Origin: Liolophura sinensis
Lineage: Eukaryota; Mollusca; Polyplacophora; Chitonida; Chitonidae
Length of the DNA: 64,000 bases
Assembly (NCBI RefSeq): GCF_032854445.1
Contig: NC_088301.1
Coordinates: 40,969,187 to 41,033,186, forward strand
Reading direction: 5' to 3'
This document shows positions 1-64,000 of this stretch, in pieces (the stretch's first letter is position 1; every line of letters begins with the position of its first letter). The notes beneath the pieces are model-generated. The model was not told where the DNA came from. It was given only the letters and a program-made list of their open reading frames with translations, and did not search any database. The translations under genes and the position numbers were made by a program.

Positions 1-1427
1 AAAACCCAGTGATCAGGTCTTTGTGGAATTTTTATCTGTGAGAAATAAAAGTGGAGCTGCTGGATTGTGATATCAGTCATTAGCAACTGATAGAAACACA
101 GTTTAAAGCAGTATTGAATAACAGGACCTGACTGGGCTGTATCATACAACATTTTTGTGCACTAATAATGACAGTAAGGGGTTGATAGGGCTGTAATTCT
201 ACTCCACTGTCAGTTGCGGGCCCTCATATATAAATAGAGATGACCTTTCAAACGTCATCAAGTGTGTCATTCAACACACCGGCTGGTATGTCCTCCCCCC
301 CTCCATCCCCACCCCATACCATTACTTCATACTGTTTGTGTCTACAGATAAAAGAATTTCAGTTTGTTTACTTGTTAGATTTGCTTTTATGATTTATATA
401 AAGGCAAACTGTCAGAATTTCCCTCATTGACAAAAGTGTTACTTCTCACAGTTTACAGATATCACTTTTGTTTTTACAGTTTTGATAGTTTATACCCAGA
501 CACCATGAAGTTTAAGGTCCAGTACATTGTATGGAATTTTACATAGTGAACTATAATCACTTGAATTATAGAATGTTGATATGAAAATTGTTTTGGCCAT
601 TATGAGCAAAATATTGTTTTTATAAGCGTTAATTTTTACTATACTTGTATTATGACATTGTCCCGCTGAGATCAGAGTGAAAATGTAAAGAAACAAAATG
701 CTTCTTTTCAATTCTTGGCGTCTACGTGTGGAATATGAAAGTGTAATAATGAAAGTGATATTTAACTATGTGAAGATTCACTTTTGTGAGAGGTGTGCGA
801 GATGTGAAGTGTCGAGTGGATTATCATTTCTACCTTTCATGAGAACAATGTTTATGGTATTCAACCTTCACTGTACAATATTCTGTTTATTATTTATATC
901 TGGACATTTTCTCTACATGTATATAAATGCGTATCAGTTTATCTTTTGCATCCGTGAATAAAATTAGCAATGTGCCCTCTTCGTTGTATTTCTGATTCTA
1001 TTCGTCTGCGCTGCAATTTCGTTCACGTCCACACTCACAAAACCTTTTTACGGTTTTAAACACTGTCTGTAAGTAATTATACATTCTACAAAGGTGCTCA
1101 ATGCTAATGCAATGTAGGTATTTACCTAAGTTAAGCACTTGGAGAATTTCTACCTCTTTTTTTTTTTTAGCAAACCATATCTGTACAAAAGTAGTTCCAG
1201 CAAGGTTAATTGTGGGTGATGGCAAAATGCAGTAACAAAAGTGGTATCTAACTAGTGAAGATATCATATTTATCAGTGAAGGAAATATTGGGATTTCACT
1301 GATGTATAAATAATAATATGGATTACCTAATTATCCCCTGTATTTTGACAGGTAGTATTGCTACTAATAGAAGTCAAATGTCTGAGAACACCTCATTGTA
1401 AAGCGATGTGGGCCTTTTCTGTTACAG
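1..1427 (+). other. APPL1 intron (left edge of window)
   Basis: This stretch precedes the first recognisable APPL1 exon. Short open frames at 490-711, 698-961 and 998-1267 show no similarity to BAR-domain sequence and lack matching splice sites. I see no gene here. Confidence 0.6.
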
Positions 1428-4400
1428 ACAGCCTTGCATTATTATTCCGCCCTGAACAGTCTGCAGTACAAGAGGAAATGCTTCCTGCTTGAACCCATTG
1501 TCGGCTACCTTCATGCTCACAGAGCATTTTTCCAAATGGGGGGTGACGCCATATGCAAATCAGAAATAGATGAATTCTTGAGCAACATTTCTGCTAGTGT
1601 TCAAGGGTAAGTTTGTTGAAAATCAACTCCAGTTGTCCACGAGAGTCCAGTATTATAAACTCTTGAATCCTTCACCCTTTCACAGTAAGGTTTCAGTTAT
1701 AACACCTATGTTTTCAAGGTACAAAGGGATGGTTTTAGTTGTAAAACCCATATTGTCAAGGTATACAGTAAGGATTTCACTTGTAACACCCAGTATGCCA
1801 GTTTACAGAGGGATGTTTTCAGCTGTAACACCCACTTTGTTGGCTAACAGAATTCTTGTTTGTGCATAACAGTGTACAACAGGAAATGAATGAAGATACA
1901 CAAAAGGCTGTAGAACTGATGGATTCAGTGGAACACCAGAGTTTACACCTGTACCATGCAGAACCCATGCAGGACATGCCCTTTATCCCGCCAAACACAA
2001 ATCTGGTGCAGAAGTCAGGGTACTTATACCTGAGAAGGTATGTACAGATGTGTCTCAGTACAGAAGTAAAGTTTAACATGGGTACTATTAGAAAGCCAAA
2101 TATGGTTACTGCTTCCAGGCTTATGTCCCAGCTTGTTCTCAGTGTACTTTGTGGTTAAAAAATTCCATTTTGCCATTGTAAATTGTGTAAGAAGTGTAAA
2201 ATAAAGTGCGAAAAAGTCAAAGGAATGTTTGCATTTGCTGTAAAAGGAAGCTAGGGTAATAGTTATGATGTTTTTTTATTGCAGTAGACAGGCTTTAATA
2301 GCTTCAAAGTGGGAGAGATTGTACTTCTTTACACAAGGTGGAAATTTAATGATGCAAAGCAAAGATGAGGTGAGTCCAAGTTGTTTGTGTACAGTAGCAT
2401 ATGTTTGGACACTTACCAGCACCTGAGATAGATTTTTAAACCTGAGTGGCGAGAACACGAGTTAAATTACCAAAGCTGAAAGTAAGAGAGAATTCTGAGG
2501 GCTTGGAGAATAAAGAAATATCAAAGCTTCCAAAATTTTTAGAATTCTTGAAAATTTTTACTTTTTGAAAAATAAAATTATCACTCTGAAGAATCTAAGA
2601 TGAAATGGCAATGGACTATATTCGACCAATTTAATAAGGTAGTGTTGTGTGTGATTGTACAGGTGGCCGGAGGTCTCCTGATGGACCTTAGTGAGGAGGG
2701 CGCGTCTGTAGAGCCAACGGATTCTGATGATAGACGATTCGTCTTCCAACTCGCGTCAGGGTTAAGCAAAAAGTAAGACTTGCTAATTTATATCAGTGTG
2801 TTTGGGCATAGTATGCTGTAGTTTTATGTTGTTGTGTTAACAGTGTGGCTGTAGCCCATTGTTGATGTGTAGTAGAATCCATCAGGATTGAACGTCTTGA
2901 GATCCATTGAAGAGAACCCAGGATAGTAACAGACACTTTAATCTTAAGTATTTGATCAAAACATTCCAGATTTGCAGATGAGTGTATTTAAAACTTGTGG
3001 ATTATTTTAATACAAGGCTTTTCAAGAAATCTGTGTTTGAGACATCTAAAGTTAGGTCTACCTGAAGCTTTACCTGACTTCTGACTATCAGTTAGTTTGC
3101 ATACCTCATGATTTGATGTAATCATTACATGAACAGATTATCTGTTTTGATTCCTGTCTGCCTGTCTTGCCTATTTCCTGCAGATGGTTGTGGGTTTCCT
3201 CCAGGCTCTGCCCGGTTTCCTCCCACCATAATGCTGGCCAGCAGTGTGGAAGTGAAATATTCTTGAGTACGGCGTAAAACTCAACTTAATCAAATCTCTT
3301 GTTTCAGATCTGTGATACTTCAAGCTGTAAATGAAAGAGAACGAGATGAAGTGAGTAAATATTTATTATCATATTTAAGTGAAACTGTTCCCACAAACAT
3401 GTTATGTGTGGCAAAGAGCATTGTCTATCATTTCCCTTGTTAAGCTTGATACTGTGTGGTTCTTTGTGCAAGTCTTTATAGTTTACTCCTAACATTTTTA
3501 CCTTAATTGTACGAGTAACACCTAAAGATGTGTCTGTATGTTAAGATGACCATTTTAAATGCTTAGAAATAGACATTTGTTACGTTGTCTATTCTCCATT
3601 CCAGTGGATTGCCACTTTAAGAAATATAATAAAAGATGCTGCATTATCGAGAAGCAAGCAAACAAGAAAGGTAAATATTGACAATTTACAAATACCTAGA
3701 TGCCTTGTTTTTTAAATTTATACATCAGATTTCTTTTACATTGATATGAGTATTTAGTACTCAAACATGATAAAATTTTACTCTACATGTTGGATTTTTT
3801 TAATTCTGTATCTTTGATTGTGTGACTTTTCATTGCTGCTGAAGATAATAGAAATGTGATATGAAGTTATCAGATGTTTCATTGAGTAACTCCTCACAAT
3901 ATGGTTATCATTCTACAATCCTTCTTTCAGGAACGCTCTGCTAGTGTTGGTAGTCACCGAAGTCAGAGCTCAAACTCTGCTGAAGCTGGCTCCCTGCAAG
4001 GTTCCATCGACAGCTCAGCGTAAGAGAGATGAGAGATAAATGAGTGAAAGGATAAATGTGATTAGACTAATGATCAGGGGATAAATATGTGAGCTAAAAG
4101 CAATCTGTGCCCTCCCACACCTTGCCACACAGACACAGTGCACAGATTTAGGGCATTATTCCCTTTTCAATAGTGGAATTTTTGTGTCTTACGGATCAGA
4201 AAGAACTGTTATATTTATTTTTTTTATTTATTTGATTGGTGTTTTACACCATACTCAAGAATATTTCACTTATAGGACAACAGTCAGCATTATGGTGGGA
4301 GGAAACTGGGCAGAGCCTGGGGGAAAAACCATGGGTAACAGGTAACCTACATATCGGGTTACCTAATGATAAGGGAAACAAAGTTAAAATTATGTAAGCA

Positions 4401-7400
4401 GTAATTAGCAGAGATTTAATGTGGTGAGTGTTATATGTTTGCATGATTTCAAGTGTGATTTTGTCATTGAGGGTATAGGAGTTGATGTTTTTTTTTTTCT
4501 TAAGCATGTCTGATACGTGTTCTTCTGTCTGTTGTAAAGCCTACATTTGTGACCAGTAGGACTTGGTTGGCTTTTGCACTTATAACATACATGTAGGGAA
4601 AGCATTTAGTTGTGCACATCAAATTCTGTCTCATCAAGAGTACCTTAATTCCTCAATCCCTTCGCATATCAAAGAGCAGCTTTCAGTGCAATTTATGCAC
4701 ATTTCTAATGAGAATTTGGAGACAAACCTACATAGATTGGATTGGCCAATTTCAGGGCTTCAGAAAAAGTATAACTTTGTCAGTCTGCAAAGAATAAGAC
4801 CATCAGAATAAGCTTGAATAAACACATTGCAAACATTCAAGAAGAATTAGTTATTTGTGACCCACAGTTAACGACTTTGAACCAGATACCATGCATTTGG
4901 TGTACATTCTTGCCACCAGCTACACATTTAAAACAATTTTTCCTTGCAAACTGTCATAAAGTACCTTTCACAGTTTTTGTGTTGTAAGATAGTTCAAAAA
5001 CAGTATCCACGAAAGGTGTTTGCTATTTGCCAACTGGAATACAGCATTTTTTTTATTTGTGTTGTCAATTGTTTTGTTTGTAGGGAGGGCGCTAAGCTGG
5101 CTTCGTCCCCAGCCACCTCCCCTGCCCGTCCACATCCCCACTTCTTGCTGGACACACCCATACAGTTTGACATGATATCACCCACCAAAGAAGTGACACC
5201 TGTTGTCGCGGATGGACCACCAAAGTTAGTTTGACCATTTTTTTTTTTAACTGATTTTTTTTTTGTTTATGAAAGTGTGTGGACTTAAACATGTGTGTTT
5301 CAGTTCACTTAAGAGCAACTTGTTATGAGGTATACGAACATAACAGTGTACAATAACATTCTGCCCTTTCAGACATTATCAGAGATTTGTAAATAGTTTG
5401 TAACTAACACTTACTGACAAGTATTTTTCTCGTTGACGTTTCCTTTTTTGTTCAGATACATGTACATTGTAGTGTGTTTTTTGTCTACATTCATGGTGCC
5501 TTTCTGTATTTTGGCATGCTTGTTTCATTGTGGTATATCTTTGTTTTTTGCCCATCTTTTAGGCTTAGAAATATACTATAGATATACCCTTGCTGTATGT
5601 GTTAAAAATGTAAGTGTGTAAAAATTTACCCCTTGGGCGGTTTAATTGTCATGTCGCCATTTTGGAAACTCAGACAACTACATATGTAGCACTTGCTAAA
5701 ATACTGGGAAATGGAAAAGAAAATCCACATGTGTAAGGATACTTTAAAATCTCAACCTTTTCAACCTCTAAACCCGTTTTTTCATTGAATTTTGTGCATA
5801 CAATTAATATGAAAATGACACTAAAAATGATTTGTTTGTGTCACTAAAGAAGTTCTGTTTTCTCTACACCTCATACTTCTCTCAGAATGTTTCAAAATAT
5901 CGGTTGCAGAGATGGTTGAAAAGATTGAAGAGTTAGGGTACATGTAGTTCTTGGCATTATATACTATACCAGACATGAATGTTACACGGGTACATGTACA
6001 GTTGTTGTTTACAGTGATTACTAATCACATTTCACAAGATCTTAGCTTCATATATAGGTGTTCTGTATCTGGTGATCTACAAGTTAATCTTTTCAACTTC
6101 TTTTGCAGTGCTTTATGTAATGTTATTGGGTAATTGAATTCCCCCAAACCCCACTTCAGGCAAAAGTTATTAAAGTTTTGCTCACTCATGGTTATTTACT
6201 TTCACAACATTTTAATTGGATAGTGACTTGCAGCTGTAGTGTGTTAAATTTTTTCATAATATAAAAGATTTAACTAATTTGTTTAAATATTTACTAGGGG
6301 TTCACGCTAATATGCTAGTGGGTCACCTCAGAAATCGTTCAGATTATTAGGGGCCCAAGCCATACAGGCTTGAATCCCTATTGTGTCTGTTTGGATTATT
6401 TGTTTTATTAGGTGGCCCGGCACTTTGAAATTGTTCGGATTTTTATTATTTTTATTCTGCTTTTTTGAAAGTTTTAAGAGCTATGAAAAGGGAAAGTTTT
6501 TATGGAATGTTGTTTAAATTTGGTGATTTCAGGAACAAGGTTACGAGGCAAATATTGGCTGTTTTTGGTTAACTTTGGTCACATGACATGACAGCCATCT
6601 TGTATTTTGATCAAAACCTTTATAAATTTTCTTCTCGAGAACCAAGGAACAGATTCTTTTGAAATTTGATGTGGTTGTAGAGTGATCCGAGTTAGAACAA
6701 GTTTGAAAAAATCGTGGACATGCCATTGAAAACATTGGTCAAATTTATGACGTCATAAAAAGCGTCTAATTTTGATAATGTTTTCATGTATTCTAGTGTA
6801 TTTGGCAATCTGCTTTCGGATTTTGCCTATCTTTGTAACTTTTTCAGATATGGTCAACAAACTTTTTTTCATTTACGGAATTTGAATGGCCTGTAACTCG
6901 AAAACTGTGAAAAGCTACAAATCTGAGACTTGCAGCAAATTGTAGCCCAAGAGTGTAGTTTCTGGTATGTGCTAACGGATTACGGCTACTATCAATAGTT
7001 TTTATCGCCAGAAATATTTTAATGACATAACGTTCCTAAAAGGTAAGATATTTCTATGGGGTAAATATTTCACTGACGCTAATGCTCTAAGCATTACTTA
7101 CTTTCCGCATTAAGAAGTCGACCAACTGTTGTGTCTTAATCTAACTCCTTAACTATTAATGCTGGACATGAGTTTGTATCACAAAACCCACATTTGTGAA
7201 AACTCGTTTTATCAACTGAGAGTTAGATTCACAGTGAAACTGGTTAACCTTGTACAAACATTTAGCACTGTTGATTCACAGTCGTCTTTCTTAATGTTAA
7301 TACCCTGTTTATAAACACCCTCTCTGCCCATGTCATCCACGGCACTCGAGTAATGAGCAGACGCAATCCAAACACGATTTTTTAATGTTTTCCATGGCTT

Positions 7401-10400
7401 AATTTTTCTGATAATGGCAAATTAATTCAGTGCAGTACTTTCATAGTGTTTTCTTATTTGACATTCAGTTGGGTCTTGATGTTTGGCGACCGATATGGCT
7501 GTAAGGAACTTAACAGCTTTAATTATTATTAGCGCTTCAAGCTGTCCAGGCTTGAATCTCTATGGTATCTGTTAGGATTATTATTTTGGGCCTGTTTTAT
7601 CTGGATTATTATTACAGATTTAGCAACATTTACTATGTATTTAAATTATATTCATAGTCTTGTACACCCATCTGTCCGACATTGTGAAGGCCGCAAATTC
7701 ACAAAATCTAACATTAGTAGTGCATCAAACCAAATATATGTCAAACATTACACTGTGTTTCATATATGCTACATAGATTTTTAAATGTAATCATTTCATA
7801 TGCAAATGTTTACCATGCAATGATAACTGCTTGACACTGAGTATTTATATTTACCAAGAAACAAAGACCACCCTAAATCTTTTCAGAAAATACTGAAATA
7901 TTTGCAATGATGAGAAGTGGTTGTTCATATTAGTCCATGATACTCATTCATTTACAACTGTTTACAGAGCCCTGCTATTAAAACCAAATGTTTTAGTTAT
8001 GTGTGTTATGTTTTGAAGATATAGGAAAGCAAAGGTAATAAAACTATATCCTGTGCAAGTATTTACGAAACCTTTTGGATGTAATTAAATACATGTCCTC
8101 TATTTCATAGCATGTAACCTAGTTCAGGAAGTTGTGGACATAAAAAGAAAGCTTTTAATAATATTTGTCATGTCTGTATAGTGAAACTAGATATAATTGT
8201 TATATTTCAGAACTTTAAATCTGTTTGCTAAAACAGTTACATGTGACTGAACATTTCGCATATATTTCACATTATACCGGAATAAGAGCATATATTCCAG
8301 TCATATTTAGAAGTATTTAACCTACTCAGAAAATTGGTGATAGATCACATCCTGTTTTACATGCATTCATTTCCGATATACATGTAAGAAAACCGCACAT
8401 ATCTGTTATATTTACAAATATATAATTTTCTTACAGAAGCAAAGACTAAATCTCGCAGTTTTACACACATTTCATTGAGATGGTTAGACATGTTCATGTA
8501 ATAACAACACTTAGCATATGGTAGGAAACGTCAATGACTACTAACATTTTTAGTGGTGGTTAGCGTGCTAATGCTGTGCAATGACCCAGGAGCCTCTCAC
8601 CAGTGCAGCCTCTGTCTTATACTTGCTTAATGGTTCCGGCCGTACATGGGAAGGGATGGTTGTGGGTTTTCCAGTGTTACGCATACAAATCTGCAAAAAT
8701 TATTTTTGTGCTTAGCATTGGTTTCATGTTATGACCAATGAAACCAACAAAATTTTGACAAAAGCATGGGAACAGGCATCAGCTCTGCCATAATGTATTC
8801 TTTCTGTCATTTGTCTTTGGCTATCAGCAGAAGATCAGAGTTGCCTAATCTCCATGCTATTCTTTAATACTTGGCCAATTGTAAATGATGCATGGCATTC
8901 CAGGGTTCAAATCCGGTACATTCCTTTCCATTTTTTTCACGTTTTTTCTCATGATTATGGACTTTATAATCACCAGACTACCAGAAGTGGTAAAAGACTA
9001 GTGGAGTGGACTGCAGTAACTCTGTTGGATAACAGCTTTAATTTAATTATGAGATCATTTGCTCAGATCAGCCTTCTACTGTTTTCAGGGTTCACACAAT
9101 CTCTTGAAATTTTTTGAAAGTCCTTAAATACAATTTGGAAAATTGGCCCTTGAAAACCCTGAATTTTTTATATTATTTTGATGATTTTTGAAAAGTCTTG
9201 AACAACAATCCAAGAAAAGGTACTAAATTTAAAATCAAACCCAGATTGTTTGAGCTAGGTGTCAGCCTGAAGTGAATTCCTTAATTGTGCAAAACTGTTT
9301 ATTTCATTAACATGGCGGTTTAGGCGGTGGAAATCCGCAAGTGTACGGAGTTGGTTACATGTAGTAGTACAGCAGTACATTCCCCTGGTAATGCATAAAT
9401 CCGCCATTATACATGTGCATATGCAGGGAAATCCTCAGATAGCACCACACTGACTACATTGGGGGATGAATGCATGAACAGCATGAATGTGGGTCAGGAA
9501 GCTGGACAGAAGTAACCCAGTACTCTGCCATTGACAAATTAAACAGGGCCAGTTATGAGGAATCGGTATTGGACAAATTAGTTTAAGTGATATCAATATA
9601 TTACCAAGCCAGAGCCGGGTGTGCATATCTGGCCCAGTTGTACCTGCCAGTAAATACCCAGTTAGTAACCAGTTCGCACCTGAATTGAGCCATTACTTAT
9701 AACACTTGCATATAATTGTAATTAATCCATTGGTGTCAAACATCTTGAAGCCAGGAAGAGCAAACTAACAAGCACTGATACCTGAAGACCTGCGGTGTTT
9801 GTGTGCCGTGCTGAGACTGACCATACAACAACAAAAGAAACCAAAGATAAGCACAAATGTAGGCCTACATACATACTTTTCTTCAATTACAACAGTCAAT
9901 GACTGTACATTTCTGAACATATGTGATTTTGGATGAATATAGTCATTCACATTTGAACACCTATCAAGTAGAAAAAAATAAACAAACCTAGATTTGGATT
10001 TATGGTGTTTGGCCATTCTTTTGTACATGTAGGTCTGTATATGTGTTGCACAATATATATGTATGTTCAGAAGAGAATCAAAATGAAAAGTGCTTTGAAA
10101 CCTTGTACTGCAAGTGAATAGCTTTTATTTAATATGAAAGAATATACAAACAGGCAAAAAAAATTTACCAATACACCATTATAACTATTGGGAGCTGTTA
10201 GGCATGACCTACATGTACATCACAAAAAAATGGAAATTATAATTTATTTCGGTTGAAGGGATATTACATGGCTTGTTGTTTTTAGTCACTTTCTTAATTT
10301 GTGTACTCGTTTGTACATGTGTTTGCCCCTGTCTGTTATCTTTCTCCCTCCAAGGCTATTGGCTTACATAAATGTTTTCTTCAATATAGATCTGAAAATA

Positions 10401-13400
10401 ATAAAATAAACAAAAAAACTGCGTTCTCACATCCTAAGTTTAGGGAACTATAATTTGTGTTTCTTCATCTGATGTGCCTGAATAATAAGGCTCAATAATT
10501 AGGCCTGATTAGTTGCTTGTTAATTTTACTATTTATTTTCCATCTATTAGTCCACAGTAAATTGGACATTCTATATTTCATCTTAATCTCATGTTAGGTA
10601 CATGTTAACAAATTGACATTGGTGTTCTTATGGAAGATATCCTTAAGTCTAATATTTTTCTTCAAAATACACTGTATGTGAAGGTGACAAGTCACGACCT
10701 ATTTACATATGTGCATAATGTACTGAACTAGAACAAAATTATACCAGGAAAGTGAAATACTCAATTATTTATGGCAAATTTTTGGAAAATACAGTGACAA
10801 ATGCAGTTGCCAAACTGTTGTTCCAGGCGGTATATACCACAATGCATTTCACCAGAACATGCTTGCAGTAACTGGGCCAGTACTGGCCTGATACTCACCC
10901 TAAAGCCATCTTTGCTGGATGCGGCCCATAATAGGGCCGATATGTCACTGTATACAATACTGGGAGAGTTACGGCATAATTGTACTGGCCCAGATTGGAT
11001 GTAAGATGGCGTTTTTGTGTCAGACATTCTTCTGTGCTTGCCTTTATAGCCTTTATATGGCCGATAGTGGCCTGTACTGGCCCTGTTAGGTAATTTTTTA
11101 CTGGGTAACCACTGAAGGGCACTATTTTATATATGGCTTTTATACATCCCCCCTTCCCCTTCCACATTGACTGTTCATGAGAAGCATGCTTTTTCTTTTG
11201 AGACTCTCCCTTCATCTAACTTAGTGGTGACTGCAAGTAGCCGGATTGGGTTTTGACATCATGCAATTGTAACAACAGGAATTTTGTTATTACAAAATTA
11301 TTTATTTACACCATGAAGTGGACAAGTTATGAACAAAGTTTTGTGTATGCCACTCCTGAAACTTCTGTAAGTCTTATGGTAAAGGCAAGCAGGTTGAAAC
11401 ATGCAAGTATTATAGCTCTATGTGGCCTAATGCATGTTTGCACGTACTTTCAGACGTATCAACCCTTTTGATGAGTCATCAGTGGATGTAATGCATGAGA
11501 CAGCTGGGGAAAATGCAGCATTTTCGCAGCCATTTACTGTTCGATTCTGTGGGTCAATGGAGGTAAACTCAGATCGAGGTAAGCACAACATTTACATGTG
11601 GTGTTTATTATTGTGAATTGTCAGATAGAAAAACGATAGTAAAACTTTTTGTTTTCTCGTTTATTTATTTTTTTTTTTATTTTTTTTTTTTTAGTGTATT
11701 CCCAAAAGGAAATGTTTATTAACGCATGTACGTCAATGATTGTGATAGACAAGTTAAAGCTGTATTATTTTGTTTGAAAACCTGAGGTATGAACAGTACT
11801 GTGCTTCTCATTACTGTGCCAGTAGTCTTCTTCTAGCTAGTCCCAACTAGCTGGATTGTAACATGCCTGTATTGGACAGAACTTCCTCACTCTGCAGTCA
11901 GAAAGCAAATATTCCATTCCCGTGTTTCAGGCGAGGGCCTTGTTTTAGCCACTATAAGACAAATCATGGCTGCTCGAGCAATCCACAATGTCTTCAAAAT
12001 GACGGAGTCTGTCTTGTTGGTGACAAACGAGTGTCTAAGGTTTGTTCTTCATACTCCATACATCTTTATTGATGCCTTTCACAAACAAGTAAACACCAGA
12101 TGTATGTAGTATTTACATGAAAACTTTGAAATACAACAATTGGATTACCTTATTTCTTCAACCTTTCAACCACATATGCAGCCAATATTTTGAAATAATC
12201 TTCGGTAACTATGGAGTGTAGAGAAATAATTTGCACATTATTTGTGAAACTTGTATCTTTAATGACACAAATAAATCATTTTTAACATGATATTCTTAAT
12301 AATTGTATGCATGAATTTCACTGAAAAAAGTGCTTAGTGGTTGAAAAGGTTGAAGATTTACAGTCGAAGTACTTGTAAAATGACACTTACCAGTGTATTA
12401 CACAACAAATGTGTGGTGTGCAAAGCTGGGCAATGTTGTAAAACTGCATATGTTTAAATAAATTGTTCAGTGTTGTGGCTCATTTATACTGGGTCAAATG
12501 GTAGGCCTATATTCACATTGAGTCTTTTTTGTTCCACCTGTTCTGCAGGTTGTTAGAGCCATCGACCCATAACATCCGGATAGAGTTTGCGCTTCAAGAC
12601 ATTGCTTTCTGGTCACCTCATAAAGACAACAAAAGGTAAGTGATTTCTGGTCACCTCATAAAGGCAACAAAAAGGTAAATCATTTCTGGTCACCTCATAA
12701 AGGCAACACAAAGTAAGTCATTTATGGTCACCTCATAAAGACAACAAAAGGTAAGTGATTTCTGGTCACCTCATAAAGGCAACAAAAGGTAAGTGATTTC
12801 TGGTCACCTCATAAAGGCAACAAAAAGGTAAATCATTTCTGGTCACCTCATGAAGGCAACACAAAGTAAGTCATTTCTTGTCACCTCATGAAGACAACAA
12901 ATGGTCACCTCACAGATATTACATAAGATGTGTTATTACTATCCACCTCGGAGAGAATTTGCTTTTCAGGACCTTCCTTTCTTTTTTTTTTCCTCACAAA
13001 GACAAAATAAAATAACTGACTTGTTGATTTACACAAGCACCTTGTTTTATATTGCAGGTTGTTTGGGTTCATTACTCGAAGTCGGTCCGATGGACCTGCA
13101 TCCTATGCATGTCACGTGTTTGAATGTGATAAATCTGGTGATGAGGTAAGTTTGACTCAACGTTGTTTTACCTGTGTAAATGTCACAATGTATTGTGACA
13201 TAATGATCAAAAAATAAGACATGAAGATCAAAAATGATTGTCTGGTATGCCACCATATATATTTTTTACATGTTCATATGAAGAATTGTTTTTCTTAACA
13301 TTCCAGAAAATTATATGGTTTGTAGTATATAATATAATACTGATGAGAGCAATAGTTTGAAACTGCAGGTGGGATACCACCGTGTAGAAAATATAGAAAA

Positions 13401-15398
13401 GGCTATTTTGTTCTTTTTCATATGACTACTTTCCGCAATAGAAAATTCTACATTTAATATAATCTATATAATGAAATACATATAGCAAATTTGACAGCAA
13501 GGTTCAAGTCAGTGCAAGGCTTATCTTTTTGATTGAATACCGATAATAATTGTTGAAACATAGGTGTAAATAACTTATACATAATCTACATAATACATAA
13601 ATAATCTTTTGCCAGTTAGTTACATGCGTCTGCAAAAGAAAATCCTGATATTTACAATTTCTTTTTGTCAACAGATTTGCCAAGCTATAAGTACTGCAAC
13701 ACAAATGGCTTATCAAGCATATATGGTAAGAATGCTGTCATTGTAACAGTGTTACCAGTTTATCTGACAGCTTTAGTAAATGATCATTTGTGTGTAAATT
13801 TCTTACATTGTGAGATGGTGTACTTCATTACGTTGCATTTCTTGGAATTCCCGCAAGTCTTCGTAGTTATGTTACTTGTTTGATTTTGATGTTTTTGTCA
13901 TTTCAGGAAAAACGGGCATCCGAAAAGAAGAAGACAAAAGAAAAGGCATAGTATTTACTGTAATTCTTCAACCTTCTCCGCATGCTCATGTTTTGCATGT
14001 TTTCATTCACCAAGTACTTGGAGGCCATTGTAATTCTAAAGGTTGAAGGGTTAAAGGCTATATGTTTTTTTGTGTGTTGTCTACAGATCACACCCCTTTG
14101 TTTTGTGTTGTCTACGGGCCATACCCCTTTGTTTTGTGTGCTGTCTACAGGACATGCCCCTTTGTTTTGTGTGTTGTCTACAGGTCCTACCCCTTTGTTT
14201 TGTGTGTTGTCTACAGGTCCTACCCCTTTTTTGTGTGTGCTGTCTACAGGTCATATGACTTTTTTTGGATGTGTTGTCTACATGTCATACCCCTTTGTTT
14301 TGTGTGTTGTCTACATATCCTACCCCTTTTTTGTGTGTGCTGTCTACAGGTCACACCTCTTTGTTTTGTTTGTTGTTTGTAGGTCACACCCCTCTGTTTT
14401 GTATGTTGTCTACATGTCATACACCTTTGTTTTGTGTGCTGTCTACTGATCACACCCCTTTGTTTTGTGTTGTCTACAGGCCATACCCCTTTGTTTTGTG
14501 TGTCTAAATGCCAAAGCCCTTCACTCGTGCTACATCTGCGCAATGCCAAGTTATCTCAGCACCTTCGGTTAAAACTACACTACTGCTACTGTGCACTGCA
14601 TTGTTGTAATATACATGTACATCGTTATTAATTTAGTTTTTGTTGTAATTAATGCAAACGAAACGTAACAATCTTTAAAGATAAAAACAAATTATGTGGA
14701 TATTGTTACATTGAGTGGTATGTAATTAGAACTGAACTGAGAATTAATTTAGTGAATTAAATAATGTATTTTCTTGACCTTTATACTTCCTCATTCAGGA
14801 CTCTTGCACATTCTTTGAATAGTATTCTGTTCACACAAAAATTGTTCAGATAACTGTACAGTTTAGCATTCTATTCCTAGGGAATGTCAAATTGCACTGA
14901 AAGTTCCTGTGTGTGTATATATTTTAAGGAAATAGAAAGTTTTTATTATTGAAATATGGCTTGACTTTTGAAAATGTATGTTTTTGTTTAAAATTATACA
15001 CTCTTTGCGTAAAGTGACATAAAGTGGCAGTTTGCACGAGTAAAAAGAATGTAAAAATAAGTTAATGGAAATGGTGAATGGATGTGATCTTTTGTCCTTT
15101 ACTTGATAGTCAACCATGTGAGTGGTTAATGTTTCAGAGTTTACTGCTGGCCAACATTGACCAGCTGGAGGATCGGAAAGGTGATCGTGTTAACAGCTTT
15201 TTGGAAGCCGGAGAAGAGGTAGTGCTTGGGGATGATTCAGAGGTGTCTCCTCCACTAAGCCCAGATGGGAAATATGTCCTTCTGGACCAGTCAGATCCTC
15301 ACTTCAAAGCACCAGATGTCAGCAAGCCTCCTTCCAGTGACATAGAAGGGAAGGATGTCAGACAAGTGGAGGGTGCTGAGAGAGAGTCTGAAGCTTAG
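1428..15398 (+). CDS. APPL1: APPL1 (DCC-interacting protein 13-alpha), 3' part of gene, 15 coding exons
   Basis: APPL1 is an endosomal Rab5 effector and adaptor. The BAR and PH domains bind curved, phosphoinositide-bearing membrane, and the PTB domain binds receptor tails and AKT. Exons: 1428-1606, 1873-2037, 2285-2369, 2663-2772, 3308-3350, 3605-3670, 3931-4019, 5084-5224, 11454-11578, 11931-12039, 12549-12635, 13058-13145, 13675-13725, 13907-13945, 15138-15398; all phases agree. Exon 1 gives the end of the BAR domain (ALNSLQYKRK, LLEPIVGYLHA). Exons 2-6 give the PH domain (KSGYLYLR, FFTQGGNLM). Exon 8 has the diagnostic LDTPIQFDMISP. Exons 9-13 are the PTB domain (FCGSMEV, AARAIHNVFKMTES, KRLFGF). 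The protein ends in ERESEA like vertebrate APPL1. Upstream BAR exons lie left of the window. The exon ending at 13945 needs a GC donor. APPL1 and APPL2 split in vertebrates, so this may be the single ancestral APPL. Confidence 0.97.
3180..3297 (+). mobile_element. SINE family I tail fragment
   Basis: Only the 3' half is present: GATGGTTGTGGGTTTCCTCC, GCCCGGTTTCCTCCCACCAT and TTCTTGAGTACGGCG. It ends a few bases before the acceptor of APPL1 exon 3308-3350. Confidence 0.85.
4212..4350 (-). mobile_element. SINE family I tail fragment
   Basis: Minus-strand 3' half with AAAT-type tail (TTTATTTGATTGGTGTTTTA on the plus strand) and CATTATGGTGGGAGGAAACT. It lies in APPL1 intron 4020-5083. Confidence 0.82.
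4641..4850 (+). mobile_element. MITE family B, diverged
   Basis: Left end TACCTTAATTCCTCAATCCC, right end CATTCAAGAAGAATTAG. Shared interior includes GATTGGATTGGCCAATTTCA. It lies in APPL1 intron 4020-5083. Confidence 0.68.
5745..5935 (-). mobile_element. MITE family A, copy 1
   Basis: Inverted ends AAATCTCAACCTTTTCAACC and GGTTGAAAAGATTGAAGAGT. The reverse complement matches 12150-12362 (AAATCATTTTTA, TAATTGTATGCA). It lies in the long APPL1 intron. Confidence 0.75.
8553..8672 (+). mobile_element. SINE family I head fragment
   Basis: It retains GGTTAGCGTGCTAATG, AATGACCCAGGAGCCTCTCA and GTACATGGGAAGG; the 3' body and tail are missing. It lies in the 6.2-kb APPL1 intron. Confidence 0.72.
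10869..11088. mobile_element. MITE family D (220 bp, inverted ends)
   Basis: Ends TAACTGGGCCAGTACTGGCC and GGCCTGTACTGGCCCTGTTA are near-perfect inverted repeats. It lies in the long APPL1 intron. Overlapping short open frames (10801-11004 and minus-strand ones) are chance. Confidence 0.72.
12150..12362 (+). mobile_element. MITE family A, copy 2
   Basis: Ends TTATTTCTTCAACCTTTC and GGTTGAAAAGGTTGAAGATT; the interior matches the reverse complement of 5745-5935. It lies in APPL1 intron 12040-12548. Confidence 0.75.
12606..12901 (+). repeat. 38-39 bp minisatellite built from an exon end plus its 5' splice site
   Basis: About 7.5 tandem units start at 12606, 12644, 12683, 12721, 12759, 12797, 12836 and 12874. 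The first unit is the last 30 coding bases of the APPL1 exon 12549-12635 plus its donor. Each unit reads TTTCTGGTCACCTCATAAAG, then an A-rich stretch, then GTAAGT, GTAAAT or a close variant. Units 1-3 and 5-7 share the same order of variants (38, 39, 38 bp), which suggests a three-unit block duplicated once. Confidence 0.95.
13946..13947 (+). promoter_or_regulatory. Probable non-canonical GC 5' splice site of APPL1
   Basis: The exon 13907-13945 (EKRASEKKKTKEK) matches the end of the APPL1 PTB region and must join SLLLANIDQ at 15138 in phase 0. The junction is AAAAG then GCATAG. No GT donor keeps the frame: the only near one (GTATTT at 13951) would create a TAA across the junction. Without splicing the frame ends at TAG 13949-13951. 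A GC-AG intron is the simplest reading, although GCATAG is a weak match past the first positions. Confidence 0.6.
13956..14053. mobile_element. MITE family B, short internally deleted copy
   Basis: About 98 bases, bounded by TACTGTAATTCTTCAACCTT and AAGGTTGAAGGGTTA. It begins 10 bases after the GC donor of APPL1 and directly precedes the 32-bp array. Confidence 0.55.
14063..14508 (+). repeat. ~32 bp minisatellite with acceptor-like units in an APPL1 intron
   Basis: About 13-14 imperfect copies of a unit like CCCCTTTGTTTTGTGTG followed by TTGTCTACAG and GTCATA. Most copies contain a T/G-rich tract ending in CTACAG, the shape of a 3' splice site. The array lies in the intron between coding exons 13907-13945 and 15138-15398. 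The unit lacks stop codons in several frames, which creates long but meaningless open frames on both strands. Confidence 0.93.
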
Positions 15399-17060
15399 TG
15401 ACAGAAGCATGTGAGTAATATCAGCCTCTGTGTGGACATTTTGTGTAGACAACTGAGGTAAAGATTCAGTCACAAGGAGGAGAGTGTGATAGGGAGGACA
15501 CATTTTCTGAATATCTCCAAAACTGTGTGTCTATTGCTGGGAGTATGATTACTGTTGCCAAGGCAATACATTCTACAGATCCTCGAGTGACATGTTGATA
15601 GGAGAATATTTTAGTCGTGGAACTGTTCGCTATAAATACATTGTATGTAATTATTGTTGAGTTTTAAAAATGCTTTGCTTTTAAAAATGTTTTGCTTATC
15701 TCTTTTTAATAATAACCTTAAATGTCATACAATGCTATCCTGCCTGGGTGCTGTCATATTATCTCCATCAGAGAAAATGTGGATACAGCCCAACAGAAAT
15801 GCCAGTTCATAGCTTTTTTAGGATAGATGTCTGAAATCAGATTTTTACTGTACATTTACATGTATGACACCAAAGTTGGCGTTAGACATGTGCATATACT
15901 TATTGGAAGGTGACAGAATTATACTACTCCAATATACATGAAATGATGTATTAAAATGTGATTTATTTTAAAGTTTAAAAAATAAAAACTGGTTTATCCC
16001 CTTAATTAATTTTGATGCAAACATGTTTTCTCCGTTAGCATTACATCATGTGAAGTTTCTGACTTCATCTGATTTGCATATTAATAGGCTAGGGTACTAT
16101 ATAAACAAGTCACACTTTTTTTTTTTTTTTTTTAACCAAAAACATGTGGTTTTGTAGGAAGGTGAACACTTATGTGGCTCTTTCTGTTCAGGTGCATGAA
16201 TACATTAAGCTCACAAAGTTATGAAAACAAAGTTTTAGAAGTTGCATGTGGATATGTAAAACACCTGCTGATGAAATCAGTATAGAATACAATGCATATT
16301 ACATTTTTTTCTGTGCAAATATCACAAGGTATTTTATTTGTGTCCTTTGTTTTATTTATTGAAATGGCTATTTGTTTTGTTGATGGCATGCTTTATATAT
16401 CATGCTTGAAAGTTAAGAAATTACTTTAATATGGAAATGTACATGTATATCACATCACAACACTGGCTTTGTATAGGATTGCAGCTTGTAAATCAGTTTT
16501 ATGGACTGCAAAAATGGCTATTTTATGTATGAACATTTAAGGAGTTGTGGTGAATAAACTATGCTCAAATTCGCAATAAAGTGTTTAGGTGAGAGGACTC
16601 TTTGAATGAAACCTTGTAAAAAAATCTAAATATATGGGCATAATTTTTACATTCTGTAAATGATCCAGTTGATTTTATGTGTACAGATAGGTGTTGTAAA
16701 TATGTTGTTGTTTTTTACCAACACAGGGATGTACATTTCAATTTCCCAGGTTAATAATAAAGGTGAGCTGTTGGTTTACGTTGTGCACCATGAAGTAGTT
16801 GATTTTATCAACAAAGAAAGTTGGAGATTTGTGCTTTTACCAGTTCGTTTTTTTATAATCCTGCTCTTTGCCTGTGTTATAAACTGATACATCAAACAAG
16901 CTGTAAGAGTCTGTGATTCAGAAACAAAACTGCTGTGTCATAATTCATGGGCATAACATATTTGTTTTGTCTTGCTGTCGCTCTTCCCTACCATTGCTTT
17001 TCTGGAGTATTACTAACGTTCATGAAGCACTGTAGTTATGAAATAAAGTGGGCTCCATGA
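15399..17060 (+). other. APPL1 3' UTR with three candidate poly(A) signals
   Basis: AATAAA occurs at 15981-15986, 16575-16580 and 17042-17047. The last is followed by a GT-rich stretch (GTTGTTGATGTTGTC), as expected downstream of a cleavage site. The small open frame 16660-16887 has no recognisable content and probably lies in the UTR. Confidence 0.6.
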
Positions 17061-18350
17061 ATCTAAACATAGCTGTTGTTGATGTTGTCTTTTGTAGTCA
17101 GTTCTCTAAAGGCTGACTTCGTAACAAGGTTGACAAGGTAACAATGATTCTCAGGTAGAAATAGTCCTTACAGACTCAAGGCCCCCTCTGAGGTCAACTT
17201 TAGAGCGGTTGATTGATGTTAAATACCATGTTTCACTTGTATGATGACAACTAGGTTTATGGGTGCTGGAAACCAGTAAACCACCACCCTTTGCCAAGGG
17301 GCTGAGAATCCTTGTAACTTAATGTTGAATCATAAACAGCAAGAACTGGATTCAAACACAACACCTCACTGGTCAAGGACTTGATAGCTCTAGCAAGTCA
17401 TCACGTAAACCATCTGAGGCAGCAAGGCCAGTTTAATACCAATACCCAGATTTTAGTTGTCAATCAAGGAAAGACTATTTACATTTTGCCTTGTGATAAA
17501 AATTATTTGAGATATACATGTACTATTCAGTGTTCTGTTGGATGATCACACCTAAGACCTTAAAAGAGGAAGTTCTAACTTCCTCGCTTGGCGTTCAGCA
17601 TGAAGGGGATGGTGCAATGACTGGTTGACCCGTATCGGTATAATGGCTCGGGGCGGGGCGGCTTACTTGCCTTAGGGAAGTCCTCGGTGAAGCAGCACTA
17701 GATAAAAGAGCGGTGGAAATTTGGCCTGCAACAAGGAGGCATATTACATACACCCTAAGGATTCATTCGTCATCATATGACTGAAAAATTGTTGAGTACG
17801 ACATTAAACCCCAAGCACTCACTAACTCTGGATGACTTTTTGCTTAACATTCATATCTATATTTAAGTTTGAGTTTAATAAAGATAACGACTTGTAGATT
17901 TGATTTTGGTATAGGTGGTTCTCTGAAGACTGATGGTAAAATTGAGTTCATGCTTCAAATTTTACATATTGTGGCCATTCCTTTATGTCCATGGTTTGTC
18001 AATTTCTCAAGAGGATGGAGAAACTGAGGATGGAATTGTTTTCACATAATGTACATATATTTTTAGAACATGGCATAGCTACAACTGATGATTATCCAAC
18101 ACATCATTTTCAAGAGTTTTGGAGAAAAGACAGATATGACATTATATTCATTGTATTGTTATTACAGTACATTACATTACGGAGTTCTGGCCCAAAAGGG
18201 AATTCCTGGCACGCTGACCCGTCAGCAGATGCCAATTATCACAATGCAGTCTCTACAACTTTGTTTAAACATTACTTAATTTACCATATCTCTCCATCGA
18301 TTCGAACACACTCACAGCAAAGAAACTCAAAACTTTGAACACAAATTCTG
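17060..18350. other. Convergent intergenic region between APPL1 and the WD40 gene
   Basis: It contains a degenerate SINE-like stretch on the minus strand (about 17215-17430) and the SINE of the second family at 17544-17829. The open frames at 17985-18338 have no recognisable content. I see no gene. Confidence 0.6.
17544..17829 (+). mobile_element. SINE-like element, family II, copy 1
   Basis: Near full-length copy matching the reverse complement of 32659-32955. It begins ATCACACCTAAGACCTTAAA and ends TTAAACCCCAAGCACTCACT. Shared blocks include TGACTGGTTGACCCGTAT, AAGCAGCACTAGATAAAAGA and CATCATATGACTGAAAAATT. Confidence 0.85.
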
Positions 18351-18371
18351 CAATAAACTTAATAATAAAGT

Positions 18372-18377
18372 TTTATT
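18372..18377 (-). other. Candidate poly(A) signal of the WD40 gene
   Basis: AATAAA on the minus strand, about 600 bases past the stop codon at 18972. Confidence 0.5.
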
Positions 18378-18971
18378 TTAGTCTTCAACAAAACATGACA
18401 GAGTTTTGATCCATGCAATGGACAGGCATATGGACAGGAATAATAAACCATAACATGGGGAAAACCAGTGTTCATTTTTCAGACCAACCCAACCAAAATC
18501 TGTACATGCACATGGACAATATAGCTTTAACTCTGAAAGGTTGGAAACCAGGTTTACTTTACAGACAAGCCTCATTCACACTGCTATGACACTAGTGTGT
18601 GTCCTCAGAATGATGCTTCAGACAAACCTCCAGAAGGTATTATTATCCTCTACCTCATATGAATGGGACGTGTATGGTGTTGTCAGAGCTTGGCATACTG
18701 AAGGTAACGTCTATGGTTTCTCCTCTGATCCTTTGCTAGCTTGGATCAAATATTATTATTGAATGTAAGGGAAACTGAGAACAGGAGAGTATAGTTCTGG
18801 GGCCACTTCCATGTACAGTTTCAGCCTTCCATATACAGTGTATGTATCTGATGACATGAAGGAGCTGTGATGGTCTGCTGGAGATGAGATCGGATAGTGG
18901 CCACAAAGTAAGTCTTACTAAGAGGCACCATGAATGTGGAAATCCACAGATGGATAATGCGTGTACGACAG

Positions 18972-21900
18972 CTATGAAGACATCTGCTGAATAAGTGCTG
19001 AAAATGACATCGGGTATGTATTTGTTGGAGACCTACTTCGTGGGTTACTGACTGGGTGAAGTTGATTTGGAAAACGCTTCCTCAGAAGAGATTCCACCAT
19101 CGGTGAAGCCACAACATTGCCATCTTCTTTTGGTGGTTGAACAAGGACATATTTTCTAGAAAAGAAATAAAATGCACCCACAGATTAAGACCTGACATTC
19201 ATTAACATGGGTACTTTGGTTTCCTCTGCCCATAAAGCTGAAAAACATTGGTGAAATATGGTTGAGTATGACACTAAAAAACAATCAAGTAAATACATCA
19301 ACCTGCACTACTAAGAAGCTGATGTGCCTTTATACACTCCAGAATTAAAAAAATGACAAGTAAGAACAACACTAGGAAAAAGGCTAGAGAACCAGCATGA
19401 AACTTGAGCACACCTGCACTTAGCTGGAATAGACTTGCTGGAATGAGGACGTACAGCCCATTGGTTACGGGGATCGTAGGAGACCAAGTCAACACTAGAG
19501 TACTTTGAAGATAATTCCGTTGAACTCTTATTCATCCGTAACCTGTATATCAGAAACATACCAAACACAGATCATTGCCACTGAAATATGTTATTATCAA
19601 GAATTAAGTTAACAATGATTGCAGCAATTTGAACAGGATCTATCGGTATTTACTTGAGAGCTCCCGAGTCATTTCCAGTTTAATGATTAGTGGCACTGTA
19701 ATGGAGAAGTCTGTGTACGCATTTATTTTGTGGAATCTTAAATCAAGTACACATGTTTGGCATCTATAATGATTTCCTCGATTCTCACTGGTCACAGGTT
19801 TCTGTACAATAACTTCTTCAAATATTGTCATATTTTGATATGGAGGCCAATCAGATATATAGCATGGGATATATATTTGTTGTATTCTGTTTTTTACTTG
19901 TATCTTTATGAATTGAGATCTATGAAAGGAAGTTTTAATGCATGTGAGTGTCTGGATTTTTAAAATGATGAATATCTAGCAGTTCATGATTCACCAACCA
20001 ATAAAAGGAAAAAACGTTCCTGCACTGACTGCTGAAAGATCAAAAACCAAATTTTAGTTAGTCTCTATGTTTGTCCAAGTCGAAGCATATTAGGGGCGTT
20101 CTCCATCCTGTCCATGTGTCTTACCTGAATGGCTGTACAGAACTCAGCTCCTGTTTATCTACACCCATGAGTTTTGCATGAGCCGTCTTTGGCCTGCGTA
20201 AGCGGCTGCTAGGGTGACCTGATGCCTGTGAAACACGGTTAGCATTCCCAAACCAGTTGAAGATGTGTAGCCTTGAATCTGGATCTCCATCCCCCACTAA
20301 AAACAAAATCAGGATCAACGAACTATATAAAATGCTAAAGCATGAAGGCCTACATATGGAGAGTTGGATTTAGAACATTTTTAGCGACAATCTTTAGCCA
20401 GCCAATCTACATGAGTCACTAGCACTAATGTTAATGGATGGACCCACCACGTTCAATGTCCCACCACCCCTTCAAGTGATAACACTACTTTTCATTCCGT
20501 TACCGGTGAGAGGAATGGGGTACCGACAGATTTTCCTCTCACAGAATGTGGCACCAGTGCGAATACGACTTGCATGTCACAAGTCTTTTGTTGTGCGACG
20601 CAAAACATGTTGCATGCTGCGGTTTCACCTGTGATGTATTTTGTCTACCCACTGTGACGTCATGCTGTTGGCGCTGCAGTGGAATGTCCTGCAACACTGA
20701 AATGACATAATACGTCCCACTTTGGACTTCTGTCGGTATCCTATTGTGACATCATGACATCACAAAGCAATTGAACATTTGCAACCGATGTGTGGGACAT
20801 CCGGTTGACCTAGTTGCAATAATACTGCTTATGATTGGTCAATTGCTTGTTCCTGCCTGACAGTTCAGAAAGGCCTATGAGAGGTGCATGGCTCTGTAGA
20901 TTAATGTTCTATGAACCACGGAGCCAAAAGCAAACGCTACTGAAAGTTAGAAAGATGAAGCTATAGACGCTTCACCATACTCTGCTGAAGTGATTCAGTC
21001 TGTGAATGTATTAATACACAATCTTACATTTTTACTTATATGTTGGCTGTGCCTAGAACATATTAACCTCTAATGAGTTCAACCTTAGATGAAACTTGTC
21101 AGTTCTGTGTATTAAACTGCTTTAATCAGAGTCAGCTTTACCTCTTACACTAGAGCATACTGGTGAGTTGATTTATTGATTTGATTTGTGTTTTACACTG
21201 TACTCAAGAATATTTAACTTTTACGATGATGGCCAGCATTATGAAGGGAGGAAACCGGGCAGAGTCCAGGGGAAATTCACGACAATTCACAGGTTGACGC
21301 CAGACCTTCCCACACACGGCCACAGAGGAAGCCAGCATGAGCTGGATGTGAACTTACATCGACCGCATTGGTGGGAGGCTCCTGGGTCATTGCGCCGTGC
21401 TGGCGTGCTCACCCTCTTGGCCACGGAGGCCCCATACTTCAGTATACTGAATATCACTTACTCTTGGGTGAGGTGCAGTGTTGGTGACTGTGTAGTGACT
21501 GACGTCTCTCTTGCTGCCTCTGATCTTCAATTTTCCGCCTATGAGCAGCTCTTTCAACCCTCAACATAGTCTGCAGTTTCAAAAGCTGATGCCTGAAAAA
21601 ACAAATAATGTCTTTTTGTTCTGTGACAAACAACCCACTGATTGAACAGTGGATGTGGACATAAATGATTAAAAAATCATGAAAAGTCATTCAAACATCA
21701 AAAGGTTCAGTGTGAATAGTATTCGTTTTTCAGCAGAGTTGTTAATAATAAGCTGAGATTCTGCCTGTGAGTCACATTGTTTTCATTCACTCTGCCAGTA
21801 AAGCTAATATTTTCTATCTTCAGGTGCATATTAATGTATGTTTCCCTTCAATGAATTCCATTAAATGTCAATGAATACATATTTTTCTTCCCAATGTTCC

Positions 21901-24900
21901 ATGAAAAGTCCTCAATATACATGTATATATCTCTTCAATGCATTCCACTGAAAGTCACCACATACACACTTCTCTTCACTGAGAGCAATCAATGCATATT
22001 TTCGGTCTCTATGTTCCTGTATAAGTCAGTGAGTGCCTATTTCATTTCACTCAGTGTCATTAGAAGTCCATGAATTCATATTTCCATCCAGTGATTGCAT
22101 ATTCACTGAGTTAAATTAAATGAATAAATATTTCCACTTGAAAAATCCAGTCACTAAAAAATAGTGACTGGATGCACATTTACTTCACTGGAGCCAAAGC
22201 TTGTATCAACATATACTTTCGCTCCCTTACATGTATCTCCATTTTCTAAAGGACATTTATTAAAGAAGAGACATATACTGACATACAAATATTAAATGCT
22301 TATGTACCCATGTTGATGAGATAAATGAAGATACACATATGTGTAATGCATGTACATTGCATTTCCATTCATCGTGACATCTAAACATGGATAGACACAT
22401 CTAAATCATAGAGTATATGCATTTCCCTTTCTTAGTCATTTCAGACCTTGTGTGGAAAAAAAAGATGCATTTTGTGCACCTTATCTTACCGCTCAATCAT
22501 TCTTTCATGCCAGCTATCTTCAAAGATGTTGCCTGCATTCTTATACCAAAGTTCACTGCTATTTGGTGTTCTGAAAACCACAACATAAAATCAATAATTA
22601 TACACAATATTTGTCCGTTTCTTTCAGTTTTTACTATTTGTTACATATGAGGCCAATTACATATTAAGAACTTAACACATAGTAGAAATTACATGTATTA
22701 TTACACAGTGATGAGGTCAATATTACCCAGAGCCATAAATTATTTTCTCATTAAGTATGCCAGGTATATAACAGGGAGAAATGGAAGATCCAAGGGCAAA
22801 CTGCCATACCTGGCCAGGAAGCTGACAAACCTCCTGAGACTAACCTACAGCTGATCCAGTGTAAACTGGAAAGAAATGTGTGATAGATGGAGAGGAAAAC
22901 TGAAAATTACCTACCCTGGTCGGCTTCTGTAATGCTTAAGCGTATTTTCAAACATAGCCCACAGCTCCTGCAAGTGAAAGACAAAAAAATTGCACAATTA
23001 TTTTTGATAAAACTTGAAAATTAAATTAATAAATGATATTACAATGTTAAAAGACATAAAGGTAGTATCGGTACTTATAGAAACACATACACATATATAC
23101 ATAAACTACATCCTTAACTTACATCCTGATCATGCTGACCTTGACCAGCAGTTGAAGGTCTTGAATGTTGAGCAGGAGAGTGATCTTCTGAAGACAAAAA
23201 AAAAAGTACATTTATCAGATGTTTTAATAACCTTGGGTGTGCCTGTTCAACCTATGTATGTTAATATCACACATACTGTGCAGTAAGTTTGACATTCATC
23301 TGTGTAGTTTTATCATCATTAATATCACCTTCATGAAATATGGTTGCTTCTATATATCACCTTATCTGTATTGAATGGTCTGGTTAGACTATAGACAAAT
23401 GAACACGTACATATTTCCATACCCATACGCGCACTGTTTTTGAGAATTTAATTTTTTTTTTGTTCTGATACAGCTGCTGTAATAAGCAGTTTACGAAGAA
23501 TGTAATCCAAACGTACTTATTCATGAATCTCACCAAGGCAATGTCAATCACAAGTTTACAAGACACAAAAACACGTTTCAAAAATAATCACGTGCATTTC
23601 TTCAACAATTTTTGAACCATAATTGATTAAGACAAAATATGATTTGTCCAACTATTTCAATTTACTCAATTCCTGTTGTTATTTCATACAATGATAATGA
23701 AAATGTGCTGAAACTAAAAAATAACTCACTAGAACCCTGTCCTGTGACACCTTTGGACAGACCACCTTGCACAACTTGAGTGGAAGCAAGTGGCCTAGGC
23801 CCAGAAGTGGAAGATGAAGCCGAAACTGATTTGGGTAAAGCTGTATCTTTTTCTGCATCATCCCTGAGATCTGCATTCTGCTCCTCTTGGGTGAGCATTT
23901 CCTTGCTGGCCTCAAGCACATCTTCTTGACTACCTTCACCCCACCTTGCAGCATCATTTCCTGTGTAAGCCATGTCACTGGCATCATGTGTAACACCATT
24001 CTCACCAGACACTTCACTTTCCACCACACCACTCACTTCAGGGGTATGAACCCTTTGAGCTGTCATATCCTTAGAAACTTCACTTATTCCTGAAACCTGA
24101 AAAATAGAAAAAATGTTTTCGGGCATGAGCAGTTGAATTATGATACTATACTTATCTATGATGTATCAACAAGAATGACAATAATTTTTGCTGATTCCCA
24201 GATCACATTTCTTTTATGCCTTAATTTTACTAAATCATGAATTATTTTTGCCATTAACACAGCTTTTTACGACACCATGAAAATTACAAAAAACAAAAGA
24301 CTGTCACAAAATAGAATTCACCGCTCTGCCAGTCATTATGTCATCTAACAGCTACTGGAACTGTCGGCATCCACCAAAGTTAAAAGCACAACTGTTTCTC
24401 ACCTGAGAGTCACTTCGAGCTACTGATTTTCGCCTGGACCTTGACCTAGCGCTCGTCACCACTTTACGATTATTACTTGGCAGCTTCTTTTTGAGCTCTC
24501 GTTTAGGTTGAGGAGATGTGGCTTCCTAGTTGGCATTAACAGAAAATTATGATGTCTTCATCTTGGTGGCTAGATCTTTATACAACTACAGTATTTCACC
24601 AGAAGTTTTGTATATAAAAATGCACTTTTAGTAGCACATTAAAAGTTTAAAATCCTACTTTGGAGGCCAACACTTAAGTTTTTCTAATAAGAAATTAATA
24701 AAGTTCACAATGAAAAAGTGGCCCAATAATCAAAATACGTCACTTGAAAAATACTAAAATGACAATATCTGTATGGAGTTACTCACTGTTTTTTGAGCAA
24801 TGGTGTAATTGGAAGGTCTGAAGGGCTTAGGCTGGACAGGTGCTGGTTGTGTCTTGGCCCACTTAGGGGGTTCCACCTTGATATTATCGAGCGAGTACTT

Positions 24901-27900
24901 AGACTTCACATATGTCTGATCTGTTACCTTGGCTGTTTGCAAGAAAACATTGAGAAATCAGATTTTACTGTTTAAGCATTGAAACTATTTATACAAAGTC
25001 TCTGAACAAACATCACTTGAGTTGATTTGAATATACTTTAATTCTTCAAACTTTTCACATGTTTTCAAGGTGTTTATTCAGGCATATTCTGAAGGCATTA
25101 TTCTGTCTTGACTGATACACTTTTTTTGAAGCCCTGAAATTGGCAAACCCAACAGAAGTAGTTTTGTACAAATTAAACTAAAAAGTGCATAAATAACTCT
25201 GAAAGTTGCCCTTTCATACAGAAAAAGGTTGAGGAATTACAGTATTCTACTTGTACGATGGCTGTCAGATTGATGTGTGGAGGAACAAGAGTTCCTGGAG
25301 TAAACCACTAGATCATCCTGAGTAAACAAGAAGTACTTGGCAAGTAAATGAAAATTACAAAAGTCACAATCATGTTTACTACATGTAACATTTGTAAACA
25401 CTTCCAGCTATGTCATTCATGAAGTTTAACTATTACAGTACAGATATGCACTGTTCATAACTTGCATTATCAGAAGACCTGCAATTACAGGTTGTTGGAA
25501 TGCCATTCTCTGTAAAAATTCACCGTTCTCGAGAATTTTCATACCAGGTTGTCTGGCAGGTTGCTTAGCTGGGGTACTGCTGGTAGATTTTGTCCCCATC
25601 TTATTTTCTCCTTCCTGGCTTTGATCCTCTCGCTCACCCTGCATTTCTACAACTATAGAAAGAAGTTTACACCTGCAACCAGCTAAAGGTACCCCATACC
25701 ATATATAAACAAGCATATTTTATTAAATTTCAACCTGATGCTAATATCTGTACAAACTTACACTTTTTACAACTCTCTACAACTACTTCTTACAAAACCA
25801 AAGAATTACTCTTTCCTGTTTTCAGTAATTTCAGATTGCAAAATAATAGATAATTATTAAGTTAATAAAACTTTCTTACCTTGTGTTTCTTCTTGTAAAC
25901 ATTCTTCATTCTAGAATTCAGACAACATATTTTTAATGATATTTACAAAAATACAATTGCATTTATAGGAAAATACAATAAATATAAAATTTGAGGCAAC
26001 TGCACCCTGCAGACATGACAAACTTTTTTTTTCGTTCTAAAAAACTATGAAAATGACAAAAACAGCTATAAGCTCTGGTAAATAATGGCTGAAGTCATAA
26101 GTCAAACAAATTTTCTGCAATTGTCACAAGTTATAGACTTCATTAAACTACTCTTCATTAAACTACTAACAGTGTAAATAAGGAAATTGACACTGGCAAA
26201 GCTGGTTTTATCTAAAGCAAGAAAACATCTGATGTGTTCATTAATATGTTAAGTCAAAATGAATACTATTCTACCCGACTACTAGTCTAAACATATCAGG
26301 TTTTTCATGTTACTCATGTCATTTTCGTTGTCATTTATTTATTTTATTTATTTCACTGGTGTTTCTGCCACACACAAGAACATTTCACTTATACGAGGAG
26401 GGAAAATGGGCAGAGCACCGGGCAAACTCATGACTATCCGCAGGTTGCTGGTAGACCTTCCCAGATAGAGGAAGCCACCATGAGCTTACAGTAACCGTAT
26501 TCACTGAGGTTTGCCACTCAAGCCTGGACAAAGAGTATGGTTCAGAGCAATGCTGTTAACGTTACAAAACAATTCCTCATTCCAGGCTTGCAGCCTTTAC
26601 AAGTCTTCATTTAACTGCAATAAATATTACTCAGTAAGCCTACCTCTTTGTCTGATGTGATGGATGAGGCCCTAGGTGAGGGGGAGTCAATACTTGATAG
26701 GGATGGGGAGGGGGTTGTCCCAGGGGAGGAGCCAAACTGAGGCATCTCCACCCACGTCACTTCAGGCTGTTTTCGTGCTTTTGACAAAAACTTTTGCCGA
26801 ACTGAAAGTAAACAGTCGTTTGTGGAAGAGTGCAAATTCTGACTTTTTGTACAATATGAACATGTATTAATATTAGAATGATAACATATAAGTGCCTTTA
26901 TGTAGAGGCATTATGAACTAGAAAAGGTCTGAGCATATGTGTTAATGTGTATTAACATTAAACTGTAAGTCATATGCCTGTACTTTAGTATTATTTAAAA
27001 GTTTTTTATTTTCACACTAAATGTTCCCTAAACACAATATTTATGCTATGTTAATCTATAAACTGCATTTAAAAAAGTCTTATGCCTACTAGTTCCATTT
27101 AAAAAAGACCATTAAGGTTGGATCATTTGTCTATCTTGCCAACTGGGGAGTCTGGCCGGGTGTCTGTAAGACCTGCTGGGAATATGTATTGACAAAGCAT
27201 TGCCCAATCCATACATCAGCCCTACCCACTGTTAGCTTTTCCAGAAGCCATCGCCTGACTTAATCTATAATTAGGCCCTATGTGTACACCTCTTAATTAA
27301 CACCCTGGAAATCTTAGTTTAAAACAGTTTTACAACGAATATTTTGAAAGATAGGTTACCAGAGTTGTATTAGATCCTGTAGAACCGTGTACACCATAGC
27401 AACTGGGCGATATGATTACTGATTTTCACCCACATACTCGCCACATTGATGATGCAAGCACGTTCCCATCTGGTTTGTCTGACATGAATGGGATATCAAT
27501 GGAAATACGGAAGTATCTGTGGAGAATTTGGCGTAATTTCGTAGTCCACTATAAAGTTTTATAGTCAAGTCAAGCAATACCGGCTGCGACACGAGGATCC
27601 ACGCAGTTCGGCCAGCAGATTGTGAGTTGCAGTGACGACAATAGTCTGTCACCAACATCGGTGAAAGTAACAAAGCAGCTAATCTTCTATGTTTCAAAAA
27701 AGTATCACCTGCAAAAACAGCTATGGTTTGAATTCTTTTAAATGGAAACAGTGACTGGCAACACATAAACATGCCAATTTAACTTTTGTCTAGGTTCGCA
27801 TTACGGGCTTCTAGGTACAGCAGGCATAGTGGCCTGTGGGTGAGCTGTGAACTGAGCTGGAGCGCTGCTGTTATAAGGCTCCCTACAGTTCATTTCACAG

Positions 27901-30900
27901 CCTGCTGTTTTAAATAAGCAAGTAGCTAAACAACTTTTACATTTTGGCAGTGAAAATTTGGACGTCTTTTCTGTTTTCTTTGTTTTTTTTTTGGATGGGG
28001 ATATTATAAGGCTCGTCCTTCAGCCTTTTCTTTCAGAAGGTATATGGCCCATACGACTACAATCGAGTTTCCCTTAAATCAAAAGGCATGTTTAATGAGA
28101 TTATTTTCTCAATCTGTGGCATTTTTAGGCCATGTATGTAAGTTTACAGTATCCTGCCTTGTGTTATTGGAGTTGCAAGGCACACCTGGACATGATTCAA
28201 TCTCGAAATTAGCTGTAAAAGTATAGCAATTGTCTCCTGTTCTCTGTGTTGTACACACAGATGCCTGCAGCAAATGTACCGCTGTGACCTCAAGAGGTCA
28301 ACGATGGCTCGATTATAGTGGAGTAGATTTTCTGATCACCATAATCTGTTGCTTTTCTTCCGTCTTTGGCATTTAAACTAATTGGAATCAATTCAGGAAA
28401 CATCAAACCATCTATTTGCAGTTTGGAAGGTGCATCACTGGATCTACTTTAACTTCATTACTGAGTAGATTTTAGCAACTTGAATGCCTCTGACCTTCAA
28501 TTCATTACATATGTTAAGTATTAGGAAACAAATGAACTGACAAGGTGAGATGTTTATGCACAATGAATCGATCAGCCAATTATTAGTATCTTATGCATTT
28601 CTTAAACTGACCTTTTCTAGACAATTTTTTCCCTGGTGTGACTTTCTTCTTCTGTATGTTCAACTGCTGGTCATCCATCTTGGGGCACAGCAATATATCA
28701 ACAGTGGAGAGCTGACGAGGGCTGGTCAGAGGTGAAAGGTAGATATCTGATGGGGCACTAGAAAGGCCACATGTCGAATCACAGGCTTCCTGAAAAAGCC
28801 AGTACTAGAATGTAGCCATTCAGACAAAATCAGAATCAGAATGCACACATCCTGACAGAACTATACAGAAAAGTACCTGTGTGCTACATTAATTTCCTTT
28901 GAGAAGTGAAAATTAGGATTTCAGTACATGACCTAAAATTTCAACCAAAAAAGAGCATTTTTAGAGACAAATAAATGGCATAAAATATTTTGGTATTTAA
29001 AATTATATTTTTCCAACAGGATATCATTATGCCTTCCACACAATCCTCATGACACCTTTTTAAGATAAGGCAAATTAAGGCAAAATGAGCAACTTTAGAA
29101 TTAATGACAAAAAAATGTCTTCAACCATGTAGCCAAACCAGCTTGAATAACATCTTTAATATTGACCATTGGTGATGGGTCTACTTTCAACTGAATCACT
29201 CTGTTTTTGCACTTAGGTGCATAATTCAACACTACCTGAAGCAAAGTCAGAATCCTTCCTTGCCAGTGCCACTGTTACGGACCAGCCTATTATAGCATAA
29301 CCTCTACCTTAACAAATTCTTCCTATAGTTGAGAACTGCCATTCATTACACAAATATTGCTTGATAAAACTCACAGAACTATATGTACACTGCAGCCATG
29401 ATTAATTAATCGTCATACTTCACACAGCACTGACTTAAATATTTTATTATTTATTTCAACCTTATATAAAGCAATAAAGGATTTTTCACATCTACGATGA
29501 CAGTCAGTCTCATGGGCTCAGAAAGTCTTGTTGACTGCTTATTGACGCAAGCAGTGAAACCCGGGCAGTCTACAAATTAGCAAACTGCCAAACTACAGAT
29601 ACAAACATGTCTAATACGTAACTGATAGCCATCATGCCATCATGTGCATCACTATGTGCATTTAACACTTCTGGTTGTAAAATGTTTTTATTTAATGCAC
29701 ATAATCTGACTGTACCTCCTCCTCATCATCATTACTCTCCACTGGTTCCTTTACCACATGTTCAATAGTCCTGCGGCCTTCCAAAAAGTCTTCAGACAGA
29801 GCAATATTAAAAGGCACCTACAACATAAAATAATAATAATTCATAGCATCTTTCATGTGATGACTTATACAAGTTATATTTGCGTGAAATTGAGTGGCAA
29901 TCAAATGATACAGCCACATGGTACCACAAGAGCTGTGAATGTCACACTTACCAGGTACTTCTGAAGATCAATGCTATCAGGTTCATCATTGGCATCATCG
30001 TAAAGGACCCGAGAATCCTCCAGCACGAACGACTCTGCACGAAAAGTGATGAATCATCAAATAATGTTCAAGCCTTTATTATCAGAATTATTCTAATACC
30101 TCCGGTCTTACCCTTGACCTCTGTTACCACTGGGTAATACATGTTCACCAGCTTCAACTTTTATAATGAAAATTCTGGATCCTTTCAAACTGAAACAATT
30201 GAGCCATTCAGTCTAATTCTCAACTGTCTTTGAACTTTATGACTGAAAAAAACCAGTGATTTCTTGCACATATTTAATTTTGTTACACACTGAAAAGAGA
30301 TATTTTACCCAGAAATTACAATAATTATGGTAAAAATTCACCAGGTTCAATGATATCAGTGGAGGAAATCATGATTCAAATTTGTAGAGATATATGTAAT
30401 GGCTGATTCATCCATCCATTGAAACAGTTTTAAGTACCAAATAATGAGGTGTCTTGGTGATTCAGGAGACTAAACTATCTAACTGACCATTATTTCAATC
30501 TCAATACACTGTTAATGGCAGTGTATCTGTGAGGAATTCAAATGGAAGAGAAGGCCTACCTTCGTCAAAATAGCCTTCCTCAAGGTCAGGGGCATCAGCA
30601 CTAGGATAAACTGAAAAAAAAAAAGAATAAAAAAACTACACAAGTAATTTAAGAAATATTTACAGTGTTCAACGTCCGTAGTTGATGAAAAAATGTACTG
30701 ACTACCATTGCAATAATTTACAGGTCTACTTTAATAAGGAAAATCTAAAAAAATTGTACAGCAATGTAAGTTTTAATAGTTTCTGTGCATACCTTTGGTG
30801 TGATCTATTATGAAAATGTGGTTTAAGTATGCCACAAGGAGGTCACCCTGGTTGTTCAGGAAGCAGGCCGAGCTGAGGATTATCTCCCCCTGGTGGTCTG

Positions 30901-33900
30901 CTCCACCCAGGAAGATCTCTGTCAGCAGTAGTTTGTCGCTGTCCCAGATCTTTATGGATCCCTCCTCACTGTAAGACACTCAAAGGCATAAGCTTTTAAA
31001 GGACAAGACAGCACCATGTTAACACAAAGCAGGATACTCAAGCTTTCTAAAAAGTATTATCCATTATTATTTTAATGTGATTTCACCAAATAATATGTAG
31101 AACAAAATGACAGTACTGCATAAATGGCTGGTGTGAGTTGAGGCAGCCCTCTTGAGAATTTTATCCAATCAAGCACGTTGCTATCAGATTGCGCGGCCTA
31201 AGCTGTGATGTAGCCTTTACCCATTCGCTCCATGAAGTGACATATAATAACACAGAACTACTGCATCAGGCATCATTTTGAGATCATTTACAACGCTTTA
31301 GTTACGTGTAGCTGAAGGGCCATTCACAAAGTGTTCTGGGGCAGGGGCAAAGATGTAAAATCAGCTGATTTACAAGCTGATTAATATTAAACGAGAGTAT
31401 CACAAATTATGCAATAGCATACCATCTCAGCCCAAACTGCATTCATCTCCCCAAACACACTTCCTGTTGTTCATTTTACCCTTTAGTCAGCATTTTCTAA
31501 ATAACAAATATTAGAGTCAGTGCAAAATTCATCAGGAATGCTGAAGATGCTGAAGAATTAAAATTCTGCTCGGTAGTCTTTCTCGCATACAAGGGATGTT
31601 TTTTTTACTGTTTTCTTTTATAAAATACAGCCTCAGTGGTGCTTAGGTTTATTTCCATTTGTTTCAGAATTTAGTATAGATCTAGTTCTAGAACAATCCT
31701 GTTGTAATGTTGTAAACATTTAATAGGAATCAAAATCACCAGCACAACCCCTCCGGAGGCTACGATCTGAACCAGGAATACCCTGGCCGTGCATCTGCAG
31801 CTAAGCTATTTTAACATGGTTTCTGATTTCTTTGTAAATGATATAGGAGGCCTACTGTATCAACAGTTCAAGCAGTGGAAGAAATATTCTTCCAGTCTGT
31901 CCAATTTCTGAGAAAACTATACGTATCACTTGGACCTTCATCGCCGAAGTCCATAACTCCATCTACCATAGCTACATTACTGCTTAGACTACTATACGGA
32001 AAATACGGAGTAAACGTGACGTCATCTCACCCTCGTGACATTCTGAAGCTGTGTCAAGACGAAGTTTTACTAAACTTTAATTGGGTTGAAAAAAATCTAA
32101 AAAATATTTAATGCCACTTTAAGATACTTTGAATGGTAAGTCTGGACATAAACATTAGTCAGGTGCTGTCTTTCACTTTAACTCTACTCCCCCCCCCCCC
32201 TTTCTCACCTTATTTTTTTTAAATAATGCCACTTTATCTGTGAAATATGCATCATTTTCATCTGAATTGTAAAAGGGATAGAATTCCCAGTATGAATCCC
32301 AACCAATATACATGTGTACATTCAATAATAATTTCTTGGAAATCTCTCATTCAACAAAACGCAAGGAATTCTGAATTTCTACTGGTAACATCGGCCTAAA
32401 TTCACCTTATCCACATTCCAGAATGATGCAGTTTCAGAAAGGCAAAATTCTGGAGGTGGATTGAAACAACTTATTTTCTAACTAATGTACAAATGTAATT
32501 AACCTGGTTGCTCTGATCTCGTTTATACATGGCTTTTCCTTTTTTACCAAACTTAGTATTGTACATGTATGCATTCATTGACTCAAATGATAGCAAATTA
32601 CCTTGGACTTTAACATGAAAGTCCACCACATAAATATTTTATTTAAACATGCCATAAAGTCAGTGAGTGAGTAAGTGCTTGGGGTTTAACATCATATTTA
32701 ACAATTTTTCAGTCATATGATGACGAGGGAGTCCTTAGAGGCATATGTAAATGTGCCTCCTTGTTGCAGGACGGATTCCATCACTCTTTTATCTAGTGCT
32801 GCTTCAGTGAAATGACTTACTAAAGGCAAATAAGCTGTCCCGCCCAAGCCATTATACTGAATACGGGTCAACCAGTCACTGCACGATTCCCTTTAATGCC
32901 AAATGCCAAGGGAGGAAGTTACAACTTCCTCTTTTTGAAGGTCTCAGGTGTGACCAAATCCAAGTTTGACCCTGGATCTACCCCCACTCGAAGTGGACAC
33001 TCCATCAACTGTTCTATCGGGGCTAGTAAACATACCATAATGGGAACAGTGCAACATTAAATCGAACAAATTTTTCTTATGCTGAAAAGCAGCATGATTA
33101 GTTCTTGCCAGATGTAATTGTAAAAAAGTAAAGTCTTTACCATGCAGGAACACACAATGTTCAGGAGAAGGGGCAGGCGTCTAACGCTAAAATGGCACTT
33201 GGATGATCAGGTCTATTTGACATAGCTTCCAGCACGGTCCAATGGCGGCAAGGCTAGGAAATGAAAACCATGCATCATATTTATCAAAAGACATGAAACA
33301 TGAAATCACTACCAATTGTTATGATAATAAATCATCNNNNNNNNNNNNNNNNNNNNNNNNNNNNNNNNNNNNNNNNNNNNNNNNNNNNNNNNNNNNNNNN
33401 NNNNNNNNNNNNNNNNNNNNNNNNNNNNNNNNNNNNNNNNNNNNNNNNNNNNNNNNNNNNNNNNNNNNNNNNNNNNNNNNNNNNNNNNNNNNNNNNNNNN
33501 NNNNNNNNNNNNNNNNNNNNNNNNNNNNNNNNNNNNCCTTCATGTCAATGTCATCTTAAGTTATGGGTTGAGAGTAAAAATCTGTTTCATGAGTGGTAAA
33601 CATTTATAAGAAATACATTCATGACACACAGACCAAAATAAAAACCTAAACTGACACACATGCTATGTCAAGTAACTTTTATTTCAGCCAACAAAAGAGT
33701 TTCACATTTGCCTGATTGAGAAGCCCTACTGATCTTCAAGTGGGTTATAAGGTTTGTTTTGAAGGAAGGATTATATTCTACTTGACAAAATTCATGTTTT
33801 CATCACAAAAAATAATATTTACTTCATTATTTAAATTTTTGTGGTGTGGGTGGGAGGGAATTTATCATATATCTTAGCTCCAATGAAATGTGCGTAATCA

Positions 33901-36900
33901 TGAAATGGATTTATTACAGGGTTCGTTGCAGTCAACACAAGCTAATTATTAAAGCAACAGGTTAACAATTTATTCTACACCTTACTTCAGTAAATCAACA
34001 TTTATTTAGTACGAATAAGATTTTGACACTTCAAACATAATTCAATCATCCCTAAAAGCAAATGAATATCACAGCCCACAAAATACAGCTCTGACAGCCA
34101 GAAAGGCTTGACTTACACACATTACAATCTTGCATATGTCAGGAGTAACATAGACTTCATGCTGTAGTTGTAGATGGGAAGGTTCCAGATCTGGATTGTC
34201 ACAATTTCTTTTTGACTGCACATGGTCAACAATGATGAGTAGGTGTAATCATGTTGTATCTGGAGAACCTGCAAAGATCGGGAAAAATCGACAATCTTGA
34301 AGTTGTCTTGTTCATCAGCTCTTTGCAATAGAGACCTGTCAAATGCCTGGCAGCAAGCCCTTGACATCATTTTACTGATTGACAGTACGATGTTAAAAAC
34401 AAAAACTGATACAATGTAATGTTGTAGACGTTACCCTACAATCAATTCTTGACATAACAATGACTCAAGATCCTGCTTCACACTATCGCCACCTCACAGT
34501 ATTAAAAAATATATTGCCTTCCCATGACAAAGGGTGCTATCCAATCATGAGCCCATTTTCAAATAAAGCTGATGTCACATTGCAATGAGCACAAGTAGCA
34601 GTGTGAAACAGAATGGGCCACTGGCTACTATAATGTCATTATCAACATCAATTACAAATAGTGGCTTTAACACTCCTTCGGCAGCCACTGAAAACAAAAG
34701 GAATGCACATATAAAATTTACTCCTTTACTAAGATTTCTGAAATCTTTCAGGAGTGAAAGCTAGAAATATTGAATGATTTTCAGCTATTTAGCTTATTAA
34801 GTTAATATTTAGTCTGGTCTTACATATATGCTACTCTCCACAAACCACTTGTAAACTTGCAACATTCAACAATTTGTTGACATATCATACCTTGTCTTTT
34901 GAAACTTTGAACTCCATATGTTTTTAAATTCTTCACAATTGGATCCATGAATAAAATGCGGCCATCCTGCAGAGAGAAGGATCTAATTGGTTAAATCTAT
35001 ATGCCAATGAAAACTTGCTTCCCCAGCAAAACCATTTCCTCATGCCAAATATTTTCGAGTAAAAGAAATGACACATGATCTGTAATACATCAATAACTCT
35101 CGCCATAACCTAAGCCTGTAATTTGGTAGATAATACACATGTAGCAATAATGTGCTCCACATACCATAAGGCTGGTAATATACCAACAAGGCTAATCTCC
35201 ACACGTAGAAAGGGAGGCAATATAGCAAAAAGCTTAATCTCCACACGCAGAAAGGTAGGTAATATAGCAATAGCCTAATCACACTTAGAAAGGTTGGTAA
35301 AATAGTGATAAGGCAAATCTCCACACATAGAAAAAAAGGGACTACAGCAATAAAGCTAACCTCTAAAAGTAATAAGGTAGGTAATATAGCAATAAAGCTA
35401 ATCTCTACAATTAGAAAGGCAGGTAAAATAGCAATAAAGCTATAACCTCTCCAGGTTACAAAAGGCAGGTAATATAGCAATAAGGCTAATCCCCACATGT
35501 AGAAAGGGAGGTAATATATCAATAAGGCTAATCTCCACAAGTAATAAGGTTGGTAATACAGTAATGGCTAACCTCCACATGTAATACGGTAGGTAATATA
35601 GCAATAAAGCTAATCTCCACACATAGAAAAGTAGGTAATACTGCAATAAAGCCAACCTCCAAAAGTCATAAGGTAGGTAATGACAATAAGGCTATTCTCC
35701 ATATGTAATCTAGCAGTAGCCCTAATGTACATGTATAGTTAAGTACCTAATATTGCAGTAATCTCCACCAGACCTGTAGTATGGTAATTATTGTTGCAGA
35801 TATCCTATCTCTGCCTGTTTACACAGTAAAGTAGCTAATGTTGAAATAAACTTAATTTCCAAAAGCAGTAAAGTAGCTATCATTAGTGTCAGGCTAATTC
35901 TGCCAGTCCCGTGGACCATTATAAGCTATATATGGTAATTAGTTACACTAGCTAACTATGCAATAAGCCAACTCTCCACTTGTATGTGTGGTATATGTAG
36001 CTAATATTGCAGTAAAGCCTACTCTCCACCTGCAGTAATATTGCAGTATGTCTAATCTCCAACTATAGTCATGCAGACAATGTTGAAATGCCTTAGTCTT
36101 GTGCCTCACCAGAGTAGTTGTCCCATCCCCGAGCTTACCTCCAGTCCCAAGAGGAGATAACTGTGCTGCAGTGGGCTGCACATGCCCTCTTCTGTCCACA
36201 CCATGGCAGGAGAGACTAGTGTACAAACACACATACAGTCCACCACAGGGTCATTCCCACTCCCACTAATACTGGTCCTATGCACACTTTTACTTCTGTA
36301 GCTCTGGGAAAATGCACTAGGCAAAGAATGAAATGAGGAAAAGGGTTTGTTTCATTGAAAAGCTAAAAAGAAAAAATAAATAAAAAAAGTAATTCAGAAA
36401 CATAATGAATCAATGGGAGAAGTTTTCAATTTGTGTATCATATTGCCACATTATTTATTGGGCATAGAGAAAGCCAATGACCTTCTCCAGGTATCTCACA
36501 AGCCTCCTGATCTAAAGTTGCCAGCTGAACCTGCAAAACCTGGATTTATACATACATTCTTCATCTAGCAAGATCACTAGCGTACTAGGTAATGTTATTT
36601 TATGCTCAATTCCAGCTCGAGATGAAGACTGAAATTGAAAAAATTTGCTCCTCTCTCTTAGCTCACCTTCCTTCTTGATTAAAGCCCTGGCCATCAGAAT
36701 GTGATTTGCAGTAATTCTGGATCTCATTAACATACCAAATGGTAACCCGACAGGCAGGGTCAGTCCTGTAAGACAAGGTACAGCACAGCTTTAAGCATAT
36801 TTCAAATCACGGGAAACTCTTCACATTTCAGGCTTGTTTGCTAGTATACTAATTATGTGTTTGTATTTTTACAGTATGGCAGATGGAAATACATCCAGAT

Positions 36901-39900
36901 GAACAGAAGCAATATTATATTCTATTATATACATGTAGAGTTACCTTGTGGTGTAGAGCCATATTTCCTGTGGGTTTATCAGCATGTATATGATATTGTA
37001 CTCCCGGTTATAGGTCACACTCAAAATGGTTTCCAGTGGAGAAAGAGAAGGCGGTGGTAGCACTGTGGAAAGATTCCTCTGACTGCTGCGAGCAAACAAT
37101 CGAACACTGTGCGAAAAAAAAAAAATTTGTTAAAGACTTAATAAAAAATTTCAGACTTTTTAATGGTCATCAAGTTTATGATCTTAACAGCTGATAAATG
37201 TTATAAATAGTAAAGGAACTAAAATGTAACAAATACGACTACATTCACAGTGTAACATTTACATTATAATGTTCACATGTACCTGTCCAGTCAATGATAT
37301 TTCTCACCTGCCATCATCTCCTACTGCCATGACACGTGTGGTCTTCTCAGGCCCGCGAGCCAGACACAGCTGACTGACTTTGTTACGTGCAAGGCCCCAG
37401 AAAGAGTACACATTGTTGAGAGACCAGAGTGTTAAGGAGGAAACTGTACTTAGGTACAGCAGCTTGTCATCTGTAAGGCCCATCCACAAAACACCATCCC
37501 CTGACACCACATGGCTGCAACACAAACCAGTACAACCAACCAACATAAAGTAGCCCACTGCAGCACAGTTATCTCCTCCTGGGACTGGAGGTAAGCTCGG
37601 GGATGGGACAACTACTCTGGTGAGGCACGAGACTAAGGGACTTCAACATTATCTGCATGGCTATAGTTGGAGATTAGACATACCGTTGTTGCATTTTAGG
37701 TTATACAAACAACAGTTTTTATCATCAAACACATGTATATTTAAAAGCAACTTCTTTGAGCACATTTTATAATATTCATGCGTTTATACTTTTTGGGTTT
37801 GTTTTTGTCATATTGTCAAAGATTACCAAAGGCTGTCAAAATGTGCACCATGATTTTTAATACACTAACACATAGAATTTAAACAAAGTATACAGGCAGT
37901 AAAAACAGACAAACCTGTACAGAACATCCATGGTATCAAGAGACCAGATGCGAACAGTTCCATCCAGCGAGCAGGTAAGGAAGAGATAGGAGGAGTCTGG
38001 GTGGATAAGCGTGTCTGTTACTGCACGAGAATGGCCTCGGAATGTGTGGATAAGACCACCCATCTGACTCCACACTTTTACTGAAATGCCAGCATTTGTT
38101 CTCTTCAGCTTTTCAGTCACAGTAAGATGTAAAAAGCTTTTTATGAATTTGACCTTAATTAAGTTTTTATGTGCAGACAACCTACATTTACCAGAATACC
38201 TGAAGATAAGTTATTTTCATCACTGCACAATCATAAATCTTTAAACTGAACAGACAAGCTGCCAATTCACAATACTAATTTCTCATATGCCAACCAAGAG
38301 GTGATATCCAGAAAGGTTACAGAAACACGGCAATACTCTGTACTAACATGAAACAATTACTGCATTTCACCTAAAGTTTAGCAATTTTCAACTGACGTAT
38401 TTTACTTGATTCTGATTGAATCATCCACCTTATAAAGACTACTTAAGCGTCTTTTGTGAAGTTTGATAAAGCCCTAAGCGCTGGCATTAAAAGCATCACT
38501 TTAAGGCCTTTATGTGCTTCTGAAAGTGCATTTTTTATGTACCAAACTTTAGGTGAAATACAGCAGTCAGCACCGCAGGAAAGTACAAAGTGATGTAATT
38601 AATTGGCAGCTGAATGGAGAATCTACCTTCTGTATCAAGTGAGGAGGTGATCAGAAACCGTGTTGCAATGGAGTATTTACAAGCTGTGATAGACATGCTG
38701 TGAGCTCTGGAAAGAAAAAAAACTTGGTTTGAATCAATGACTGTCTAAAAGAGAGTAGTCAAAATAAAGCCAGGATCTGCTTTCACAAAGCCCACTTGGT
38801 GTTCCTGTACTTAACTACTGTGGCAATATTATCTCTTTAATACTGGTCGCTACATAGTTATGTGCTAGCAAAGCTATTAGAGTGTACAAGTAGTCTATAT
38901 TATAATGTCTTGTTGCTAACAAACTCGAACATCTCCAAGCCTTTGGTCTTTGGTTGGACACGTAAAGTCTTGAGACGAATTAGATTTATTGTTTCAAAAC
39001 ACAAATGAGGAAAAAAAGTTGATTCACTTTCCCAGAGTACAGAAAAATTCAATTGGACCAACAGCCATGACAGCAGAAGGGTAGTGAGTAGGGGTTTCTT
39101 CACATTTAAGCTAATGACAAGTCCGTACTGAAAACAGTCACTACCCCAATCTCTCAATCTTTACATATGACATAACAAATTTCAGTTTGATTTATGCTCA
39201 GAACAGCGTGTGTTAAGTAGTTATCCGTTTGAGGTACTGTGGTGATATTTCACTTTAAAGAGACTTTAAAGATTAAACAGAATATAACAGGAAGCCTAAT
39301 TTAGTACTGAGGTTTCCATTACTTGATGAACTTGAACAGAAGCTTGCCCTGAAGGTCATAAGCATATAGGTTGGTGTCAGAACAGCAATACAGGTGCTGC
39401 AGGTGATGATCCAACTCCACTCGCTTCACCCAGCTTCCTCCAACATCAGCCAACTCAGCTCTGCAAACATGTGACATGTACACGCATAATTAGTAAGGGC
39501 CTTCTGTCTTTGGTATAAATCCTGGCAAACAATATGTGGCCAAATATACTGTTTAGTTAGCATACTCAAAACGCACAAACCCTTTTGCTAAATTTATACC
39601 CATGGATCTTCACATCATCTCCATCACCACCAAAAAATTTTGTGACTACAAGTTCATATTTTCATAAGTATGAACACATAAATCTAAAATTAAAAGTAGC
39701 TTACATTGCAAACAACTTGGTTCACAGATATCACAATGGATCAATTAGTGTGGAAAACGCATCGACAGACATACGTACTTCAATGTCAACCTGTAATTAG
39801 CCATGGGTTTCAGTTCCCCAAAGCTAGAAGCCACTTGATGAAAGTTCCATATCTGCCACACAACAAAAAAATGAGAGGCTGTGTTATAAGAGAACCACAA

Positions 39901-42148
39901 TGTCTTAATATACAGTTAACAAGAATCCAGAGGTCTGGAATGAAAATAATTACCAATTGTCCTTACACTTAAGCATGCACAAGTTTAGATGGTAGGCAAG
40001 ATGTGTGTTAAGTTTCATCAATATTTGATGAACAATTTAAGAAGAGTTGACTGGACAAAATCATGTCTACAGACAGACGGACAGTCAGAGTGATTCCTAT
40101 ACTCACCGCCACACCTTAAATATATAAAAACATGCATACATGTAAGTGAAGCAACAATTATGCTTAAGGGCATTTTTAGTACAAAAAATATTTACTTCAA
40201 AAAGTCGGTAATAATAACATCTGAGGTTTTCTAATATATATAAATTTTGACAGAGGATATTTTGTAAAAAGTGATAACATTTTATATTTATCATTATATG
40301 CTATACAATGCTTGATGTTAGGAGCAGATTAAGCAAGAAAATTTGATACTGTGCCAAAAAAAGTTTAATGAGATCTAGCATCATCATACAGGAATGTCAC
40401 AAAAATAAAGCTCATCGACAAATGAAAAGTTATTCCTAAGCACTGACCTTGGTTCCTCCCACACCCCCAGTGATCAGCTGGTCAGTGATTGGGTTAAACA
40501 CCATAAACAAAACACATCTGAGGTCGGCACTCACAGACAATGTCTCCTCAAAGTCCTTATTCAACACCTGTAAGACAAAACCAAAACCAAGGGTTACAAA
40601 ATCTAAAGAAACAGGTTTAAATGCACAATCTTGTTATTTAATTACATTGTCTCATATTAAATTATTCAAACAGAGCCTTGGGAAAATCAAAAATATTTTA
40701 TTTAGAATAATAAGCAGGAATGTATCCAAAGTGGCCTTTTATTCTTTACAGGTACCTCTGTCAAACAGACTATGCATTTCTGTCTTCTTTCTATCTCTAA
40801 CAAATTAGACTGTAACATCTAGATGAGGTACAAAGTTATCTTTTAATACAGACGAGACATAATTTTAGTTGCACATACAGCGTTTAATAAAATTTATGTT
40901 CCCGTTTACAGATGTCACATACTCAGGGCAATCAAATGAAAAATAACACAATGATAAATGTTTTCTTAACCTAAGCTATGATAAAGTTTGCTTAACCTAA
41001 GAACATTTCTAGGATACTAGTTGCGATGAAATCCTTGTGACCGACATACACCTATTTCATTATATGTTATATCACATTGTTATTAATGCACTGTGTACAA
41101 ATGTACTTCACCTACCTTTAAGGAAAAATCTTTGCTAAGAGCAAAGTAACAGTTATATTTCCTCGCAAAGATGATATTTGTGATGAGACCATACTCATAC
41201 TTAGGATAGGACATATCACGACTCACTGGAAAAGAAAAACAAAATACATGTAACTAACTTTTCGCTGATTGGGTATACACAGTGACTGATGGGCCAATAT
41301 GAAAACAATTTTTCTTTATGACTACTCAAAGAATATCAATCTGTGGTCAACATGAAAGATTTGCAGGCCAGCTGGTATTCATAGAAAAATTAATAACCTT
41401 AATGTAAAGTATTATTACCTTTACTGTTGATAATGCTTCGGTTCCAAGTTGATATTCCCCTTGCATCAAGTATAATAAACTGTCTCATTCGTCCATTATA
41501 GATCACTTAAGCAGAATGTGAAGAGAAAAAATGCACTGTATTTTAAATGGCTCACATTGTGCATATTTTTCACGTTCAAACTGAGATATAAAAATACAGT
41601 TCATCAGATATATGTTAATTCAACATATATTGAAACATGAGTATATTGAAGAGAAATTTACTTTCTGGAAACAGTTCAATGAGTTTTAAAGAAGACAAAG
41701 TAAAACAAGAAAAAAAAAACAGGATCACAATGCTGACTTACACTTAAGTCAGCAATTTTAGCACATTAAACTCTTATGAAGTTAAGACAAGGTCTGAAAA
41801 AGGTCTGGGGCTGGAGCCTGATCAACAAAAGTCAAAGATAAACTTTGTACATCAATACCTCCCATAATGTCTGTATTTTCTTTTCCATGTTCATATGCAT
41901 CCCGAAGCTGAAATCCATAGGGTACTGATGTGTAATTTTCTGATATTTTCACATTAGTCTTTTCCAGTAGTGTCTTCTGAGAACTTGCAACTGAACCTTT
42001 TCTACTTTTTGGAACATTCAAATGAACTGAGATGTCATCAGGGCCAGATTTATTCTCCTCGTTATCTTTGTGGTCGCTGACATTGTAGCCACTTGTTACA
42101 CTGGTGTCTGTGATTGTGCCAACCATGGTGTCATCAACTTGCACCCTA
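18972..42148 (-). CDS. Large WD40-repeat protein, about 34 coding exons, unassigned family
   Basis: ATG at 42126 in context ACCATGG; stop TAG 18974-18972. Exons (high to low): 42148-41859, 41505-41419, 41225-41116, 40567-40448, 39852-39791, 39460-39323, 38706-38627, 38080-37915, 37514-37308, 37106-36945, 36765-36736, 36316-36139, 34966-34891, 34687-34593 (weak donor), 34268-34126, 33212-33141 (in-frame TGA), 30968-30793, 30610-30560, 30034-29952, 29817-29716, 28789-28612, 26801-26644, 25910-25880, 25652-25545, 24932-24787, 24525-24403, 24096-23730, 23187-23123, 22967-22915, 22570-22490, 21592-21462, 20296-20125, 19542-19420, 19155-18972. Every junction keeps phase. WD repeats show GTVRIWSLD, EGSIKIWD, LTLWSLN, ACRVTIW and IVTIQIWNL, forming probably two N-terminal propellers. 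The C-terminal half is acidic, then Ser/Pro-rich, then basic (RSRSRRKSVARSDSQ) with a short helical segment (MIERHQLLKLQTMLRVERAA). No enzyme motif is visible. Size and layout recall WDR97/WDR87-type proteins, but I do not claim orthology. A scaffold role is only a guess. Confidence 0.85.
21171..21433 (-). mobile_element. tRNA-derived SINE, family I, next to a splice donor
   Basis: A near full-length minus-strand copy. The tail is at the low-coordinate end (GTGTTTTACACTGTACTCAA on the plus strand) and the head GGGGCCTCCGTGGCC is at 21433. It is in sense with the WD40 gene and begins about 28 bases after the donor of exon 21592-21462. Confidence 0.88.
21830..22150 (+). repeat. Degenerate ~45 bp tandem repeat in a WD40-gene intron
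   Basis: Six or so worn units resemble TCTTCAATGCATTCCACTGA followed by AAGTCA and ATACAT, as at 21845, 21887, 21932 and 21972. Divergence is high. Confidence 0.6.
22745..22860 (-). mobile_element. SINE family III fragment
   Basis: GCTGACAAACCTCCTGAGAC and nearby sequence resemble 43693-43956. It lies in the WD40-gene intron 22571-22914. Confidence 0.4.
24588..24730 (+). mobile_element. MITE family C half copy
   Basis: Begins CAGTATTTCACCAGAAGTTT and shares AAAATGCACTTTTAG and AAGAAATTAAT with 52976-53120. It lies in WD40-gene intron 24526-24786. Confidence 0.6.
25034..25244 (-). mobile_element. MITE family B, near full-length
   Basis: The ends are inverted: TACTTTAATTCTTCAAACTT on the left and GGTTGAGGAATTACAGTA on the right. 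The interior (GCATTATTCTG, AGCCCTGAAATTGG) is shared with 4641-4850, 46204-46382 and 49828-50011. It lies in WD40-gene intron 24933-25544. Confidence 0.78.
26333..26520 (-). mobile_element. tRNA-derived SINE, family I, partial
   Basis: Minus-strand copy with AAAT-type tail, ACAAGAACATTTCACTTATA and GGTAGACCTTCCCAGATAGA. The head is truncated and degraded. It lies in the WD40-gene intron 25911-26643. Confidence 0.75.
30996..32181 (+). mobile_element. TTAA-bounded non-autonomous DNA element, copy 1
   Basis: This 1.19-kb element shares sequence over most of its length with 56082-57488. Its ends are imperfect inverted repeats: TTAAAGGACAAGACAGCACC on the left, and the reverse complement of the right end reads TTAAAGTGAAAGACAGCACC. 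TTAA at both borders fits piggyBac-type insertion (inference). It encodes no recognisable transposase; the 78-residue frame 31875-32111 is not conserved in copy 2. It lies in a WD40-gene intron, 27 bases beyond the acceptor of exon 30968-30793. Confidence 0.72.
32659..32955 (-). mobile_element. SINE-like element, family II, copy 2
   Basis: Minus-strand copy of the element at 17544-17829, in a WD40-gene intron and in sense with that gene. It includes the terminal run of GTGAG units. Confidence 0.85.
33141..33212 (-). pseudogene. WD40-gene exon interrupted by an in-frame TGA
   Basis: The minus strand has acceptor AAATAG, 72 coding bases and donor GTAAAG. Phase is 2 in and 2 out, exactly what the flanking exons 34268-34126 and 30968-30793 require. 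It reads HPSAILALDACPFS, stop, TLCVPA and then joins EEGSIKIWD, the spacing of one WD blade. One TGA interrupts it. The exon is about 125 bases from the assembly gap, so an assembly error, a nonsense allele or real decay are all possible. Confidence 0.5.
33337..33536. other. Assembly gap (200 N)
   Basis: A run of 200 unspecified bases in a WD40-gene intron between exons 34268-34126 and 33212-33141. The round number suggests a placeholder of unknown true length. Any open frame crossing it is an artefact. Confidence 0.99.
35095..35705. repeat. ~41 bp minisatellite in a WD40-gene intron
   Basis: About 13 imperfect copies of a unit like GGTAATATAGCAATAAGGCT followed by AATCTCCACACGTAGAAA. It lies in the intron 36138-34967. 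More divergent units continue to about 36070, where they merge with the inverted repeat. On the minus strand it creates a 166-residue open frame (35540-35040) of repeated YYLPF-type residues that is not a gene. Confidence 0.9.
36046..36177 (+). repeat. Inverted repeat arm 1 (exon end, donor and intron)
   Basis: 132 bases pair with the reverse complement of 37552-37683, with about 6 mismatches by eye. The arm covers the last 39 bases of WD40 exon 36316-36139, its donor GTAAGC, and about 93 bases of intron. Confidence 0.93.
36465..36545 (-). mobile_element. SINE family III fragment
   Basis: CTCACAAGCCTCCTGATCTA followed by AAGTTGCCAGCTGAAC, resembling 43693-43956. It lies in the WD40-gene intron 36317-36735. 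Confidence 0.4.
36736..36765 (-). other. 30-base microexon of the WD40 gene
   Basis: Acceptor CTTACAG, then TDPACRVTI with split codons at both ends, then donor GTATGT. The WD dipeptide tryptophan is split by the donor. It is phase 2 on both sides and matches both neighbours. It is too short for ORF-based detection. Confidence 0.75.
37552..37683 (-). repeat. Inverted repeat arm 2 (antisense copy of exon end and donor)
   Basis: This copy of 36046-36177 lies in reverse orientation inside the intron between exons 38080-37915 and 37514-37308. Its donor-like GTAAGC now sits on the plus strand, antisense to the gene. Confidence 0.93.
38358..38567. mobile_element. MITE family C, full-length
   Basis: About 210 bases with strong inverted ends: ACTGCATTTCACCTAAAGTT on the left and AACTTTAGGTGAAATACAGC on the right. 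No coding. It lies in WD40-gene intron 38081-38626. Half copies occur at 24588-24730 and 52976-53120. Confidence 0.82.
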
Positions 42149-43016
42149 CTGTCAATCAGGTACAACAATTTATACAAGAAATAAGCATTTAGTATCACAC
42201 AAAATACAAAAAAAAGGTTTTTGTTTTAGTCGCATAAGTAAAATGCCTGCAAAAAAAATATATCATAAACAAGAAAACCAGGTCACAGAGAAAATACAGA
42301 ATTACTGTATAATCAGTTGTTCCATACAACACATCAGGCATACACAAGTCAAAAATTACTACTGACATACACTATTTTTCTCTAACAGGGATGGATTACT
42401 GCCAACACAGTCTGTTTTTAATGATAGCCTAATATGTACGGTGTGAGAAACTGTTTATACAGATAAAAGATATCAAACAATTTTGTATTACACTAAAATG
42501 TGGTCATCATATGCTTTTTGAAATAAGAATTTTTAAAAACCTTATAAAAAAACTTCGGGAATATGCCCTATAGCTTTCTCATATTAAAATTCATCTTGAA
42601 TAACATGGTTTGTTTAGATCTGACTTTTGTAGAAAGAGTAAAACCTATCTTATTACTAGCCCTAGGTCAAGTTTAGACCAGGACTGTAGAGTTTACTGAG
42701 GCTCTGGTGAGGTTCAATTAGTTAAATCTTTCCATGCCATTATGTTAAGTCGACAGCTTCGTTGGTCTCAGGGCATAGACAAAAACAACTGATGCTATGC
42801 TTGGGTGAGCAAGAAAATATCCCAAAAGTATATATTTATTAGACAGTATAACATAAGAGTACTCATGGTCAAGTTGCCAATACTTCTGTAATAAATATAC
42901 GATACCGGACAGCATGGGTGAATTTACATCATCGTAGTTTCATTACATTTACATTTCGTAGTTTTCATCATTTATAGTTTACGGTGACTGACTTATTTGC
43001 CAGTAAAGCGTCTTAC

Positions 43017-43075
43017 CCTGATCTTTCAGAATGTCAGCTTTCTATGTTTTCGTTAGCAAACATCTGAACAAAATT
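43017..43075 (-). other. Possible 5' UTR exon of the WD40 gene
   Basis: On the minus strand a good donor (ATCAGG then GTAAGA) lies at 43016, with a possible acceptor CAG near 43075. The segment has stops in the frame that would join the first coding exon, so it would be untranslated, in keeping with a start at ATG 42126. It is inferred from splice signals only. Confidence 0.3.
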
Positions 43076-43193
43076 TTTGGTTATGTGTACTTTTGTTCAA
43101 GTGAAATGATGTTCTTGGTATAAAAACAAAATGTAAAATCTTCTATCAGCTTCAACTCCACTGCTTCGTTCGATTCACATCTGCCGCGAGCAC

Positions 43194-43334
43194 ATGTCGT
43201 CCATGTTGTTTATCGTCGGTAAGGTGAATAACAGCGCCACCTATGCTAAGAAGGATAAGCATGTTCAGGAAACGACAGTGGACAAAGATGGTCATTTGAA
43301 TGAAAAGTTTGACACAGGATTCGACGACACGTAA
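43194..43334 (+). CDS. 46-residue small ORF upstream of CLN3, unrecognised
   Basis: ATG to TAA on the plus strand, beginning MSSMLFIVGKVNNSATYAKK and rich in Lys, Asp and Thr (VQETTVDKDG, FDTGFDDT). It sits in a locally less AT-rich patch between the divergent WD40 and CLN3 genes. It could be an upstream exon or short peptide on the CLN3 side, or chance. GTAAGG inside it (43219) could instead be a donor, making the first 25 bases an exon. No family is recognised. Confidence 0.25.
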   Translation: MSSMLFIVGKVNNSATYAKKDKHVQETTVDKDGHLNEKFDTGFDDT

Positions 43335-44568
43335 TGCACATTAAGCTTTCTCAGTGGTAAAAACAAAACATGTGCATGTTTTTAACTTGAAAGAAAATGG
43401 AGAAGTTTCACTTTTCACTTTTGGATTACCACTGTTTATTTCTGTGTTATGCTGTCTGACAGAGCTGATACCGAAACTTTCTGACACTGACAGTTACTCG
43501 TGTTGTTGTTGATGTTTACGTATTGTAATAATGTCAGTTAATTGTTAAATCTTAAGACTAAAAGACATTTATTTAAGTGAATAACGACATTTTGCGAACA
43601 GAAAGATGCAACAGAACATAACTTATGGCTGCAGATTCATCTAAAATGAAGCACCAAAAAAAAATACAGTTAAAGGTTGTGCCTTTTTTAAAATTATTTA
43701 TTTATTTATTTATTTATATGATGTTTAACACCATACTCGAGAATTTATGACTTTCATAATAGCGCTCAGGTTTGTGGGAAGAGGAAATCAGAGTGCCTGC
43801 TGTAAACCACAGGCTTTTGCTGTGTACCTGACAAACCTCTTGATTTAAAGGTACAGCGAAAGCTGAGAACTGCATGGATTCAAACGATTGATTACCTTTG
43901 GTCAGGTGCCAGACTATTGCATTGAGCCAGTGCTTTAACCATCTGAGCCAAAACTGATCAACCTGTTTGGGTCTATAGTAATAGTACCAGGTGTATGGAT
44001 TATTATGCTGTTGGTATTAAATAAGATTAATACATGTATGAGTACCGGATAAGTTAATTGTAGTTTTTGTTTTCAGCTATTGATCAGCTTTTAAATCCTG
44101 TCACTTCAACTTAAATTGGGACCATAGTACTAGTACAGAAATTCCTCAAATCATTGATTTTTATTTTTTTAAATTTTTAAATTTTTTTTTGTTTGCCAAC
44201 TTGCTACTAACTACCACCTTGTACTATAAGTGAATCTCAAACATGGCAGCCAGGATAACATGAAATGCCTATCAATGTTTGATTAAGATCATCCCCACTA
44301 TTCCCAGGCATTCTGTTAACCAGAATACAGAAGGATTTCAATATAAAGTCTATATATGTGTATATCTCCCTTGGGGTAGGCCAACATTGATTTAAAATTT
44401 TCAAAATGTTCATGTTCTTTTATGCTTACAGAATGCTGATCATCAATGGGATGGGGTATTTGAGATTTAAGCTGCCTGTGGATCAAAGCTGTTAAACCCA
44501 CATTCCAGCTAAGTTTTTTTTTTCTTCTGAGATCCTCTATCTGGCTCTGGTGCAACACTGACTTGGCC
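43335..44568. other. Divergent intergenic region between the WD40 gene and CLN3
   Basis: It holds the minus-strand SINE 43693-43956 and otherwise AT-rich sequence. Promoters for both genes should lie between about 43017 and 44568. No TATA box stands out. Confidence 0.5.
43693..43956 (-). mobile_element. SINE-like element, family III
   Basis: Minus-strand element with a TTTA-repeat tail, GTTTAACACCATACTCGAGA, and the block CTGACAAACCTCTTGATTTA. Related blocks occur at 22745-22860, 36465-36545 and 47640-47812. It lies between the WD40 gene and CLN3. Confidence 0.65.
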
Positions 44569-47500
44569 ATGTCAAATGATTCTCGGCGTAGACACACTGA
44601 TGATTTGTACGACGAGAATAACATGGAGGTGTCCGATGAAGAATCTTCCGCTGTTGGTAAGTTTTCAGGATTTATCTGCATTTTTTTATTTTCATGTTTC
44701 CAATAGACAGTCTCAACTAAATTTAGCATATATTTTGGCCAGTTTGTGAATGTGGATGACTTTGACTTCATTGATACCTAAATCAGTATGTGGCATAATT
44801 TCTACATTTCTACATAAGAGTGGTAAGTAAGTATATGGTAGTAATGTATCAGTGTATATTCGTGATTTTTATACATTAATGATTATGAAATAAGCACGGC
44901 TTAATTGGTACTGGTTCTGTACCTGATCTTCGAAGCAGTAGCAAACTGCACCTCATCCTGACGGAATTTCCACGAAAACATACCGTGAAAATTGTACGTT
45001 GCCGTGGTAAATGCGCTTGAGGCAGTGTTGCAACAGTTTTGTAGAACGAGCCCCAGGTAGAAGTCAGTTGTGTAGTAATTATAAATATTTCAGTCTTTAC
45101 ATATTAAACTTTTGTCTATTAATTAAGGTTCATGTCTTTGTATTTTCAGTTTATAACAAAAGTAACCTAAATTCTTGGAGGAATTTGATAGCATTTTGGT
45201 AAGTCCATCATGTGAGAAACCTGTTTCGTGTCCTGTAAATGTTAGAACATTTTGGTAAATGCAGTCATTTACATAGAATCTTCACTCAAATTATTAGTAG
45301 TCTGGTATGTCACATCATCGAATTTGCTTAAGTGTACTCATTGTATACAGTATTCAAACATGAAAATGTAATTAGGACTGACATCAAAACGTTATCATTT
45401 CATTAACCCAGGAGTTGATCTCCATAAGTGATGCCTGTGTACTTAATGCTGTAACAATCTGCTGTCATTGTAGATGTTCCTTAAATGTTGTGAAAGGTTA
45501 TTTTCATTTTTATGTTGAGATGAACTATTTAATAACATGTGTTCAAATTCTAGATACTTTTTATTTTTTGGGTTGCTTCACCTGTTTTGTTTTCATTTCT
45601 ACAGGGTGCTTGGATTATGTAATAACTTTGCTTACGTTGTTATGCTGAGTGCTGCACATGATATCCTGGATCAAGAGGAAGCAGGGAGTAATTCTACATC
45701 AGTGGTGAGTCTTTTTTACCTGGCGGCAGAGAGTCAGCTTTAAATTAGAGCAGTTACTCAGTTATGCTCATTCCAAATCCCTTTGGGCTATGCATTGGTA
45801 TATAAAACTTTTATGCACCCCTGACCTGCTTAGCTGCCATGTTGGAGGTATATTTGAAATCTTTCATGAAATTTTATATCGAGACATTTACAGGTTGAAA
45901 ATTGTTGAAATTGTCATTGACTGATTTAGTCATGAGATGACCTATTTTTGAATTTTCCAAAATAAATGCATGTATTTACAAATTGCAATATAAGCACAGA
46001 CCTGCGCTCTTATCAATTTTGAAGGTCAAGTGACTGGAAATCATTATGGCTGTGAACCTGAAAATCGATCAGTGGATCAATTACTGCCATTTTATGTCAT
46101 GGAACCATATTTCTACATTTGATAGTTTTGTCATGGAATGGGTCTTAAAACTTATTATATTCAGTGTCATGGTACATCAGTTTTACCAGTGATAAAGCAT
46201 ACCTACCCTAATTCCCCAACCTTTTCACATAAGCAATTTATGCACATTTTTATTTTAATTTAGGGAAACAAAACTACATTGGTTGGATTGTCCAGATTCA
46301 GAGCTTCAGTATAGAATGATGCATTCAGAACATCATGAATAAACACCTTGCAAACATGCGAAAAGGTTGAAGAATTACAGTAGCACAAAAGACCCTTGCT
46401 CTTGTGGACTTACATGTGGTTTTATTTTCAGCCTAAAATAGTACAGCTCTGATAAAAAGCTCAGAAGATATAGGAGTCCACTTGGTTGAAGTGTTGCTGT
46501 TGTAATTTTACTGTAGGCAAATAACAGAGTTGGCAGATATATGTAGATGAATTAAAATTGGAACACATACCATGGATTTCAAACAAATAGCGCTGTGCTC
46601 CTGTGGACAGGTCCAAGCCTTGTTCAAGGTAAAACTGAAGCCAGGATCTAAGTGTGAAGACAACGTGGAAGCCAGTTTTATTGTAGTTCTGTTTTGCGTT
46701 TTCTTCTTTACTTTATTCTTTTCAAAGTAGTTAATGTCTTTAAGAATGGTTAAATCTTTGATTTAATGTTTTATTGTTGCAGAATACCTCCACAGGGAAT
46801 CTGGTTCATGAAGTCAGTGGCAATGACAGCACTTTGTTGGAGTGCAATCCAATAGGGACAGGTGTAAGATATCTTTGCACTCTGTTGTACCTGTGTCCAG
46901 ATTACTGAACTCAAAGATTCTTAAAAAACATTGGCTGATACATAACATTTTTACACATAATTCCCTATTCAGTATTGACAATCCAAACCTGGCATCAATT
47001 TCTGTTTCAATCAGTTGTTATTTCGTTTCAGGCTATTTTATTGGCCGATATTCTCCCTACCTTAGTTGTGAAATTGACGGCGCCATTTTACATTCAAGTC
47101 ATTCCTTACAGGTGAGTTTTTTTTCTGTTTACTACCTTGGTTAGTGATAATAAAAACTTGAGTATTGATCTATTTTGGAGGGTTTGCAAGTGTGAGGGCA
47201 ACTCTTTGGGACGGATTGCGTTTGCATTAGTGAAAATTTTTATTCACTATGGCGATTAGAAACAATAAAACTCAAGAAATGAAATCTTTGGTGCTTGGCC
47301 TGTGTTTCCACCACTGTCTACCACATGATATGTTTGGACGTGAACCTAACTGATGATTTCATTTATATTGAGCATTTGAGTGTTTCACAGTCGCACTTGT
47401 ATTATGCTGAATTTTTTTTTAATTTGTAGAATCAAGGTGATATTGGTAATTTTGTTTGCATTGGGAAGCTTTCTATTGGTTGCTTTGTCACAGACAATTC

Positions 47501-49056
47501 CTCTAAGCATATTAGGTAAGTGCCTAAGATGTTAGTCTTCCAGTGTCATTGGTGGAAACCTTAGTTTAAAAATGCTGAGATAGCTTAAAATCTAAGTGAA
47601 TGTGCCCTGCTCTTATTTTTTTTCTCATTGGGTCAGATTTGTTCAGTTTTATTATGTAATTAGGAATTAATGTTTCACCAACATGTATATAACCACCGGC
47701 AATAACCAAGTACTCACCAAATCTCCTGACATAAAGCAACAGCCGAACTAGCAAGAGCTGGCATTGAATATATGGCTTCATTGCTCAAGGACCAGTTGAC
47801 TGCTGTGGGTGTAACCTTATAGCTGAATGATGCAACAAAGGACATTGCACATTATTGTTTGGGTATAGCTGTAATGAGAGATTGTTACGGTAATGAATGC
47901 ATTGTGTGGTGGTTTTCCTGTATCGTTATGTTTTTTTTTATTCTCTACCCAAACACACAGGTGTAGTTTGTGCCAGCATAAGTGCTGGGCTTGGTGAGCC
48001 AACCTTTTTAGGCCTCTCAACTTTTTTTGATAGGTGAGTCAATCTGACAGTGTTTTTTGTCCTTGGATATTTTTTTTCTTCTTGTTGTTGCTTAGTCAGT
48101 ACAGATAAATTTTAAAATAAAAAACAGTAATTATTTGAAGGCCTTTATTACCTAACTGTATTATATGGATGAGTTAGATATTTTTGTACAACTTGATTAG
48201 GGGTGTAATGTCTCTATGTCAGAAACGTCATATCATCATGGTCATCTGGGACAGGGGGTGCAGGAGTCCTGGGGGCCTTATCATATGCTGGGCTGACCTC
48301 TCTTGGTGTTTCACCCAGAACTTCTGTCCTCATCATGACGTGTGTACCTGTCCTAATGGCATTCAGGTAAGTGATGTCTCTCAGGTAGAAAACCATAGGG
48401 CTGTATTTGATGTACTGGCACTCAGATATGTAATGGTACACATTGTTAGAGGATCAGAGAAGTGTTAAGGCACAGGCCTAATAGTTGTGTGATCTAATCT
48501 GTAAGGAATCAAGATGGCTGCTGCCTGCCAACCTTCTGCAAGCCAAGATATTTCCTTTCTGCTGTGTTAAAAGCTGTTGATGCATTGTCTTGGAAAAGTT
48601 AGACCTCAGAAAATGTTTTAACATACTGAACAAGGCAATTGCTTATGGATATCAACTTCTTGTTAATTATACATGACATTTTGATCATCATCATTATCCA
48701 CACAGTCAGATCTACTTACAGTTGAATATCCTGATGTATGTACAATGTGTATACTTCAACATCTTGGATCTTAGCATTTGTCTTCAAAAAAATAACTTCA
48801 TATTAATACAATGTTCAAATTAATGTATGGCATGTTTTACACTATATAATGTTGCTCATACCAAATGGTACTGGCCTTGCTATTTTTTTTTTTTTTTTAC
48901 AGTTATTTTGTTCTGCTTGACAAACCTGATACCGTTTATGGGGAGAAAATAGATTCTGACGCAGAAGGCTTACTCTCGGGAAAAGACAGTTAGTAGACTT
49001 TGCCAGTGGTGTTTGGTAGTAATTGGACCATTTATAAACTTCACCATATTACAAAT

Positions 49057-49100
<44 letters not shown>

Positions 49101-52100
49101 TTTAAGCAGTCCTGGCATACAATGTAAAATTTTTTATAAATAAATCATTGGTGCATTACTGTTCCAGTTCTTGCTCCCAAAAATCATATGAGTGTTGCTC
49201 TAATTATCACATGAAATGAGTAAAAAATAAAACCATGCAAAAATATGTTTACTCATTGATTTTTTTAATATTAAGAATTATCAGTTAATATCTGATAAAA
49301 CCCACATTGATGAAAAAAGCTCTTGGGAGTTCTAACATGATTTCTATTCAAGAAAGATGGGAGAATATTGATTTTAAATAACCCATAATTTTTTGGTTGT
49401 AAATGTCGCAATGTAAACATATGATTATTTTGTTGAATGTTTCACTTTTTAGAATATTATTATGGACCATTAACATGGAGACGAAAACTTCAAGTAGCAA
49501 AGGTAAACAAATATAGCAATTTACAGTCATAAATTTCAAATTTCTAATGTGTTGTTCCCACAGCTTGGATTAGAAATTGGTCTGTGGGTATTTCATTGCT
49601 GGCACACACCAAAAAGCAAATGGGATAGGAGGGTTAACATTTTTACAACTTGGACCTGACTTGTTTAATTGTATTATTGTTGAAGTTCTACACCAGCCAA
49701 CTAATGTGTTTTATATGTTGCACTTCCTGTTGCTGGTTGAAAATGTCCTGAATTTGTTTCAAACTGTTCTCTGATTCCCACATGAGGACAGAGAACCTTT
49801 CTTAATATTTTTGAGATAAACTATAGCTACTGTAATTCTTCAACCACTTCATATTTTTGCAAGTTTCTTATTGAAGCAAATTCTGAGGGCATTATTCTGT
49901 GTAGCCCTGAAATTGGTCAATCCATCCAATGTAATTTTGTCTCTAAAATGAAATTTAAAAAAATGTATAAATGGCACCTAATGTTGCTTTTTCATATAAG
50001 GAATTAGGGCATACACCAAGTGACAGTTTTCCTTATTTTAATTTACTTCAGCCACTTCTGTACTATATGGTTCCCCTGACACTGGTCTATTTTGCTGAAT
50101 ACTTCATCAACCAGGGGCTGGTGAGTAAAGCTTTTTAATCTAAATTTAACACTGCTTTTTAGTAAGTATAATTAGTTCAGATTTTTGTTGTTCAATACAT
50201 GCAGATTACTTCTACATGTATTGACACATTTCCAAGAAATTAAAAAGCAGAAATTCATTCAGCTTCTTACATGGATGTGGATATAAATGATAGCTAGATT
50301 CTTACCATATTCACTGACATCAATCTGCTGACATTGAAAATTATGCTTTTTTCAGTTTTATGGTGCCCATTTTATTATTATTATTTTTTTTTTTTTCAGC
50401 ATGAAGTTTTATACTTCAATGGCATATGGCTTTCTCCAAAGGAGCAATACAGATGGTAAGGGCTGTAGTATTAATATTCATTCTGGATAAAATTTAAAGT
50501 TAAGTTAAGAATCAGTGAATATGACTTTAGGTAGAATGGTTACCCTCCTGGCCATAACGTACATGTAATTGTTGCACAAATGTATGTTTATTTTAGGAAA
50601 TTAAATTAAGAGAATATTAGATGTTATTTTTCGCACTGAAAAAAACATTTAAAATACTGACTTGATCTGATTGGAACCTTTCTTTTGCCTCGATAGGGAC
50701 ACATTTAGGCAAAGTTTTCTCCTTAGTAACGTAAATACTTTACTTGTATATGTGTAGTTTGTGCTGGCTTGTCTGATATACTCAACATCCAGTGTGAAAT
50801 ATCTTCTGCAGGTTCCAGGTGGATTATCAGATTGGTGTCTTTATATCCCGGTCATCTGTGAATTTCATAAAGATAAATCATTTATGGGCCCTTCCAGTGT
50901 TACAGGTAAGTCTCTTTCCAGAGTTAGATTCGACATTTTTATATTGTATGTGATATTGTTACTGTTACAGTATTTTATGTTCTACAGCTGTATATATGTA
51001 TTGTAGATTAATTTGAGAGTTATTTCTCGACAGTTTCTCTGTTTTGTTTCCAGTTTGTGAACCTGATTATTCTGCTGACCCAGGTGTTGTACAGATACAT
51101 TCCAAATGTGTGGATAGTCTTTGCAATCGTACTCTTTGAGGGTTTATTAGGAGGTGGAGCTTACGTCAACACCTTTTACAAGATGTCAAAAGAAGTAAGA
51201 ATTAATGCATTTCATCTGGCCCAGGAATTTTTTGTTCTTCATTGTGAATGTTCACAGTTTTACACTTTGGCTAATGATATCTCCAAACTAACAGTCTAAT
51301 TTCATAATAATTGCATTCCCAGATATGTGTTTTATGTAATAGTTCAATAAATTACACCTCTGTGTTCATGTACAGTAGTAATACCAGTTTTTATCCCATA
51401 ATTCACCTGTGTGAGTGATATAACTACAGTGATGTAAATTTTCAATATTCCACGCGTTATATAAATGACCTGAAGTTTTGATTGGTTAACTGAACTTTCA
51501 TTGACAAGCGTATCCAATGAAAATGTACTACTGCATACTGGACTACTTCTTTTTTTTTGTTGTGGTGAAAAAATAGCGATCACATACTACACCATGACAG
51601 CAGTTCATGGCTAAGTTTTTTTGAGACTGGATAGGCATAAAAATTATTCTCGTGAAATGTGAAAAACAACAAAGGTTGGTGAAAAGAAATGAAGCGCTTC
51701 ACGCTGAACAAAAACAAACAGAAGTTCAACCATCATTGACAGCAGCATGCCTCAGTATCAGATTTTCCTATAAACCTATAGACTTTATCTTATTACTGTG
51801 TAGAGTACCAAAGAGTTGTCTTGTGTGTATGAACTCTTCCGCAACTGATGTACCTCAAGATTATTCTTAGATCTATTCCGTATGCTATTTGTCACAATAT
51901 CTTGTTCAGTATGACTTTGAAAATCACCACTCCTTGAACCCTGCAAGTATCGTGTGACATCATAAAGATGTGACCTAGATTTAGGCGACAATTTCGGAGC
52001 CAAATGTTTCAATAAATGAGCAGTTATGAATGCTGATATTTGTGAAAAAAATTAAAGCCCGTCATCTTATCACACACTAAGGGATTGTGTTACGTTTTCT

Positions 52101-52616
52101 GATCACAGAAATCAAAGATTTCCTCAATGTTTTGTAGAACTATATTTAGTGAAATGTGTGGTTCGGTTCCAACTGTTTCACATATGTTGATGCTGTAGGC
52201 TTCTCATTTTTATACTTGTCAAAACAAACAGACGTAGTCTTCATTATATGATCATAGGCTATGCAGTTCATGACCCATTATATCAGATTTATTAAACTTG
52301 TAATGTAATTTTCATTTGTTCTTCACCAGAGGCTTGGAAAAAATGAAAAGTAGACCATTCACGTAGTAACATTGATATAATGGGGTCACATGTTGTGTAT
52401 TCTCTATATATTTTACAATTGGAAGTGGAATAGAAGTTTCCATTGGCAGTAAGTCATTCTTTCAATTTCTCTTTCTTTTTCCAGATCCCTCCTGAAATCC
52501 GAGAGTATAGCCTGTCAGTTGCTACTATTTCTGACTCCGCAGGAATAGCAGTGGCTGGAGCTGTAGCTATTCCAGTACATAATGCAATCTGCAGCCTGAA
52601 TATCCATATTCCTTAA
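44569..52616 (+). CDS. CLN3: CLN3 (battenin), lysosomal/endosomal membrane protein, complete
   Basis: CLN3 is a multi-pass lysosomal membrane protein, defective in juvenile Batten disease and linked to lysosomal export of glycerophosphodiesters. Exons: 44569-44656, 45150-45198, 45605-45704, 46783-46863, 47032-47111, 47430-47515, 47961-48033, 48223-48366, 48903-48988, 49453-49502, 50052-50120, 50400-50455, 50812-50905, 51054-51194, 52485-52616. All are in phase and give 442 residues (human 438). Matches include [100 protein letters not shown] and [15 protein letters not shown]. The N-terminus is acidic and hydrophilic. N-glycosylation sequons lie in the first loop (NSTS, NTST, NDST). The C-terminus ends NIHIP, without the CaaX-like end of mammalian CLN3. 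ATG 44569 is the first in-frame start of the exon. Confidence 0.97.
46204..46382 (+). mobile_element. MITE family B
   Basis: Begins TACCCTAATTCCCCAACC and ends AAAAGGTTGAAGAATTACAG. The interior CATCATGAATAAACACCTTG matches 4641-4850. It lies in CLN3 intron 45705-46782. Confidence 0.75.
47640..47812 (-). mobile_element. SINE family III fragment
   Basis: It shares the CACCAAATCTCCTGACATAA block and its flanks with 43693-43956. It lies in the CLN3 intron 47516-47960. Confidence 0.4.
49063..49097 (+). repeat. (TA)n microsatellite
   Basis: About 17 TA dinucleotides in CLN3 intron 48989-49452. Confidence 0.97.
49828..50011 (-). mobile_element. MITE family B
   Basis: Begins TACTGTAATTCTTCAACCAC; the right inverted end (AAGGAATTAGGGCA) is worn. 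The interior matches 25034-25244. It ends about 40 bases before the acceptor of CLN3 exon 50052-50120. Confidence 0.72.
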
Positions 52617-54897
52617 AAGCGGAATATGTGGAAGTGAACAAATGTGATTATGAAAAGAACAATGTAGATCAATACTTCATGATTTGCATATTTCCTCCAT
52701 AATTCATACGTGAGCATGATAACAACATGAAAATGAAAGAATGTCATTTAAAATATAGATGATAGTCAAAGGGCATGATGTTTATGCTTGTAAATCGAAT
52801 GCAGTTTGAAGAAATATTTTAAGCATCAAACTGTACTTGTATATTCATTTGGTAGGTAATGATTCTGCCATGTTTTTAATTTTGTGACAAATGAGTTAAT
52901 TTTTATTGAAAAGATTATGGCAGTAATTTTCTGAGATTTTTGTGCTGCATGAATTATTTATATGTAATACTGGGTACAGTACAGTATTTCACCTAAAGTT
53001 TGTTATGGAAAAATGCACTTTTAGAAGCACATTAAGGTGTTAAAATGATAATTTTGATGCCAAAAGTTTTCCTGACAAGAAATTAATGAGGTAAACTGAA
53101 GCCTCACAATATACTTCATGGGTGATAGATATAGGAGTATATTGAAAAGAGGAAAGATTATTCTCACTGGAAAAGTAATCTGGTTACAAGGAAAAGTAAG
53201 AAGCTGGGCCAAGTTCCACCAAGATGTCGCATGTATACGATAATTGCATGTATAGGACAATGGTATGGTAATAGTGACGTACAAAATAACGTATGACAAG
53301 TGTACGGTAAAAAATGTTGTACACTGCTTTGTGAAACTAGGCACTAGTTCTTAAAGACTGCCTGGTAGCAAAAAGCATTTGTTTCATGTGGAAATATTTT
53401 TAATTCATAAATTGGATTGAATATTTCTGTGGCTCAGGGCAATTAGTTGTATGAACCACCCTTTTTCACCAGAAATATGCACCAGGTATTCCTCCTAAGA
53501 TTAAGCTGTTGGTAAAATGCATGTAGGTATCAGTATATTTGAACAAGTTTCAGCTCATGGTCTCGAGAGAAAGAACTGAACCTGTAATATGTGCAATACT
53601 GGGACCTCAAATAGTGTGTTTGGACAGATGTTGTAAAGCGATGATCTCATACATGTTTCATAAAAAGATATCTTTGAAGTAAATTTTATAGTGGATGTAC
53701 ATGTATTATTATTATTGACACTTCTAATTAATTTTTGTCATATCAATGTGTAATTTGTATGAAGAATGAAGGGATGCAATGTACCTACACTTTCTGGGTT
53801 TAAACAGAAATTTAAGTTCAGATCTGTTGGCTGTTGGTCATAAATTGAATGTATCTTCTGATTTTATCCATTTCTTTAAATTTGTTTGTGGAACTGATCT
53901 AATTTGGTACATTAATTGTTACTTTACTAAGCTGGGTAAAGGGAATAGGTACATTTATGCGGCACAAAATGTTGTCCAATGAACCACTTTTCTGTCAGAG
54001 TATTGACTTTCTTCAAACATTTAGATTGCTCATAATGTCAATTATATTTTGTCAATTCGGCACTATCCACTTAATTACTTTTATATTGCTGTTTAAATAA
54101 GCCAGATAGCCACACGATCATTGATGCGTATAGTACAGCATTGCAGTGTTCGGCGACTGCCCAGAACTCAACTCCAGTCCAATTTCTTAAAATGTATTTT
54201 TCGACTTTAAATGTTACGACGAGCGGAATAAAATACTCAGATTTTGCTGAACTATGTGTAAATTCCGAATGTTATGATGCTTTTACACAGTTACTAGTAC
54301 ATGGATTTGTTTGTCCCACAGCAAGGAAATCTTTATCATGCACTCTGGAAACAGCTATCCAGCTTATAGTTAAGCCCTAAAGTTACAGTGATATCACAGG
54401 TTTACTACATTTAAGTTTTACTCCCTCAGTGAGGAATCTGTTAAAGCTATGATGATATTAAAGTGTTTTTACTAATTTTGTTTTCAGACTTCTCATTGCA
54501 TGACATTATTGTTATAGTTCAGTGTTAGCATAAAATGTGGAGTTTGCTTACACCTTCGAAATGATCAAGTTTTAACAGCTTGAATACCATATAGCATGTT
54601 TTGATTAGCACAGTTCGGATGCAGATGATGTGAATCTGATGCTTGTTTCATAGACATTTTTTACTCCACTCTGTCAAGAAACTGGTTCTTCAAATTACTC
54701 ATATTCAGGATTAAGCTAGCAAACTCCTCCTCAGTGCAGTTTTCCTTCCAGCTACCTGAAGATTTACGTGTTTAAAATACTCTTTGACAAACCTGTTGCC
54801 TAATGGAAGGTGCTAGAACATTTATGTTTAAGGAAAAATGAAAACATCTGGACAGAGAAAATTTGGTGTCTGTACAAAATTTCACCCTTTAATGGAG
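52617..54897 (+). other. CLN3 3' flank and intergenic sequence
   Basis: This contains a half copy of a MITE at 52976-53120. AATAAA at 54227-54232 is a possible but distant poly(A) signal. Open frames 53779-53982 and 54141-54380 have no recognisable domains. I see no further gene. Confidence 0.5.
52976..53120 (+). mobile_element. MITE family C half copy
   Basis: Begins TACAGTATTTCACCTAAAGT, then AAAATGCACTTTTAGAAGCA. It lies about 360 bases past the CLN3 stop, in or beyond its 3' UTR. Confidence 0.6.
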
Positions 54898-54970
54898 AGG
54901 TTCCGGCGAGGATCGAACTCGCGACCTTCTGCGTGTTAAGCAGACGTGATAACCACTACACCACGGAACC
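54898..54970 (-). tRNA. tRNA-Val (anticodon AAC)
   Basis: The minus strand folds as a standard cloverleaf. Acceptor arm GGTTCCG pairs with CGGAACC. The A box is TGGTGTAGTGG. The anticodon stem TCTGC/GCAGA encloses loop TTAACAC with anticodon AAC. The T arm GCGAG-TTCGATC-CTCGC carries the B box. There is no intron. The encoded base after the acceptor stem is T rather than the usual A. A short T run (TTTT) follows within about 20 bases as a Pol III terminator. Confidence 0.94.
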
Positions 54971-57919
54971 TGACAACCGAGAGGCGTGTTTTACAGATGT
55001 CACAGACACATACGTATTCAACTTTCCATGAGTTAGTGGTAAACATTAAAATAAAAGCATCATTATTTTGACTGATTAATTTAGCTGTAACTTACCGAAC
55101 AGATAGATCCAATTTTTGCACGTGATGCCGGCGAATCTGATGCACTGGTCACCTGCCTGAAATGTACGAGTTATGCTATGCCAGTGGATATTACAACAAC
55201 AACAATAGTACTGTCACAGAGCACGTAATACATCTATGAACTTTGGTCGAGGCATGTTACTTTAATGCGTATATCACTATATGACAGATGACATGACTGA
55301 AGTTGATAATGGCTGAGCGGATTCGAACACTAACAGGACACTTGGTTCGCCACACTGGTAAAAAGAGCCCAGTATCCTTTTGATCTCTCTTTTAACTCAA
55401 TAATTGGAATACCGTAGGCGTAAATTTTAGACTACAGATATCCCAGTCAATACTGTAAAACACTGTTTAGATTGCTGTCAGTGTTTAACCCTTTCTCTCA
55501 TGCCCTTGAAAATTGTTGATCATTATGATCATTGTGATTACTGTATGAGGGAACATCCGCAGTACAGCTCAAATGACAATTAATGGACTTATGATATGCT
55601 CATTATACCTTGTGGTCCCTCAGCTCTTCTAGTACAGCACGGAAAACTCTTTAAAATGCTGACATTCCTTCTAGCAATGCCACGATTGCTATTAATTTTA
55701 CACAATTAATTTTACAGTAGCCCATGCACTGAGTGTACCTGCATGGACTACTCTACTGAGGTAGGCTACTTTGTCAGCCTTGTTGCATTTTACGAGGAAA
55801 AAGGATAAAATTCAGTATCAAATTCGCAGGGATGGGGTACCAATATATACTCGCAATCATCTTCTTTATACTGGTACAGTACTCAAAATTAATTATAGGC
55901 AAGTGTGTACGTAATTCTCATGGATTTATTATTTTTTGTTTCATTACTTGTTACAACTATATTTCATATTTCACTTGTCCCAGCTAGTATGGTACATATT
56001 CTTAAAACATGCTTTCAGTGTTTTTAAAGCAGCAACAACATTGAAGATGTCACATCATATGCTAAGGTTCATGTGCTCAGTTTAACTTGTCTTCAAGGAC
56101 CTAAAACATATTTCTTTCAAAAGCAGGATTCTCAAGGTTTCTAAAAACCATCATACTTTATTATTTTAATGTGATTTCACTGAATAACACAGAGAACAAA
56201 ATGTCAAAACTGCATAAATGACTAGTGTGAATAGAGGCAGACATATTGAGAATTTTATTCAATCAAACACGTTGATATCAGATTGTGTGGCTTAAGCTGT
56301 GATGTACCCTTTACCCATTTACTCCATTAAGTGATACGAAGTGATACATGTGATTATTAACACAGAGTTACTGCATAAGATATCATTTTGAGATCGTTTA
56401 CTATGATTTAGCTACATAAAGCCGAGTTGCCTTTTCACAGAGTGTTGAGGGGCAGGTCTGTATCATTTACAAACCACCACAGACATAAAATTAGTTAATT
56501 TCAAGCCCTGTAATATTCAACGATGGTATCACAAATTATGTCAGACAGTAGCATACTGTCTCAGCATAAACAGCATTCATCTCCTCAGTAGATCCAAGGG
56601 CTACTTACATGTAGACATGCAGTTCAAGTTATACAAATACATTTTTTGTCATTCATTTTACAGCTTGGTCAGCAGTTTGTTAGTAATAACAAATATCAGA
56701 GTCACTGAAAAATTCATTAGAGATGCCGAAAGTTGATGAGAATTTTGCTCCTTTGTCTTTCTTGCATACAAGGGATAATTTTTTCCTGTTTTCTTTTAAA
56801 AAATAAAGTAAAATTGCTGAAACGCTGTGTTTAAGCCAAGGTGTTTTCTCTGACATCCATGATAACTTGGTCAGCACTGCTCTCATCTTAGAAGCCACAA
56901 CCACAAAAGTGAAGCATAAAATTCAGCGATAGTCGAATGCTTAGGTCAGCCTAAGTGGCGCTTAGATTTGTTTTCATTTGTTTCAGAATTGAGCATGAAT
57001 CTAGTTGTGCAACAGTCCCATTGTAATTTTGTAAATATTTAATTTAATAGGAGTCAAAATCACCAGCACAACCCTGCCTGTATTCATCAGCCATGCTTCT
57101 GCAGGCTACTTGAACTACAAATGATATAGCAGGCTTACTGTATAAACAGTGCAAGCAGTGGAAGAAATATCCTTGCACCATGTCCAATATCCATGAAAGC
57201 TATTTATCACTTTGACCTTAATTGCCATCCACAACTTTTATCTGCCATAGGTTACTGCTTTGCCTATAATACGGAAAATAACCTTGACATTCGAGAGCTA
57301 GAGTAAACGTGATGTCACATTCCCGTCCATAATGGTGATACACTGAAGCTGTGTCTAGACGAAGTTTCTCTAAACGTTTACTGGGTTGAAAAAAATCTAA
57401 AAAAGTATTTAATGCCAGTTTAAGATACTTTGAATGGTAGTCTTTCAGTGGACATAAACATTAGTCAGGTGCTCTCTTTTCACTTTAAGATAGGAGCAAA
57501 CTGCTTATATGAGCACCAGTTGGTTGATTCTATTTTCCATTCATGTGTGAAGAAGCATTTCCATTTGAATAATGTGAATAATTGAGTCCATTTCTGACCA
57601 GTCTCTACAACATGATCAGCCAAGGCATGTGAAAAGTGGCGGATTTTCATTGGATTTATTTCAGTGAAGTGTATGTGTTCTGTTTTTATTAATGGCTGTA
57701 AGTAAACCTCTCGATGGAAAAATTTTATTAATTGTGGAGGTGGGTTTCATGTAAAAATACTGGTTCTAATACATGTAAACTGGCCTCTTCGTGGTACTTT
57801 CTTTTTGTACATCTCTTCCCTACTTTTCATTAAATTTATGTGCAGAAGTGCAGAAGTATTTTTTGACAACAAACATGTATAGGTGCTAAGTTATTATTTT
57901 GTGAGTCATTTTCCTTAAG
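54971..57919. other. Region between tRNA-Val and the first recognised PHYH exon
   Basis: It is mostly non-coding. 56082-57488 is the second copy of the TTAA-bounded element. ATGGCT followed by GTAAGT at 57692 could be a tiny first PHYH exon, but it encodes no PTS2 signal. No clear PHYH exon 1 was found. Confidence 0.4.
56082..57488 (+). mobile_element. TTAA-bounded non-autonomous DNA element, copy 2
   Basis: Same orientation as 30996-32181. Landmarks shared in order include TTTTAATGTGATTTCAC, ATCATTTTGAGATC, TAGTCAGGTGCT and ACATAAACATTAGTCAG. It is longer by about 220 bases, with extra sequence around 56810-56950. The right border ends CACTTTAA; the left border is more degenerate. Confidence 0.65.
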
Positions 57920-60900
57920 TTGTGTTCATTAAGGATGTTCAAAATGTTTCTGGGAATTTGTCCCCTGCCGTACAGAGCTCTTTTCGGTACACCCTTGAGA
58001 ACCCCTTGAAAACGTTAACCAAAAACCAGCGGAATTTCTATGAGGAAAATGGATATCTTGTCATAAAATATCTGGTGCCAGTCTCTGCCCTCCAGTCTTA
58101 CAGGTAAGCACCTTGTCCTTGATATGTCATACTGGAAAGATAACTTTAGTGTCCAAGATCAATAGGCATCCTCAAGAAGCTGTGTTCTTCCTGCATGTTT
58201 TTTTTTTGTGGAAAAACCTAGTATATTCCTAATACAAAGCCAAATCCTAGTTTTACAGAAATTTAAAAGTGATATGTCCTTGCATTAAAACAAAGTACAA
58301 CAAATAATATTACCTGAGTTACTTGTGAGTGGTAAAATCAGACCTAAACAGTCACAGACATGCTTTTCTTACATGGTAGGTAATTCTATAAATCAACATC
58401 CAATAAGGAATTCTTATAAGGCCATGGGATCTGCCATTTTAGAGCAACCAGAAACACAATGTACATCTATGTGTGAGTGAAATAAAAACTTCTGCTTTTT
58501 AAATTTGTGGGGGATATTTTATTGACATATAGATACATCTGAGCTATAGTGTTGTCTTTTCTTTTAAAATGATTTTATGGTTTTTATATCTTACTTTTGT
58601 GCTTTGATATTAACCTGGTTATTGTTTACCTTTAGTATCTCAGTACACAACTAGCTTACATCTTACAGTTTGTGTTAGGTGTATCAATCATGGATTTACA
58701 TTGTGTAGTCACAATTTAGTCTGGAAACCCCACAATGACTTGGAAACCTCTCACCAATGCGGTCGCTGTGAGATCAAGTCCAGTTTACGCTGCCTTCCTC
58801 TCAGGTTGCGTGTGGCAAGGTCTGCTAACAACCTGCAGATGGTGGAGGTTTTCCTGCAAGTCTCTGCCCAGCTCCTTCCCACCAGAATACTGGCAGCAGT
58901 CATATAAGTGAAGTATTGTCCAGTATGGCATAAAACACCAATAATATAAATAAATAAATATTTTTATACATACATCCTATTATGTTTTGGTATGTCCAAG
59001 TTATAGCACATTCATGTATAGGTTTCTTAACATCATAATTGCTGTCTGATTCAGAAAGAGGTTTGCGGAGATTTGTAATGGAGAATGTACAGTTCCAGGA
59101 TTAACTGTAATGAAAGATGTGGCTTTGGCAAAGTCTTCCCCTATCCAAGGAGAAAAGGCAGTCGTAAAAATCCAAGATTTTCAGTATGATGATGCTCTTT
59201 TTCAATACTGCTGCTTGCCACAGGTAATATTCAGCTGTCTCTTTCAGAAAGTCAGTCTTTACTTTCAGAAATTTCAGAAAAGATAACTGTAAGAACTCAT
59301 GTAATTCATTATATTAGTAACTGTCATAATTCTTTGATGCATTCATAGCACACGTACTTATAAAACCTGACATAAATCCAGACAGTAAGACGTTTACAAA
59401 CTTCTGTACAAAGTGGCTTAAGCTTTCACCAAAGCATCAGAGCATCAGTTGTTAGTATTGGATCATAGTCAACCTTCAAGTACTTATTTCCCTCCATAAA
59501 TGAAAAGATTTAGAAAAAAACTAGTATATTTGATATTAAAAGGTCAGTTGGGACTAGGGCTGTGTCAATTACACCGATTCTCCTAAGTAATTTTTTTGAT
59601 ACTGTCATGGTGTTTGTTTTATTTGTTTCAGATTATACGATATGTGGAGAATTTCACTGGGCCCAACATAATGGCTATGCACACAATGCTGATCAACAAA
59701 CCACCAGATCTAGGTAAGCAAGTGCTGACCATGGAGAGCTTGTATGTTTCCACTTCAATAGTAGTTCACCTGCAACAGGTCATTCAAACTGTTCCAGATA
59801 TTAAGCCTTGTCCTTACTTCATGTTGGATGAGCTGGCTATCTACTTGTCTGGTGAATGGATAACTTGTTTGTATCATTCATAGGTGGAGCGAAGTCATTC
59901 AGTGTAAGTCCCACCTGAACCCCTCTGCCTATGTAGCATCGCTTTCACATTCTATTTAGATTTTTATACTCATGTGACATTTTTGGGTCAAGGATAAAGT
60001 GGACAGAAAATTCATTTCTGAACTTACCTACCCAGCACAGTGAAACGGGGAATAAATATGTGTAAATATATGGGTAAAGATCATAATTTCTAATAGCACC
60101 TGGACTGTTTTCAGGTAAGAAAACTTCTCGCCATCCAGTCCATCAGGACCTGCACTACTTCCCATTTCGCCCTGCCGATAGAATAGTGTGCTCCTGGACA
60201 GCAATGGAGAAAGTTCATCGTCAAAATGGATGCCTCGTTGTGGTGCCAGGATCTCACCAAGGGGACTTGAAGCCACATAGCTACCCAAAATGGGAGGTTA
60301 GGCTAATTCAATAATGTATCAAGCATTCTTATTAGGACTCTTTTTGTGGTGAGCGACAGAGCCAAGGGATTCAGTGCACCTGTGTGTTTGTGAAGTATAC
60401 TTGCAGGAAAAGGTACACACAGTTAGATAAATTACATTGACATGTTGACTACTTGTATTCAGTGGCACGTTTTTAACCAAAGTTCCACAGACCACATGCT
60501 CCCTTTTAGGTGGAAATCCTGGCATCTTTTTCAAAGGTGTACCTATGAAATTAGGCATTAAACCTATTTTGACTGTGAGAGGCCTCTGTGACTCAGTTGG
60601 TTAGCGTGCTAGCGAAGCGTGATGACCCAGCATTCTCTCACCAATGCGGTCGCTGTGAGTTCAAGTCCAGCTCATGCTGGCTTCCTCTCCTGCCTTACGT
60701 GGGAAGGTCTGGCAAAAACCTGCGGATGGTCGTGGGTTTCCCGCGGGCTCTGCCCGGATTCAACCCACCATATTGCTGGCCGCCGTCATATAAGTGAAAT
60801 ATTCTTGAGTATGGCATAAAACACCAGTCAAATAAATAAATAAATATTCTGTCTCGGTCAAACTTCGTTACAGTTTTGTACAAAAGAACATTTAATTCGA

Positions 60901-63209
60901 GGCTGCATGGAGAATTTATTTAATACCATACTGGGCTACATAAAATATTTTTGGGTTAAAGTTCAGTCTTCCTAATTTACATTAGTTCCTGAGTAAGTTT
61001 GTAGTAAAGTAAGTTTTTGTGAATTGTTTAGGGAGGGGTCAATAAGATGTATCATGGCATAACGAATTTCGACCCGACCCTTCCCATGGTGCACCTGGAG
61101 ATGGATCCTGGAGACACAGTTTTCTTTCATCCTCTTCTGATTCATGGATCTGGAACAAACAGGACGGATAGTTTCAGAAAGGTCTGTTCTAGAGGTTGCA
61201 TAGATTTCTTCAGCCAGTAACGTTTTGGTGTTGTGTGCATGTATATTTTAGCCCGTCTCTGTAGCTTATTTTGTATCCTGAGCGTCGGCAATGTTACACA
61301 AAATCTTAGGGGTGGTATCTTAAAAAGTATTGCTGGAGATTAGGGGTTGCACACATGTGGAGCACAATAACACAAGGGGGATATTCCATCATTGATTCGG
61401 TGTGTACGTATGAGATACCGTAAATTACAGAAATCCCGACTTAGTGTACTGGGTATTGTTTATTAGAATCAATGTTAACCAAAATGTTAGCGATGGTATC
61501 TCAAGAAGTACTGCATGTTTTGAGCTCATGATTTGCACACATGTAGAGCACCAGGGGGATATCACATGCATCCTTGATTCGGTGTGTACATATTAAATAC
61601 CGTATGTTACCAAATTTCTTACTTAGTTTTTGTGTGGAATTCATGTTAAATAAATGCTAGGGGTGGTACCTTAAAAAGTACTGTATTTATTGAGCTCAGG
61701 GTTTGCACACATGTAGAGCACAATGACATGAAGGGATTATTCCCTGTAATTATTATTACACTGTGTGTGTATATTAAATACCATAAATTACTGAATTCTT
61801 GACTTAACATATTGTGTGTTAGAATACACAATACAAAGTTGTGCATAACTTTGGGTGGTATCTCAATATCATGCATATAAAGCATAATGACAAAAATGGG
61901 AAGTTCCATCACTGATGCTCTGTGGGCATATTAATTACCTTAAATTACCAAATTAACGATTTCAGTACTTTATGTATTGAACTTATGCATTCGTATGCCC
62001 CTTTGGCCTTGCTGTCAAATATAAATTTATATTCTATGGATATTTGTTTCCACTCTGCATTTCCTTAGATTTCTGCATATGAATATGGGAATATGGGAAT
62101 ACGGAAGATAATCTTAAAATTGTCTGGAATTTTTTAGGGTTCATTTACACTAGCTGTGTTTGTTTTGTAGGCTATTTCTTGCCACTATGCGAGTACAGAC
62201 TGCCATTTCATTGATATTGCCGGAACATCTCAAGAGAACTTGGCTGAGGAAGTAATAGACTTGGCAGTTAAGCGCACAGGCTTGCCTCGAGAGGACATAC
62301 AATTTAAGGTAATAATCATGTAGCTTCTTCATGGTTTGTTCAGTCACATCCAAGTGAACAGTATTGTTCTATTCCACTTGATTGATAAGGTATTCCTATT
62401 CCTGTGCAGGGACAACTCCAGTCCAAACTGAATTCGCTGAGAATCTCTTACAATGGAGGGGTCTCCGTGGCTCAGTTGGCTAGTGCGCTAGCGCAGCGTA
62501 ATGACCCAGGAGTCTCTCACCAATGCGGTCGCTGTGAGTTCAAGCCCAGCTCATGCTGGCTTCCTCTCCGGTCGAAAGTGGGAAGGTCTGCAAGCAACCT
62601 GCAGATGGTCATGTGTTTCCCCCGGGCTCTGCCCGGTTTCCTCCCACCATAATGCTTGCCGCCATCGTATAAGTGAAATATTCTTGAGTACAGCGTAAAA
62701 CACCAATCAAATAAATAAATTTTATAATGCAGAACTTCATTAGTAATACATGATGTTGCAAATACACGGTAGAACTAGAACAGAACAAAATTCTGGGCTG
62801 TCACAAAAGTCTGAGATTTTGTAGTATAGGCATAAATTCTTTGCGTTTGTTTATGACTCGAGCAACCTGATCAGACCCCATCTGCTGAGAAGTACTGATG
62901 CATACTTGAAACTGCTATTTAGTTTATTGCTATGAGCTGATTATGAAGATACTCTCTCTTTGGTGATACCAGAGTTATTTGATAGGCTGTGGTAAAACTT
63001 CAAGGCCTGCCCTTAGTTTAGTCAAACTCAAGTCTTCACTTATGGTATCATTCTTGAATTTGAAGTTCAACACTAATTTACATGATTGATATGAAAGACA
63101 TCTCTTAATATTAAGATAATTTTCATTACCTCTGCAATTTTAATAGGACATTTGGACTCTGAAATCCCGCTGTGTGAAGGGGGAGCAGAACCATTTGCAA
63201 GGATATTAG
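57920..63209 (+). CDS. PHYH: PHYH, phytanoyl-CoA 2-hydroxylase (peroxisomal), lacking exon 1
   Basis: PHYH is an Fe(II)/2-oxoglutarate dioxygenase that 2-hydroxylates phytanoyl-CoA, the first step of peroxisomal alpha-oxidation. Exons: 57920 (or 57934)-58103, 59055-59223, 59632-59713, 60115-60296, 61032-61181, 62171-62308, 63147-63209 (stop TAG). All are in phase. Matches to the family: [94 protein letters not shown] and [11 protein letters not shown]. The metal ligands are His and Asp of HQD plus the His of LLIHGSG; the Arg of FRK should bind 2-oxoglutarate. The last exon ([14 protein letters not shown]) matches the human end. An in-frame TAA precedes the first exon without any ATG, so an upstream exon, expected to carry the PTS2 signal, must exist. 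Confidence 0.95.
58722..58962 (+). mobile_element. tRNA-derived SINE, family I, diverged
   Basis: It retains ACCAATGCGGTCGCTGTGAG in the head and GGCATAAAACACCAATAAT with AAAT repeats in the tail. The 5' head is degraded. It lies in the PHYH intron 58104-59054. Confidence 0.82.
60579..60846 (+). mobile_element. tRNA-derived SINE, family I, full-length
   Basis: Head GGCCTCTGTGACTCAGTTGG (A-box-like) and GTGAGTTCAAGTCC (B-box-like), conserved body GGGCTCTGCCCGG, and tail ATTCTTGAGTATGGC ending in AAATA repeats. It lies in the PHYH intron 60297-61031. Two shadow open frames cover it. Confidence 0.9.
61265..61970 (+). repeat. Tandem repeat of ~180 bp in a PHYH intron, about 3.7 copies
   Basis: The landmark GGGGTGGTATCTTAAAAAGT or a variant recurs at 61309, 61490, 61660 and 61852 (periods 181, 170, 192). 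It is each time followed by TTTGCACACATGTAGAGCAC-like sequence and a TAAATACCGTAAATTAC-like end. Copies diverge substantially. It lies in the intron 61182-62170. Confidence 0.9.
62457..62721 (+). mobile_element. tRNA-derived SINE, family I, full-length
   Basis: Close relative of the copy at 60579: head GTCTCCGTGGCTCAGTTGG, body CCGGGCTCTGCCCGG, tail GAGTACAGCGTAAAACACCA and AAAT repeats. It lies in the last PHYH intron. Confidence 0.9.
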
Positions 63210-64000
63210 TCACTACTATCCCATGTTCCAACAGACGTGCCTGCAAGAAACAGGGTGGCCTGCTTTCAGACTGACACGTGCATTGTTTGCCAGTAAGACA
63301 ATCATTCCTGTGCAATCCCAATGAGAGAAATGACTTGAAACAAAGTCTGCTACAACAAAATGCCTTCATGGGCAAGGAGTAATCAGTATTTAGTCACATA
63401 CTTTTGCCAGAGAAGAGTCTGTTATAAATATTAAATTAAGAGAAAGCTGAATAAGTTAAATAAAACAATTTCTCAGTCAATTAAATGTGCAAATATAGCT
63501 TTATGGAAATTCATTTACAATTAGGTGTTTCAGGAAAAAGGTTTTTATATCCCATCATTTTCTGTGTACTCCAGTGTCATAAAAAGGAACTAAAACCTCA
63601 TGCCTCAACGAAATCACAAAAATTTAGGCGTTGTATTACAAGATCATAAGATTGTAAAGTGGAGTTGATACGTGTAATTTCATCATCTGTACTGACCCAA
63701 ACTTGTGATTGTTAATATGTGTGCAGACCAACAGTAATCATACTGCTGTAGGTCACAAGTCCTTGGCAGGTGAGTTTGGGTGATATGTTTTTTTTTTTTT
63801 GGTTTTTTTTTAAACCCGCGTCAGGTGAGATGAGGTGGATATCTTGGGCCCATGCCTGGAGGCCTTCACCAGTAAGTGTCACCTAGGTCATCCGTTGAAA
63901 TCTCATAGGATGTCCACACATATCTTCAGTCAAATATTCTTTTTAAATCTCTGTGATCATGTGACCTAAAGTCTGCCTCTGTCTTTTAAGGTAGACACCT
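63210..64000 (+). other. PHYH 3' UTR and right-hand flank
   Basis: AATAAA at 63459-63464 is a good poly(A) candidate, 250 bases past the stop. Beyond it are a T-rich run (63788-63811) and sequence without recognisable genes. Confidence 0.55.

What the first reader, a model, noticed from the sequence alone, without database searches (positions are those of the whole stretch)
12606..12901. Minisatellite of exon end plus 5' splice site creates an array of decoy donors in APPL1
The last 30 coding bases of the PTB-domain exon and its donor are amplified in tandem about 7 times. Most units keep AG then GTAAGT or GTAAAT. The real donor (12636) is read as AGG TAA if not used, so any transcript using a later donor of the array gains a stop at 12637-12639 within the PTB domain. 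The array could act as a splice-fidelity risk or an NMD switch. The shared variant order of units 1-3 and 5-7 shows recent block expansion.
Basis: partly seen in the sequence, partly recalled or inferred. Interest (0 to 1): 0.72.

Follow-up and report, generated by a model that had tools for sequence, protein, structure and literature searches.

The report
Splice-donor minisatellite in chiton APPL
In a chiton's APPL gene, the end of one exon together with its splice signal has been copied eight times in a row into the next intron; such repeats ("mirages") were known from amphioxus, recur here in several other chiton genes, and look like neutral debris that splicing tolerates rather than a built-in switch.

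Summary
A 38-39 bp unit (last 30 coding bases of a PTB-domain exon plus GTAAGTGA) is repeated about 8 times (12606-12911). Seven units carry a donor: the real one at 12636 and six more at 12675, 12713, 12751, 12789, 12828 and 12866. Unit 8 has lost its donor. Any later donor would keep the in-frame TAA at 12637-12639. The genome is that of the chiton Liolophura japonica.

[quoted passage not shown] Human IFI6 has a minisatellite whose downstream units do serve as donors. This is a new member of a known kind, in a mollusc. It is not unique: of about 30 donor-word arrays examined, 5 others begin at exon ends supported by homology (POLR3A, GH31 glucosidase, core-2/I-branching enzyme, EGF domain, ankyrin repeat), and up to 7 more look alike by reading frame.

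Donor bases in these arrays are neither better nor worse conserved than the rest of the unit, and donor words are not enriched among arrays over a control word. That fits neutral minisatellite turnover. The NMD-switch idea has no positive evidence; RNA was not available.

The parts
12549..12635 (+). Coding exon of APPL PTB domain (87 nt, ends in phase 2); its last 30 nt (12606-12635) are part of unit 1 of the array
   Evidence: joins in frame to the 11931-12039 and 13058-13145 exons; protein aligns to human APPL1 2ej8/2ela across both junctions
12606..12643 (+). Unit 1 (exonic founder unit plus real donor, GT at 12636)
12644..12873 (+). Units 2-7, intronic copies with donors at 12675 (GTAAAT), 12713 (AAAGTAAGT), 12751, 12789 (full AAGGTAAGT), 12828 (GTAAAT), 12866 (AAAGTAAGT)
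   Evidence: strengths
12874..12911 (+). Unit 8, degenerate last unit, donor lost (ATG|GTCACC), apparently by fusion to a partial ninth unit
   Evidence: TRF ends the array at 12905
12637..12639 (+). In-frame TAA read if donor 12636 is not used
   Evidence: translation
13058..13145 (+). Next coding exon (LFGFITRSRSDG...), acceptor TTGCAG

Best explanation
A neutral 'mirage': a minisatellite seeded by tandem duplication of the exon's 3' end plus its donor, then expanded into the intron by slippage or unequal exchange, with a late duplication of a four-unit block. The exon copy stays intact because it is coding; the extra copies are tolerated because splicing mainly uses the first donor (12636), which removes the rest of the array with the intron. 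Any use of a later donor yields the same stop at 12637-12639 and probably an NMD target, a minor loss. Shown: anatomy, founder unit, stop, recency of the block, recurrence in other genes, absence of a conservation signature on the donors. Inferred: which donor is used, NMD, and neutrality of the cost.
For: Array anatomy; conserved PTB residues across the junction identify unit 1 as the founder. Blocks 1-3 and 5-7 differ by 2/117, close to the 1.24% heterozygosity of the species, so the block is young. The same architecture begins at coding exon ends in POLR3A (E 2e-8, match ends at the last exon residue), a GH31 glucosidase, a core-2/I-branching enzyme, an EGF-like exon and an ankyrin exon, with arrays seen. 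Donor octamer versus rest of unit: mean identity difference +0.008 in 12 exon-end arrays (Wilcoxon p=0.62), no difference from 11 non-exonic arrays (p=0.78). Donor word AGGTAAGT 26,660 versus reversed word 29,208 occurrences, and about 15 versus 14 array clusters on contig C1 (counted by hand): donors are not over-represented as seeds. Amphioxus mirages were reported not to interfere with regular splicing.
Against: No RNA was available, so predominant use of 12636 is assumed. Two intronic donors (12751, 12789) are as strong as the real one, and SRSF1 is reported to favour intron-proximal donors, so some decoy use is likely. In IFI6, downstream units of such a minisatellite are used. The conservation test used arrays found by their donor word, which biases towards intact donors, although the non-exonic arrays share that bias.
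Confidence: 0.78

Rival explanations
1. Poison-donor switch: the competing donors, identical in local context to the real one, divert a regulated share of APPL pre-mRNA to the stop at 12637-12639 and so to NMD, with the share set by SRSF1/hnRNP A1 balance and by copy number.
For: Every later donor carries the same stop; donors at 12751 and 12789 equal the real one in sequence score and U1 duplex energy; SRSF1 favours intron-proximal sites; IFI6 is a precedent for use of repeat donors.
Against: Donor bases are not preferentially kept; the same kind of array occurs in unrelated genes; four of the six extra donors are weaker than the real one; no RNA structure that would gate the sites (z 0.20).
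Confidence: 0.1
2. Real splicing hazard under weak negative selection: decoys cost some mRNA, and the array persists only because it is young.
For: Young block; strong decoys; unit 8 has lost its donor.
Against: Large arrays (about 40 copies in POLR3A and the branching enzyme) keep most GT dinucleotides, which constant negative selection should erode.
Confidence: 0.1
3. Assembly artefact: copies collapsed or expanded in assembly, so the true array differs or is absent.
For: Tandem arrays are error-prone; haplotypic duplications were purged from this assembly.
Against: HiFi reads averaging about 8 kb span a 300-bp array; units differ by ordered variants; single locus in the assembly.
Confidence: 0.02

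Closest known systems
Amphioxus 'mirages' (Adh3, globins BflGb6/BflGb9, troponin C, PGBD5; PMC3087553, PMC3902484; original Canestro et al. 2002 not held, known by citation)
   Same: Minisatellite-like tandem duplication spanning an exon-intron boundary; many units keep splice signals; several genes in one genome
   Different: Mollusc, not cephalochordate; here a 38-bp unit at a 5' splice site; haplotype variation and RT-PCR not checked here
Human IFI6 (6-16, G1P3) minisatellite providing multiple splice donors (Turri et al. 1995, as cited in PMC4526556)
   Same: Minisatellite at an exon end supplying several donors in tandem
   Different: In IFI6 downstream units are used and give different isoforms; in APPL any downstream donor keeps a stop codon
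Intron gain by tandem duplication of AGGT-containing exon sequence (e.g. potato RdRp, PMC4974935, found; paper not read beyond its abstract)
   Same: Tandem duplication around a proto-splice site multiplies splice signals
   Different: No new intron here; the copies lie in a pre-existing intron

Membership tests
Mirage (exon-intron boundary minisatellite) | Tandem repeat whose unit spans an exon-intron boundary | tested here: met
   unit 1 is 30 coding nt plus the donor
Mirage (exon-intron boundary minisatellite) | Many but not all units keep splice signals | tested here: met
   7 of 8 units; strengths
Mirage (exon-intron boundary minisatellite) | Recurs in several genes of the genome | tested here: met
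   five further genes with homology support
Mirage (exon-intron boundary minisatellite) | Length instability between haplotypes or in somatic cells | not testable with these tools
   one haplotype in the assembly; only indirect sign is the young block
Mirage (exon-intron boundary minisatellite) | Regular splicing undisturbed | not testable with these tools
   no RNA data held
Mirage (exon-intron boundary minisatellite) | Occurs in cephalochordates (the only lineage reported in the papers found) | tested here: not met
   chiton; this concerns the known range, not the structure that defines a mirage
IFI6-type minisatellite with used downstream donors | Downstream units extend the reading frame into isoforms | tested here: not met
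   stop directly after the first donor
NMD (poison) splice switch | Alternative site introduces a stop upstream of later exon junctions | tested here: met
   stop at 12637-12639, further exons downstream
NMD (poison) splice switch | Alternative site is used and regulated | not testable with these tools
   no RNA data
NMD (poison) splice switch | Alternative sites preferentially conserved | tested here: not met
   no difference from rest of unit, within one species only; no second species available

The most novel reading that the evidence does not exclude
A copy-number-tunable poison-donor array: the number of strong downstream donors sets how much APPL mRNA is lost to NMD, and the same principle acts in a set of chiton genes carrying exon-end arrays.
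Probability: 0.05. Interest if true: 0.8.

Novelty: new member of a known kind. Interest (0 to 1): 0.42.

Why it matters
It extends the mirage phenomenon from cephalochordates to a mollusc and shows it in several conserved genes of one genome, with on the order of a hundred donors in tandem in one case. Such loci are natural experiments on how the spliceosome picks one of many near-identical donors, with exon context copied along, and they are plausible raw material for new introns. The absence of any conservation bias on the donor bases suggests that splicing tolerates such arrays well.

Tried and rejected
RNA structure hiding the decoys: the fold of 12600-12912 is ordinary (z 0.20) and donor accessibility does not single out 12636. 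Paralogue or second allele: only one locus. The GFP family search was uninformative because the control rang nowhere. Array as in-frame coding repeat: rejected for APPL (stop in the units) and for the whole GH31 array (stops in several 39-bp units). The papers by Turri 1995 and Canestro 2002 are not held. One literature query was malformed and not run; a search for APPL splicing and NMD found nothing relevant.

Full report
What is there. Tandem Repeats Finder reports 12606-12905 with period 38 and 7.8 copies, and a better-scoring 153-bp period. Reading the units one by one gives eight: unit 1 lies at the end of exon 12549-12635 and the rest in the intron. Donor dinucleotides begin at 12636, 12675, 12713, 12751, 12789, 12828 and 12866; unit 8 ends in ATG|GTCACC.

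Gene. Joining the exons 11931-12039, 12549-12635, 13058-13145, 13675-13725 and 13907 onward gives one open frame with a PTB domain (Pfam PID, 5e-19) whose best solved relatives are human APPL1 PTB structures (8e-41). The alignment runs through the junction (HKDNKR|LFGF against HQENKRLFGF), so the exon copy is the functional and founding unit. Reading past 12635 gives AAA AGG TAA; every later donor, and intron retention, therefore gives the same truncated product.

Organism. Eight molluscan hemocyanin units lie in tandem in the genome. The assembly has 632 contigs, with contig lengths 96,433,062 (C1) and 60,359,117 (C7, holding the window); these are the lengths of scaffold_1 and scaffold_3 of the chiton Liolophura japonica (PMC11068029).

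Strength and structure of the donors. By a donor weight table (written from general knowledge) and U1 duplex energy, 12636, 12751 and 12789 are identical (12.45; -10.1 kcal/mol); 12675 and 12828 (GTAAAT) and 12713 and 12866 (A at -1) are weaker (8.9-9.1; -6.8 and -5.1), yet score above the real donor of the preceding exon at 12040 (5.4). RNA folding offers no gate.

Dynamics. Units 2 and 6 are identical, 3 and 7 differ once, 1 and 5 once; blocks 1-3 and 5-7 differ at 2 of 117 columns, about 1.7%, against 1.24% heterozygosity in the species. If conversion has not reset the clock, the block duplication is about as old as segregating variation, so copy-number polymorphism is expected (inference).

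Is it unique? Searching the genome for three AGGTAAGT words 22-45 bp apart gave 511 hits, against 346 for the word read backwards; single-word totals are 26,660 and 29,208, and array clusters on contig C1 number about 15 and 14 (counted by hand from listed places). Donor words are therefore not special seeds. Yet many of these arrays start at coding exon ends. Homology support: core-2/I-branching enzyme (Pfam Branch 1.6e-6), GH31 glucosidase (7e-13; maltase-glucoamylase matches run to the last exon residue), EGF_CA exon (1.3e-8), RNA polymerase III subunit RPC1 (2.2e-8, ending at the last exon residue) and an ankyrin repeat (1.7e-4). Reading-frame support only: a deoxyribose-phosphate aldolase-like exon (recalled resemblance; a weak DeoC match lies downstream on the same strand), an ARFGEF3-like exon (recalled), and loci L038, L039, L090 and L080; L088 is doubtful. 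In all, 5 firm and up to 12 of about 30 arrays. In the window itself, at least 2 of the 6 AGGTAAGT words that are not extra array copies are real APPL donors, so a proportion of this order is what random minisatellite birth would give; no special mechanism is needed.

Selection on the decoys. Aligning units to each array's consensus, the donor octamer is 0.008 more conserved than the rest in 12 exon-end arrays (p=0.62) and not different from 11 non-exonic arrays (p=0.78). Neither retention nor purging of donors is detectable. Caveats: arrays other than APPL were found by their donor word, units within an array are not independent, and half of the 12 are labelled exon-end on reading-frame evidence alone.

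What is known. Tandem repeats spanning exon-intron boundaries were described in amphioxus Adh3 and globin genes as 'mirages'; units vary in length, many keep AG/GT signals, haplotypes differ in copy number, and RT-PCR suggested no interference with regular splicing (PMC3087553). PGBD5 and troponin C cases are noted in PMC3902484. The human IFI6 minisatellite provides several donors that are used (PMC4526556). No paper in the held library combined these terms with molluscs, which is weak evidence of novelty for the phylum.

Verdict. The switch hypothesis remains testable with existing RNA-seq but has no positive evidence.

Noticed in passing
L041 (C1:31593500-31598400) with L032, L034: An EGF-like exon end plus donor is repeated at 32 bp over at least 4 kb, of the order of 130 units, the largest exon-end array seen.
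   Followed up: partly
L027 (C1:14887958-14891053): An RNA polymerase III RPC1 exon end and donor repeated about 38 times at 44 bp in an essential gene.
   Followed up: partly
L028 (C1:26351974-26355059): A GH31 glucosidase exon end repeated 19 times with a 39-bp (frame-preserving) unit; early units are open in frame, later ones contain stops, so in-frame isoforms from the first few donors are possible.
   Followed up: partly
13907-15397: APPL exon from 13907 reads ...EKKKTKEKA then TAG, but an exon at about 15138-15397 encodes a C-terminus ending RESEA like human APPL1 (recalled); they join in phase only through a GC donor (AAAAG|GCATAG), suggesting a GC-AG intron or an alternative end.
   Followed up: partly
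14068-14503: 33-bp array, 13 copies, in the last APPL intron or 3' region; each unit holds an acceptor-like TTGTCTACAG, but no exon start was seen beside it.
   Followed up: no
12150-12365: Inverted repeat TTCTTCAACCTTTCAACCAC / GTGGTTGAAAAGGTTGAAGA in the intron before the array, MITE-like; a similar TTCTTCAACCTT occurs near 13966.
   Followed up: no
35155-35708: 42-bp array, 13 diverged copies, with GGTAGGTAAT in many units; host context not studied.
   Followed up: no
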